A DNA stretch of 64,000 nucleotides from Serendipita indica DSM 11827 (lineage: Eukaryota > Basidiomycota > Agaricomycetes > Sebacinales > Serendipitaceae). The translations under genes were made by a program, and so were the position numbers. Each line of letters begins with the position of its first letter. Position 1 is the stretch's first letter. The stretch is from NCBI GenBank assembly GCA_910890315.1, contig CAJVGD010000002.1:1550001-1614000 (forward strand), given 5' to 3'. Below the pieces are notes generated by a model that was given only the letters and a program-made list of their open reading frames with translations, searched no databases and was not told where the DNA came from. This document shows, piece by piece, positions 1-64,000 of the stretch.

Positions 1-946
1 CTCTCGACTGTTCAAAGTGAAGTGCGGCTGTCATCTTGACAGCGAGCTGTTCGTAGTAGACGTCTACGAAACGAGTTTGGTTGGCAGCGCCTCCCCAGGC
101 CGGACCGGGACGATCAAGGACGAGGATAAAATGAAAGCTTTTCAATGATGCTTCATTCTTCGGGTCTTTCTTGTCTAGCGTTTCCCCATCGACCTCGACA
201 TCCGTCTTCGGTTTGGGGTCGCTGTACAGCTGTTCCCACTGCCACGTTCCGTCATCTCCAATACAAACTGGGTGCCCTAGGAAGAGGAGCTCTTCGAGAA
301 CAAGTTCAAAGCGCTGATTGCAAAGATTTCGGTCGAATCTAAACAGGTGTTCTGCGAGCAACTTTGTTCGGTAGCCCAATACCCATTCGAAATCTGGATC
401 ACCATGCTCTGATACCGAGTATGGGGATGAGATATTTGACGTTTTCTTGCGCGACGAGGAGCTTTGACCACCTGAACTCCTTTGGTGTGATCCGCCAGTG
501 GTACCGCTTACACCGGCTCCTGAAACTCCACCAGGTCCAATCGGACCAGCCGCGTGTGGTGCAAAGCTATTCAAGGGGTCGCTCCATTCCTGCAATCGCC
601 ATTCGTAGGCAGGACTTTGGGCAATCTCGAGTGCGTCGACGTACGAGGTACTACCCTCCTTTATATCACTGTGTGATCGTTGGTGCGACTGCTGTGGGTA
701 TGTGCGTGTCGCGTCCTGATGGCGATGAGCCTTACTGAGCGAGAACGGCTTGTCCTCTGGTTCTGCATTTGCTGCATCGGTTGGATGCGCTGCACGCCAC
801 GCATAGTCTAGTTGCCGCACAATGGGAAGTGGCCTGGCCAAGCGGGGGACGGCCTTGGGACGAGCGGGCCATCGAAAGACAAGATGCGAGCCTTTACTAG
901 AAGAGGAGACAAAGAGAATTGCCAGTAGACTGGGATCCGAAGACAT
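1..946 (-). CDS. NPR3: NPR3/NPRL3, GATOR1 (SEACIT) subunit, 5' part
   Basis: Nitrogen permease regulator 3, a subunit of the GATOR1/SEACIT complex that restrains TORC1 at the vacuole when amino acids are low. Reading from the ATG at 944-946, one uninterrupted frame of about 315 codons reaches the window edge. The N-terminus (MSSDPSLLAILFVSSSSKGS followed by HLVFRWP) is the typical longin-like opening of NPR3. Around residues 170-200 is the conserved stretch FRFDRNLCNQRFEL with LFLGHPVC. The last readable part, FILVLDRPGPAWG then a V-x-YEQLAVKMTAAL helix, is the NPRL3 core. A Ser/Gly-rich low-complexity insert lies between them. The C-terminal half is outside the window. It sits head-to-tail behind the nucleotidyltransferase gene, about 200 bp from that gene's stop codon. 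Family assignment rests on motif recall. Confidence 0.85.
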   Translation of the reverse strand, partial: MSSDPSLLAILFVSSSSKGSHLVFRWPARPKAVPRLARPLPIVRQLDYAWRAAHPTDAANAEPEDKPFSLSKAHRHQDATRTYPQQSHQRSHSDIKEGSTSYVDALEIAQSPAYEWRLQEWSDPLNSFAPHAAGPIGPGGVSGAGVSGTTGGSHQRSSGGQSSSSRKKTSNISSPYSVSEHGDPDFEWVLGYRTKLLAEHLFRFDRNLCNQRFELVLEELLFLGHPVCIGDDGTWQWEQLYSDPKPKTDVEVDGETLDKKDPKNEASLKSFHFILVLDRPGPAWGGAANQTRFVDVYYEQLAVKMTAALHFEQSR

Positions 947-1142
947 TTTCCCAGCAAGTTGGAGGCAATCCGCAAGTGGCGCGGAAAGCCAAGGAGGCGG
1001 TTGCGTTTAAGAATTGGGGAGTCAACATCACGGTGTAACAAATGTTCAGAGATTTCATGTATGTATGATCTGGATTATATGATAGCAAACATGATTCATG
1101 ATGCCGTGCAAAACATCCCAGGGAACACTGAACCAGACAAAG

Positions 1143-4100
1143 TTACTGTGAGGGGTTCGGGCTAGCCTTCGGTTTCTTGGGTCTAGAGGGGCGCTTTTCC
1201 TGGCCTTGAAGACGACTTTCTTTTGATTGGGCCTTAGGGGTGACTATGACCGCTTGATCGTCCGCTGAGTCCAACGCCTTTCTCATTGAGAGCCCGCGAG
1301 GAGAACCGGGCGGGGCCAGCGCTTTGAGAACTTTGGGGTCTACGAATGGCTCCAAGCCTTTCTTTCTCTTCTTGCCCTTTTTGTTCTCGGTCATTAGCAG
1401 ACCACCAGATAAAATATTCAAGAGATCTTTCCCTTCATCCATCATACGGACCGTGTTCTGACACTCGATGATGAACTCTTCCAGCTTGCGTTTGGAAATG
1501 TTACCAGCGCAATTCTTCAACGTGTCAGCAAGAAAGCGTCAAGGAAAGGTGATCACCTTTTCGAGAATAAATGGATCCCCGACAACAAACTGGTCGAATT
1601 TCCATTTATCGGGTTCATCAAGTCGAGTTTTTTGCTCGAAACGATGCTCTTCAAGTACTTCCTCGAGGTCTTGGTCCTCTTCTTGCATATGTTCCGCTTG
1701 CGCTGTAGCTTGTTCGAGCTCCAGCGCAGTGAGGTCATCAGTGACTGCCTAGAAGGAGATGGCTCAGTGAGTTGAAAGGAGATGAAATGACTGTACACAC
1801 CTCTACCATCTCATTATCAGCCTCTTCTGAATGGTGAGGATCCTGCGTCTCGCCATCCTCTGAAGCTTCGTCAGCGGTAGGTGTTGCCTGCTTTTTGGAT
1901 TTCTTTGTTGATTCTTTCTTCTTTTTTGTAATTCGCGGAACGATACCTCCTTCAGCGATGCGTATAGCAAAGTCGGAAAACTTGTGATCGTAGGCGAAAT
2001 ACCTATATGCGGTTAGCAGATAATACTGACAGCGCCTACGACACACATCATCCAAGCATAAAAGACTCGTCCCAAAGGGGGACTGTTGAGCGGTCGCCAC
2101 TCGTGCAGAGGCAGAGGAAACCAATCGACGTTCGTTTTCATCCTCGAGGTCTCAGAACGTCGAATCCAGAAGACGTCAGCATGGCCTCGAAGTTCTGGGC
2201 TATGGCGAATGAGGTATTTGGCGTCTTGAAGGTTTGGGAGAACTCCATGGGTCTACCCTCTGATTAGATCCGCTACATTACACTTACTTGTAACAAAAAC
2301 CTACCTGCAGGAACCCAATGACCATCAGAGTGAGGCAGTAGCTACTAAATGACGGCCCCCCGGCCCTCGGAAGTCCGGCTGGATCATTAAGTCCCCGACT
2401 TTTGGCCCATTTCTTGACAACGTAGATTAAATTGGACAGTGATGGCCAGAGAGCACAGTAGTGGGAGAGCAGCTCCGTATTATATAATCCCAGTCGGTCG
2501 TTAATGTTGATATCCACCGCCATATTGGAGCGTATGTCCCTTGCTTTGACTACAACGCAGGTTAGCTGTAGGTATAAAGACACCACGCATTGCGTACTGA
2601 TTGGGACTTTGCGCCATCTATCACTACCATCTTGTCAAAGGTGCTCTTCATTCTGTAGGAGAGTTGTCTACGCAAAGGATGAGTACTAATATTTCTCGTG
2701 TCAGTGTCATACCGAAGATTATAGATATCTAGAAATTAGTTGAGCGTTATCCAATTCCGAGCCTCAGCGCTCACCATGCAGATCCTTCTTCTTTACGTGA
2801 GGCTCAAAGCCTTTTTCTAGTCTCTTGTCCTTGAAATGCATAAGACGAAGTCATGAAAAGTACGGAGGGCGCACGAGAATTACGATATCAAGGTCGCTGC
2901 CACTGTCACTGACGCCATATCGACTACTGCCAAAGAGAACCGGCTGAAACCTGTCTCCGTAGTGCCTCTGAACAATTTTGCTGAGGTGGTTGAGCGTCTG
3001 CTGTCGTCTTCGAAGGACGTCCGGGTTTGGTCGGGTACTCTATGACCCAAAATGAGCGACTAAGAGAGAAGAAGATAGCGTACGCACTTGATAGAGTTGC
3101 TGCATCTCACTTGTGAGATAATCTCCATAATCCTTGACACTCTCAGAGGAGTAGCCTCGCGTCGACAAGGTTGTTGGGTCGTGCAGCAATGGCCGTGTCA
3201 GCCTTCTCGCCAGTCCAAATGGAATTCCATTAACCAGTCTCCTGTGAGCAACACGACACGACCTTCGCATTTCGGCATATTGAAATGGGGTCACGAGGGT
3301 TGCCAGATTCTAGCCGACGATAACTGATAAATACGGGCTAGATGCGCCTAGACAGATACGTACGTTTAAGGGGTTCGTAGGATCAGATACGACGAGGGTT
3401 GAGTGATACACATCCCATGGACGGGGATTGAGAGCAGGTTGGGTATCGAGGTTCCGCGGATCTGGTTGTTGTTTGGTTGAATTGATGATATCCTGATCCC
3501 ATCGTATTTCATCCCACCATCTACAGCGAATTAGTTAGTTATAAGGGCTGTCTTGACAGGGAAGGGAGAGGTTTGGTACTTGTTATAGCATACCGGCTAG
3601 TTAGTACTCACCGAATCAGTTGCAATAGATCATAGGTCACGCAATGTGCTTCCCGGTTTGGGTGCATATCCGAAGAGGAGGTTGCGTAGCTGAATTTGAT
3701 CGGTCCATTGATCGAAGATGACGCAAAAGGGCTTCCATTCGGGTAGATAATATCAGACGGGTGAGAGAAGAAGGAATTATGAGCCTCCTGATCCGGGTTC
3801 TCCGGCGCACTGATGGAACGGGGGACGGTGATTGTGGGCGATGCCCCCTTGTACGCTTGTCGATAATACGCCATTGCAATGTGCACCAGAACAGTGGTAG
3901 TTAATGGAGGAAGATGTGTATGGCAACCTGTGGCGACTATGAAGAACAAGAGGGCCAGCACGTGTCTCATAGACGGATGTTGCTGAAGACACTCCTGGGC
4001 AAGACTGATTCGCGCACTGTGTAAAGGATTCGGTGGGAGCAGAACAAACTCTAGCTTGTAGCTGATGACAATGGGTTCAGGGAGGGCGAAGGGTCTTCGA

Positions 4101-4734
4101 GCAGACTCTGGCGAAATCCAACGAGGCGGCGTGTAGAGTTCAGCAGGTATCCCAGCTTCTTTCAGAGCTGCTTCGATTTCGCTGAGAGGACGATCAGCTA
4201 CAGAGCTAGCGATGTCGACAACTCTCACGTTGGATCATACAGTTTATCAGTTGGGTCAGGTAGAGTCCCATTTTGCTCGTTTCGTGTATCCTAGAGCCAA
4301 TTAATATATGTAGGATGAATGTAGGTCACGTACCACCATTGCTAGCTCAAGAGGAGCGTAGAGGATTGAGATGCCCAAGCGATCCAACCCAACGTTTTGA
4401 ACGCAAACATGGGAGCCAAAGTGGGCCTGCAGCGCTCTTTCTACGACCATACATATATCCTGCCGCCGTTGTGCCACGACTGGTGGTATGGTGCTCGACT
4501 GCGAATTTCAGCAACGTTGAGACACGAGAAGCCAATACATACCTGCAGAAAAGAATGTAACTCGGTTTCAAGACCTTGTATGAATGCATTGTGCATATCT
4601 TGCTTTTCCTGCTTCGCAGCTAGTTCGCCGGCTCGTTTGGCCCTCTTTGCGCGTGCGGTTGCAGTAGCCCCAACAGCATCAGCAGCAGGAGCTTTCTGCT
4701 GCTGTGATTGATTATCTGTTAAAGGGTTGGACAT
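1143..4734 (-). CDS. Non-canonical poly(A)/poly(U) polymerase with two tandem nucleotidyltransferase/PAP-associated modules
   Basis: A Cid1/TUTase-like RNA 3'-nucleotidyltransferase split by about ten short introns. Module 1 (about 4600-3090) opens with a K/R-rich coiled region and a poorly conserved nucleotidyltransferase-like part. It then has a central helical region and the PAP-associated signature VVSDPTNPLN followed by N-L-A. No G-S or D-x-D catalytic signature is visible there. Module 2 (about 3040-1500) has the full catalytic signature GSSRYGVSDSGSDLDIVI near 2890-2940, then VDININDRLGLYNTELL, then FSSYCLTLMVIGFLQ, then GVLPNLQD, and finally VVGDPFILEK as its PAP-associated motif. A Lys-rich tail ends at the stop 1143-1145. 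The start is uncertain: I use the ATG at 4732-4734 (MSNPLTDNQ), but an upstream exon to about 5000 is possible. The splice near 4215-4330 is also uncertain. The order of an inactive-looking module followed by an active one resembles animal TUT4/TUT7. Confidence 0.8.
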
Positions 4735-4998
4735 TGCGACTCGTTTCAAAAAGGCTTCCTGCAAGTGCGATTTGATTTCGTCCTCGGAAAGGTGCGTTGT
4801 ATCGAGTAGACTCTTGAGCGAGTTTCAAGATCCTTGGAGCGAGCAGAACTCTTCTGTTCATCCAAGACGAGCCGCCTTCCCGCCAAATCCAACGTCGTGG
4901 TTGCTCACAGAGCTTGGACACTTCCTCATCAGCGCCTGACATAGCTCGAAGCAGCCGTTGAGCAACCCACAAAGATGCTTCCTCAACGAAATGCAAAC

Positions 4999-6903
4999 AT
5001 GCTCTTTGCCAACTTTAACCAGGACTTTACGTGCGCTCTTGTCCATATCACACCGAGATGACAACGATGGCTAATGGCGTTGCCGACCGTGTAGCTGCGT
5101 GTCTGTTGGAACGCGAAAGGGGTATAGCATAACAAACTGTGATCCGTTTGGGCGTGTATACACCATGAGTGCGTCGACCCGGCTTGGTGGCAGGCCAATA
5201 GGCGAGTTATGCTGACTTTGACGGTTCACATAGATGATGGTGCCCGTGGAATTGTGGAAATGTTGTTCTGTACATCGTTAATCGCCCTTGTCGGTGCTGC
5301 GGATCAACCACAATCCAGTCCGCGGAAGCTCCAGATAGTAAACACAAAGGTAAGCTCTCCTCCGCCTTTGAACTTGATATCTCACACAAACTAGAGAGGT
5401 TCTACGATCTGCGAGCTCCTATTCCCGTCATCAATCCTCGCTGTCAAGTTGAATCGGAAGACGTTGGTCATCGTCCTAGAGACGGAGATTTATATTTATG
5501 ACATCTCTAACATGAAACTATTGCATGTTATTGAGACGGCCCCAAACCCGGAGGGTGCGTGCACGACGTCCAAGTCGACGTGTACTGACGGAGTAGTTTA
5601 GCCATCTGCGCGCTCTCGCCATCATCGGAGAACTCATACCTTGCATACCCATCCACTGTCCCATCAGGCGCTCTTCCTACGGCCAGCGCCTCGTCCAGCG
5701 CCTCTACATCGACGTCGCAGACCGGCGACGTACTCATCTTCAGCACTGCGACTAAGACGGTCGCCAATGTCATACAAGCACACAAGGCTCCCATATCGTT
5801 CCTTTCCATCAATTCGACGGGCACCATGCTCGCCACTTCGTCAGACAAGGGCACGGTCATTCGTGTGTGGTCGCTGCCGGGTGCTGAGAAACTCTACCAG
5901 CTCCGACGAGGAACGCGTGAAGTGAGAATACATTCCATCACGTTCAACGCCATGTCGACGTTGCTCGCCGTCTCGTCCGCCCATGATACCGTCCACATTT
6001 TCAAACTCGGTCAGCGTGGAGCGGGAGCATCGAAACGACCTGCAACGGATACTGTGAGCTCTAATGGATCGGTAGAAAGTCGAGAAGGTCAAGCGATGGA
6101 TGGTGGCTATGAGGCATATGCGGAAAGCAGGAAGCAAGGCGGTTTAGCGTGCGTTGATGTTGATCCAGCAGATTATTCTCGCTGACAAGACCTAGTTCGT
6201 CCCTCAAACGTCGTTCTCAGCTCGTGACGAAGCAGCTTACGTCGTCTGTGGGTGGTTATCTGCCCAACGCCGTGGCAGAAATGTGGGAGCCTGCGAGGGA
6301 CTTTGCATGGCTAAAGCTACCCTCGTCTGGAACACGATGTATCGTGGCACTGAGCGGGACGATGCCACAAGTCATGGTCATCTCTTCCGAAGGATACTTT
6401 TACTCTTACAATATTGACCTAGAGAACGGGGGCGAATGCGCGCTCATGAAGCAATACAGGTAAGGATTCGCTCCCCTCTTCGTTGTCTCGAGGACAGTCT
6501 TCCCGAGATTTTCACGAGGGTCATCGTCGGGGCTGGTTGATTTGGGCAAGGGGAAGACGCTGCGCCGGGAGGCTTTTACCGTATGGTATGGCGCGCCGAG
6601 CGAACGAGCCACATTGAGGAGAGAGCGAGCGTCACGTTCAACCTACCATCCTCGCGGTCCACCGTGAACCCTGTCTGCGAGGGTCGCCTCTCGGCCTTGT
6701 GCGCGCTAGAGTCCAAGTCTGACTGGCCAGAGGCCGGGACTCGAGCGACGATGCCGCCCCCACAACCAAAGCCGTCCCGGACCTCGATTGTTCTCGAATT
6801 TCTTTTAGGTCGATTGTGTTTGGAACCTGTTCATTTAATGGCTGACTGACCCGTTTGACGTAGCTTGCTCGACTCAGATGAGGCCGCGGGTGGGACCGAC
6901 TGA
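4999..6903 (+). CDS. ATG18: ATG18/WIPI-type PROPPIN, autophagy beta-propeller
   Basis: A seven-bladed PI3P/PI(3,5)P2-binding propeller needed for autophagy and vacuole homeostasis. Hand-spliced exons are 4999-5030, 5095-5168, 5234-5349, 5395-5554, 5602 to about 6148, then about 6196-6459, and 6864-6903. The start [11 protein letters not shown] joins [12 protein letters not shown] across intron 1. [12 protein letters not shown] and [14 protein letters not shown] are hallmark Atg18 segments. The phosphoinositide-binding motif reads LRRG within [12 protein letters not shown]; the family consensus is F/LRRG. A Ser/Thr-rich loop of about 30 residues and a charged insert after IFKLGQRG are typical of the disordered loops of these proteins. 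The last intron is about 404 nt, several times longer than the others here. The ATG is only about 265 bp from the start I use for the divergent nucleotidyltransferase gene. Confidence 0.92.
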
Positions 6904-7426
6904 CAAAGGCACCTTTGGCACTCCGCACGCAACTCATTGCGGACGCATTATGCCGATGGTCCCCCGTCGAGATATGCATCTCGCCTTGGATCATGTGCGG
7001 TTGACGTTTATTCACCTCTAACGGTCGATCGGGACCTGCGATGATCGATGGTTTCCAGCTTGTTACTTTGGTTCTCTCTTTCTGTCTTTCTCTAACTAAT
7101 TGCAAGTCTGGTTTGTGGATTGTTACATTTGTTTTCATTTTGGCAGTAACAACAATGCGAGTATGAGACGTTACAAGGCGTTTTCAGAGACCAAGCAGTG
7201 ATCTGAAATGATCTAGGAATGACACGTGAACAAAAAGTAAAGCGGCGTCAAAAGGTGTGGGGACGTGAATGCAAAGTGAGGTGGCGTGAAGTGAGATGGG
7301 CGTGAAAGGAAAAGAAAGGAATGTGGGGTATTAAAATGTGAACGGATCCGTAGCCAAGCTGGAACAGAGACGAGATGCTGATTGCAATTTTTTGGATGCA
7401 AAAGGGTTTGAGAGATGAGAATGTGG
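6904..7426. other. Intergenic, convergent 3' flanks
   Basis: This gap of about 520 bp lies between the stop codons of ATG18 and the Ser/Arg-rich gene, which converge here. It holds pyrimidine- and AT-rich stretches as expected for 3' UTRs (for example around 7070-7140). I see no conserved coding signal or RNA gene. Confidence 0.5.
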
Positions 7427-8770
7427 TTAGCCCACACGTTTGAGGAGACGTCCGTTGATGTCAATGATGTTCCCGTGCGAGTCGCCAAAGCCTTGGCCAA
7501 CCGGGGGGTAGTGTTTGAAGCGGGACGAGTACTGACGGTCGAGCGGTTGGCAAATGACAGTGTTCTTGTCAATCAGCTCGTCGCCGCGTTGATTGAACCA
7601 GCCTTTGAGCGGTGGTGCATCACTTTCGACGTCAATCCCACGCGAAGACTGGAGCTGGTGCGAGTACCGCGTTGGGTGGCCGGAAGAGTGCGTACTCGAG
7701 GGATGGTGAACGTGTGCAGCCGTCGTTGCGCTACGTCGGAGCATTTGTGGCTGCGCATCCGTTGCGTACCCACTGGCATGGACGTGATAGTCTGAACGCC
7801 CACGACTTGGACGTGGTGGACCGTCGACGTATCTGAGGCTGGTGGCGTTGTAGCGAGTGTTATCCTGAACGTCTGGATCGAGGTCCCTGTTCCTTCTTTG
7901 TTGTCTCTCCAGAGCGCGCTGTTGCTGGAGTTGATTGGGGTCTACTGGGTGTCCATCAAACGAGCGCGAACGTTCGCGACGGACGGTGCGGTACGGATCG
8001 TCGAGGTCGCGGAGACGCAAGTCCTTTTCCATCCTCCTCGCAAGCTCAGCCTCTTCATCCCTCTGCATAATCTGGGCATCTCGCTCCCGATGGCGCTTTT
8101 CGGATGCTGGGTAGAGGGCATCGCGTTCGCGCGATTTGGATTTTGATCGAGAGCGAATAAAGCTGAGGAAGCCGCCGCTCTTTGTGGATGATTGAGAACT
8201 CGAGTGATACGACTCGTGACTACTGGGAGCCCCCGTGGGCGCATCCACTGGAGGGTACCCAGCCAATGGGACGCCCGCCGACGACAGGAGAATTTTCTCG
8301 CGGGCAGTGTTGGATCGGGGGCGGCCGCGGTGTGAGTCGAGGTGGAGACTCTGCAAGTGCGAGGGAGAAGAAGAAGGGTCGTAGCCTGCTGGGTAGACGA
8401 CCTGGCGCTGAGGGCCAAAGTAGTGCGAAGGGCCGTGGGGAACAGTGACGGTGCTCATAGGATTTGCGGAAACGTAGTATACGCCGTGTTGAGTGGTTGC
8501 AGTGGGGTAGAGATATGAAGAGCCGTTTGATGAGCCAGAAGAGATTGATGAGGACGAGCCAGCGCGCGAATGATGACTTCTGCGTGAGCTGGCAGACGAC
8601 GAGGATTCGCGTACAATGGGAATTCCGTCAGAGGTTGTAGACAAGTAGCTGTAGGGCCCTCTTGAGCTTGCGCGAGAATTTGGGCGGGAGGAAGAAGCGT
8701 AGGAAGAGTTGGACGTGTCTGGTTGGTACGAGGTGCTTTTAGATCTGGAACGCAGACTGAGTAGGCCCAT
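7427..8770 (-). CDS. Ser/Arg-rich low-complexity protein, unknown function
   Basis: One unbroken frame of 447 codons from ATG 8768-8770. The N-terminus MGLLSLRSRSKSTSYQ is basic, and the first 200 residues are dominated by Ser with Arg, Tyr and Pro. Around residues 205-220 there is a second basic patch, FLSFIRSRSKSKSRERD, which nearly repeats the first. Residues about 220-300 are a charged stretch rich in E/R/D (EEAELARRMEKDLRLRDLDD), probably helical. The C-terminus (GWFNQRGDELIDKNTVICQP through to NGRLLKRVG) is less biased and is the best candidate for a folded or conserved motif. There is no signal peptide or membrane segment. A TATA-like element (CTATATAGG on the minus strand) lies at about 9027-9035, roughly 260 nt upstream of the ATG. 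I do not recognise the family. Confidence 0.75.
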   Translation of the reverse strand: MGLLSLRSRSKSTSYQPDTSNSSYASSSRPNSRASSRGPYSYLSTTSDGIPIVRESSSSASSRRSHHSRAGSSSSISSGSSNGSSYLYPTATTQHGVYYVSANPMSTVTVPHGPSHYFGPQRQVVYPAGYDPSSSPSHLQSLHLDSHRGRPRSNTAREKILLSSAGVPLAGYPPVDAPTGAPSSHESYHSSSQSSTKSGGFLSFIRSRSKSKSRERDALYPASEKRHRERDAQIMQRDEEAELARRMEKDLRLRDLDDPYRTVRRERSRSFDGHPVDPNQLQQQRALERQQRRNRDLDPDVQDNTRYNATSLRYVDGPPRPSRGRSDYHVHASGYATDAQPQMLRRSATTAAHVHHPSSTHSSGHPTRYSHQLQSSRGIDVESDAPPLKGWFNQRGDELIDKNTVICQPLDRQYSSRFKHYPPVGQGFGDSHGNIIDINGRLLKRVG

Positions 8771-9458
8771 GGCTATACGTCACAAAATCCTGTAAAAACC
8801 GGATTAGTCCTCGGGTGGGTGCCACCCCGTACAAAGTAGGACGCACCGAGGGAGCGAATGGGCGGCAATGAGGCAAAGGGGTGATCGAGGAGGTTCACAG
8901 CAATTCCAGCTTGCTGGTGATTGGTTCTGTCGTAATTCGCGGGTTCAACGGGGGGCGCCCTTGACTGAGAGGTAAGCTGGGTGCGCTACGGGGCGGCACT
9001 CCCGACTACAGCGACAACAAGGAGCCTATATAGACCCCTAAAGGCGGGGACCGCCCTCAGTGACCTCCATGGTAACTACCTATGCGGCCATTCACTCCCG
9101 TGCACCCAATATCCAGGCGCGCCTAGCTTGCGCAGTGTTCGATTCCCAGCCTGACCAGACCCAATTCCGGACGGAAGCTAATAGCCGTGCTCCCCGGGAA
9201 CCTGTGTTCACAATTGCTGCACAAACCAAGGAGCGTCATGTTGGCAGCCCATGGCGGGATCCAATTACTTATTGCAGACGGGCATTTTGCCAGCCTCCCC
9301 TCCTCACCAACGCAGGGGTAGAGCAATCAGGACCATTTCACACAAAATGCAATTACATTCACCAATCGTCGATAGCCGCTGATTGACGTCTGTCTGCAAT
9401 CCCCGAAGAAATAGATCTTCTAAGCGAGCAACCCATCGCGGTGTCTTGATCACCCAGC
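8771..9458. other. Intergenic, upstream of the Ser/Arg-rich gene
   Basis: Nearly 690 bp between the Ser/Arg-rich gene start and the NF-YB stop. It contains a TATA-like CTATATAG at about 9028-9035 that could serve the minus-strand Ser/Arg-rich gene. An open frame at 9060-9386 on the plus strand has no recognisable domain and unbiased composition, and I regard it as fortuitous. Confidence 0.5.
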
Positions 9459-10158
9459 CTAAGACATTGACGTGTCCCCTTGCTCGTCTTCTTGAGGCTC
9501 AGCATCGATTCCGTTTGCTGCTGACGGCTGGGGACGGTGATCGTTAGGCAAACAATCTTGTGCGCAGAGAGAGACCGCGACTCACCGCCCGCATCTTGGC
9601 CAGATGGATCTTGAGCGGCTCGACATACTGTTCAAGCCCGAGCAACATCATTGCATACAGTACATCCTCGCCCCCAATAGTCTTTCGCTTCTCGTCGTGA
9701 CACTTTTCCGCCGCTTCGGATGTGATAAAGCTGATAAACTCGGAAATACATTCTTGAACAGCCTCCTTGGCCTCTTTTGAAATCTTGGACGTCATTGGCA
9801 CACTATTCTTCATTATGCGCGCAATGTTGGCAATCTGTACAGTCGTCAGTCACGCGTGATAGAGCGATAGGAGCGAGCCATCCGATAGGTCGTAGATGTT
9901 ATCAGTAGATAACGCGTCTAGAGCTGAACTACAACCGTGCCATGGCTGTCTCGCCCCTTCAGGGTCATTCCACACTGTACACTAGTAGAGTTGCAGCCAT
10001 TTTGCTATCAAATCCCAGCCACTCACCGGTAACACTCGGTCTTGCTCACGAAATTCGCCAATCTCCTGGTCCGTAATCGTCGGAGGAGACGACAGTTCTG
10101 GCTCTGCCGCCTTTGAATCAACCGACGCCAGCGGTGGATTGTTTGTCGACCCGCTCAT
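9459..10158 (-). CDS. HAP3: HAP3/NF-YB, CCAAT-binding factor histone-fold subunit
   Basis: Subunit B of the heterotrimeric CCAAT-binding transcription factor (HAP2/3/5, NF-Y). Three exons: 10158-10027, 9834-9586 and 9527-9459. The spliced protein is about 150 residues. It reads REQDRVLP joined exactly across intron 1 to IANIARIMK, which is the NF-YB DNA-contact and histone-fold entry. This is followed by [40 protein letters not shown] and [19 protein letters not shown], which is the complete histone fold. A short acidic tail ([11 protein letters not shown]) follows the last intron. Without that final splice the frame would run on into a basic tail ending just after 9544, so the splice decides the C-terminus. 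It is divergent from the DNA glycosylase, with 170 bp between the two ATGs. Confidence 0.95.
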
Positions 10159-10328
10159 GTTTCGTAAATGATTGTTGGTTGACGTCTTCTGTTTGCCTGT
10201 GACTCTTAGAGACCCCGTTACAGAGTCCTAGACGATGTCGGTGACAAGTCGCAGTGGCGAACGAGGTCAAGTCCAGCCTCGTCACGCCCTATAACCAGAG
10301 TCGAAGCTTTTGTCTTCCATGGGCCGCC
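10159..10328. promoter_or_regulatory. Compact divergent promoter NF-YB / DNA glycosylase
   Basis: Only 170 bp separate the ATG of NF-YB (minus) from that of the glycosylase (plus), so both core promoters and both 5' leaders must fit here. I see no clear TATA box. The two genes may share regulatory elements, but this is inferred from spacing alone. Confidence 0.5.
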
Positions 10329-11634
10329 ATGGAGCCTGGAGATGAAGAAGAACACATCTCTGCGCATTCCAGAACTTCCTTTTCGACGTTGCTCACCGGA
10401 TTTGCGTACACCGCCCACTCTTCAACAACGAATTCTACCGCCCGGCCCGTTCTAGGTGTCGATCAACCAATTAGTTCACCGAGGAAACGCAAAAGAATCG
10501 AAGAAGAAGATCAAGGGGTTGGAATTGTGTCGGCGAAAAAGCGCGAAGGGGTCATTTCTCATTTGCCCCCACTCCAGGATCGCCTTGCACTCTATCTCGA
10601 TGGTGCGCTTCTTTCTTGATCGTCTATTACGCTGATATCGTCAATAGTCGTCTTCTGTGGCTGCAAGTGAGCTGCCATCCTTGTTCTAATTCGTCATTGA
10701 CGAGGTAAAAAGTCCGGGTCATACAAGTGCCGTTGTGGGGCTTCATTATGGGAATACGCAAAATGCATTTTGGAAATGTCTCCACGGATCTGGTCGGTTC
10801 ACCAGTTCATGTCACATTGCCTTCCTGAATTTTCCGCCCAGGGTTCACAGAGACTGTACTGCATCCAACTGAAGGCCCAAATCTCCCTTCCAAGTACAAT
10901 ATCGGCCTGGTACTCTTCTTTCTATTCATCGAAAACCCCCTGATCTAACCGTGGGCACAGACCGACCTGGTGACGACTCCCTCGCACAGCTTCGCCGATA
11001 TATCGACACAAGAGCGGAGGAACTCTGTGCTCGCACTGCTCCAGAAAATAGCACGATTCAAACCACGCATTGTGGCGTTCAATTCGTTTGCTATATGGAC
11101 TGATATTGCAAACGGCCTTGAGCCCCTTCGTCGCTCTTCATTCCCACCCAAATCTGCAAAGGCAAACAAGACGCGCAATGGATTAAAAACGGCCAAAGAA
11201 GTGTCCTCGGCATGTATCACGCTTGAACCGCCGCTAGGTGAAGATCAACTCCCACCGCTCAAGCTGGAGAGTACCAAGGAGAAGAGGACCCCACAATTTT
11301 TGCCGTGGAAGATTGTCTATGCAGAAGGAGAGACGCTGCTCATTCCCCTTCCTGGTACTTCAGGTGCAAACGCCAGTTATTCGGTAAGCCTTCAATACTA
11401 TGCGTTACCTATCTTATCTGTGTAGTTATCTGAAAAGATTGCATTCTTCAAGGCTGTAAACGATGCCGTACAATCAATCAAACAAGGCACGATGGATACG
11501 TCTCACATGGCTCGCATTATCGTTCGGGAGGACATTGTATAGCGCGACTGCTATACGACATAACTAATCTGGTCCGACCCTTTCAGGTCCTATTCGGCGA
11601 CGTACCAGACGTTTCATACAAACCATTAGTTTGA
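10329..11634 (+). CDS. TDG/Mug-family G:T/U mismatch-specific DNA glycosylase
   Basis: Single-domain uracil/thymine mismatch DNA glycosylase of the Mug/TDG family (base excision repair, nucleus). Exons: 10329-10602, 10648-10666 (only 19 nt), 10713-10792, 10842-10909, 10961-11383, 11426-11536 and 11587-11634. The micro-exon and its neighbours spell VVFCGCNPG, the catalytic Mug/TDG motif with its Asn, followed by GHTSAVVGLHYGNTQNAFWK. The SGFT and GLTDLV regions and FKPRIVAFNSFAIW follow. LLIPLPGTSGANASYS corresponds to the family's LFVLPSTSGxxA motif. A charged insert of about 60 residues separates the last two. A basic nuclear-localisation-like PRKRKRIEEE lies in the N-terminus. The final exon is my choice: an intron at 11537-11586, with AACTAAT and TTTCAG signals, bypasses a TAG at 11540-11542. 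Without that splice the protein stops there, 15 residues shorter. Confidence 0.88.
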
Positions 11635-12567
11635 CTATGCTGTCCTCGACGGCAATGGACCGTGGAGGTGTTGAAAATTCTGAAGATTCGCGTGGAGACC
11701 GGCGCAACGCAGCCTTGCGCGGTTCCTTGAGTGGCAACCACCACCGCCTCCATGTACTTATTCCCAATATCAGAGTTGCGTATCAGCAGCGTCATCCATT
11801 CAGAGGGTGGAACAAAGAGTTGTCGAGTCGTCGACCTTGAACATGGTAATCTTTGTGTTTGCACCGCACTGTCTAATATCTTCGACGGATCAGATAATAC
11901 ATATTTGCCTCCCTTTGCCACCTTTCATAGTCAGAATTATATTGCTGACTGATTGTACAGTCATGCTCGCACCTGTGCAATGCTTATATGAGGCACTCAC
12001 CTTGGCGAAAACACTGTTGGTTACCGTGGAGACAACTATGTTATCACCGTATCCAGCATGGAAGAGAAGCCACTAAGAAGCGAGTCTGAACCAAGTCTTG
12101 ATTGGGACCAAACCTCTGTCAGTTTCAAGTGACAGACAAGAATGGATATCCTTCTCTACGACCTTTGCGCTGCTTTACCATGGATCTCGACCAATATGCA
12201 TAGTCTGCTCGATACGAAGGGTAGAGTGTGGATGAGTAGCCGTCTCCTGACTGCCCTCTGCAATAAAGCCGAGAGAGCTGAGCCCTCTGAATGTTTCGTC
12301 GAATGGTTAACATATGCCTATCGCCGAATGCAAGACGACTTGTCAAAGCCTCACCTTTGTCAGGATCACGACCGAAGCCACTTTGTTTCTCACCCCTCTC
12401 AAAGCCGTAGGCTGTATATGTGAGCAGTCGAGTGGTTACGGCTAATTAACACCCTACGCTCCACGGGCTTCGGATGACATAGTGGTGGAACCTTGGCGTG
12501 ACGTCGCTTTTCGACACGAACATAAAAGAGGGAGCTGATAAGGATAGTCTGAGACCAGATAGTCAGC
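11635..12567. other. Unassigned stretch with coding-like fragments
   Basis: About 930 bp without a gene I can define. Plus-strand fragments look weakly coding: 11640-11840 and 11984-12230 (including GENTVGYRGDNYVITVSSME). They are broken by stops and lie in different frames, and I could not splice them into one protein. This may be a decayed gene or an unrecognised multi-exon one. A TATA-like ATAAAAG at 12522-12528 lies 40 nt upstream of the next ATG. Confidence 0.35.
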
Positions 12568-13033
12568 ATGGATTTCATCAACAAAGTCACCGGAAGCAAC
12601 AACCAGCAACAGCCGCAGCAGGGCGGAAACCAACAGCAAGGTGGATTCATGGACAGCATAAAGAATGGGATGAATAACGCGGCTGGCGGTGGGCAAGCCG
12701 GCGAGCGGAATGAGGGTATGTGGATCCTCGACATCTTACACTATGATAACTGATCTATTCCAGACTACCTTGACAAGGGTGGGTTCCTACAGTGTCAGCT
12801 CCCTCGAAATCACTAAATGACATTCTCTAGGTGTTGATATGTTCCAAGAGCGAGTCCTTGGTCAAGGACCTCAGAACAACGAATCTGCGGTACATAACCT
12901 TTCTTACGAATGCCTCGTGTGACTAAATCTTTCATTACAGATCGAACAAGCGAAGGATGAACAGATTTCCGACGCCATTAGGAGCGGCTACAAGAGTATG
13001 ACAGGCAAAGACGTCCCTATTGCGGACAAGTAA
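12568..13033 (+). CDS. Small Gln/Gly-rich protein, tandem paralogue A
   Basis: A small soluble protein of about 110 residues from four or five exons: introns follow NNAAGGGQAGERNE, DYLDKG and NNESA. The N-terminal half is MDFINKVTGSNNQQQPQQGG and similar Gln/Asn/Gly-rich sequence, probably disordered. The C-terminal half is folded-looking: VDMFQERVLGQGPQNNESA, IEQAKDEQISDAIRSGYK and TGKDVPIADK. The same architecture recurs in the next gene. No signal peptide. I have a memory of similar small basidiomycete proteins linked with stress, but I cannot name the family and give no function. ATAAAAG at 12522 is a plausible TATA element. Confidence 0.8.
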
Positions 13034-13363
13034 AAAGTAGTGTAATCCCGTAGGACAATGGAAGAAGATCAAAGAGCTACGTTCCGTCCACTGCGAACTA
13101 AGGGTCATGGACAGAAACGACGATGATTCGATGCTGAGCTCTGTCGACTGACATGAAGAATCAAATCCGAATCAAAAACGAGGATCAGATAAATGAGCTT
13201 TATGCTATCTGGCGTTGGAAAGCTCAATGACAGGCAACGGCAATCGCACGTGGATCAGAGCGTAATGGCTCTCCTCGGTCGCCCGAAGTGCCATAAAACC
13301 AGCAGTTCTGTCGAAAGCCACGACTTAGACACGATCTCATCCTCGATCCTACACCTACTAGCC
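13034..13363. other. Spacer between the two paralogues
   Basis: About 330 bp of 3' flank of copy A and promoter of copy B. A frame open from 13193 leads into copy B but has no family-like sequence before the MDFLKN start, so I treat it as leader. Confidence 0.5.
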
Positions 13364-13887
13364 ATGGATTTCTTGAAGAACGCTGCCCAGCAGTACACGC
13401 AGAGCCAGAGCCACGACAACCAAGGCCAGAATAATAATCAGGGACAAGGTCACCAGAACCAGAATAATGATCTCGGTGGATGATGGGGGCGCTCAGCAAC
13501 GCACTTGGCTCGCAGAACAAGGATAACAACCAGCAGCACGGCCAAGGATCCCAGCCCAATGCACAGCTCGGTGGTCTCATGAACATGGTCAACGGCGCAC
13601 TCGGTGGTGGTGCGAAGGGCGAGGCCAAAGAAGGTCAGTGTCCATTTCCTTCAGATTTGCGTCGTACTAAAGTAGATGCCAGATAAACTTGACAAGGGTA
13701 TAACCTATCTTCTATGCGAGTCTCTCCATACTGATTTTTCAAAGCTGTCGACATGTTCCAGGAGCATGTATTGAAGGCTGGCTCTCAAAGTAACGAGAGT
13801 GCCATCGAGCAAGCAAAAGACAAGCAGATTGCAGACGCAATTCGTAGCGGCTACAAGCAGTTCACTGGCAAAGACATTCCCTCGTAG
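13364..13887 (+). pseudogene. Small Gln/Gly-rich protein, tandem paralogue B, frame disrupted
   Basis: Paralogue of the gene at 12568-13033. It starts MDFLKNAAQQYTQ at 13364, followed by a Gln/Asn/Gly-rich part. The end is conserved: VDMFQEHVLKAGSQSNESA, IEQAKDKQIADAIRSGYK and TGKDIPS, with stop 13885-13887 and introns in matching places. At about 13478-13486 the first frame meets TGA after NNDLGG, while the family-like continuation MMGALSNALGSQNK lies one base out of phase. LGGMMGALSNALG mirrors the downstream LGGLMNMVNGALG, so both frames belong to one ancestral protein and a single base appears to be missing. I found no intron that repairs this and no slippery heptamer. It is therefore a real lesion, an allele, or a sequencing error. 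Confidence 0.6.
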
Positions 13888-13982
13888 ACCTTGTACTTTG
13901 ACGCCGACCTCTGTTGTATTCCATACCTGTTCAAAGCCTCTTCCCTCTAAATTGACTCGGAATCTGTCAAAAATGGGGCAGC

Positions 13983-13990
13983 TATATATT
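13983..13990 (+). promoter_or_regulatory. TATA-like element abutting an ATG
   Basis: TATATATT ends one base before the ATG at 13992. If this is the TATA box, transcription would start downstream of that ATG, which argues that the F-box protein really begins at the in-frame ATG at 14085. Confidence 0.35.
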
Positions 13991-13991
13991 C

Positions 13992-15827
13992 ATGAGGCAC
14001 AGCCTACATAGCGGCGCTCAGCCCGCGCTGGGCATTGGCTCACTTGACTTAGACCCTAACCACGACTTCGAGTCGATTTGGACGATGGATTATAATGCTT
14101 CTACCTACCAATCACCCGCCGAATGGGATCAAATGATACTCTACAGACCACCAGCCGGAACATCATGTCCGTTTGAAAAGGCAATGTCTCCGGAAATCCT
14201 CCTCAATATCGTCGAGTTCTTAGAGGCACCTCAGTGTTTGACATTGTCCCAAGTATGTCTTGCCATCCGTCTCCGAATGCGGCCCACTCACAATCTGACA
14301 GACCTGCAAACGGATTTACATCCTCTCACGAGAGCGACGAGGATACTGGACTAAATGCGCTTTCACGCATGGACTACTACTACCCGGTCCCAGGGAACAG
14401 TATACAACGGAAGAGTTGCGCACACTGGCGATCAGACAGGCGAATCTCGAATATGATTGGGACTTTCACACCCCAAGGATTAGACGACAAACGATAATAA
14501 TGCATGAGTGGGCGGCTCAAGAGTATTTTATTCCCAGCGGCTCGCGGTGGCTCGTACAATATGGATTCAGTAACGACGGCAGCATACTCAGGATATGGGA
14601 CATCATGAAGAATCGAAAAGTCGGGGATGTGGTAGCATTACACGCGACAGACGAGGCTACATGCATTGCAGGCGACTCGCTTGCACCTGACCAGATTGTG
14701 CTTGCATGTAGCTACACAAGGTACGCCGTTTACGCGTAAAGAAATTGTGTGCTCATTGCCCTAGGCAACACCAGGTTACTGTCCTGGCCTTCGAATTCAC
14801 AGAGGATGCGGAGGCGGCGACACCCAGTTACACTCTCGAACGACGGGAGATTATCTTTGACGAAGAGGTTCGCAAGTGTACCATAAAAGGTGACGTCCTG
14901 GCTACAACTACACGTCGTTCCACGGCTGTTCAACAATGGCGCAATGACGATACTCGTCGTTGGATACAACGTCCAAACTCTGTGCAAAGTCTTTGCCAAA
15001 TAGTGGAGGACTATCTCATTTTCACTGCTGCATACAGCACGTCCGCCACTGTGGTTCATGCTATATGTGTTTACGACCTATCCCCGATTCTAGCAGGGGA
15101 AATCTCCCGGCCAAAGACGCAGGTTGCGTATGCCGGAGACGTCGACGAAGCTGACAATGAAGAATTGACCGATGACGAGGACATGACAGACGGTGATGAA
15201 GAGTTAACTGAGGACGAAGACATGACCGAAGCCTTTGTGAGCTTCGAAGAGACGACTCCGGGCGTCGTCTGCTCCGTTCCACTTGACGGTAAGCCCGTCG
15301 ATGGACCATGCTTTGCACCTTATGCAGTCGAGAAGAGTGCAGACGGGCGCACACAGATCAACTTTCGGATTCTTCAAGTGATCAACACAACCGAAGGCGA
15401 GAGTCTTTTCTATACAGATTACGCCCTCCTTCCTTCCTCTCCTATCCGGGCACCGAACATACAAGTAGAGGAAGATATAATGATCAAGAGTCGTGCACAA
15501 AGTCGTGGCGACACTTTAATCCAGACTAGCGATCCTCATATTATCGACACCGACCGGTCGAATCGCCCCTCTTATTATGTACCTGAAGGTGCCGTGCGAT
15601 GGCAGCGTTTCGTCCAAGGTGCAAGTGGAACCAGAATACTCTGGGAGACGCCCCAGGGCGTCTTTAGGATACATTCAGATTGGACGGACGCCCCATCATG
15701 TTCGCGTCCGCTCCGGGCCATAACTCGCCCTGGTAGAGTATCCTCGATACTAGCATTCGACGAAGCGATGGGATTCGCGATCATAGAAGGGGATTCTGAG
15801 CATGATCTCGTGCTTTGGATCCGGTAA
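13992..15827 (+). CDS. F-box protein with acidic repeat, substrate adaptor candidate
   Basis: Exons are about 13992-14252, 14302-14720 and 14765-15827; the first ATG could also be 14085. The F-box reads MSPEILLNIVEFLEAPQCLT, then LSQ spliced to TCKRIYILSRERRGYWTKC, so intron 1 falls inside the F-box. It would bind Skp1 and recruit substrates to an SCF ubiquitin ligase. The remaining roughly 480 residues have scattered beta-strand-like segments (WLVQYGFSNDGSILRIWDI, TVLAFEFTED) suggestive of a propeller-like recognition domain, though no clean WD repeats. An acidic stretch at about 15150-15235 contains two near copies, ELTDDEDMTDGDEELTEDED. The substrate is unknown. Many expanded basidiomycete F-box genes share this layout. 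Confidence 0.8.
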
Positions 15828-15967
15828 TCCTGTAGATATGACCAAGTCCGGCTAGTGGACTATAGCACTGATAAACAAGTTTATTAGAAGTTGAACAACA
15901 ATTCAAACGTCCAGTACTAGGCCTAGCTCGAGAAGGTTCATGAACGAGCAAAACAAATGTCCCAAAT

Positions 15968-18387
15968 CTAAGCAGGCGAGGAAGGTGCAGGAGCGACCTC
16001 TTCAAGGATGGGTTGCTGTACGCCAAATTCCACAGAGGCAGGACAGATTAATGGGTTTCCGCTCGTAGACGCAACAGGATCCGCGCGGATGAAAAGGCTG
16101 TCTGATCTCTTGACAGGGTTACCAAACGTTTTCTGCGCGCGGTCAGGACAAGGTCAAACGTTTGAGCCATAGACATGCCTTGAAGAGTGGGAACTTTTTG
16201 GAGAAGAGCTCGACGGATACGGTTTGATCAAAGAACGGCACAAGCGCAGCCGTGGCGCCTGCGTTGACAGAAACGCCGAGGTCTGCACCCACAGATCCAC
16301 CAAACTTCTTCTGTACATCTGATAGAGAAAGAACGGGATCCTCTATTGTCCCAGAGACGGGCGTGACGTCTGCGCCAGCAGAGAGCGTAAAATCTAAACC
16401 GGCAGACCCGTCGACATTGAGGAATACGGTTGTCTTTGCGGCACCTTCGAGAATAGTGACACCAATATCGAGCTGTAGACGCTTGAGTGTAGCCCATCGA
16501 GAGGGGTATCAAAACTTACACGAGGTACCAAATGGACCTCCGCACGTCCTTGCAGCTCTGCTGATGCACCAACTTTGACGTTGATAGCTGACAATAAAGT
16601 GAGATACGTCTTCGCAGAATCGACAGAACGTACGAGTTTCACCGGGTACCACCTGCGCAGCATTTTGTCCTTGACTAGGTGGGAACACGAGATTGATCTG
16701 GGGAATATCCATGGAAGAGGCGATATTAATATCGGCTGTGATTCCCAAATACGCCTTTGCTTGTGCATTGAGAGAAATAGAAGGTCCGACGGTCAGGATC
16801 CTGTGCGGACGTGGGTCAGTGCTTGTTAGAGGTGAATGTTGAAAACATACCCCGGGAAGCTTAAGCCAGGGAGACCAGCTACAAAGATCATCAGCTAAGG
16901 GGGTAGACAGAGGATATCTACATACTCTGGAGGAGAGGTACTGCTCCGGTATCGAATGTCCCTTTTGCATTAGCCTTGACGTCAAATGTCGCTCCCAGTT
17001 TACCACGAAGAACTGAGCGTCTGTGAGAACAAGGTGGTTTCAAAGTGGAGACGACTCACCCGAAGTAAACGCCAGGTCGTCAATTTGAGGCGGAACAATA
17101 CTTCCGGTGACAATGAATCCAACCTCTGCGTCGAGTTTCGCCTGAACAGCAGCAGAAACAGAGACCCCGGCACCGAGTGCTGGGACTACGCCAGAACTGG
17201 GACAGTCGATCGACGCACTGAAGACTGGAAACGATTGGTCGATATCGATAACATGGAAGTTCTTGGAAAGTGTCTCGTTAAACCCAGTCGCATCGTCCAG
17301 CTATGGTTGTTTAGTATCATAGTACTGACATGCGTCATAAATTCGTTACCCACCGAGTGCACAAAATCCGAGACGGCGCCAGCTGCGGTTTCAACAATGT
17401 CTCCGATGGAATCTCCAGCTTTATGGATGCCATCTTGAACCGCTTCAGCAGCATCCTGAACTCCATCGGCGACCGTATGAGCGGCATCCTGAACACCATT
17501 GGCGACGGTGTTACCCGCACCCTGGAGTGCATCCCCGACTTGCTGAGCTGCGCCCTTGACTGCATCTACAGCGCCGTTGAACGCATCTTTGATTCCATCG
17601 AAGAATCCACGACGGGGTTTGGCAGTTTGATTACGCTTCTGAGATGCCTCGACAAAATCGCGGATCATAGCATTCGCATGTCCAGCGCGAGTGGCATGTC
17701 GGATAGAGCGCTTGGTGGCGGAGCGAGTAATGGCATCTCGCTGTGTACGAGAATTGGTGGCCGAGGCAGTGACCCAGATTCTGCCCTTACTGTTGAGGGT
17801 CAGCTACTGTCTACTTTGTAATGAAGTACGCACGAAACGGGGATTTGAGCAAAGTCAAAGTCGAGCGTCAACGCTCGGACCGGGTCATCCAACTGCCGTT
17901 TGGCGAGACGAGCGGGCAATGTCTGGTTATCAGGAATCCACGACTTGACTACTCGGGCAAACGGACCGCCTGCACACTACCAGACGTCAGGGTATCATTA
18001 CCAAAGGGCGGAGTACTGACGCTGTCGGGCAACTTGACAATGGTGTTTTCCTCACCCCCTTCAAAGAGTTGATCACAATTCTTGGATCTATCGGTGCAGA
18101 CGAGGCGAACGTCTTGTGGACCAACAGAATCTGGATCACATTCAATAATGTCCCATCCTGCGGCAGCCGTAATATCTGAGAGCGAAGAAGGATTCTCCGT
18201 ATTCTTCAAAATAAGATAAGAAATGGTGAACCAAGCCGCCACGGGGACGTACGATCGCAAGGACGGAGTACGCGGAGTTCACACCATCTCCGGCGGTATA
18301 GGTGCAAGAACCAGAGGTACAAGGAGTCGACTCGATAGCACTTGCGACAGCGACAAGAAAGGCAAGAAAGGCTCCTTTGATGAGCAT
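15968..18387 (-). CDS. Large secreted protein with amphipathic repeat region
   Basis: Signal peptide MLIKGAFLAFLVAVASA, then a Cys-containing mature start (TPCTSGSCTY). Spliced exons give DIIECDPDSVGPQDVRLVC with NCDQLFEGG, and then LPDS joined to CAGGPFARVVKSWIP (intron about 18028-17985). A dibasic LAKRQ could be a processing site. About residues 230-300 form an Ala-rich helix of roughly 11-residue periodicity (NGVQDAAHTVADGVQDAAEA). The C-terminal half is beta-rich: HVIDIDQSFPVFSASIDCP, GSIVPPQIDDL, KAYLGITADINI and LDFTLSAGADV. It recalls fungal secreted proteins of DUF7029/DUF7223 type, but I cannot verify this. The last intron (16133-16178) uses a GC donor. If it is not spliced the protein ends early with a different tail. 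Stop at 15968-15970. It could be a wall- or host-associated protein; no function is shown. Confidence 0.75.
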
Positions 18388-19211
18388 CGAATGCAAAAGG
18401 AATGTCAATGAAAGAATGGTAGATAGAAAAGAGAGGAAAAGCAGAGCACGTCTGCGAGGGAAATTTGACGGAAGATGATGTGGAAGCCAAGCAGGTGAAC
18501 ATACCTTATATCTTTGCGGGGCCGGGGCGCCCTCTGGCATGTGGGCAACGAGCCATGATCAGCACCGGCGTTGCCGTCCGCTTGCAGGATGATGGAAATT
18601 CCGGCTAAGTTGAACGCAGGTTCGCAAGGTACTTTGCTATATGATGCCAAGGAAGGAAGCCTGGAGAGAATTATCTCTAGGACAAGGGCCTCGAGCAGAA
18701 GCACAAAACGGCTATGGACATAATTGGCATTTTGGTTGTCGTACCGTCTTCCGGGACCCCACCTGATAGATCGTTGTCTGGCCGCTTGTGGTAGCGTTGC
18801 AGCTAGGCGACCATCATCCGTAGGCGGCGCCGAACCACTGTATGGCACACTTCTCTATACTTTACGGTGCCGGCTGCCTCATGAGAGCTATCTTCTTACT
18901 CGCTCCTAGATCTTCTGAAGGCGGCTCGGTAGAGCATCAACAGACGGTCGAAGCGTGTTGACACTGTTCCAATCCCGACAAGAAGCCCCGAATTGTGTGT
19001 GTACATCGCCACTTGGTCGCGTATGGAGTTGATCCATGAGAAAGACAAGAAACCGCATTCCAGTAGCCTCCAGAAGGGTTCCCCTTCACCCTACGAGGAG
19101 ATAGAGCGTACTATCCAATCCCTGAGGACGAGTTGATTGGAGATTGTTGGTCATGGCGCGGTCAGGGTTTGGGGGAGCCACTTTTGGACCCGACCTTGAT
19201 CATCGACCTGC
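18388..19211. other. Divergent intergenic region, secreted protein / SEC31
   Basis: About 820 bp holding both promoters. A 147-codon open frame on the minus strand (18405-18848) overlaps the region just upstream of the secreted-protein ATG. It shows no recognisable domain, and I regard it as chance. No RNA gene seen. Confidence 0.5.
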
Positions 19212-22200
19212 ATGAAATTAAAAGAAATCCATCGGACATCGACCTTTGCATGGTCTCCAGCATCTGCAATTCCTCTTCTGGCAACAGGAACCGTCGCTGG
19301 AGCACTAGACGAGTCGTTCTCCAACGACTCACGCCTTGAAATATGGGCTCCAAACTTTATGGATCAAAATGAATACGACTTGGGTGGCGAAGGACACCCA
19401 CAAGCTAATCATTGCATCACGACTTCATCCAGGTTTGCAGTGGGAAGCGAGCGCGCCGGCACGTCACTGACACGAAGGTTGTAGGTTCAATCGACTTGCA
19501 TGGGGTGCAATCGACGCAACGCGCCCTCAGGGTATCGTCGCAGCAGGTATGGAGAACGGAGAGCTCAATCTGTGGGATCCAGCAAAGATTGTCGCCGAGG
19601 CAGAGTGAGTCGCGTCGACGGGTGCTCAAAACGACGTGGCGCGTTATCCTGACGCGATTCACAGTGCAGCGGATGCTTCGATTCTCAAGAACAAGGCACA
19701 CGATGGTCCAGTTCGAGGTGTAGACTTTAATCCAATCGCAAAAAACTTGTTGGCGTCGGGTGCCACCAATGGCCAGGCGAGTCTAGCCAACTTTTGATGA
19801 TAGACGTATTTGCTGATTCTCATCACTTGAAAGATATTTGTTTGGGATCTCAAAGACCTCACATCACCCTACTCGCCTGGCGGAAGAAGCAGCAGACTAG
19901 ATGAGATTACTGCTCTCTCATGGAACAGTGGCGTGCAGCAGATTCTTGCTACAGCCAGTAGCACTGGATTCACGGTTGTCTGGGATCTACGAGGAAAGCG
20001 AGAGGTTGTAGCCCTCTCATACTCTGCCGGTGGCGGGCCAATGCAAAGTTCACGACGAGGCCAAAGCGCTGTCGCATGGCATCCAAATAATGTGTGTATC
20101 TAAGCTTTTCTTGGGCTATGCGCTGATTTATTTGTAGTCAACGAGACTGATCACGGCTTCGGAAGACGATGCATCACCCGTGATCATGCTCTGGGATCTC
20201 CGAAACGCGCGAGCACCTGAAAAGGTTCGGACTATGCACAGTCTCCAAGCGGTTTTTCATGCTCACACAGGTACTCAACGGACACGACAAAGGAATTCTT
20301 TCTCTGTCGTGGTGCAAGCAAGACGCAGATCTACTGTTATCGTGCGGAAAGGATAGTAGAACTATTGCATGGAACCCTCAAACTGGCGAAAATATTGGAG
20401 AGGCGAGCGAATATGATATCCATATCGGCCTTTACTTAACGATTTTCAGCTCCCTGCCGCATCTAACTGGGCATATCAAGTAGAGTGGTGTCCCCGAGAC
20501 CCAAATATCCTCGCCACCGCATCATTTGATGGAGCTATCGGCATCCACTCCCTGCAATCCACCAACCAGGATCAGAACATCGCACCAACTCCACGTGCTA
20601 CCGACGACGTGTTTGCCCCCAGCTATCACCAAAACTTTGAGACGACCCTATCCTCAAACAGCCTCCATTATGGCTCAAGCGTCCAGCCTCTGGTTCGTTT
20701 GGCTATGGCGGCGTGTTCGTCAGTATCTCCAACGTGGCTGGCGCTGCTGGGCAGCATCAGAGCTGCGCAGTTCATTTGCGCCCAATCACCACCGAACCCA
20801 CTATTATTGAAAGAGCAAAGACATTGGCCGAGGCCTCCAAGGACGCTGCGGAGCTCAACACATTCGCAGATCAAAAGACCAAAGACGCTGCTGCGAATAC
20901 AGAAGAGGCGCTAGCTTGGAAGGCTCTCTCAAGTCTGTTCAAAACCGGTTCGAGAGATGAGCTCATTGCTCTACTGGGATTCTCAAAGGAGAAACTCTCT
21001 ACACGAATTGCAGAGGCTGTCAAGAACCTCCAAGGAAGCACACCAACAGCGACCAAAACATCTCTCCCCGAAGCAAAGGAGGAGTCAACGGAGCCCGAAG
21101 TTGTCGTAAAGACAGAGCCGGAAGAACCATCGCTTTCGTCCACACCATCCCAGGACTCTGCCTCGTCCCTCTTTGGTGAAACGGCAGATAACGCGGATGC
21201 AGACTTTTTTAGCTCTATGGGAGGAGCACCGGCTCTTCCTCCTCACATGAGGGTTCCTCATACAGATTCCAAAGGAGAGTCCTCAGCTGCCGCAACCTTG
21301 GGATCTCCCGGTACATCAGCTTCGCCTTCAGAATTTGTGAAGAATGAAACATTTCAAATTTATCCAGAGGGCGAGTCGGAGGTCGATCAACTGGTGACAC
21401 AGGCTCTCGTCTTGGGCGATTTCGCTTCTGCAGTCGAACTTTGCCTCTCTGCAGAGCGCTTCGCAGACGCGATCCTGCTCGCTGTCAAAGGCGGGCCAGA
21501 GCTCTTGAAAAAGACCCAGAAGGCCTACTTCGAACGCAGCACGGTCAGGCTTCCGTATCTCCGCCTTTACCAATCCGTCGCCGGTAACGACTTGGCAGAC
21601 ATTGTCCAAAACGCAGATTTAAAGGAGTGGCAAGAGGTCTTTGTCATTCTCTGCACCTATGCGTCGCAAGAGGAATTCTCCAACCTAACGGAGCAACTGG
21701 GCCTGAGACTCGAATTTCAAGGGAGCGTCGCCAAGCATTCGGGAGCTGATGATGCGTCGACCCGAGCCAAGACGCTGCGCAAGCATGCCACCCTCTGTTA
21801 CCTTGCGGCTGGTAATCTAGAGAAGGTTGTCAACATTTGGGTCGAAGAGATGACAGAAGAACAGCATGTCCTGGCTGCTAACCCTGAAGACGCGCCCAAG
21901 GAAGCCTCTCTGTATACAACACACGCTCAAGCACTCCAGACATTTGTAGAAAAGGTTACTGTCTTTAGGGCGGCAGTCTCCTACAAGGACGTCGAGCTAG
22001 AAACTCCCACGACATCCCAAGCCGTGGCTGAATCTGGAGCAAGGACCTACAAGCTCGCTTCCCTCTACGACCGGTACTTTGAATATGCCGATCTCCTGGC
22101 CACCCAGGGTCTATTGGATCTCGCGGTCTCCTACATTCTCCTGATACCAAAGGACTACAATGGTGGCGGAGGTGATGGTCCCTTCCGCTTTGGTCGAGAG

Positions 22201-23760
22201 CGACTACTTGCAGCGGCAGGCAGGCAGCAGCCTACGACAACAGCAACAATTTCCCCAGCTGTTCCCGCCAAAACGGCTCCATCGGCAGCAACTCCGGCTT
22301 TATCGAAACCTCCCGCGCCCAGAGCTCCTTACAATCCATCACCATACTCCACGCAGACTGCACCTTCATATCCAGCACCCGCACAAAGTGCCTATACACC
22401 GTATGCACCTCCCGCAAGCAATCCGTATCAAGGAGGTGGCTACAATCCCTACCCAAGCGGGCCTCCATCTTATAATCCGCAACCGCCAATGACGACTACT
22501 CCAATGATACCTCCTCCACCTCCTGCAATCAACACTGGCTATACTCCGCCAGTTAGCAACACCCCGACCCCGGCCAATGCGGCACCCCCTCCGCTGCCTG
22601 CAGCCTTGCGAAAAGATATTCCCGGGTGGAATGATCCTCCTTCTGTCGTGGCTCGCAAAACGCCTGTGGGACATCCACGAGACGTCGCGCCCATCACTAA
22701 TCCCCTGCCAAATTCACCTCCCATAACAGGACCGTCCTATCAACCGATGGGGCCGGGAGGCATTCCACCACCGCCTCGAACGGGATCTGCAGGCATCCCA
22801 CCACCTCCGCGAGCGGGTCAATCCGTACCTCCGCCTCCTAGAGCTGGTGCTTCTGTACCCCCACCACCACGAGCAGGTGCAACTCTCCCGCCACAAATTC
22901 CTCCGCCTGGATCGCAGTTTGGTTATGGACCTCGCCCTGGTTCAGTAGGACCCCCGCATGATGCAAGACCACCATCGACTGGACCACAGGTTAACAATCG
23001 ATATGCACCCCCTCCTTCGTCGGATCCAGCGAGCTCGCATACGGGAATACCTCCCCCTCCACCTAAGCAAGGACAGGGTCATCTTCCACCACCACCCATG
23101 CGTGCACCTGGGCCATATGCTCTTCCGCCACCTGCTGCAGACTCGGCACCAGGGCCAAAGGTGCCCCCGCCCCCACGCGCGGCAGGCGCACCTCCGATTG
23201 TTCGTAGTGGCACTTCCCCCGCGCCTCCTGCACAGTCTCCAGTGTCGACGCCGGCGCCTCCCAAGGCAGCTGCTCCCAAATATCGTACGTCTACGGATGA
23301 ACTTGTTCCCCGCATCGCTCATCGTCACATTAGCACCGGGGGATAGGAGTCACATCCCAGAATCTGTCAAAGGTGTCTACCAAATACTATTCGCAGAACT
23401 TGAAAACTTCAAGAAGATTACGGTTCGTGTGCCTGTTTTGTGGTCGTGCCTTGCTTATAGTCGTAGCCCAAGCGTACTGGAGATGACGTGGAGCGCCGCA
23501 TGAATATCTTGTTTGACTCTCTAAACTGTGCGACGCTATCGGTCCCAGTGGTTCAACAGTTGATGCAGATTTGCGATGGTGCGAAAATATTTCATTGACT
23601 TTTGTGTCTCTAACTCTCCGTGGTAGCCTTCCAAGAACGAAACATTGGAGCGGCACTCCAGATTCACCTTCAGATGCTCACAGAAGGTAGCCGAGGAGGA
23701 GACGACATTACCGTCTGGATGCCAGCCCTCAAGCAGCTCTGTCAGAGGATGTTGGGATAG
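19212..23760 (+). CDS. SEC31: SEC31, COPII outer-coat subunit
   Basis: With Sec13 it forms the outer cage of COPII vesicles leaving the ER and stimulates Sar1 GTPase. The start [16 protein letters not shown] and the segment [20 protein letters not shown] are diagnostic. The N-terminal seven-WD propeller follows over several short exons ([43 protein letters not shown]). Then comes a long exon of about 870 codons with the alpha-solenoid ACE1 element. Its second half is a Pro-rich disordered region (about 22230-23270) with repeated PPPPRAG units, the likely Sec23/Sar1-contact region. The end is spliced: [18 protein letters not shown], then the C-terminal SRA-like helical domain, ending QLCQRMLG at stop 23758-23760. 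One intron (19777-19833) has a GC donor. Length is about 1,250 residues, normal for the family. Confidence 0.95.
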
Positions 23761-23949
23761 ATTTAGTCGTAGACTCGTCATGTGGCCAAGTTCTTTGGAC
23801 TAATCATAATGGTTTCACAAACTCGCTCCCTTCATCACTAAGCAAGTATTGAGTCGTGGTATGAACGGCGTCAACTAGCTGAGAACGACCTGGCTTTCAC
23901 ATGCTGCAGTTCTCGAGATCCGGCCGCACACCAACCTTGGACGTTAACC

Positions 23950-26080
23950 ATGTTGTTCCGCTCACGGCTCTCCCATCCCGTGTCCGTGCTATTGGGCACT
24001 AACCTTCGCCAAATGCGAGCTTCATCAAGTTTACCTTTAGACCCACCATCCCCTGACGAAGAGACCAAGATATTCCACGCTCGGTGCGCGGAAGTCGAGA
24101 GCTTCTTCAAGTCGCCGCGGTTTGCGGGCATCAAGCGTCCATACACAGCCAAAGATGTAGTCTCTAAGCAAGGGTCATTTCCTCCAGTACCTCTACCGGG
24201 CTCGTTGCTTTCTGACAAACTCTTTGCCTTGTTCGCGCGTGCAGCCAAGGAGAAGAGACCAGTTCATACCATGGGTGCAATTGATCCCGTACAAGTGACC
24301 CAGATGGCGCGGTACCAGGAAGTTGTCTACGTCTCCGGGTGGGCTGCCTCGAGCGTGCTGACGACGGCGAATAACGAAGTAGGGCCGGATCTCTCGTAAG
24401 TCGCAAATTGTCACTATTATGTGCTACTTATCACCTCCAGTGATTATCCATATACGACTGTCCCGAACCAAGTCCACCGACTGTTCCGGGCTCAGCAATT
24501 ACATGATAGAAAGCATTATGACGAGCGTATGACGGCCACTCCTGAAGCGAGGAAAAGTATGGAACAGATTGATTATCTGAGGCCGATAATTGCGGACGCG
24601 GACACTGGGTAAGACCCCTGCTGTTACAAATAGATAAGTTTGACATATTTAAAGTCACGGTGGCATCTCGTCTGTCATGAAGCTGGCCAAGATTTTTGCT
24701 GAATCGGGCGCGTCCGGTATCCACCTTGAAGACCAGCTGCATGGCGGAAAGAAATGTGGCCATCAAGCTGGGAAAGTCATTGTCCCGACTTCCACTCATA
24801 TAACCCGTCTCATTGCATCACGCTTCCAATTAGACGTGATCGGATCCACCATGCACTTGATCGCACGAACAGACTCGGAGTCTGCCAAGCTCATCTCCTC
24901 TACTGTTGACAAAAACGACCATGAGTTTATATTGGGAACCATGGTCGAGGGTACTCCGCTGGCTGAAGTCCTCGACGAAGCAGAGGCTCAAGGAAAGAGT
25001 GGTCCAGCAGTCGATAACTTGGAAAAGGAATGGCTCGAGAAGCACCCGCTTGTCACATTTGATCAAGCTGTAGAGATTGAGATCAACTCCTCCCAAATTG
25101 CGGACAAGGCTTCTGCCCTCAGTGAATATAAGAGGCTTTCCTCTGGCAGGTCAAACCTTCAAGCTCGCCAGGCGGCGAAGCATGTTCTTGGAACCGATGT
25201 CCGGTGGAGTTGGGACTGTGAGTTTCCCTAGCTACATCCTTGACTTCTTGCTAATGCGAGTCGATAAGTGCCCAAGACCCGTGAAGGCTACTACCATTTC
25301 AAGGGTGGTGTCGAAGCCGCGATCAAACGTTCCAACTTGTTTGCACCATATGCAGATCTGCTTTGGCTGGAAACCAAAAAGCCAGACTTGGAGCAGGCAA
25401 CTGGTTTCGCTAGACGCATCCGGGAGGTCCATCCCGGAAAGTATGTCCTTTCTTTGCTTATATCTTCCCTTCACTCACTCTCCCAGAATGCTAGTGTACA
25501 ACTTGAGCCCAAGCTTCAACTGGTCCGCCCATGGTTTCACGGGTAAGTTGACCGAATCTCCTATATACCACTCTGATTGCTCGCTAGACGATAAACTCAA
25601 GTCATTCGTCTGGGACCTTGCCAAAGAAGGGTATGTATGCTATGCTCGTGTACAGCTGTGGCTAAATGATCTTCAGCTTTGTCTTCCAATTGATATCCCT
25701 TGCCGGAATTCATAGTACTGCTACAGTAACTGGTTGGTGCACACGCTGTGAAGAATTCCTTGGCTGACATTGCCGCCCAGTCGAGCTCGCTCGTCGATTC
25801 CAATCCGACGGCATGCTGGCATATGTCGAACTAATCCAAAGGAAAGAAAAAGAGTTGGAGTGTGACGTCCTGACGCACCAAAAATGGTATGTCACCCTGA
25901 CGTGACTGAAGTCTAGCGCTAATCAACTCCGTAGGAGCGGGGCTGGCTACATTGATCGCATGCTCTCCAGTGTGTCTTTTCTTCCCATCATATACAAAAT
26001 TCTCACCGGCTTTAGCTGTAATGTCCGGCTCTTCGAGTACCTCTGGTATGGGCGCGGACTCGACAGAGCACACCTTTTAA
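23950..26080 (+). CDS. Mitochondrial 2-methylisocitrate lyase (ICL superfamily)
   Basis: Cleaves 2-methylisocitrate to pyruvate and succinate in the methylcitrate cycle of propionyl-CoA detoxification. The basic, Ser/Leu-rich start (MLFRSRLSHPVSVLLGTNLR) looks like a mitochondrial presequence. Superfamily motifs follow: MGAIDPVQVTQMARYQEVVY, VSGWAASSVLTT, ADADTGHGG, HLEDQLHGGKKCGHQAGKV with the catalytic KKCGH, LIARTDSESA, and NLSPSFNW. Sequence such as SGWAASSVLTT and HQAGKVIVPTSTHI matches the methylisocitrate-lyase branch (mclA/ICL2) better than glyoxysomal ICL1. The protein has about 600 residues in roughly nine exons. The last small exons end SGSSSTSGMGADSTEHTF at stop 26078-26080. Plain isocitrate lyase remains the alternative. 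Confidence 0.88.
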
Positions 26081-26313
26081 GGCTATCCACTGGGCGTGGG
26101 AGCTAACCCTGTATCACATCCCTCCTTGGTATTAACTTCACTCAGATGTGGATCCCCCCATTAAACGTTCTAGACTAGTGACATCTCCGTGATGCACGGG
26201 ACCAGTTGCGGCGATGCTTGTCGTTACCTCTTACATTGTTTTAGCGAGTTCGACAAGCACTAAAAGACCTTACCTTGGATTCTTACCAGTGGCTCATCAT
26301 CTGTATCCCCTCT

Positions 26314-28275
26314 ATGGAGTCTCCCGTCTCATTCAGCTACCTTGCAATTTGCGCTGTTGGATTACCTGCTGGCTATCTGGTTTACAAATACTTAACACCA
26401 AGCGAGATTGGAACAATCCCACACAACCACCTGACATGGCTTGTGGGTGACATTCCGGCGATGACCCAGAGTGTAAAGTCGGGGTTAGGCATCACACATT
26501 GGTTATCCGAACAAGCATTTCAGCACGGACCAATCATGAGTGTGCATATGGGCCCATTTGTCGCCAAAGTGGTTATCACGGATCCTCAGGAGGTGGAGGA
26601 CATCCTCACCAAGCGATCCGATGACTTTACTTTCAGTGATACTCAAAAGATTGTCTTTGGTGGCACCATGCCATACGGGATGCTTAGTATCCCAACCAAC
26701 GCTATGTGGCATGCACATCGACGCTCTTTGAGCCCTTGGTGCGTCCTGCTTTTTGCTATACCTTTGTTGAGGCGTTGCAGCATGAACACCCAGTATTTGA
26801 AGATGTGTGCGCCTAGGGTCAATGAGGTTAGCCGAGCACTCGCGGCGCTTTGGAAAGAAAAGATACTTCGCATGTCGGAGGTAGACTGCTTTGATGTTGC
26901 AGAGGATATTCAACATTGCACGATGGTAGGTTGCCTTGTAGGGGATGACTTTATTGACATGAACAGGACACGATATCTACATTTTTATTCGGCGAACCAT
27001 TCGGTAGTCTTTCCGCGGCTCATAAGGCCCTGAATGATGGTTCCGCACATCCTGATGTCCCAATGCACAACGCTGTCCGACTTTTGTTCGATGTACGCAC
27101 ATTCCTCTTCTGCCTCTGTATTGCTGAACCATTGTGAAGGTCATGGGAGCAGCAGCAAACTCACCTCTTCCAAAGGTGGCATACTGGTGGCACAAGCGAC
27201 AGAAGCAATGGAAGGACGCCTACAAACTATTCTTCGACTATGTGGAAGATAAGATATCCGAGGCCAAGGCGGATTTCTCGAGTAGTCAGACTTCTCGTCA
27301 AACAACCGTCCTAGACATCGTTTACTCTAGAGAATCGTACCGAGGATTATTTCCAGAGGATGAACTCAAGGATGAGATACTCAATTTTCTTCTGTAGGTT
27401 CCAATCCCGGACCTGCCGAATTCTGGCTAACACCCTTTAGTGCTGTATGTCGGGAACCGTATATGCACCTGGTTTATGACTTTACAGGGTCAAGATACCA
27501 CGGCTATAGCCTTGCAATGGGGCCTCAAACTGCTCAGCCACCACGTGCATGTGCAGCATACTCTTCGGGCACATCTCCTTGAAAGAGGCATCCTCGAGTT
27601 GGAAGAGGTCACGTTTGATGACGTGCGAGCTGAAAACTCGCCATATTTAGAAGCAGTCGTCTGGGAAATTCTCCGGCTCGCGCGAGTCGGACTCTTCATT
27701 AGTCGAATGGGTATGCTCACTTGCATAAGGTCGCACATACTCATTATGAGTAGCCACAAAGGATACAGAAATACTAGGACATGTCATTCCTAAAGGGACA
27801 GAAGTTGTACTCCACGTCGGTCATACAGCCGTTTACGACACTGAAGCAAACGCACAAAACATTGGCCAGTTCTGCTCTCCAAACGAGAAGCGGCAGAGGA
27901 TTTCAAAGCCCTGGACAGACGACGGACAGGCTTTCCTCCCTGAGAGGTGGCTAGACCAGCAAGGCCGATTCGACCCAAACCATAGCGTCTTTCCGTTCGG
28001 AGGCGGACCGAGGATGTGCTTTGGATATAGATTTGCGGTATGTCTTGATGTTGACTGACCAATGTGCAACCCTTCTGAGTGAATCATCACAGCTTCTTCA
28101 GCTCAAGCTCATTCTCGTCGAACTTCACCGCAACTTTGTCTTCTTTGCGCCTCGTGATCCGGATTTGGACTCTTTCAAAGTAAAGGAGACCGTCAATCGC
28201 GCACCAATAAATAATTATGTAGTCATTCGACGGTACGAGGCCGACAAGGACCAAAGCTACACGGCGGATTCGTAG
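26314..28275 (+). CDS. Cytochrome P450 monooxygenase
   Basis: Microsomal P450 of about 530 residues with an N-terminal membrane anchor (YLAICAVGLPAGYLVY). After the anchor are a short Pro-containing linker (GTIPHNHLTWLVGDIP) and the helix-B/C region (RSDDFTFSDTQKIVFGG). The I-helix oxygen-activation motif is GQDTTA. The K-helix ExxR motif is EILR (within VVWEILRLARV). The PERW-type motif is FLPERW. The heme-binding loop is FPFGGGPRMCFGYRFA with the axial Cys. Several 50-60-nt introns interrupt it. The substrate is unknown. AGxDT and CYP signatures fit the large CYP52/CYP63-like fungal assemblage (fatty acid or alkane hydroxylases), but I would not assign a family. It follows the lyase gene by 233 bp, and its last 19 coding bases overlap the end of the TBCA gene on the other strand. 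Confidence 0.9.
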
Positions 28276-28770
28276 AGCGCTGCTTCAGCCGCATGCAACT
28301 CTTCAGACTCTAGGAACTGGTCTGGATGCGTCTTGGCGTGAACCTAATTCGTCTCAGTTAAAGACGGCACAAAGTGGGGGTGTAGAGCAAACATACCACT
28401 AGCTCGCGTAGTTCCGCCACTGCACTAGACAATCTCTTTTGCGTATCGAATACCATCTTCTCCGATTCTTTAATCAGATTCGCCTAATACCCAACGCAAT
28501 GAGTCTGCCACACTCCTGAACACGAGACATGATGGGTAGGCTGACCTGATTCTTGAGCTTCCACTCATCCGCCTCGCCATCTGCACGCATCTTATCCAAC
28601 TTTGCCTGGTTCTCGTTCTGTTCATTTCGGTAGAGAGTGTGCTCCTTCCAAAGCCTACACCAGAAAGTGTTAGAGGACGAGGAGATCTCATATGATCCGC
28701 GCCGTATTTACCTAGTCACTGCGCCCGTTTTAATCTTGAGCTGTCGTTTTTCCTTTGTCGCGTCGCTCAT
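28257..28770 (-). CDS. RBL2: Tubulin-folding cofactor A (TBCA/Rbl2)
   Basis: A small three-helix chaperone that captures beta-tubulin during alpha/beta-tubulin folding. Four exons encode about 112 residues: MSDATKEKRQLKIKTGAVTR, LWKEHTLYRNEQNENQAKLD, KMRADGEADEWKLKNQ, ANLIKESEKMVFDTQKRLSS with AVAELRELV, and VHAKTHPDQFLESEELHAAE. The K-I-K-T-G-x-V-x-R start and the central helix pattern are diagnostic. ATG at 28768-28770, stop at 28257-28259. Its final codons (ALYESAV) are read from the same base pairs as the last codons of the convergent P450. Transcripts of the two genes must therefore be complementary at their 3' ends. Confidence 0.92.
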
Positions 28771-29187
28771 TCTTGAAAATGTGCTGCAAACCGAGGAGCG
28801 GATGAGGTCAGAGTTGAAGAGTTGGAGAGACGCCGATGCCTACCAAATTCCGCATCATAGATTTGATCAGACAAGCGAAGAAATACTCAGAAATATGGCA
28901 TTCACTATGACAGCCTCTTTGGTATCTAACCGCGATCAATGATGCGTTCAAGGGGGCACGAGAAAGTCCGGAACAAACGATTGGCATTGGAGAAGCGAGA
29001 GACTAGGAATCCAAAGTAGGTGCTTTGTACACAGTCAAAGCGGGGATGAAGGGGAGATGAAGCGAATTAGTTGCTCCATCCGCGCTCCGAAGAGAATGAA
29101 CAAGTTGGCCTCCAGCATGCGAGCCGCGGCAAATAGTTTAGTTATTAGTCGATATCCTTCCGTTTCCATGTCTAAAACTTCGTGTCC
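28771..29187. other. TBCA promoter and chitin synthase 3' flank
   Basis: About 415 bp. It contains the upstream region of TBCA and the 3' flank of the chitin synthase, both on the minus strand. No additional gene is visible. Confidence 0.5.
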
Positions 29188-32100
29188 TCAGAGCCCGCAT
29201 AGTCTCAGGATCAAGTAGAGCGTAGATCCAAAGAATCGGATGGCTGACAGACCAGCACTGTCGAGGAGAGGTAAGCGACAATCAACCATCGGTGATCAAA
29301 CGTACAGGGCGTAGAAGAGGAAGGAGAGGTACGGGTTGAACGAGCCGTTTCCAAACTTGGCTGCCCACTGAAGATACAATCAGCACAACCCAGAAAGAAC
29401 GACGCAAAGACATACGGTTTGGAAGTTTTGTGACGTGAACACGAGAATCATGAGCATATTCGTTCCGACCCACGCCAAAACGGTGTTGGTACGGCTGTTA
29501 CGATCGTGATCGGCCTGCTTGGTGGCGGCGTCACGGTGTTGCTTCTCCTCCGGAGGCTTGTTGCGCAGAGCAGCGCGGCTTGCAGCCCACACCGAGTCGA
29601 CATCTTCACGGGCAGTGGGCAGTTCGACTTCGTAAACGTCTTGACCGTCCTTGTTCGAAGTCTTCTTGGCTCCTCCCAGATCCTTGGCTGCGCCGTTGTC
29701 TCCCTTGGTACCCCAAGAAACGTCGTGAAGGTTGCCTGAATAGAAGGTCAGCTTGGGATCAATGGCTTTGACCAAAAGCACATACACATGGCGTACATCA
29801 CTATGCGCCGATGTAATGGTTAGCAAAGAAAAAGCAGTCTGGGAAGCAATACATACTGAGAATGTTAACGTCTACAATCATGTCAGCATAGGTTGAAAGG
29901 ATGGCGAATACACTCACAAGATGGCAGCAAGAACATATACTCTAAAGCAAGGTTATTAGCCCGGTAGTCCTGCAGGCGGGCGACCAAGTACTCACGGATG
30001 AACGACGTAAACATGTGCCAGGGCTCGAAATGAAGGAACGAGCTAAAGAAGTAGAGCCCATAAGTAGCCGCAAGCGAGATGACAATGTCACGGAATGCCG
30101 AGTTGGTCGCAACGAGACTAGAAACCCGCCAAGGTCAAATCAGGTTGTAAAACCATGTGTTGGACATACTGGCCAAATTGCTGCCACTCCGCAGCCGTCT
30201 TTGGCGCTGCCATATAGACCGTGTAGCCTGCGCACCAAAGACCAATGACGTTGCAGATACCAAAGAGAATCATCGATGTGCCATAGGTATACTTGGATCC
30301 TTGTGGTCGGTTTCCGAGCGAGCAAACCACGACGACGAAGAGAACGGCAATATAGAGCCTGAGGAGAATATCGAAGATGGTCGTGCCAATGCCGTTGACA
30401 CCCATGAAGCTAAAGGCGCCTTGGTCTGAAGAGGTCGCCGATTTGACCAGCTATAGGACAGTTAGAACCATCTTCATTTGATATCGATACGACGCACGAA
30501 GAAGAAAGCGAGATAGAAGTTGGCCAGGGACGTCCAGGTGAAGAGAAGCTGGACCGCGTTGTAGATAAACTCGAACTGGAGAACAATCTTGCGGAAGAAG
30601 CCTTGACCAGAAGTCCAAATGCGCAACATGTAGACGGTAGCATGAAGAGCGGCAAAGAGGGAGCCGTTGAGCCATCGACGACGCTGGGAGATGAACTCGG
30701 CAATAGTCGTAGGCACGTCCGTGGCTGCTTTGGCAGACTTGACATAACGGAGACTATACAGAATGAGAAAATATGTAAAACGCAGACATCAATCACTTAC
30801 ACCCAGCCCTCCTTCTTCTTGGTGACAATCTCGAAGCAAAGACTAGCGGACGGTCAGGCAACGTCGTCAACGGAACCCGTTGTCGATGACTTACATTCGA
30901 TCCTCGGCGAGGTACATGTTACGTTCTGCAAACGCTCAGTTGTCGCCCTTGATACCACGGGTGCTACACTCACCGAAGAGGCCGGCGCCATGTGCACCAT
31001 CACCATGCATGGCCTCACCCTTGAAGTATGAAGCAAGGGGACCTTTACCGTTGGGCCCATTGAGGAGCGCCTTGTAGCGATAGGCACTAAAGGCTCCTGG
31101 AAGCACGGAGATGTAACCAAAGACACTCTGCGGACCGGTGAGCGTGCGTCAAGAGAACGGGGTACTATCACAAACCTCCAATGGCTTGTCGAGAATGTTG
31201 GACATCTTGTACTCAAAGTTTTGCGAGGCAGCGAGGGGACTTGTGAGCAAAAGGGAGCAGCCCTTGCCAGTGTCGACGCAAATTTCTCCGCAGGCACCAC
31301 CGACGTTGGCGTGAGAATCAAAGCCTATAACGATGAGACAATGTTATGCAAGATGAAGAATACACATACACTTCCAGAGCTCGTAGATTGAGGTTCCGGT
31401 CGGCTTTGTGCCGACGTCCAACAAGACGCAGACGTTGGGCTTGATCAAGGGGCCAAAGGCGTTGAAGAACCATCGGTGGCTGTTGAGCTTCTTCTTGTTC
31501 TGCTCCTTGAGGCAGAAGATGACCTGAACCGGGCAGGCACCCGTCGAGACCTCTCCAGTATCCGAGACGACGACCTGAGACGTATACTCAAAGATGTGGG
31601 CCGTCACGTCTTTGCCACCGACAGAGTCCTTGGCAATCCCCTCTTGGTAGCAGCCCATGAGGTTGAGAACCTTGAGTGTGCGCTGGTTGATCTTGCTCCG
31701 ACCGTCGGAAACGACACAAACGACGACCTTTTTCCATCCGTCGGGACCCCACATCTTGGAGCGGGTGCGTCCACAGAGGAAAGCGATATTCTTGATGACG
31801 GCGTTCATGGTTCGAACGAACAAGACTTCGTCCTCGTTGTACATGGTGAGGACGATGAAGAGTTCTGTGTGACGGCCATAGAGATATGGTCGGAGCGAAT
31901 ACTTTTGCTTGACGAAATCGTCTGGATCGCAAGTGCAGGCAGTATACTAAAAGAGTGTTAGTGTCAGCCGGTGTGTCGGCATGAGCCGGGGGAGCGTGGG
32001 GCCATGCGACGGAGGAATCGGCTCACCCTCATTTTGGTAAACTCTTCGCTCTTCTCGGAGGAAGTAACGATATGAGACGGAACTTGGACATCAAAGACGA

Positions 32101-32606
32101 GGTTGCCATTCTGGAGGGGCACCTGGCGAATGGACTATTTCGGGGGTGGGATCAGTAAATTAGCCAATAAAATAGGAGGGCGGAAGCAACGTGTGCCGGA
32201 CGGCAGCAGGGAGGAACCAGATACGCACTCTGCGCTTCATGAGCTTGTCCCGTGCCGATGAGAATCCGGAGCTCTCGGTCAGTGTGCGCTGTGGGCCACC
32301 AAACCCTCCAGGAAATTGGACTCTGGTCGTAGGAGGATAGTCGACTACGGGATTTGGCTGGTAGGGGGCTGGCATGGGCGGTTGCTCCGCGTAGGGCTTG
32401 TTGATAGGGTGGGACGAGTAGTTTGAGTGGACGGTGTTGCTCGACTTTGTCGATCTCGAGTCCCACTGGGTGGATGCATTTGGTTGCGTGTAATAGTCGT
32501 CGTATTCAGCCTCTTGGTGGTGCTGGGGCTGGTTATAGTTGTTCTGGGCGTATCCTCCACCTCCTTGCTGATAGCCGCCGTTGTACGAGTTGTTGTGGTA
32601 AGACAT
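29188..32606 (-). CDS. Chitin synthase, class I/II type
   Basis: A processive GT2 enzyme polymerising UDP-GlcNAc into chitin at the plasma membrane. The N-terminus ([16 protein letters not shown] onward) is a Gln/Asn/Tyr-rich cytosolic tail of about 140 residues. The chitin-synthase N-terminal and catalytic domains follow: [72 protein letters not shown], and the hallmark Q-R-R-R-W in [15 protein letters not shown]. Next are at least five membrane segments (for example [14 protein letters not shown] and [16 protein letters not shown]), a soluble charged loop (about 29540-29730) and two more membrane segments. It ends [10 protein letters not shown] at stop 29188-29190. At least a dozen short introns; about 900 residues. 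There is no myosin motor or signal peptide, consistent with division 1 enzymes. Confidence 0.93.
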
Positions 32607-33191
32607 GGTGTAAAAAGGACTGGAATGCGCCTAGGAATTGACGCCGTGTGTGGTGTTAGCACCGGGCTAGGGAATGGTTGGGGGCAAGCTTTGGGCTCGC
32701 TTTGGTCCAAGGCCCATGCTCCGATTGTGCTTCACTTGGCAAATGTCGGACATCAGAACTCCGTTTCGGTACTTAATTCTTAGAGTGTCTGGTATCCGTT
32801 GCAGGAACTGTCTACGTTTAGCAAATGAGCAATTCCCATCGAGCATTGCCGTTTATTTTAGAGGCTATAGTCGCCGAATCCGCAGTCCCAGGGCTTTCAC
32901 TTGCCGGGCGGGTGTGTGAATTATAAGATTTGCTAGTGCCCCGGTTAGCCACTGGCAATGGACAGCTGCAAAATGAAACGTGTCTGATATCTCCTGATGC
33001 TCTTCTGATATCTCCTGCAGGGGATAGTAAGCCATAGCCATAGCCTAGGCCGTGCTCGACGGTGGTCGGTGGCTCTTTCCAACTTCGACTTGAACGCTCT
33101 CTTTCCTTGGAATATTTCGAGGGCCGCACATTTATAAACGGGGCGGGGACATTGTACTTTCTTTATTTCTCCACTTATTCCTCCACAAACC
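32607..33191. promoter_or_regulatory. Divergent promoter region, chitin synthase / golgin
   Basis: 585 bp between the two divergent ATGs. A 14-bp word, TCTGATATCTCCTG, occurs twice at 32983-32996 and 33004-33017, 21 bp apart. A short CCATAG tandem lies nearby at about 33033-33046. These could be factor-binding sites, but nothing more can be said from one copy of the locus. Confidence 0.4.
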
Positions 33192-35852
33192 ATGGAGGAG
33201 GACCGTGCTGCAAAGGCCGCTCGAGCACGCGCTCTGGTCAGTTTTGGAAGATGCCCGTCGCACACGCGTTGACTCTCTCTCATTTACTAGCTAAACAAGC
33301 GAAAAGCTGCTCAACGAGTCACAGCACCATCCACCAACACGCCCTCTGAGCCTCCAAGTGCTCATCCAAGCCCGCCTCCATCGACCTATGCGCCATCTGT
33401 AGGAAACCCAGGATCACCCCAGCAATCCACTGCACAGCTACAGGAAGAAGTTACTCCCAGTGCGCCAGCTGCACCATCACAACCTGCCACGCCCGAGTCA
33501 AGGTACGACCAATAGACACGTCTATAAGCTGGCTAATACTTCCCTATTCAGACGAAATTCGCGTTCAAATGGCCACGATCCTTATGCAGCACTCGTTGCA
33601 ACTCGTGCACGCTCGCCGCTGTCATCACCTCAAAATGACGACCCACAACTACCGTGGCTCGTCCAGAATCAGCAACAAACAATTGCATTACTCGTCTCTG
33701 AAAAGGCATCGCTTGCGGCTGCGCTGGAAAGATTAGAAGGACTGGACGAAAGTAGGGATACCCGTTGCGATGCCGCAGTCCCTCATTGACCATGCATCCT
33801 ACAGAGTATGGTTCCGTATCGGGTCAATTAGAAGCCAGCAAACGAGCCGCACAGACACTCGAAGAGCGCTCTCGGGATCTCGAAGTCGAGCTCTCAAAAG
33901 CACAAAAGCTCAATGAACAACTGACGATCAAGGAAAAGAATACGAGTGATACTCTACGACAAAAAGTGTGTTCTGTTTCCATGGAAAGCACGCCAATCTC
34001 ATTTGGAGCAGGAACGGGATTTGGACCTGGCCCGCAAAGAGATTTCGGATCTACATGAGAAATCCAATCGACTTGAATTGACGCTGAGGGATCTTCGAGA
34101 GCAGATCGAAGCCGACGACAGAGTCGACAGACTCGAGGCGTCACTCAAGAGCCTCCAAGATCGCTCAAACTCGTTGGAATCGCAGTTAGCCAAAACCAAA
34201 CAAGTGCGTCTCTCTTATCTCAGCCAATCCCGAGAGCTCATACCTTTTAGAGTCTTGCACAGACCAAGGCGGAAAAGGAGACTTTGTCCGCCAAAGTCAC
34301 CGACCTGCAGACCAGCGAACGGGCATCAAAGACGGAATGCGATACCCTCAAATCCCAGCTTGCAGATGTTCAGTCCAAGTTTGATGCCTTGACTGCCGAG
34401 CATTCCTCGCTACGGGCCGCCCATGAGGAGCTGGCCACGCAATCAAAAAAGCACAACGAAAGTGTCGCAGAGCTGAACAGAAAGGTCTCTGTTGAGCATG
34501 GCAAGTCGGCGATGCAAGAGAAGAAGATTAAGACGCTCCAGGCAGAGGTTGCTGCTGCCAATCGACGAGCAGACGAGGCAGAGCACGCGCACAAGGGCTT
34601 GCAGAATGAAAATGTAGGCCTTATGGCATCTCTCAACGAAATGCGGCCGAGGGTCATGCAGCTCACCGAGGAAAAATTCGATCTGACGGAAAAGATTTCG
34701 AGGCTGGAAGAAGATCGCAACGAAATGGAAGAGGTCATTTCCAAAATGGAGAATGCTGCAGAGGAAGCTCGGGCCCGGTATGAGCATTTAGAGGCTGAAA
34801 AGGCCGAATTGCAAGCCGCTCGGGAGCGGGATCGGGAAGGTGCAGACCAGGACTTGGAGCGGTTACAGCAGGCGCTCTCACGAACAGAAGAAGAACTCGA
34901 TACGGCCATCAAAAGCGTACGTGATCTAGAGTCGGAGAGAGCAATACATCGGCAGGCGGTCGAGCGGTATCAACTCGAGATGGACAAGCTGGACGACGAG
35001 TTGGCGATGATCCGAGCGCAATATACGACGTTGCAGGATAACCTCGCCGCGTCGCAAAATGCTCGGGAACACGACGCGGCCATCCTCGAAGAGTCGCATG
35101 GAGTCGTCGAGCGGGCCAACGCAGAAGTCGAGTCTCTGCGCAATGAATTGCTGGCCAAAGAGGAAGAAATTGAGCGTCTCAAGTCGTCCAATATTTCCTC
35201 TTCTGCGCAGTCTACAATACCGGGTGAGGGTGATGCTTCTCGCGGTCCTGGTCCTGGGCATCATCAGCGGACCGGCTCCCTCGACAAGGAAATGTTCGAG
35301 TCTGAAGGCACATTCGAGCTGTCGACGGCACGATCCAAAATACGGATGCTGGAGACGACAGTGTTCCAAGAGCAAGCCAAAGTGCACAACCTCAGAAAGC
35401 AAATCAGCTCGTTGGAGGAAGAGCTGCATCGGGTTCGACGGACATCGCGGTCGCAGCAGCTGACGCCGTCCTACTCCAATTCGCCTGCACCAGGACTTGC
35501 AAAGGAACTGCCCGGCGAAATGGCGTTGGATTCCGCACTTCCTCCAGACATTCGGCACAAACGCAAGATTAGCTTGGGTATGTTGCGCGCGCGTATACAC
35601 AGTGAAACAAATGGACAGCTGCATTCACATTCCTCGCCGCGACCCCTCGCTGCGCGGAGACTATCGTCCAATTTGGGCATTACACATGAAGAAAGTGGGT
35701 CCGAGGCAGGTGTCGACGAGAGTATGCCAGCACGGTCGGCCATGGCCCCCCCTGTTCCGGCCAAACGCATGGATCGACCGCGACCGCAATTCTTGGACGA
35801 CTCGCACGTATTTTGGTGTAGCTGCTGCCGTGGAGAGGTCGTAGTGCTATAG
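33192..35852 (+). CDS. Golgin-like long coiled-coil protein
   Basis: Start MEEDRAAKAARARAL joins LNKRKAAQRVTAPSTN over intron 1. This is a basic KxxxAKxxLKK-like opening seen in golgins such as GM130-type and fungal Golgi tethers. A Pro/Ser-rich linker follows, then LPWLVQNQQQTIALLVSEKA, and about 500 residues of near-continuous heptad coiled coil (residues such as SLEERSRDLEVELSKAQ). The long 3' exon runs 34284-35852. The C-terminal tail has the compact segment ISLGMLRARIHSE and ends DDSHVFWCSCCRGEVVVL, with a small Cys pair suggesting a metal or zinc-hairpin-like tip. No transmembrane segment. Likely a Golgi vesicle tether; the golgin label is inferred from architecture, not from a specific domain. 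Confidence 0.7.
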
Positions 35853-35971
35853 AGTACTGCTGCTGGATCTTGAGATTTGTCGGCTTTGTATTTTTTCCCA
35901 CTGAAACTAGGCTCGCCGTTGAAATGTCAAATGTCGCCGTAATCATGAGCAGCGCTGGCGTCGATGGTTAA

Positions 35972-38900
35972 ATGCAGGGACCTTGTTGCAATACACATCG
36001 CCCTGAGCATGCCGGTGTTAAAGAGGAGCTCTCTCCCTTGGGACTCGTTACTTGGACACTAGCCATGATGGCGTCGAGCCAGCTGTTTGACCGGTACATT
36101 GCCCAGTCTCAGTCCCGGTCTCGTTCAGACTCTTCCAACTCGTCCATTCTCTCTGGTGCGCTTTCTCCGCCACCCAGAGCCAGAAAACCTAGCTCGCCGC
36201 CCAGCACTCGCTTGGATTCTGCCGCATCCTCGCCCGTAGTCCAGCCCCGCACAGTCGACGCCCCAAAGCTCAGCTCGACACACGCAGACGTGTCCAATTC
36301 CCGCTCGTCGTCGCCGTTTGTCGACGGCGAAACGCTCACAAGGTCGGTCGGGGCTCACAGTAGCCAACGGCCAACGCATCATGCGGCAAACTATTCTGAA
36401 TCTATTACCTCGCTCACGTCCTACTCTAATTTGTTCTACGATGCCCGCGAGGACGCCTCTCCGAGTCCCAAGCCACCGTCCGACTCGAACAGAGAGTCCC
36501 AGATTCACGATTTCGACGAAGAGGGGTCAATAAGCAACTATTCCGATCTCCTTTATCCAGAACTACAGTCGACGACGACGGCGTCCCAGCCCTCCCCTCG
36601 ACTCTCCATCGACGTCCATGGGCCCCCACCACGACGCCGCGTTTCGTCGTTTAACAGCCAGGAAGGCCCAGAGAGTCCTGTAGAGTTTGCCACGATCACC
36701 GGTGTCTCTCCCGTTATGCCCGTCTTTCCAGAGACAGAGATCAATCCTATATTGCCACCCCAACTCCAACATTCTCGAAACGGCAGAAGCAAGAAGCTCG
36801 CGTTCGAAGAGGGTCGTCGAGACAGCTTTATCGATTTTGACCCTCCTGCAAATGGGAATAACGCTCAACCTGCAGCAGTGAGAACCAAGCCATCCATGCC
36901 AGACGAAATGCCCATATTTACCGTGCGCCATGCTATTCAGTCGCAGAACAGGTCCCTCGGCGATTACAAGACGCTTGTCGACGAGGTTGAGGCAAGGCGC
37001 CCAGATTTCGATCTCGAGTCCCCCACAGAGCCACGGCAAGTGCTCGTAGATGGTTCTGACAAGCGGAAAGCAGCGACGCCCACACCAGACTTGGCCAACC
37101 CCCTCCCACCGACATCCAATCTGCTCGAGCCCCAGGAGCGCAAGGAACGATTAAAGCAAACGCGCAAAATTGTACAAATGCTCGGTCCTACCGCAATCCC
37201 AGCAGCCCAAGCCTCTCCACGAGCAATGTCTGCCTCCCCTCATCGCTTTACTCGGTCCGACAGTCTGCCGACTGAAAGCCTGAACGTTCAGGCTTTACGT
37301 GAGAATCGTCACCAAGGAGATGAAGAACGATCGACGACGACGACACATGTTTTGGTGTCAAAGTCAAGTTGGGGACCGCTCAATCAGAGCACCATCTTCC
37401 TAAATGCAAATGGACGTCGCCATTCGAGTCCGTTGAGCCCAACGCTCCACGATCCCGAGTATTATCAATCAAGGGATGCGGAAACGGCGAGCTTGAGCTC
37501 CCTTGGATCCATCATCGAGCCCGCAGACGATAAGCAGACGCATACCCCTAGGAGTGGGAGTCCCACGAGCTTTATCGAACTATGGTGGGAAGAAGATGAG
37601 GGAGGGATGAGGACACCGAAACGACGTCTGTCAGTCGAGCGTGTCATCGTATCTGACATGGAATCTCAGGACCAGCACTTGGACCGTGGGGCTTCTGCCT
37701 CCGGGACCACCGAGATTTCAGGGATGGCGCCGCTCCAATCAAAGAATCATTTCATTTCTTCCGAGTCTATCTCAGACGACGAGGGACATCGACAAAAGGG
37801 AGATTGGAAGGACGAAGAGTGGCAGCAAGAGAGACAACGGAAACGACAACAGCTTGCCAAGATTCATCGATATCTCGGTTCCAAAGTCCCGGCAGAGCTC
37901 GTTACCGGTTTCAGTTCTGCCACCATGGAGAAAATGATGGTGCCACCGGTGCCTGCTGTCCGTCCACGCGCAACTGATAATGGACCCGTGAGCAATGTCA
38001 AGGAATGGCAAAAACGACGAAGGAGCTCCAGCGCCGCTCAAATGGAAGCTGGGGATCGCCGAGGACGACCCGCGCCCGTTCGAAATCTGTCCGAAACGCT
38101 TTCTTCGTCTGAGAAGATGGCCATCATAAAGCGAGCTCAGAAGATTGAGCAGGTATGTTTGGCTTTTTTATGACAACGCGGCGTCCTCAAAAAGCAATAC
38201 TAGATCTTTGGCGAACAGCCTACCCGGCCCCTGTCCATGTCCCGTGCATCACCGACTACAGACGCACAGTTTACGCGACAGGAGCCCAAGTCGGCGCCTA
38301 TCAAGCCTATTATGGAATACCCGGTCACGAACCCCAAGACGAATGGCTACAAAGCGGGGTCGCCGTTTCCCAAGAAGGATGGTCGACCTTCGACTGCGGG
38401 TTCATCACGGCCATCAACGGCGCAATCGACTACTGGTCTTCTTTCCGCTTACAGCAAAGACGTGGAGAGGGAACGAAGGGCGCGCCAGAAACCGATCATT
38501 ATCGAAGTCGAACAAACACAGACTGTGGACATCTATCCTTCTCCGTTCCCCATCGGCACGGCGTTAGGCTCGCCATGGGAAGACATGTATGAAGATGTCA
38601 TTGACATCTCGGCGGCCAACCAACCTACGCAACCCTCCAAGGCGGCAGTCCTACCCGGCGTTCCGACATCTCGTCAATTCCTCGATTACCGCACGAGTTT
38701 GAATTCTCTTGGACGCATTCTCGATCAGGTACGCCGACCTATCATGCGCCATGAATGTAGAGCGTGGTCAACTAACAATGAATGCTCTGTTCATTTTTGC
38801 GCCGGGCATGCCACACATTTAGGACGATCGGCAATCTCTGAATGAACTACATGCGGTGCTGGACAATAGTGATGACGAAGACGAGGCGGAGAATGGCTTG

Positions 38901-39328
38901 CACGGTAATCTTCACCACCGACGCCCGCAGCTATCCTCGACGAATGACAAGAATGCCATTGTCGATCCACGGCCTGAACGGACCATTCAGTATCGCGCGT
39001 CCCTCGCGTCGATCAATACTATTGCATCGACGTCGACCTATGCCACGCTGACGCCCGAACCAATGACGTTCCAGGCGCGTCGCAAGCGTGCAGCCAAGCT
39101 CGCTCACTTTTTCGGCGCGTCGTACCGCGACCTGTTTGGCGAGGTGCTCGATAGGATTGAACGCGGCATGCTCGAAGAGGCGACCAGAGGTGAGATGTCA
39201 CAAGAAGAGGTCAAGGTGAGCAGAATTCTCGCTGCCTGTGTGATGGAACGCTGACGGTCAACTGCGTGCAAATAGCACCTCATGAAGCAACTCGACAAAT
39301 TAAAGAAGCGGCATTCTCAACTGGATTA
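35972..39328 (+). CDS. Conserved Ser/Pro-rich protein with helical C-terminal module, unknown function
   Basis: The first exon runs to 38152, and introns then split the last third. The start is either 35972 or, more likely, the ATG near 36065 (MMASSQLFDRYIAQ). About 700 residues of Ser/Pro/Asp-rich disordered sequence with many S-P and R-x-x-S sites suggest heavy phosphorylation. The better-conserved part is C-terminal: MTFQARRKRAAKLAHFFGAS then YRDLFGEVLDRIERGMLEEA, and after the last intron HLMKQLDKLKKRHSQLD at stop 39326-39328. This helical pattern recurs in my memory of basidiomycete proteins of unknown function. The segment PLSMSRASPTTDAQFTRQ follows intron 1. No catalytic motif or membrane segment is visible. 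Confidence 0.75.
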
Positions 39329-40313
39329 AAACCCAAACACACGGACTCTACGGGTGCACTGCTTTTTGGCACCTCAGACGGCGGCTCGCATGAGCTCGTT
39401 GGCCTGGAATATGTACTCTTCGATTGGTCTCCGTTCACATACTCTCTAATCATTTGGACTCTGGGTTGTACAGCACCTGCGGAGGTCGAGTGACCTCCTT
39501 TACTTTTTCTTTATAGCTCGCTCTAATAACTAGTTCCTTTTTTCCTTTGGCGGTGAATAGCACACGAAAAGAGTACGAATTTTTGAGACTGGTGATATAC
39601 ATAGGCACGATCAAATCAGGACACAAATCTAGACCACATCCAAGAAACCGGCGGGTGGAGGCTAAGTAAGGGTAAATGGGAGTCTCTCAGAGGCTGCTTT
39701 GATCGAGTGAAACCGGAAAGCGAGACGGAGGGAGCGTGGGAGAGTACCTTGGAAGATTGCGGGGGTGGTGTGATGAAGCCAAAACAAATCACGGAGAGTG
39801 AAGCGGTGGAGGGGTTCGATCCCAGAAGGGGATCCATTCCCGGTTTCAAACAAACCAGCCAAGAAGAGCGTAATGAGGAGCCAGTCCATGGGGTCAAAAT
39901 AGACGGTATGACATGCGGCTGCCCCCGTTCTCCCTCTGGCACACGTCACCGTCAGTCAGGCGCAGACGGCGGTAAACGGGCCATGGCTGTGGGATACCAG
40001 CCGGCTGCGTCTAGACCGCGCGAGCGGCAAAAGATGATGCGGGACGTGGGCAGAAGGCAGTGTCATGTTTGCCGAGGTGGAAAGATGTGGGTATTGGACA
40101 AGCAGGACTAGGTAGTAGGCAACGGCTTGGGGAGTTTTAGACGAGACTAGCGAGACGTTGCGAGATGGGAGGAAATTGGATTAATCCGCCTACCACCAAA
40201 GTCGAGCGTAACGAGTTTGAAGTTTTTTTTTTTTTGAAAGAGATGGGCAAAGAAAGTTTCCGTGGTGCACTTGCACTTGGTTTGTCATCGGCTGTGGGTG
40301 ATCGGGATTACCG
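39329..40313. other. Convergent 3' intergenic region
   Basis: Roughly 985 bp between two converging stop codons. Contains a T run at 40222-40234 and a GGTTCGATCCC string at about 39813 that is not part of a foldable tRNA. A 134-codon open frame at 39707-40111 has no recognisable domain. No gene called. Confidence 0.45.
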
Positions 40314-42264
40314 TCACATGTTCCAAGAGCTCGACGAATTGTTGGGTGCATTCGATCCGCCAAGCGAATCGGCTCGTGAGCGCGACGAAGATTGTCTATC
40401 GGGGCCAGACTGGCCACCGGATCCTACATTGGACGAGGAGCTCGAAGAGGGTCCGTTGAGATTGAGGGCCGACGATGACGGGGACTGATTCGTACGCGGC
40501 CACGAGTTGTCGTGGTAGGATGATCCAGAATGTGCATGCCCGTGCCCACCTCCGTGCGCAGAGTTGAGCGAGTGACTAGAGCCCCCGTAACCGTGATTCG
40601 AGTAGATACTGCTCGTGGTCGGTGGAGGGAGCATCGTACCGCTTCCAGGACCGAGCAGCGGCGTCTGGTTGGCGGAGTTCGCACTGGAATTACCTTGGCC
40701 GCCAGGACCGCCTCTGCCCAACGGAGGTAGACCGGGACCTGGACCAAAGTTTGGTGATGGGATCGAGAAGTTGTAGCTGCTACTCGAGGTGCCGTTTCTC
40801 ATGTTGCCGGAACCGTTTTGGCTAGGAGGACCAGTGTTTCCGCCTGCTGGGGGGACAAAACGGAGATGAATGAGAACCAAAGCTCGCTCTATATCACATC
40901 AAAAGGCCTGAGCTCACGTTTAGAGTCCAAAGAGGGCCACATGTTGCTACCTCCACCACTGCTACCCCCTGCTCCACCGCTGCTTCTGGAGCTCGATGAC
41001 TGTCCGCCGGGTCCTGGGTCATAGTAGACCTGTGTATTTGAGCTTGGGGCGCGGTGAGATGGGTAAGGAGGTCCGTGAAGGCTGTACGGGCCCGGAAGGT
41101 CATGAGCAGGCGGTGGTACGATGCCATGATGCTGTTGATGGGGGAGATGCATAGAGGTCGGATCTCCTGGCCTTCGGGGAACGTTGTGACCACCCATGGG
41201 CATACCTGGCATACCTCCCATAGGGTGTCCGGGGTGGGCAATGCTAGGGCTCATGGAGCCGGGCGGCGTTCCATCACCTTCGTCCTCGCTCAGACCTCCT
41301 TCGCCCCTATCGATTGCACTCATAGCACCAGGTGGTCCGTATCCATTGTCTTCCGTCTTGCGGCGCTTGCGAGAGTTGTTGGGCCGTCGTTTGTACACAT
41401 AGGTAGGGAAGATGCTCGTAAAGTTCTCTTTGAGCTCTTTTGCCTTTGTGAGATAGAACTGCTTCGACTCGCTGTCAATCGACTTCCACTCTGCTGAGAG
41501 CAACTTTGAAATCTCGCCAGTGCGCAAGTTTGGATTGTCAGCGGCGACCTCTGGGCGACGCTTGCGGGCGAAAATCATGAATGCGTTCATCGGACGCTTG
41601 GGTGTACCGTCGGGATTGATGACTGCGACGACGGTTAGGAACGGCCGCACAAAGTCACACGGCTAATGTTACGCACGCTGGGCAATAAGCGGATCTGCGT
41701 GCGTCTTTGTCATACGGCCGGTTGTAATGAGCTGAGGAGGTCCATTTGACGCTGGTGGGGTCGGAAACCCTGCAGTGAGCTCAGCGATACGAGCAGGCGA
41801 GGGACCGTATTTGCCTAGCAAGACGGGTGAGATGAGCTACAACGCGAAGAGGCAGATCAGAAACGCGTCTTACCTTCCGTGGCCGGATCAGCCTCCTCCC
41901 CATCATCACGCTGACGCTTTTTGGGACCCCTATTAATGTCTGCAGACGCGTTGGACGAGCCAGAGAGCAAGTCTGAAGAAGACGACATGTGTTGCAAGTA
42001 GCCGTCAAAACCGCCGCCAGTTGAGTAAGCGCCTCCATAAGATTGTGAGGGCGCGTCTGAGCTCGAGTTGGTGTTGTTGCCACCAGAGGGGGCAGGCGCA
42101 TTGTCCCGAGAGCTGGAATGCCAGCTGGGAGGAGGTGGAGGAGCCTGGAGAACGTCCTGAGCGCTGCTCGGACGACCGAGCAGATTGGCGTGCATGCTAG
42201 GCAGAGTCGTAGTCGTCGACGAAGGGGGCATGGGCAGACGGCCTCCGGAACGCACAGGATCCAT
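40314..42264 (-). CDS. HMG-box (SOX/MATA type) transcription factor
   Basis: About 560 residues over four or five exons. ATG at 42262-42264 (MDPVRSGGRLPMPPS), stop at 40314-40316. A Ser/Pro/Gly-rich N-terminus is followed by a basic KKRQRDDGEE, then the segment YGPSPARIAELTAGFPTPP. Then comes a complete sequence-specific HMG box: RPMNAFMIFARKRRPEVAAD, NPNLRTGEISKLLSAEWKSI, SKQFYLTKAKELKENF and YKRRPNNSRKRRK. The RPMNAFMxF opening and the T-x-E-I-S-K-x-L-x-x-x-W core place it with SOX/MATA rather than HMGB proteins. The C-terminus is Gly/Pro/His/Ser-rich (GGGHGHAHSGSS). Fungal relatives control mating, morphology or stress genes. No partner mating-type gene is adjacent, so I do not call it MAT. 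Confidence 0.88.
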
Positions 42265-45150
42265 CGGAGATGGCAAGCAGAGACTGAGTGGCAATTTACT
42301 GCGATTTATGGGCAATTTTGGCGGACGGGGTGGTCGTGGTTGGAGGCCAAGTTGCAAAAGGCCCAAGTGGGCGGCGCAAAGACGTGATCCTAAGCCGGCA
42401 AGAGCGCGGGCAACGACGAAGAGCTAGTGGGAGAAATAGCAGACAAATTGTAGACGCAGATCGCAGACGCGGGGCGGGACTGAAAGAGCGGGTAGGTCAC
42501 ATTCAGCCTTTATACTCAATGATTCCTCCCAATGATGCCCTCCTTTATTCAATCGCCCTCGTATGTCTTCCTATCTGACTTTTGTGTGTTGGTGGCGTTG
42601 AATTCATTTTTCGCGGCCAGTCGACAGGGGTCTTGCCACAATCTCCGCTCCTCTCTCCTCTCTCGAGAATATCTGCGCCATTTTCCAGCGAGCCCAGACC
42701 GAAACCAGCCTCTGCCTCCTGCCTGGCCGCCAGAGGTGCGAGCAGCCATCTGCCGTCCTCGAAGCTTCTCCTCCAGGGACCCTCGGACCCTGAACCGGCA
42801 TTCTCGTACTCGTCATCAAATTTTTTGGGTCCTTTTCCTCTTCTTTTTTCCCCCTCTGCTGCGCAGAAGCGTTCAGCCGGCGCTTTACCGGTCCTCTCTC
42901 GTGTCTCGACGACGTCTCGTCCGGTCAAGTCGCGTAGCGCGGCGTGTCTGTTTGATTTCCTAATGCGTATTTTTCAATGATGGTGCTAGCTGAGCCGTGC
43001 CTGCTTGCCATATCACTCCCATATTCTCGAACATCTCTAGTTCTCACAGAAGGCACTGCTCCGCGGAGGAAACCTGGCAAACAGTTCAGGTCTCGCCCCC
43101 CATTTGTCCCCTCTCTCTCTCTCCCCGGCTTTGTGCAACCCAGCAAATATCTGGCCGCGTTCAAACCCTCACCGGCGCGCTGTCGGCGGAGATAGCAAGG
43201 TTCTCTCCACTGTTTCCGTCAAACTCTTCGACCCCTCAGCTCGGCACATCGCAACCCCCCAAAGTGCGCGTGAATTGTATGAGGATCCACAGTTGATGAC
43301 GGATCGTCAAGACCCATGATATGGCTCAACGGCCCCTGGCCCGCCCATACGCGGCCTCTGCAGTTCGGCAGCCTTGCACGCTAGCCAGCCACCAGTCACC
43401 CCTCCTGCTCCGAGCAGGAGTTGCCCGCTCGACAAAATGAAAACTCCTCCAGAGGTGGGCACCCTCCTCACATGCTCAGACACAAAATCGGCTCCAGGCC
43501 CACGTCCGGCAGAACCGCCCTTTCTCTGCTCGATCGTATCACCTCGACCCAGGGCAGCGTGCAGTGCTTCCGTCGTCCCTTTGTTGTCACCAAACCAGGA
43601 CAAGGCACGTAGGCTACCGTCTGGCATACGGTCCGCTGTCAAAGCGCTTGCTTCCATGGGAGCTGCCTTCCGAAGCCGCTCACTCCCCAACGGGTGATCC
43701 GCCTTTTTCGCTCGACAACGGACTTGATGCGTGTTTGTCATATTGAGACGGCTGGTGCATCGTGTACGCGAACGTCTAGACCGCTCAAAGGGTATCGCTC
43801 GCGGCTAATGGATACCTTCACCAAGTGAGATCTTCTTCCTAGCAGATTGGCACAATCAGGCGGGTTTCGCCTTTGATTCATGCTGAATATCATGTTTATT
43901 TGCTCAATACCCTAGCTGGCACCCAACCAATGCCTCGAGAACATTTAACAACCTCCGCCTCGTGTAACTCTGTTTTCTTGCTAGCTCATGCAATTTTGAG
44001 CGAATTTCTTCATCTTATAGATCTAAAGCTTTCCATTTTGATGGTAAATGCATTGTCAATGTGCAGAGGGCGGCATGCACGCGCTGCGGAGCTCGATGAG
44101 CAATATGCCCTCTGCACGCCTACCCAATGTCGTCCAGCCTGTCACACATGGATGCAAACCTCCATGTTACAAGTTTACGGATGCCGAGGTATCGTGGCAG
44201 CATAACCAAGACACTTGTAGGCTAGCGTAAGGCTCCCGACTTCACGCGGACGGCTTCTAGACGTGCACAAAAACCCTAATGGATCAGCACTCGACACAAT
44301 GAGGGTATGTTGGAGCAACAAGAGCACTGGCATTTGGGGGTGTTCGTTAGCCCTTCCAACGTCACCTTGGATGAATGAGCGTCGAGCGAGCCCACAGTAT
44401 TGGATATTGACGCGGATATTTGCTGAGGGATGAGAGAATGCACGCATGGGTCTCTGTGCCTCGTATTCCCCAGGAATATGACGGGTCCCTCCAGGACTCT
44501 AACCTTGTGCCGCATCTCGGGTATAATGAGCACTGCCGCCAGGCAAAAGAGGGCATTCAAGGCGAGTTCTTCCGATGACTGGAGATGGTCGAGCAAGGTT
44601 CAGATTCCAAGGGAATTTGCATTTCACGAAGTCATAAGGAACGATAGGACCCGTTGGGTTGTTGTTCTGTGTGGGCGTTCGTTTGACAACTCCGTTGTAT
44701 GGCCATTTATGTGATCCGATGTTTAAAAAGGTCATTCTTTGTCCCTCTGAGCGAGAAATCAAAATGGGCAATGCGATATAACGACGTCTAGGCGGAGACT
44801 CGGGCCATCCACGCTTCGTGTGTCAACGGTTTCCTGCGCGGAGAAGCAGAGGCTCCTTTGCGATGTCCTGGCAGACAATTCTCCGCGGTAGAGGCACTTG
44901 TGCTTCCCTAATCCTCGATTCTCTTGTCTCCAGGATTCCCTTGGGGAATTTTGCAAACATTTTCGACAGAGCGGACACGGTTACCCACTCGCTTGGCGTC
45001 GGGCAAGCAACCTTGACCTCCGACCATATTTGCGGCTGCGTTTTCGGACCCTTACGGTCGTCACCTCCAGTCTTTTCTCGTCGATAATTATCGCAAACCT
45101 GCAAATCTAGACAGACTTCAAGTCCCTTTACCTAGCGCAACCTCTCGACA
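42265..45150. other. Gene-poor region of about 2.9 kb
   Basis: The longest gene-free stretch in the window. The left third (42265-43300) is the HMG-gene upstream region, with pyrimidine-rich tracts (for example 42830-42870 and 43110-43125) that would suit long 5' leaders. Overlapping open frames on both strands (42545-42928, 42582-42980, 43307-43741) show no domain and appear to be by-products of GC-rich sequence. From 43800 on the sequence is more AT-rich. No RNA gene or repeat identified by eye. A long regulatory region, a long non-coding transcript or a decayed element are all possible. Confidence 0.4.
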
Positions 45151-46084
45151 ATGCTCGCCCGTCTTGCTGCTCCTCTTTTCCTTGCCCTCCTCGTCTCGGC
45201 CAAGCTCACAATCACCACCCCGGAGATTAAAGAGGTTGGTTTGATTTTTTTTCTGCAATTTTTCTGTCAACTTTTGCGACGATGGGGCACCCAGCGACGG
45301 CGAAGCATGGAGCGCTCTCACGCGCCGTGACTTCCAGTACCTAGCGGCGCTGCTCGTTACCCTCACACTCACGCGTCCATCACAACTTTTGACGAGCACG
45401 TGCTGACGTTCTCCAATCGTACAGTGTGAACCTGCAACGTTCCAAGTCGACGGTGGTACTGGCACCATTCTCCTGGATGGTGCGTTCAATCAACCTTCCA
45501 TTTACAAATAGATATCTAACGTTCTCCGTCATAATTTCGGCTACCCCACGTTTACGTTTCCGCGCTGCATTCTCGGGCGACGCCTACAGTTCTCCCATCC
45601 GAAAAGCCATGCGAGCATGACCCCATCCAACACGTAGACACCGGACTCAACGGTGGTGGTCAATATATCTTGCATCACACCCTCAAGGCCGGTACTTCTG
45701 TCGTTGTCATCGTCGACGACGCCCAAGGTGACGAAGGATGGTCAAACACGGTATGCACGCTTTCTTCTCGTTCTCCGTGCAGTCCCTGAGCTTTTTTTTT
45801 ACAACGCTAGATTGTTGTCGCCGCCTGCCCTTCTTCGTCTTCGACCTCCTCGACTTCGCGAACCTCGGGTACTGCGTACGTATCATTTCCCCGCCATAAT
45901 TGATTCCCCGAGTTGATGGAACTTCCATAGTTCTGTTGCTGGTACCTCGAGTACTCGTCGTCCGACTGCGAGTGTTGTTCCCGTGAACGCGGGAGATGAT
46001 TCGACCAACGGTGCGATTCCCGCCAAGGCCTCCTTTGGTGCTGGTGTTGTCGCGCTCGTGTCTGCTTTCGCCTTTTTGGCGTAA
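45151..46084 (+). CDS. GPI-anchored Ser/Thr-rich secreted protein
   Basis: Small extracellular protein of about 160 residues in five exons. Signal peptide MLARLAAPLFLALLVSA, then KLTITTPEIKE joined to CEPATFQVDGGTGTILLD. Next is a short beta-rich domain with Cys residues (PSEKPCEHDPIQHVDTGL, GGGQYILHHTLKAGTS, VVVIVDDAQGDEGWSNT). A Ser/Thr stalk (CPSSSSTSSTSRTSGT) precedes a C-terminal hydrophobic tail GAGVVALVSAFAFLA, preceded by small residues (NGAIPAKASFG). This is a typical GPI-attachment signal. The domain resembles the Kre9/Knh-like Ser-Thr-rich wall proteins common in fungi, although the similarity is loose. Likely at the plasma membrane or cell wall. Confidence 0.8.
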
Positions 46085-46676
46085 AGCACTTCGAGCATGA
46101 CCCGCGGTAGCAAGACGATGGAAAGCTCACCGCGTTTACGTGGACGTGTGACGAACCCCATCCCTTTTTATCTATATAGGACCGCATGAAGATGCGTCCT
46201 ATCTAATAGTCACCTCTCCCCTAGTGCCATATACCTTTTACCCTCGTCCCGGCGTCGCCTCTTCCTCACCCCTTTCATGGTTCATGATTGTCTTCCACAC
46301 CTCTGGAATGTTGTACTCGCACACTTCTTGCTCTTATCCCCAGAACAAGAATCCGGATGTCATACGGGCCATCTTCCCCCCCCCTTTTGGACCCTGCTGC
46401 CTCTCGGACGACTTTTTGTCGCTCCATCCGCTCTTTTACTTTGGATTTTGCCTTTTCGCACCTGCATATAGCTAGTCGCTGTCTTTTACAGCTTATGCAA
46501 CTAGATGAATTAGGCCCATGTTATATCAGTTGGTCTCTACCATCTTCTGCTCTACTTTATCACCTCGCCCACGCGCTCTCATTTCACAAAGTTTGAGATT
46601 TTTCAAGACTTCAAAGCAACTTTGAGTCTAGAACGCTTCAACATCTGGTCATTTTGAGAATTGGCTGCAAGCAACC
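46085..46676. other. Intergenic
   Basis: About 590 bp between two plus-strand genes; CT-rich near 46370-46400. Open frames at 46224-46596 look fortuitous. Confidence 0.45.
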
Positions 46677-48165
46677 ATGTGGTTCTCGCGCTCTAGTGGC
46701 CGTAAACATGGCAAGGGGCAACAAGAATATCCACCAACGACATCCTCACCGGTCAAACCGTTGTTGAACAACGAGGAGAACTACACCCTCTCTCGTTCAC
46801 GCGACTCGTCGCCTACCAAGGCTCGACTTGTAGAAACGCCTTCTTCATTTTCCACAATACACGGTCAAGGACAGCGGCCCGAATTTTCGAGATCTATAAC
46901 GACGCCCGTGTTCGGGTCGCCGCCGCCTGACGCGCTGAACTTGCTCGACTCGGGTGCTCCTTCCGCGCCGCGATTAAGCATCTCTTCATCCAATGCTGGA
47001 AACCGTGATGCACCGTCTAGTCCTACCGTGGGTGCCTCGAATCGGTTTCTACACCCTGGAGGCTTCCTCCAGCCGCCGCCATCGGCGCGTTCTCTGAGAA
47101 ATCCATCGTACACGAATCTAATCGGAGAAGACGAGGCGGAAGGTGGGGATAGGTTGTTTGATGCGTTTACCGGACGGCCGTTGGCGACGATGAACCCTAT
47201 GCGGGGTGGTGGTGCTGATGCGTTGCCGACTATTCATCAAATTGGAAGCGATTTAGAGGTCATTGGGCCCAGCAATGGCGCGGCAGGAGGGGGACACAAG
47301 CATCGAGGTAGTGGGGAGATGGAGGATCCTGCCAGGGTCCAAATGTGGGAATACCTCTCCAAGATACGGACACTGCAAGCGGAAGTGGCCGCGTTGCATT
47401 TCGCTATGGACGGTCAAGCACTAGGGGATCCGTGGGGTGCAGCTAGGACCGGTGGGAGGTCACGCAGCGGAAGCGTGAACAACCTCAACAAGGATGCAAG
47501 AGCGGGGTTTGTTGAGAAGAATTCATCGGCTCCAAAGGTGGCTATACCCACCGAGCCGTTACTCGTGAGGTCAAAGACGCGAGGGGGGAGCAACGACTCA
47601 GATGAGGAGAGAGGAGAGGATAAGAAAGCGAAAATCGAAGAAGATTTTCAGGCTCTCGATAAGATGTACGAGGACAAGCAAGACGTCCTAACCTCGGTTA
47701 CCACAAAGGTACGCGGGACCGTGATTTCCAGATTACTTTGCTCAATGTTTACAGCTCAAAGAGCTCGCTTCAGCGGTGCGAGCGTATCATGAGCTCGAGA
47801 ACCCCATAATCAATCCTACATCGCGGCATAATACCCTCGAGTCGCATGGCCATGTGTTTTACGACAGTCCAGCGGCAATCTCTACCAGCAATTCGTCTCC
47901 TGTCAAGAAACCAATCACTATCGAGTCGTCGCGGGCGGTTCCAAGACTCTCCTTGGCCCCGATCCTCACAGCATCCCCTTCGTCGTCTCTTCCACCGAGT
48001 CCACTATCCAAGCCTCATAATCACCAAACGCAAGTTCCACCAAGGGCCCGACGAACTTCGCTGGAGATGGGTGCCGGAGGAGGTCCACATCACTATACCC
48101 CTATATCCCCCGGAACGCCTGGACCACAGGCGTTTCCTCTTCCCCCTCAATCACCAAAACGATAA
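46677..48165 (+). CDS. Conserved basidiomycete-type protein with short coiled coil, unknown function
   Basis: Two exons joined at an intron of about 48 nt (after SVTTK near 47709, resuming LKELASAVRAYHELE). About 480 residues. The basic N-terminus MWFSRSSGRKHGKG precedes a Ser/Pro-rich disordered part. The middle holds a more ordered patch: LFDAFTGRPLATMNP, DPARVQMWEYLSKIRTLQ and AEVAALHFAMDGQ, likely helical. It is followed by DFQALDKMYEDKQDVLTSV and the second-exon helix, together a plausible coiled coil. The tail is Pro/Ser-rich. No enzyme motif, signal peptide or membrane segment. I do not recognise a named family. Confidence 0.75.
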
Positions 48166-48293
48166 CAAGATATCCTCTTTGACGTGTACTCTTTGCTTGT
48201 TGTCGCGAGTGGTATTGTTTGGCCAAAGCAGTGTTCGTTTCGTTTCGTCCACGCCTTCCAGAGGACGCGTATCCTGCCTACCAGACAACTAAA

Positions 48294-49873
48294 ATGAGCC
48301 AAAACAACGCAGAAACTGCACATATGTCGCGTCCAGACGCGTTAGAAGCGCGCCAAAACGCATATGACTCGTGCAACACGGTTAAGACGCCCGTAGAGGC
48401 GACAGAAACTCCTGTTGACGCGTCCAATGGGTCTAATGGATCATCAAGAGCAGATGAGGCGGCTTCTTCTGGTCCCACAACGTCACCCGACGTCGACAGT
48501 GTGATCCATCGCCATCCCAAGATGACGACCAGGAGCAATAAGTCGGCCGTGCTGGCGTCAGCGGACAGCGTGGATGATTTCAAGAGAGCACGAACAAAAT
48601 TTACGAGCGAACAGATTCGTGAGCTCGAGGCTTTCTTTGCTCAGCAAGGTCCGCACCCAACACGAACGCAGCGTCTTGCCATGGCCGAAAAACTCCAAAT
48701 GTTAGTCATGTTCCCTACGATCATCATTGATAATGCTCGATGCTAATAGCTATACTCAGCCCGCCACGCGTTGTGCAGATCTACCTACAGAACCGCCGCC
48801 AGCGAGATGCAAAAAACAAAAATGCAGCGGCTACTGCAAATTCTGCAAAGGAAAAGGCTAAAATATCCATCGCGGGTACGCGATTGAGTGCCCAGGCGGG
48901 CGTAACGGAACCCACCGAGAACGCTGTAACCGTGGAACACGCGTCTGCTTCTGCGATAGGCAACTTGTCTATTCTCAAAGAGCATGGTATCCAATTTTCC
49001 AGTGATGTCTTGGAATCAACGCGCTCCTTCGAGGGGCTTTCGGGGCATTCCACTTTCACCTTTTCATCCTCCCCAAATACCGTTTCGCTCAACCTTGACG
49101 AGCTCGAAACACCTTCTCGCCCGGCCTCTCAACTATTTGTGGCGGGTACGGGCCGACGAGCGACGCAAAACGACCTCTACCTTAACAACAAACTCTGGAC
49201 GCGTATCCTCTCCTCTCCTCCCTCACCCGCTACCTCCAGAAAACGACTCTACGAGACACTTCGACAGTCTTTCCTCGCCCAACCGACCGAACCCAAAGGT
49301 CGTGAATCTTCGGAAAGTTCTCGTCCAGCCGCCGGTGCACTCGAGACCGTTGGCGTCAACCTGCCAGCCAATGAGGGCAAGTCTTTGGAGCGAAAGTCGT
49401 CCAAGATTGACCTGGCATGTGCTATTGCACGCGATGTCAAGGTTGGCGCCAAACCGACCGCTCCTCTCAAGGTCAGCGAGTCGCACCACATCGAAAGTGG
49501 GCGCCCTCGAACCGCGTCTGGCGTCAAGCGTTTACGAGAGGAAACGAATGAGAACGAAGCGCCGCGCAAGCGGACGGCGTCACTGACCTGGTCGGCTCGT
49601 GTCGCCACTCCGGTTGCTTCCAAAGCTGGATCCGCGACCGAAGGTCTTTCTACACCGGAAAACACGATTGCTTCCAGCTCTCCTGGTTCCTCAGTCGCGC
49701 CTTCGGTCTCGTCATCAGCCACGCTGTACCCTGATCCAATCCAGGGGTTGCATTCCTCTGCGTACAAGGAGCTCCCTCAGAGCGTTTCTCCGGTGGTTCA
49801 GAGAATCGATGCTCTCAGCGAATTGGAAGCAAACGCCGCGTTGGTCTTAGCCCTGCTGCCCTATAACGTCTGA
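48294..49873 (+). CDS. Homeodomain transcription factor with non-canonical recognition helix
   Basis: About 500 residues in two exons. The homeodomain lies near residues 98-157: RARTKFTSEQIRELEAFFAQ, QGPHPTRTQRLAMAEKLQ, then over the intron (about 48701-48760) I-PPRVVQIYLQNRRQRDAKNK. The canonical helix-3 core is W-F-x-N-R-R; here W48-F49 read Y-L, while the DNA-contacting Asn51, Arg52 and Arg53 are kept. The exon junction restores LQIPPRVVQ in phase, so the substitution is not a splicing artefact. The N-terminus is Ser/Asp-rich; the C-terminus is long and disordered with several basic patches. No alpha-class (TALE) three-residue insertion. Unlike the paired HD1/HD2 mating genes, it stands alone, so a mating-type role is not supported. 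Confidence 0.85.
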
Positions 49874-51619
49874 TGGGTCAGCCCCTTTGAAATCTACAGA
49901 GTCATCTGCGCACCATCTTACTGGATTCTGTTGGAGTGTTAGATACCGAATTGTCTGCTAGACTGTTGTGCCATGTGTAATACATTAAGCTGTTCACTTT
50001 TCTGAAAAGAAAAAGACTTGTAAAGGAGTCACAAGACCTTCTGATCGGGGCCTCATATCGGTAGTAAAGCGTTGGTAAAACTTGAACCAGTCCATAGACT
50101 TCCTTAAGTCCGGCCGGAAGTTTTAGCTGCTCAGAGTGTGTTCGAATGATGCTTTGGTGTGACATGGAGATAAGCAGTTGACTTCTGAATACGGGTTAGG
50201 GCCCTCCGCGAGGAAGACGTCAAGAGATTGGGACCAGATAACACGAAATGCTGACTGTGGAATCTCATGCCTATTCTTCAGCCACGAGTGTCTTCCAAAT
50301 TACTTTATCAGCAACTTAGCCGTGCAAGCGGGCCGCTCGTCGTGCACAGGATGTCCAGGCAAAGCTAGTGGGAGTTTGGAGCCTTGTGTTGCTTGTGCGC
50401 AATACGATTCGTTAGTAAGGTGGAACAGTGGCAAAAGATGATCACTAGCGTGTTCGTTTCTTCTGGTCCGTCAGCTCTTGTTATTGCATGCGATGGTGAC
50501 TCTAAATAGCCACCTATTAGCTCTCGGCGATATGGTAGCTCCCATGCCATGAGCAAGAGCGCCCAGCGAGCGCTCAGCTCACCCTCATGATCCATTAACT
50601 GTCGCTAACGATCGTGAACTTCCGGAACAGATCTTACGCAATCTTTTCACTCTAAAATGTCTGATTAATTTCCTTCTTGCGTCATCCCAGCGCCTGGAAC
50701 GGCCCAAACAACCCTTGGCGTGAATATGCAGAGGCCGACATTTCCTCGCCAGTCAGGTCTCCATCAAAGGGACCTCAATAACCCTCTGAACCTGCGCTTT
50801 GATGGTTTTCTAGAGCCCGACTGGCCGTGGTCGACACCCGAATCCCTCGCTCTCGGATAGAACCCTTCATCGATCGCGAAACCACGCCGTCTGCGCGTTA
50901 AAGTGTTTGGTCAGCTTCAGGTGCCGAGGACGGAGAAAGCTGTCTCATCAATCATCATTCACTGCGGCTGCCATGTCTCCCACCGGAATCCTCCCGATCC
51001 ACGAGCGCATCCGTGGCTACAAGAGGATCAATGATACGTACATACTATCTGATGCTACTAGTATCTAGCACCATGACACAGTAGGCCATAACAAGTTAGA
51101 GGCCCAGCGTCATATTTATTCCTATGCCCTACCTGTCCAGGTCATTGATGATCGTACGGCGCTCAATACCCGAGATGAAGGTACAAATATGCAAGAATGG
51201 AGCGCTGAAACGCGTCAAATCCACTGGCCGATAGCTCCTCCTGCGCGCTTGGCCAACCACGCCTCATCTCCTACAAGTTCTGAGAGACACGTCAATACAG
51301 GGTCGTTCAACGGATCATAGATGATGGCGACAAGGTACATTCAACTCGTGGATGACTGATGGTGCGCCGCGCGGCTCCTCGTATTGCTTGGGCCCCTTGC
51401 TCACCGTTTATGATAGCGCACGACGCGATGTTACCGGCCGTTTCTGTGTCTCCGTGGTTTCAATTATGGGAAAGACGCGAATTTCTGTGTTGTTCTAGCG
51501 CTATATACGTCGTACGGGACCGGCGAAGGTATAAAGAGGGTGCGCAGACTCTCGTCGAGCAATCATCTAGTCTTACATCTCGCGTACTATCTCCCTCTGT
51601 AATATCTTGCAAGGAAATT
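49874..51619. other. Intergenic with a possible small uncalled gene near 50973-51320
   Basis: About 1.75 kb. Most shows nothing. From ATG 50973 (MSPTGILPIHERI) one frame stays open except for one stop in a short intron-like stretch. It continues as HNKLEAQRHIYSYALPVQVI and QEWSAETRQIHWPIAPPARL to a stop at about 51320. An intron from 51006 to 51080 would join the parts, but no family is recognisable. I leave it uncalled. The region 51330-51600 contains the promoter of the next gene. Confidence 0.35.
51530..51537 (+). promoter_or_regulatory. TATA box of the first dsRBM gene
   Basis: TATAAAGA lies 90 nt upstream of the ATG at 51620, a typical distance for this organism's compact leaders. Confidence 0.45.
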
Positions 51620-52007
51620 ATGAGCCAAGGTGGTGAGTGGGTAGGCATTGACCACGGTTCACAAACCCATACTTGACAGGACCAACCAGCTGGCGTCAAG
51701 CGCTCAACAACGAACTCCAACGCCCTGGTTAGTCACTATTTGGTCTTACATAAACGTTTACTGACGAGTTATAGGCGTAAATAAAGCGGTCGAGTACAGG
51801 TGTACGGCTGACGGACCACTTCATCAGCAATTATGGACTGCAATTGCATATAGTAGGTCTTGTGCCACTGATTGGTACAACATGAGTTCACAATCCTGGA
51901 TAGTTGACGGCGAAGAGTATGGTATCGGGGAGAGGCTCCTGTCCAAAGATGGAGCAAAGGAGCAGGCCGCGAAGAGTGCCTATCTTCGGTATATGAAACC
52001 TCACTAG
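51620..52007 (+). CDS. Mini double-stranded-RNA-binding protein A (single dsRBM)
   Basis: Four exons encode only about 80 residues. The pieces are MSQG, then GPTSWRQALNNELQRPG, then VNKAVEYRCTADGPLHQQLW with TAIAYI, then DGEEYGIGERLLSKDGAKEQ and AAKSAYLRYMKPH. This is an alpha-beta-beta-beta-alpha dsRBM over almost its whole length. It has the helix-1 signature W-x-x-x-L-N-x-x-x-Q, the loop-2 GPLH (consensus GPxH, minor groove), and the helix-2 start SKDGAK-x-x-AA (consensus SKKxAKxxAA; one contact Lys is replaced by Asp). All splice sites are canonical GT/AG and phases match. No other domain is present, so it must act alone, as a dimer, or as a partner of another protein. It lies 645 bp from a second protein of the same kind. 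Confidence 0.8.
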
Positions 52008-52651
52008 ACCCGATAGCATCGGGAGCCGTGGCCGTAGATCCGCATCAGACAGCCACCTCGAGCAGGACGTTCTCCCCTCCCACACCATTCTCTAACCATT
52101 CCCTGTTTATTCATTCCCTGTTTATTTAATCGCCTTTTGCAATATTTATCTTGGCCTAGTCACTCATCCAAGGTGCCGTCTCTCCGGCGTTGGCCTTGTA
52201 CGCTCGCGTACCGGGTCGCTAGATGGAACGAGGCAGCTCCTTTGGCTAATTACTGAGTAGTCCTAGTGTTTCCGTCGCCGCGCCGCCCGCTTTGCACAGC
52301 GACTCGAGGCGGGATCATGTCGGCGAACATCAGTGTAAGTCGGCGCATGGCGATGATTGGGCTCCAAATAGCTGTGAATTAAATGATGTCAAGGTGGCAT
52401 CGTGGTTAGTATCGGTCGAAATCCGCTCCGCAAGCTACGCCTCTTTCGAGAAGCGTGGATAGAGCCAAGGGGCTCGGAGCTTGAGTCGCTGTGTTCCCAA
52501 AGATGATTCCGAGATGTGTACGGTGGCGATACACCCTAAGGAAAGCTGCCTCGTTTCCCTTCGACTCTCATCCTTTAAAACGAGCATGGGCGCACAAACT
52601 CGATGACCGTACTCCTCCCTCCTTTTACGCCTTTCGTTTCTTTCGCTTCGA
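52008..52651. other. Spacer between the two dsRBM genes
   Basis: About 645 bp. A 15-bp word, CATTCCCTGTTTATT, is repeated in tandem at about 52097-52127. A string resembling a tRNA D-arm (GGCATCGTGGTTAG, about 52396) has no matching T-arm or acceptor stem. Otherwise this is the promoter of the next gene. Confidence 0.45.
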
Positions 52652-53189
52652 ATGAGCTACTATTATGCAGGTCAGCCATCTTACCCAGCGCGCACCGCGC
52701 ACACGACCAGTCCTCTGACCACCGGTTCAGCCGTAGCGTATCCAACGTCTTCTTCCTCTTCACACTACCGTTCATCTTCTTCAACGCAGCAGCAGCCAAC
52801 CACGTATCGAATGGCTCTGAACGAGTACCTCCAGCAATTGCGGCGACAAAACGAGGTCAGCTGGTCAGAGAGTTGCGAGGGTCGTCGCGAGCGTCCACAT
52901 TGGACAGTTACTTGCCGAAGTGAGTACTCTTCCTTTTGTTCACTGGCTATATACTAACGGGATCCCAGTTTCCAATGTCGAGTACGGCTCCGGCCGCGCT
53001 TTGACAAAGGCTAGAGCAAAGGAGCTCGCAGCAAAGGAGGCTCTCGAGGCTCTACAACGACAAGCGACTTATGCTGCTCAATGGCAAACCGCCTGTTCCA
53101 CTTATCCAACAACTTCGAATTATCCTACCACATACTATTACCAGGCCCAACAGTATCCAACCAGCTATTATCAATACTATACAAGATAG
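52652..53189 (+). CDS. Mini double-stranded-RNA-binding protein B (single dsRBM, Tyr/Gln-rich flanks)
   Basis: Two exons, about 160 residues; the intron (about 52920-52970) splits the dsRBM. The N-terminus is Ser/Tyr/Thr/Gln-rich (MSYYYAGQPSYPARTAHTTS). The dsRBM follows: YRMALNEYLQQLRRQNEVSW, GRRERPHWTVTCRISNVEYG, then SGRALTKARAKELAAKEALE. Helix 2 keeps K-x-x-AK-x-x-AA. The loop-2 motif is RPHW rather than GPxH. The C-terminus is a Tyr/Gln/Pro tail (TTYYYQAQQYPTSYYQYY), the composition of low-complexity segments that drive condensate or prion-like assembly. Domain order (disordered, dsRBM, disordered) differs from protein A, and the two dsRBMs are clearly diverged. Confidence 0.82.
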
Positions 53190-53923
53190 ATTAGTCCACA
53201 GACGTTATGGGTTTCAAGTCTTACTATATCGTTATCTATTGGATTCTCATTACGACTCTTAATGTAGCATAGTCAATCATTCATACCAAGAGAAGAACTT
53301 CTCCACTCGACGTGCTAGTTCATTTCGCGCGAGACGTGCGACGCAGACCCTAACTTTCACAAAGCGACGCCCATACATAGTTCAGATCGCGCATGTTCTA
53401 GATAGCCGATCCAAGAATTGTTGATCCCGTATTCTTTCATTTTTTCTGTTCGGCCTATCGTGGAAGAGCCCACCAAGTGGCAAGCTCCTCTTACCACGTA
53501 TTGAAGTTGCATAACTTGTCGAGGAGCATGAATATTAAGTCCAAAACACAATCAAATAAAGGGTCAGAGGGATCAGGTTTATAAAATAGAGGATCGTTGC
53601 TGAAGAAGTATGGCTCGAAGTTCTTCCTCCAGGAGAGGATCACTCCTGGCGTTCAAGGTGGCAAACTGTGAGACGAAGATAAGGGAGAGTCCAAGAGGTG
53701 AAGTGCCACCTTTGGATCTCCTTCACCCATGTCACTACATGTATCTAATTAATACTACATTTGGTCTATCAACGAGTCACCAAATCACACAAACCACCTC
53801 ACGGCTGTGATACTGGCTCCATGAAGGTTGGTTTCTGGCTTATGGTGCTGATCATGAGGTGGTTAGCAAGCTTGCAAGTGTTCCGGGATTCGGAACCATA
53901 GCCGTTGCGCCCTAGAATTTCCA
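53190..53923. other. Intergenic
   Basis: About 730 bp. A TATA-like TTATAAAATA lies at 53579-53588, followed by a 66-codon open frame at 53610-53810 without a recognisable domain. AT content is higher than in the flanking genes. Confidence 0.4.
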
Positions 53924-54562
53924 GCTGAGTATGGGAATCTTCAAACAAAGGTGCATTTTCATGATGCTTTGGAATTTTTTGGGAATTTTCCTCACCATCC
54001 CCGGATCAGGTCTTCCTCGTTTGGGGCTCTACATGCCTCGGATGCTTGGTCTTCACCTACTTCTGCATCATGGAGACCAGGGGTCTTTCTCTCGAGCAGA
54101 TTGACATCCTCTACCAAAACACCACTCCCGTCAAGAGTGTCTCCCACCGCGATCAGCTCATCGTGAGTGAAAATTTCTCCTTCAAACCAACTATTGTCGG
54201 CTCATATATCTTTCTAGGCTCACAACGTACACGCTGCCGACGACGAGGCTATCCGCAAGGCCGCTGGAGGCGATTCTCGCTTCACCAACGAGAAGACGTC
54301 TCAGGCGAGCGCACAAGAGAAGGTCTAAACTCTTCCGATCGCTATTATGCTTGTAGTTTTGTGGATCCAGTGTCTTTACTTTCTGTCGGTACAAACACCT
54401 TGAATACAGGACTCGATTGTTCCTTTCAACTATGGTCTGTTCAATCACTATCACTTTGGTGCAGATGAGTATCCCGCTTATATCTTTGACTCGTCTCTAT
54501 TCAACAAGAGGAGATTTCTCCCAGAGGAGTCCTTTTTGTGTAGCGTGGTGAACCTTAGCAGA
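53924..54562 (+). pseudogene. Truncated inverted copy of the sugar-transporter 3' end
   Basis: About 640 bp matching the reverse complement of 55211-55790, with roughly 14 differences in about 420 compared bases. It carries the end of the penultimate exon (VFTYFCIMETRGLSLEQIDI), the last intron intact (about 54162-54220), the last exon (HNVHAADDEAIRKAAGGDSR) and more than 200 bp of 3' flank. The intron and flank show a DNA-level duplication rather than a processed copy. Near the left end, about 60 bp of unrelated sequence (about 53944-54010) replace about 10 bp of the gene. There is no promoter, no start and no membrane domain, so it cannot make a transporter. Confidence 0.88.
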
Positions 54563-55210
54563 GCCCAAAGCTTTCACCGCATCTGGGTGACACCAGCATG
54601 AGGGCCAACTAAGAAAGCGACCACTCCTTGCTTCATCTCGTATATGACGAAATGGAAATAAGGGATCGAATCATGTGGCAAGACGCCATCGTCATTTGGG
54701 GGAGAGTTTGAACGGCGATGATATTTCAAGTAATCAGAGCTTTATACGTGCCAGAGAAGAATGTTCTCGAACTTTGCACATAGACCCTCGGCTGTCAGCA
54801 GACCTCTGCTATAGAAATTCGCAGAGCTCCACGGATTCATGCACCCTTCCATTTGGGGCATGCCTCCTCGTCAATATCACCGAATAAGGTTGTGAATTTA
54901 CTGGATCTGGAGCAAGCAAGCATCCACCTAAATCAATGAACTCACGGTGCGCAGTCGCTCAGTGGCTGCGTATGATGGGTATCAGAAATGCAAACTGGAG
55001 CAAAAACATATCCGATTGCGTAAAGTTTGGGATAGGTGTGAACGAGTACCAGAACATATCAGCGCTGGTTTCCGGAGTCATTTATCATCCTGTCCTGAGT
55101 ATCCATTGTGGATTGTGAATAATCGGGCGAAACAACGATCCAACTGCCGCTCCGCTGAGCCCACTTAACAACCTTTATTTTAGTGCCTATTTACTCAATC
55201 GTCGCCGCCT
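54563..55210. other. Spacer (potential loop) between the inverted arms
   Basis: About 650 bp of sequence not shared between the arms. Open frames at 54675-54887 and 54936-55168 show no domain. If both arms are on one transcript, this would be the loop. Confidence 0.45.
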
Positions 55211-55790
55211 TCTGCCAAGGTTCACCACGCTACACAAAAATGACTCCTCTGGGAGAAATCTCCTCTTGTTGAATAGAGACGAGTCAAAGATATAAGCGGA
55301 ATACTCATCTGCACTAAAGTGATGGTGACTGAACAGACCATAGTTGAAAGGAACAATCGAGTCCTGTATTCAAGGTGTTTGTACCGACAGAAAGTAAAGA
55401 CACTGGATCCACAAAACTACAAGCAGAATAGTGATCGGAAGAGTTTAGACCTTCTCTTGTGCACTTGCCTGAGACGTCTTCTCGTTGGTGAAGCGAGAAT
55501 CGCCTCCAGCGGCCTTGCGGATAGCCTCGTCGTCGGCAGCGTGTACGTTGTGAGCCTAGAAAGATATATGAGCCTACAATAGTTGGTTTGAAGGAGAAAT
55601 TTTCACTCACGATGAGCTGATCGCGGTAGGAGACACTCTTGACGGGAGTGGTGTTTTGGTAGAGGATGTCAATCTGCTCAAGAGAAAGACCCTTGGTCTC
55701 CATAATGCAGAAGTAGGTGAAGACCAAGCATCCAAGGCACGTAGAGCCCCAAACGAAGAAAACGCGCGCTTGAAGATTCCCATACTCAGC
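55211..55790 (-). repeat. Right arm of inverted duplication (inside the active transporter gene and its 3' flank)
   Basis: Counterpart of 53924-54562 in opposite orientation. It includes the transporter's last intron, last exon, stop and 3' flank to about CCTTGGCAGA. The end points were judged by eye. Confidence 0.85.
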
Positions 55791-57403
55791 ATTAACCATA
55801 TATGGTGTAGCGTATCCGATACCAAAATTCCAGAGCCAGTTGGAGGCGGTCGACATGGACATGCCCTTGGCGCGGATAGCGAGGGGGAAGATTTCCGAAG
55901 TGACGACCCAGGCAACTGGTCCCCATGTCGAAGCGAAGAAGGCAATGTAGATGCAGACAAAGGCGACGAGGACCTTTTGGCCGGCCTGGTTCTCAACGGA
56001 GATGGTAACGCCGATGATAGCAATGAGGTACTCGCAGACGAGCATACCAGCAGCACCAATGAGGAGGAGACGACGACGTCCAATGTGGTCAACAGCCCAG
56101 AAAGCCGGAATGGTCATGACTAGGGTTCTTTGAGTGAATGTCGATAGCAAAAGGATTCATAACGTACCGACGTTGACTACGTTGGTAGCAATCGTGATCA
56201 TGAAGGGATTGGCAATGCCAGAGTTTTTGAAGAAAGTCGTGCCGTAGTAAAAGATAAAGTTGACACCGGTGAGCTGTTGCCATGCCTGGAGGAAGATACC
56301 AGTGAGAGTGCGGAGGAGAACCTTGTTCGGGCCCATCTTGAAGCAGTCGGCGTACGACGACTGGCCAATCTCCTCTTCCATGCGCAAGTTGGCCTTGATG
56401 TCTTCAATCTCGACTCGGACGTCGGGATCAGTTGGTGATGCACTGAGAAGACGACCGAGAGCGCGAGCAGCGTCCTCCTCACGGTGCTTCTTGATCAACC
56501 AACGTGGGCTCTCTGGGAGGAGGAACATGCCGATGGCGAGGATACCGGCCCAGACGAACTGAATGGCAATGGGGATACGGAACGAACCATAGTCATTGCG
56601 GTCCTTGGTAGCCTGGTTGACGCAACCGCTCAACAGAATACCAATGGTCTGAAAAGCTGTCAGCAGGTGGACCGAGCTGGTGGGAAACGCGACATACGAT
56701 GGCCCATTGGTAGCAAGAGACGACAGCACCACGAATCCACTTGGGCGAAGACTCGGCCTGGTACATGGGGACGAGGCAGGACACCATACCGACACCGAGA
56801 CCAGCAAATACACGACCAGCGACAAAGAGAGGGACGGCAGTAGCACCAGTTTGCATCGCAACACCAGCGGAGAAGATGAGGCAAGCACCGACAACACCGA
56901 ATCGACGACCGAGGAAATCACCCATGGGGGCAGCGAGGAGAGCACCGAAGAAAGTACCGAGCGAGAGGATGGAGACAATCAAGGACTCGTCAGGAGTCGA
57001 GATGGTGTAGTCTCCAGAGCCGTCGTTCTTGGGGTAACCGAAAGTTTGAAGCCAGAATTTCATTTCCTTGACACCGGAGATCACACCAGTGTCATATCCG
57101 AAAAGGATACTTGAGGGAAAAGTCAGAAATTATTTCGATGAGAAATAAGAAGGGGTATCGACGGCTCCCGCGAGGCCGGCATCTACCCGCCAGGCGAATA
57201 GCCACGATCAAATTGCCAATTGGCTAGGGACGTGGTAGAAGGAAATGCTTACCCGCCTAATCATGATCGTCAGTACGCAGTTGGAAAGGAGCAGATGGTC
57301 ACATACCAAACGCAGCAAAGCAAGACATGCCGATACCGACAATTGAGGATTTTCTGCCTCCGGCCATACCGGAGGACGCAGCGACTGCACCACCACCAGG
57401 CAT
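55445..57403 (-). CDS. MFS sugar transporter (hexose/monosaccharide, sugar porter family)
   Basis: Twelve-helix sugar:H+ symporter or facilitator of the plasma membrane, about 530 residues. ATG 57401-57403 (MPGGGAVAASSGMAGG). Sugar-porter motifs: GILFGYDTGVISG in helix 1, GDFLGRRFG (GRR loop 2-3), GRVFAGLGVGMVSCLVPMYQ (helix 4) and AESSPKWIRG. Then LPESPRWLIKKHREEDA (PESPR), QQLTGVNFIFYYGTTFF (helix 7, QQxxGxNxxxYY), and DHIGRRRLLLIGA (second GRR). TWGPVAWVVTSEIFPLAIRA is in helix 10, then ETKGLSLEQIDILY (PETKG-like, here METKG). It ends SQASAQEKV at stop 55445-55447. Introns are short. The 3' end is duplicated in inverted orientation about 0.65 kb downstream. Confidence 0.93.
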
Positions 57404-58440
57404 TGTGAGCGAGTTGAGAGGGGGCGAGCGGAGTAGAAGACCTCGGAGGAGGGGAGAGCGGGGTTTGCTGGAGATGAGTGATAAGACAAATGGGGGTTCT
57501 TATATCTCCAGAAGTTGCCATAAGCAAGAAGTCGCGAGTTCGGATGCTTCAGGAAGACCTGGCTGAATTGCGACCACGACCCGACCCCGTTTCCCATCGG
57601 TTCATTGCGGGACCCTCTTTCAATTACCAGAAGTATTGGGTTCGTCACGGGATTGATCAAGACTCAACTTCCCTTATTCTCTCCATATTGTCGTGGAGAG
57701 ACCCGGTGACGAGGAGGCCTACACAAGATAACGAACAGTAAGTCACCGCTGTAACATATTGACAACGGGTGAGAAATTACAACCTGATGTGAAAAGCTGT
57801 AAATCCCAAGGACCGGGCGCGGTAGCCGGATTGTCTCGTGAGGAAGTCGCTTTACTCCGGGCTCTCTGATGAACAACCCGGATTCGGCAAGCGAGCTCGG
57901 GAGTGATTGGGATGTATAGACACACAGAGGGCGACCCTTGACGCCGTAAACGAGGTCACATCCGACAAACGGCCATGGGGCGAGCAAGAGATGTAAATGG
58001 GATAAAAATTCAACCAAGAGCAACAAAAAGGCAGTACAAATGGTCTGAAACGCGATCCCGAGCCAACTCTGTGATTGCAACCTCTGGCATGCTTACGTGA
58101 GTTGCAACGGTCCAAAATGCATGCGAAAACTAATCCTTTATTGTCTAGTTCTCGAGTTCTTGGTCCTGGGGACTGGATAGCGAACCCAAGGGCCGATCAC
58201 GAAGAGCATGTGCATTCATCTCGGGCGTTGACGGGCACGCAAGACGACCTTGATGGAAGAAAAACTGGTCGACAGACAGTTCGGGATTCGATAGAGGGCA
58301 ATGACGGGGCCCCAATCCGGGGCAGCCTCTGTGTGTGGTCGAAGTTCAAGGGCAGGGGACACATTACACCCATATAACAAGGTATCATACAATATAAGGA
58401 AATCTCGTACAATGTAGATTAGATAAGAATCGGATTCGTA
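57404..58440. other. Transporter promoter and GT61 3' flank
   Basis: About 1 kb between two minus-strand genes, giving the transporter a long upstream region, as expected of a regulated sugar transporter. No gene or repeat is recognised. CCGGGCGCGGTAGCCGGA at about 57810 is GC-rich but has no assigned role. Confidence 0.45.
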
Positions 58441-60189
58441 TCAATCGGATTGTTGCAGCAGGGACAGCACACTGTCCACACGAATCTCGATGGTCCTCGC
58501 CACCAGGTCGCCCTGAACGGGGATGCTGCTGCTTTGAAACTCCTTTTCTGGAGTCTTTGCCTCGGGATAATGGGGATGCTCGAGCGTGGTATCGTTCCAG
58601 ATCCCATAATGCTTCATACCCAACGTACGGGCCGTCCATTCATAGTCATGGGCGAATCCAGGCTTTCCAAAGATCTCGACCACTGTCGAGAGCATGGTAG
58701 GCGCCATTGACAAGAGGTGGGTCAGGCCATTGCCGTGAACGCCCACTAGAACCTGGTGGAGTCGGATCAGCGCCCGTTCCTGAAGTGCCCAATCACCGCA
58801 CTCACAGTCGTCTTTGCGGCCAGCGCAAGTTGTTCTTCTTGAGTGAGTAGCTGTGCCTTTACGTGGTTGAATTCCCATCCTCGCTTCTCGCAGAGCCGGG
58901 TGAGCTCCGTAACAAGCCGAATGTGGTCGTCCTCTAGTAGACTGCGGCGCCCTCCTTGTCGGTTAATATACGTGATCACGATTGGCGTCTCTTTTTTCGG
59001 GATCGACCTCATCTCTCCTCCAATTCCTCCCGTTGTCGGAGCATCATCGAACCTCGCGTTGCTGTTTATGACAATGTCAATGATTTCCTCTGACACACGC
59101 GCATGGCGAAGCACTGCACGTCGGATGGGCTCCCACCACCATCGTGTCGTACGGGCCTCTGTCACTTGACGGGCCTCTGCCGCGATACGTTGATTCTGCA
59201 GGCCGCATATTCGTCCACGAAATGAAGCCGAGCGATCGCCCAATGTCGCGTGCGCGAAGCGCCATGCACGCGTCCCGTCACGCGTAAAGTGGATTCGATC
59301 TTCCCAGTCGCTGCTCGTCTCGAGTGTCGTAGCGGGAAACGCAGCTTTCATATATAGCATGTTGAACTTTGAAGAGTCGCGAATATTCTCTGGTTTGCAA
59401 AAAGGGAATATGGCTCTCGACGGCAGCGGTGCGGTCGTCTCTCCTCGAGCGGTAATATGCGCGTCGAGCGTTCCGGCGTGAAATGCCCAGAACCCAAAAA
59501 GGCTTTCTGCCACGAAATGCTATTCATCTTCAGTCAATGTACTAGGAATCCGATGGACCCACGTAAAAATGTGAGTAGAACTGAGGTGCTTCCCAGAACA
59601 ACCACTAGAATAAAGTTAGTACCTCTTCGTAACAAGATAAATAGCCTACAGAGTGTCCTTCGATTTCGTAAACTTGATCACCCCAACGCGACACCGCCTC
59701 TTCCCGCGAGATGAAGAATAAATCTTTGTCAGAGGGTTCACGCTCTTTCATGCTCTCTTCGGTAGCATAGGCTGGCTTCCCAGTCGATATCATCATCCGC
59801 CGGAGCGGATAGCCGTTATACCAGCCATCCTTCTCGACCATCTCTTGTTCCGCATCCGCTACGACAAACATTGTCCCAGCAGACATGTATATATTATCAA
59901 ACATGGTCCACCCAGGCGCATGATTGATGACCTTTGTCCGCGGTTGCTTTTCACCATGCACGACTCCAAACGCTCGTGAGCTATTCATTGGCTTGCTAGC
60001 AGGAATTGAGTGCCCATCTGGTGGTATCCATTCTTCGTAGAATCCAGAGTCGTGGTGAGGCTGCCCGCTTGGAACAATGGGTCGATGCGGAATCGGAGCA
60101 AAGCTGGTCCAGAAATAAAGGAGTGTGATAAAGGAGAATGCCCCTATGATCACGAGCAAAGCGTCTCTGACGTGGACGCTCCTAGCCAT
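58441..60189 (-). CDS. GT61-type (DUF563) glycosyltransferase, type II membrane protein
   Basis: About 540 residues in four exons. ATG 60187-60189: MARSVHVRDALLVIIGAFSF then ITLLYFWTSF, a short cytosolic tail and a signal anchor, so the enzyme faces the Golgi or ER lumen. The catalytic part has RIHFTRDGTRAWRFAHATLG, PIVITYINRQGGRRSLLEDD and ELTRLCEKRGWEFN. The diagnostic GT61 block is VGVHGNGLTHLLSMAPTMLS followed by VVEIFGKPGFAHDYEW. A small splice near 58790-58740 joins the last two blocks. Ends LSLLQQSD at stop 58441-58443. GT61 includes O-GlcNAc (EOGT) and xylosyl/arabinosyl transferases; in basidiomycetes the acceptor may be a capsule/wall glycan or a glycoprotein. The substrate is not deducible. 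Confidence 0.82.
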
Positions 60190-60299
60190 CACGGAGAAAC
60201 AGCGAAACAGTCGAGAACTAGACGGAGGAGAGCAAAGTGTGGTTGCGGGCTATTTTCGGCGCAGGGTCCATTGAGGAACATTAAAGACGTGGATAAAAT

Positions 60300-62211
60300 T
60301 TACGAATCAACATCCATGCTAGATTTTGACACTTGTGGTACACGACTCAAGTCGTCCCTTTCCCAAACTTGAAGCACAGTCTCACCGAGGAAGATCATCT
60401 CCCTTTGTACCTTTTGAACGATCAAGTCTTGGATGCTGTACCACTGCTCTTCATCTCCTGCAACGGCAGGTCCTCGCAGAGTAATCTTCCAGGCCGTATT
60501 TTCCTTGTCGCGCGCTGTACCAGCCGTCGACTCATGCGTAATGTTTGCGAGAAGGTTATACGTGGTAGGAAACTTTTTCTCTTCTGGTGGAATGTCGACG
60601 TCTGCCAAGCAATGGTCAGCTAGGTGCCAGGATGCTGGACGAGGGAGCTCACATTCTCGAAAGTCGAGTCCCTTTAGAGGAAAATTGACAATGGTCGGGT
60701 TCTTTTCTTCTACAAAGTTGTTTTTTGTAAACCGCTTAAAGTGGAGGATGATATACGGAGGAAGTCGCTGGCACTTGAACCTCTTGAGCTGGCCGACATA
60801 TTCTTGCGCAGTCGACCCATCATATTTGGCAAGTACCTGATAGATGCTGACTTGGGGGATGATATTCTTCGCCTCGATGGCATCCTGGAAGAGCGGAGGA
60901 GGCGGGAGGTCGATGGCCAAGAAGAGAAATGGTGATCGATTACTTTTGATTTCTGATGGACAAAAAACCAAATCATGGCATAGCGTGGGTCAGTCAGGTG
61001 GGATCAACGGATGCGCGCGCGCGCTAAAGCAAGGAAAAAGAAACGAATGGCCGCTCACCGCGATCAATATCAAACTCGGGACGAGCGTTGACGTGCCCCG
61101 AAAGTTCGTCCTTGACGATGACCTGTTGGGTATCCAACCGGAGTTCGCCCTGGAATGCCGAGTAGATCATGCTCGAGTTTCGACGCTTGGTTCCGCCCGC
61201 GTCCTTGTGGAGCGCGTTGAGAAGCCAGCCGAGAAACTCGACTGGGTCGCCTTGTTTCATGATACCAAACTTTCCGGCGGATACGCGCGTGACTTCTTGG
61301 AGAAACTCGTGCGGGCTCACTTGGGCCTTGAAGAGATGCGAGTTCCACAGCTTTTTCGCAAGCGTTGCAAATCGGATGAGAAGTTGTGTGCTCTTGTTTG
61401 TGTAGTTGGATGCGAGTAGAGGGTCACGGATGAGGGGGACATGGAGGAGCGCGTGGATAATGACATTGGCGTAGTCGTTGGCTTTGATATTGTTAAGGCC
61501 AATGTACCCTGGTGCATATGGCTCGTTTTGGAGGTCAAATGCCGTCTGTGGGTGGGAGAGGGCGGCGATGGATTCCTTGGTAAACTTTGGTGCGAGGACA
61601 CGGGAGATGTCGTCGAGTGACGGATCTGAGACTTTGTATCCGTCTGGTAAGACGTAGACCTATGGATGTCAGCAATCTCTGACAAGGTATGACAATTAGG
61701 ACTGACTTGCAAGGTTTCGAGGTTGATGAAAACGTGATGATCGTCATGAATCGAATGTGCAAATGCTGGTGTGAGTTTGCTTCGTCCTTGAAAGTATTTT
61801 CCACAGACGAGACAGGCGTAGATGTTGATATTGGACAGTGAGACCGAGCACACTTTTTCAAAATCAAAGTCGAGGACTGCACGATTGACAGTGTCCAGGT
61901 AAAGGTCTGATGCTCGTTGTTCCTCCTTTAGACGGGCAGCTGGCGTGGCGTTGCCGCCGTCCTCGTCCTCGTCGTCCTCCTCGTGAGCTCGCGCGTCAGG
62001 AGATGTACCATTACGCGTCGTCTTGTCATCTGAATATGGGAATGTAGATGCGCTGGCAACAGGGGTCTCGTTGACTGGCGCGTCTGGCGCGTCTCGTGAT
62101 CACCTGACTGGTCGTGTCAGTATTCTCCGTCTTTTTCTGTCTCTTTCCTGGCTTTGCAGCGTCTTCAGCCGCGTCGTCTGCGGCCTTTGCTGTTCGTTTT
62201 CGTGGTGGCAT
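60300..62211 (-). CDS. SAD1: SAD1/USP39-type tri-snRNP assembly factor (inactive ubiquitin hydrolase fold)
   Basis: A splicing factor that brings the U4/U6.U5 tri-snRNP to the spliceosome. ATG 62209-62211; a basic N-terminus (MPPRKRTAKAADDAAEDAAK) resembles a nuclear signal. The ZnF-UBP reads KVCSVSLSNINIYACLVCGK, YFQGRS, HSIHDDHHVFINLETLQ and VYVLPDGYKV. The UCH-like domain follows with GYIGLNNIKANDYANVIIHA: the position of the catalytic Cys is Asp, as in all USP39/Sad1 proteins. LNALHKDAGGTK, the EYVGQLKRFKCQRLP segment, and PPYIILHFKRFTKNNF complete the fold, and the tail ends SKSSMDVDS at stop 60300-60302. About five exons, about 560 residues. Confidence 0.93.
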
Positions 62212-62783
62212 GGATCCAAGGTGAGGAGCCACTCGACGTCGCTGTTGCTGCCATTTTTCCTGACAATTTTACGCAATATTCGCTTGAGCAAGCTAGGGGG
62301 CGCCACCAGAGATCGACGGGGGGCTCGCCACCGACTGAATAATTGGCCCAACTTGTGCGTCTCCCAAAAATGCACAGAAAAAGAGCGAGAACCACTATCC
62401 TGGTCAAAGGATGCCTTATCGGGGCCCGTGGATCTGTAGCCACAGCTTATGGAGAGTATGAACGGCCGGTCTCCGATAGAATCCCAATTCCATGCGCGTA
62501 GGCTGCACGTCGAATTATTCGTTATCCAATCGCATGTATACGGTCCCTACGACCCTCCGGAACTTTCGCAGTGCGCCCAGGGCCCCCTGCTGGTCTCGCT
62601 CCACTGGGTTGCATTTTGCAGGTGGTGACCTCCTCTCTTGCACCTGACCACCATCTCGACCGTCTCTTTTTATTTCGCTTTCTGGCTCCTGTCTCTTCCA
62701 GGAGTTGCTCTCTACGACCTCTAACGAGCTTCTGCTAATCGGCCCGGGGACGCCTTGGGCGTTTTCTCCCCCCAATCGCAGCC
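62212..62783. promoter_or_regulatory. Divergent promoter region, SAD1 / Ser-Pro-rich gene
   Basis: About 570 bp between two divergent ATGs. A pyrimidine-rich stretch at about 62625-62700 precedes the plus-strand ATG. No further gene seen. Confidence 0.45.
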
Positions 62784-64000
62784 ATGAACCGCCCATCGCT
62801 ATCTAAGAGGCCCGCACAAAGCTCATCCTCGCCTTCTAAACCATCTCTAGAGTCTTCAGTCTACGCAAAGCTCCACGATGCCCTCGCGCTTTTGCCCCAG
62901 CGCCGCTCGTCGCCCACAAAGCCGACCAGCAGCACGCAGGCCATTAGGAAATCTCCATTTTCCATCTTTTCTTCATCACGACACAAGCAGTCTGCTTCTT
63001 CGCCCGCCCAGCTCTCGTCGCAACAAGTTGGCAAACCCGTTCCACCGCAGAAGCCCGTTCCGACGACGCCGCCCCCAGTGCCGCCAAAAAGTGCACCAGC
63101 AAGTCGTACGGTGACTCCGATGGCACTTGCAGCGATTCCGGCAACGGTTGCGTCCACGCCTCTACCGTCCCAGTCGCAGCCGTCGCAGCCATCAAAGAGC
63201 AGACCGACCATTCCATTCATTCGTAGTTCCACCTTGATGCAGCCAACAGCAGCGAGCAGTGCTCGCCTACGACCTGCCGTGAGCAGCCCGTCACCTTCTT
63301 CTGCGTCTACCATACGAGCCTCGACGCATACACGCACGCTCTCAAAGTCTCGTCCGGAGCCACCGTCGACGCCCCTTTCGCCCACTGCCTCTTCTCCTTC
63401 TACCAGTGCAGATGGCAAGACGCCGACATTGATCTCGAGCAGATCACGCATGTCTCCTTCACCCACACACGAGCTCAAGGCCTCGAGCCCCACGTTGTTA
63501 TCCCGACCTCGCCCCGCACACCGTACGCCCACATCACCACCCCCGAGTGCATTTCCCATCAAGTCTGCAGCAATTCCACCACGGTCCTTACCTCGAAAGC
63601 GATCCAAGACGTTCCCTGACCCATCTGACCCGGCCGCGCCTGTACCACCACCGTCTCAGACTGCTTCACGTTCCATGAACACTGCCAATCGCATCATAGA
63701 AGCATTTGAACCTAGTCCACGCATGAATGACGCCCCCGAACCATTTTCGCCTCGGAGCAAATCTACCAGCCCAATCCCCATCCGCCCACCTCGTCCTTCA
63801 CAAGACACCGACTTTCGGTTGATTCCTTCTAGCTCGCGAGCGTCGGCAAGCCATCGAATCGTCCCCAGCACGTCGTCTATCGAGGCAGCCGCCTCGCGCC
63901 CGCGGCCGATCGCATCCAGCCTCAACGATCGTTCCAATGCTGCAAGAGGAGTAGCACCGCTCAGTACCAGTGCACCAAATGGTCGATCCAGCCTGGACCG
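62784..64000 (+). CDS. Ser/Pro-rich protein, 5' part, unknown function
   Basis: From ATG 62784 (MNRPSLSKRPAQSSSSPSKP) one frame stays open to the right edge, 405 codons. The only ordered-looking segment is near residues 26-45, SSVYAKLHDALALLPQRRSS. The rest is Ser/Pro/Thr/Arg-rich disordered sequence with a poly-Pro patch (PVPTTPPPVPPKSAP) that could bind SH3 or WW domains, and many S-P/T-P sites. No signal peptide. The 3' part is outside the window, so any domain that could identify it is missing. Confidence 0.7.
   Translation, partial: MNRPSLSKRPAQSSSSPSKPSLESSVYAKLHDALALLPQRRSSPTKPTSSTQAIRKSPFSIFSSSRHKQSASSPAQLSSQQVGKPVPPQKPVPTTPPPVPPKSAPASRTVTPMALAAIPATVASTPLPSQSQPSQPSKSRPTIPFIRSSTLMQPTAASSARLRPAVSSPSPSSASTIRASTHTRTLSKSRPEPPSTPLSPTASSPSTSADGKTPTLISSRSRMSPSPTHELKASSPTLLSRPRPAHRTPTSPPPSAFPIKSAAIPPRSLPRKRSKTFPDPSDPAAPVPPPSQTASRSMNTANRIIEAFEPSPRMNDAPEPFSPRSKSTSPIPIRPPRPSQDTDFRLIPSSSRASASHRIVPSTSSIEAAASRPRPIASSLNDRSNAARGVAPLSTSAPNGRSSLD

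Follow-up and report, generated by a model that had tools for sequence, protein, structure and literature searches.

A Sugar-Transporter Gene and a Truncated, Inverted Copy of Its 3' End

The window analyzed here, a stretch of 64 kb, contains on its minus strand an apparently intact sugar-transporter gene (57403-55445). Our manually built model comprises six exons (57403-57307, 57256-57253, 57109-56698, 56648-56168, 56119-55611, and 55555-55445) and encodes a protein of 537 amino acids, the spliced reading frame being open with zero internal stops. The Pfam family Sugar_tr (PF00083) matches residues 28-484 at an E-value of 8e-133 and does so over profile positions 3-451 of 452, i.e., as a full-length domain. 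The best PDB match is the plant transporter STP10 (6h7d, E 4.2e-60), followed by STP6, also from plants, and then by human GLUT3. None of the pattern matches to transporter relatives was confirmed in viral contigs (0 of 2) or in bacterial and archaeal genome contigs (0 of 22); since these collections are non-fungal, the search says nothing about novelty. The gene model needs a microexon of 4 nt (57253-57256, minus strand), which keeps the stretch FGGILFGYDTG in frame.

The 3' end of this gene recurs on the plus strand, so that two arms lie in tail-to-tail orientation on either side of a spacer of 648 nt (54563-55210). The right arm (55211-55763, minus strand) is the 3' end of the apparently intact gene together with 234 nt of 3' flank. 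The left arm (54010-54562, plus strand) is a 5'-truncated copy of the same span: the end of the penultimate exon (54010-54162), the last intron (54163-54217), the last exon (54218-54328), and the 3' flank up to 54562. Both arms align without gaps over 553 nt with 19 mismatches (16 transitions and 3 transversions), which corresponds to 96.6% identity. An earlier note on this DNA had described an inverted copy of the transporter 3' end, in tail-to-tail orientation, about 650 bp away and about 97 percent identical, and these measurements bear it out. Its assignment of the two copies is corrected here, as the intact one is the right, minus-strand copy and the left one is a fragment. Outside the arms there is a further piece of 21 nt on each side, 53924-53944 (plus strand) being identical to 55770-55790 (minus strand). 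No other inverted repeat was detected in the 64-kb window (exact seed of 12, minimum of 40 nt, no gaps). The same search reported a single family of direct repeats of at least 40 nt, a pair at 12941-13017 and 13804-13880, 77 nt long and 75% identical, with starts 863 nt apart.

Even with its outer piece, the left copy stands only for transporter residues 442-537. A tblastn search of the window with the transporter recovered, on the left side, residues 450 to the stop and nothing upstream of 54007; the other matches were at chance level (E 0.82 and 5.4). The left copy is thus a partial duplicate that retains the last intron and the 234 nt of 3' flank and misses all residues before 442. Because the intron was kept, copying must have taken place at the DNA level, as had been proposed.

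The two copies differ further by an extra block overlooked before: 65 nt at 53945-54009 of the left copy correspond to 6 nt in the right one, a net excess of 59 nt. Excision of the 59 nt at 53951-54009 (plus strand), which begin with GT and end with AG, keeps the frame and yields a gapless protein alignment of both copies, as a putative intron would. The register of this gap is ambiguous: three placements give 12 mismatches and the GT..AG placement is one of eight that give 13, so the GT..AG borders alone are no proof of an intron. The donor in this placement, GTGCAT, carries A as fifth base versus G in 7 of 7 other introns compared. Elsewhere in the window nothing matched the 65-nt stretch below E 0.1, and this lack of a second copy was counted against an introner-like origin. 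An intron-like block carried by one copy only, while the copies are otherwise ~97% identical, is a candidate case of an intron gained or lost recently.

The left piece could also belong, as its 3' part, to a chimeric gene that is still expressed, in which some unrecognized upstream exons would be joined by splicing to position 53924 as acceptor. The first base of homology is part of a CAG at 53922-53924, removal of the 59-nt block together with the last intron leaves the left frame open to its stop, and a TATAAAA at 53580 is unique on both strands of the window. However, inspection of the open frames (without a Pfam scan) found no recognized coding sequence at 53190-53924, and about six TATAAAA heptamers are expected from base composition (a rough estimate), so that a single one proves nothing. 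The unusual fifth base of the block donor also counts against splicing of this kind, and we regard the chimeric gene as highly improbable.

It is likewise improbable, though a little less so, that the inverted repeat is an assembly or haplotype artefact, with two alleles or paralogues misjoined tail to tail. In a heterokaryon, alleles could differ by the 3.4% seen here. Against this, the copies differ by the 59-nt block and have different flanks at their ends, a simple fold-back would give identical copies, the window is without Ns, and blastn of the spacer (E up to 1) gave no further hit in the window. Stop-free stretches in the spacer do not exceed about 80 codons.

Divergence between the Two Copies

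Ten of the 19 differences between the arms are in coding sequence (seven silent and three residue-changing), one is in the 55-nt intron, and eight are in the 234 nt of 3' flank. The two codons flanking the extra block add two further residue changes. Over all shared coding sequence, dN and dS estimated by NG86 were 0.030 and 0.146, and they were 0.015 and 0.131 for the coding sequence after the extra block. Silent changes made up 7 of the 10 codon changes after the block, versus 33% expected for transitions (p = 0.019), and 7 of 12 overall (p = 0.063 for the same expectation). This silent divergence is above what a neutral fragment would be expected to show, and selection may therefore have acted on the left copy in the past.

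The C-ending codon is found in the left copy at each of the five silent C/T differences. Codon use in the rest of the gene favors C-ending codons (GTC 25/GTT 8, CTC 27/CTT 3, ATC 22/ATT 16, and AGC 2/AGT 1). The pattern fits drift at silent sites of the working copy on the right, and it also fits both copies having once been genes.

The idea that two residue changes reveal decay of the left copy was dropped because solved relatives vary at both positions. Where the left copy has R instead of K, the relatives have K (STP10 and STP6) or R (GLUT3); where it has L instead of F, they have Y, F, or I (alignments read by eye). The identity of the arms supports the proposal in the earlier note that the copies are either recent or kept alike by conversion. 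With 8 differences in the outermost 136 nt and 11 in the other 417, the arms show some clustering, which was not relied on as a sign of conversion (p = 0.099).

Capacity to Form Hairpin RNA

An RNA reading through both arms had been predicted to fold into a stem of about 580 bp. Folding, performed without a shuffle control, confirmed a long stem but not that length: the unspliced minus-strand RNA from 56119 to 53850 formed a stem of 544 bp, and removal of the last intron from the right arm left stems of 154 and 336 bp. Eight runs of perfect pairing are at least 21 nt long, the longest having 108 nt. With arms of 553 nt, 96.6% identity and a 544-bp stem, the locus has the foldable, long and near-perfect inverted repeat that characterizes a hairpin-RNA locus. 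It could thus be a working natural hairpin-RNA locus, in which read-through would join the arms, Dicer would cut the stem, and the small RNAs would lower expression of the transporter or its paralogues. We consider this unlikely, for reasons found both in the arms and in the spacer.

If pairing of the arms were under selection, differences that preserve pairing should prevail. On minus-strand RNA, 11 of the 16 transitions leave a G-U pair, and the other 5 do so on plus-strand RNA, a trend that is not significant (p = 0.105). The three transversions break a pair on RNA of either strand. In total, 8 of the 19 differences break a pair on minus-strand RNA and 14 on plus-strand RNA, which counts against a working hairpin-RNA locus. 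The excess of C in the left arm and of T in the right arm could by itself account for the pairing trend.

The spacer carries an AATAAA on the minus strand (55174-55179), a possible poly(A) signal located ~265 nt past the stop of the intact gene, outside the duplicated arm and before the left arm is reached. From 57500 to 53190 the minus strand has no other AATAAA; over the whole window the two strands count 11 and 16. If this element acts as a poly(A) signal, the ordinary transporter RNA would end in the spacer, and a hairpin would more likely arise from plus-strand RNA. The element thus argues, if weakly, against a minus-strand transcript through both arms. On the plus strand, AATAAA is absent after 53555 as far as 57500; RNA of this strand that enters the left arm would therefore reach the right arm without passing one, a point in favor of a hairpin. 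On the other side, no promoter was identified for the left copy.

In the basidiomycete Cryptococcus neoformans, 72.7% of 2,189 tail-to-tail gene pairs with annotated 3'-UTRs are reported to overlap in transcription, but the median overlap of 172 nt is shorter than the length needed here (PMC3990503). Hairpin constructs are reported to cause gene silencing in Fusarium graminearum (PMC4515635). Together with the plant silencing loci in print, these fungal examples of overlap and of hairpin constructs make hairpin silencing biologically reasonable, and it is, by analogy, a possible, candidate mechanism.

Comparison with Known Inverted-Repeat Loci

The rice glutelin mutation Lgc1 is reportedly a tail-to-tail gene pair with a lost terminator, whereas in the present locus the spacer retains an AATAAA on the side of the intact gene. 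Lgc1 has been cited among duplicated and rearranged genes whose read-through gives dsRNA (PMC3608071). Other plant loci of related shape are described as silencing or as candidates for it, namely GmIRCHS (PMC13051633) and the PAI and VIM4-VIM2 loci (PMC13213937), and such plant examples favor the hairpin explanation.

GmIRCHS resembles the locus described here in having a pseudogene copy in a tail-to-tail inverted repeat, 680 bp from a related gene, with a repeat of 1,087 bp and a spacer of 78 bp (PMC13051633). However, in GmIRCHS the 5' portion of a DnaJ gene, with its promoter, precedes the repeat and dsRNA was detected (PMC13051633), whereas one arm here is the own 3' end of an apparently intact gene. 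In Arabidopsis Cvi-0, VIM4-VIM2 and PAI4-PAI1 are likewise inverted related genes whose RNA gives rise to siRNAs, and in the VIM case read-through was accompanied by silencing in cis and in trans (PMC13213937). The two loci differ in orientation, VIM being head to head and PAI tail to tail, and small RNAs were measured in both; moreover, the VIM genes were joined by a 2.8-kb intergenic deletion (PMC13213937).

No comparable fungal locus with a natural hairpin derived from a gene was among the matches listed in a limited look at titles and abstract starts of the fungal hairpin, inverted-repeat, and small-RNA literature. If the locus is a mere record of a duplication, it is ordinary. Transcription of the locus, if it occurs, would give the silencing inverted repeats of plants a counterpart in fungi and would illustrate how small-RNA regulators can be born from partial gene duplications.

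Origin of the Inverted Copy

Taken as a whole, the locus is probably a partial inverted duplication or a relic paralogue with, at most, an incidental capacity to form dsRNA. A partial inverted duplication is indicated because there is an open 537-residue model with a nearly full Sugar_tr domain on one side and only residues 442-537 on the other. The lack of significant bias in arm pairing and the possible poly(A) signal in the spacer support the same reading. The 3' end of the right, minus-strand transporter would have been copied tail to tail as the 5'-truncated, plus-strand fragment on the left. We infer either that a segment was copied in inverted orientation in a single step or that the fragment is the remnant of an older neighboring paralogue kept alike by gene conversion. 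The right gene would then encode an ordinary transporter, with the left piece as a relic without function, any read-through dsRNA being an incidental by-product and no dedicated regulatory device. Two observations may count against a relic, namely the excess of silent differences in the arms and the left frame that stays open after removal of both putative introns.

Neighboring Genes and Other Features of the Window

Two genes for short proteins with a dsRNA-binding motif (PF00035) precede the inverted repeat on the plus strand, one at 51620-52007 (80 amino acids, E 2.2e-06) and the other at 52652-53189 (162 amino acids, E 4.9e-10), both from manually built models. Their position just upstream of a potential hairpin is striking and, with one locus at hand, may be a coincidence. 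They suggest a more specific scheme, in which plus-strand RNA would run through the truncated copy into antisense of the intact gene and give siRNAs that adjust the transporter, perhaps partnered by the two dsRNA-binding proteins. This scheme is very unlikely, falling between the artefact and the chimeric gene in our estimation.

A Pfam scan of twenty of the window's long open frames, most frames being outside the scan, matched none of the Dicer, Argonaute, or RNA-dependent RNA polymerase families. In the window, Rfam at gathering scores and a tRNA scan gave 0 matches each. A scan for bacterial promoters and terminators returned seven terminator-like sites, six of which are three mirrored pairs in the arms, and was set aside as not meaningful for a fungus. 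A chitin synthase family match was among the Pfam-scanned frames and introns in the window are short, both of which point to a fungal host, possibly an agaricomycete. An HMG box (PF00505, E 1.7e-17) lies in an open frame at 40892-41662 on the minus strand.
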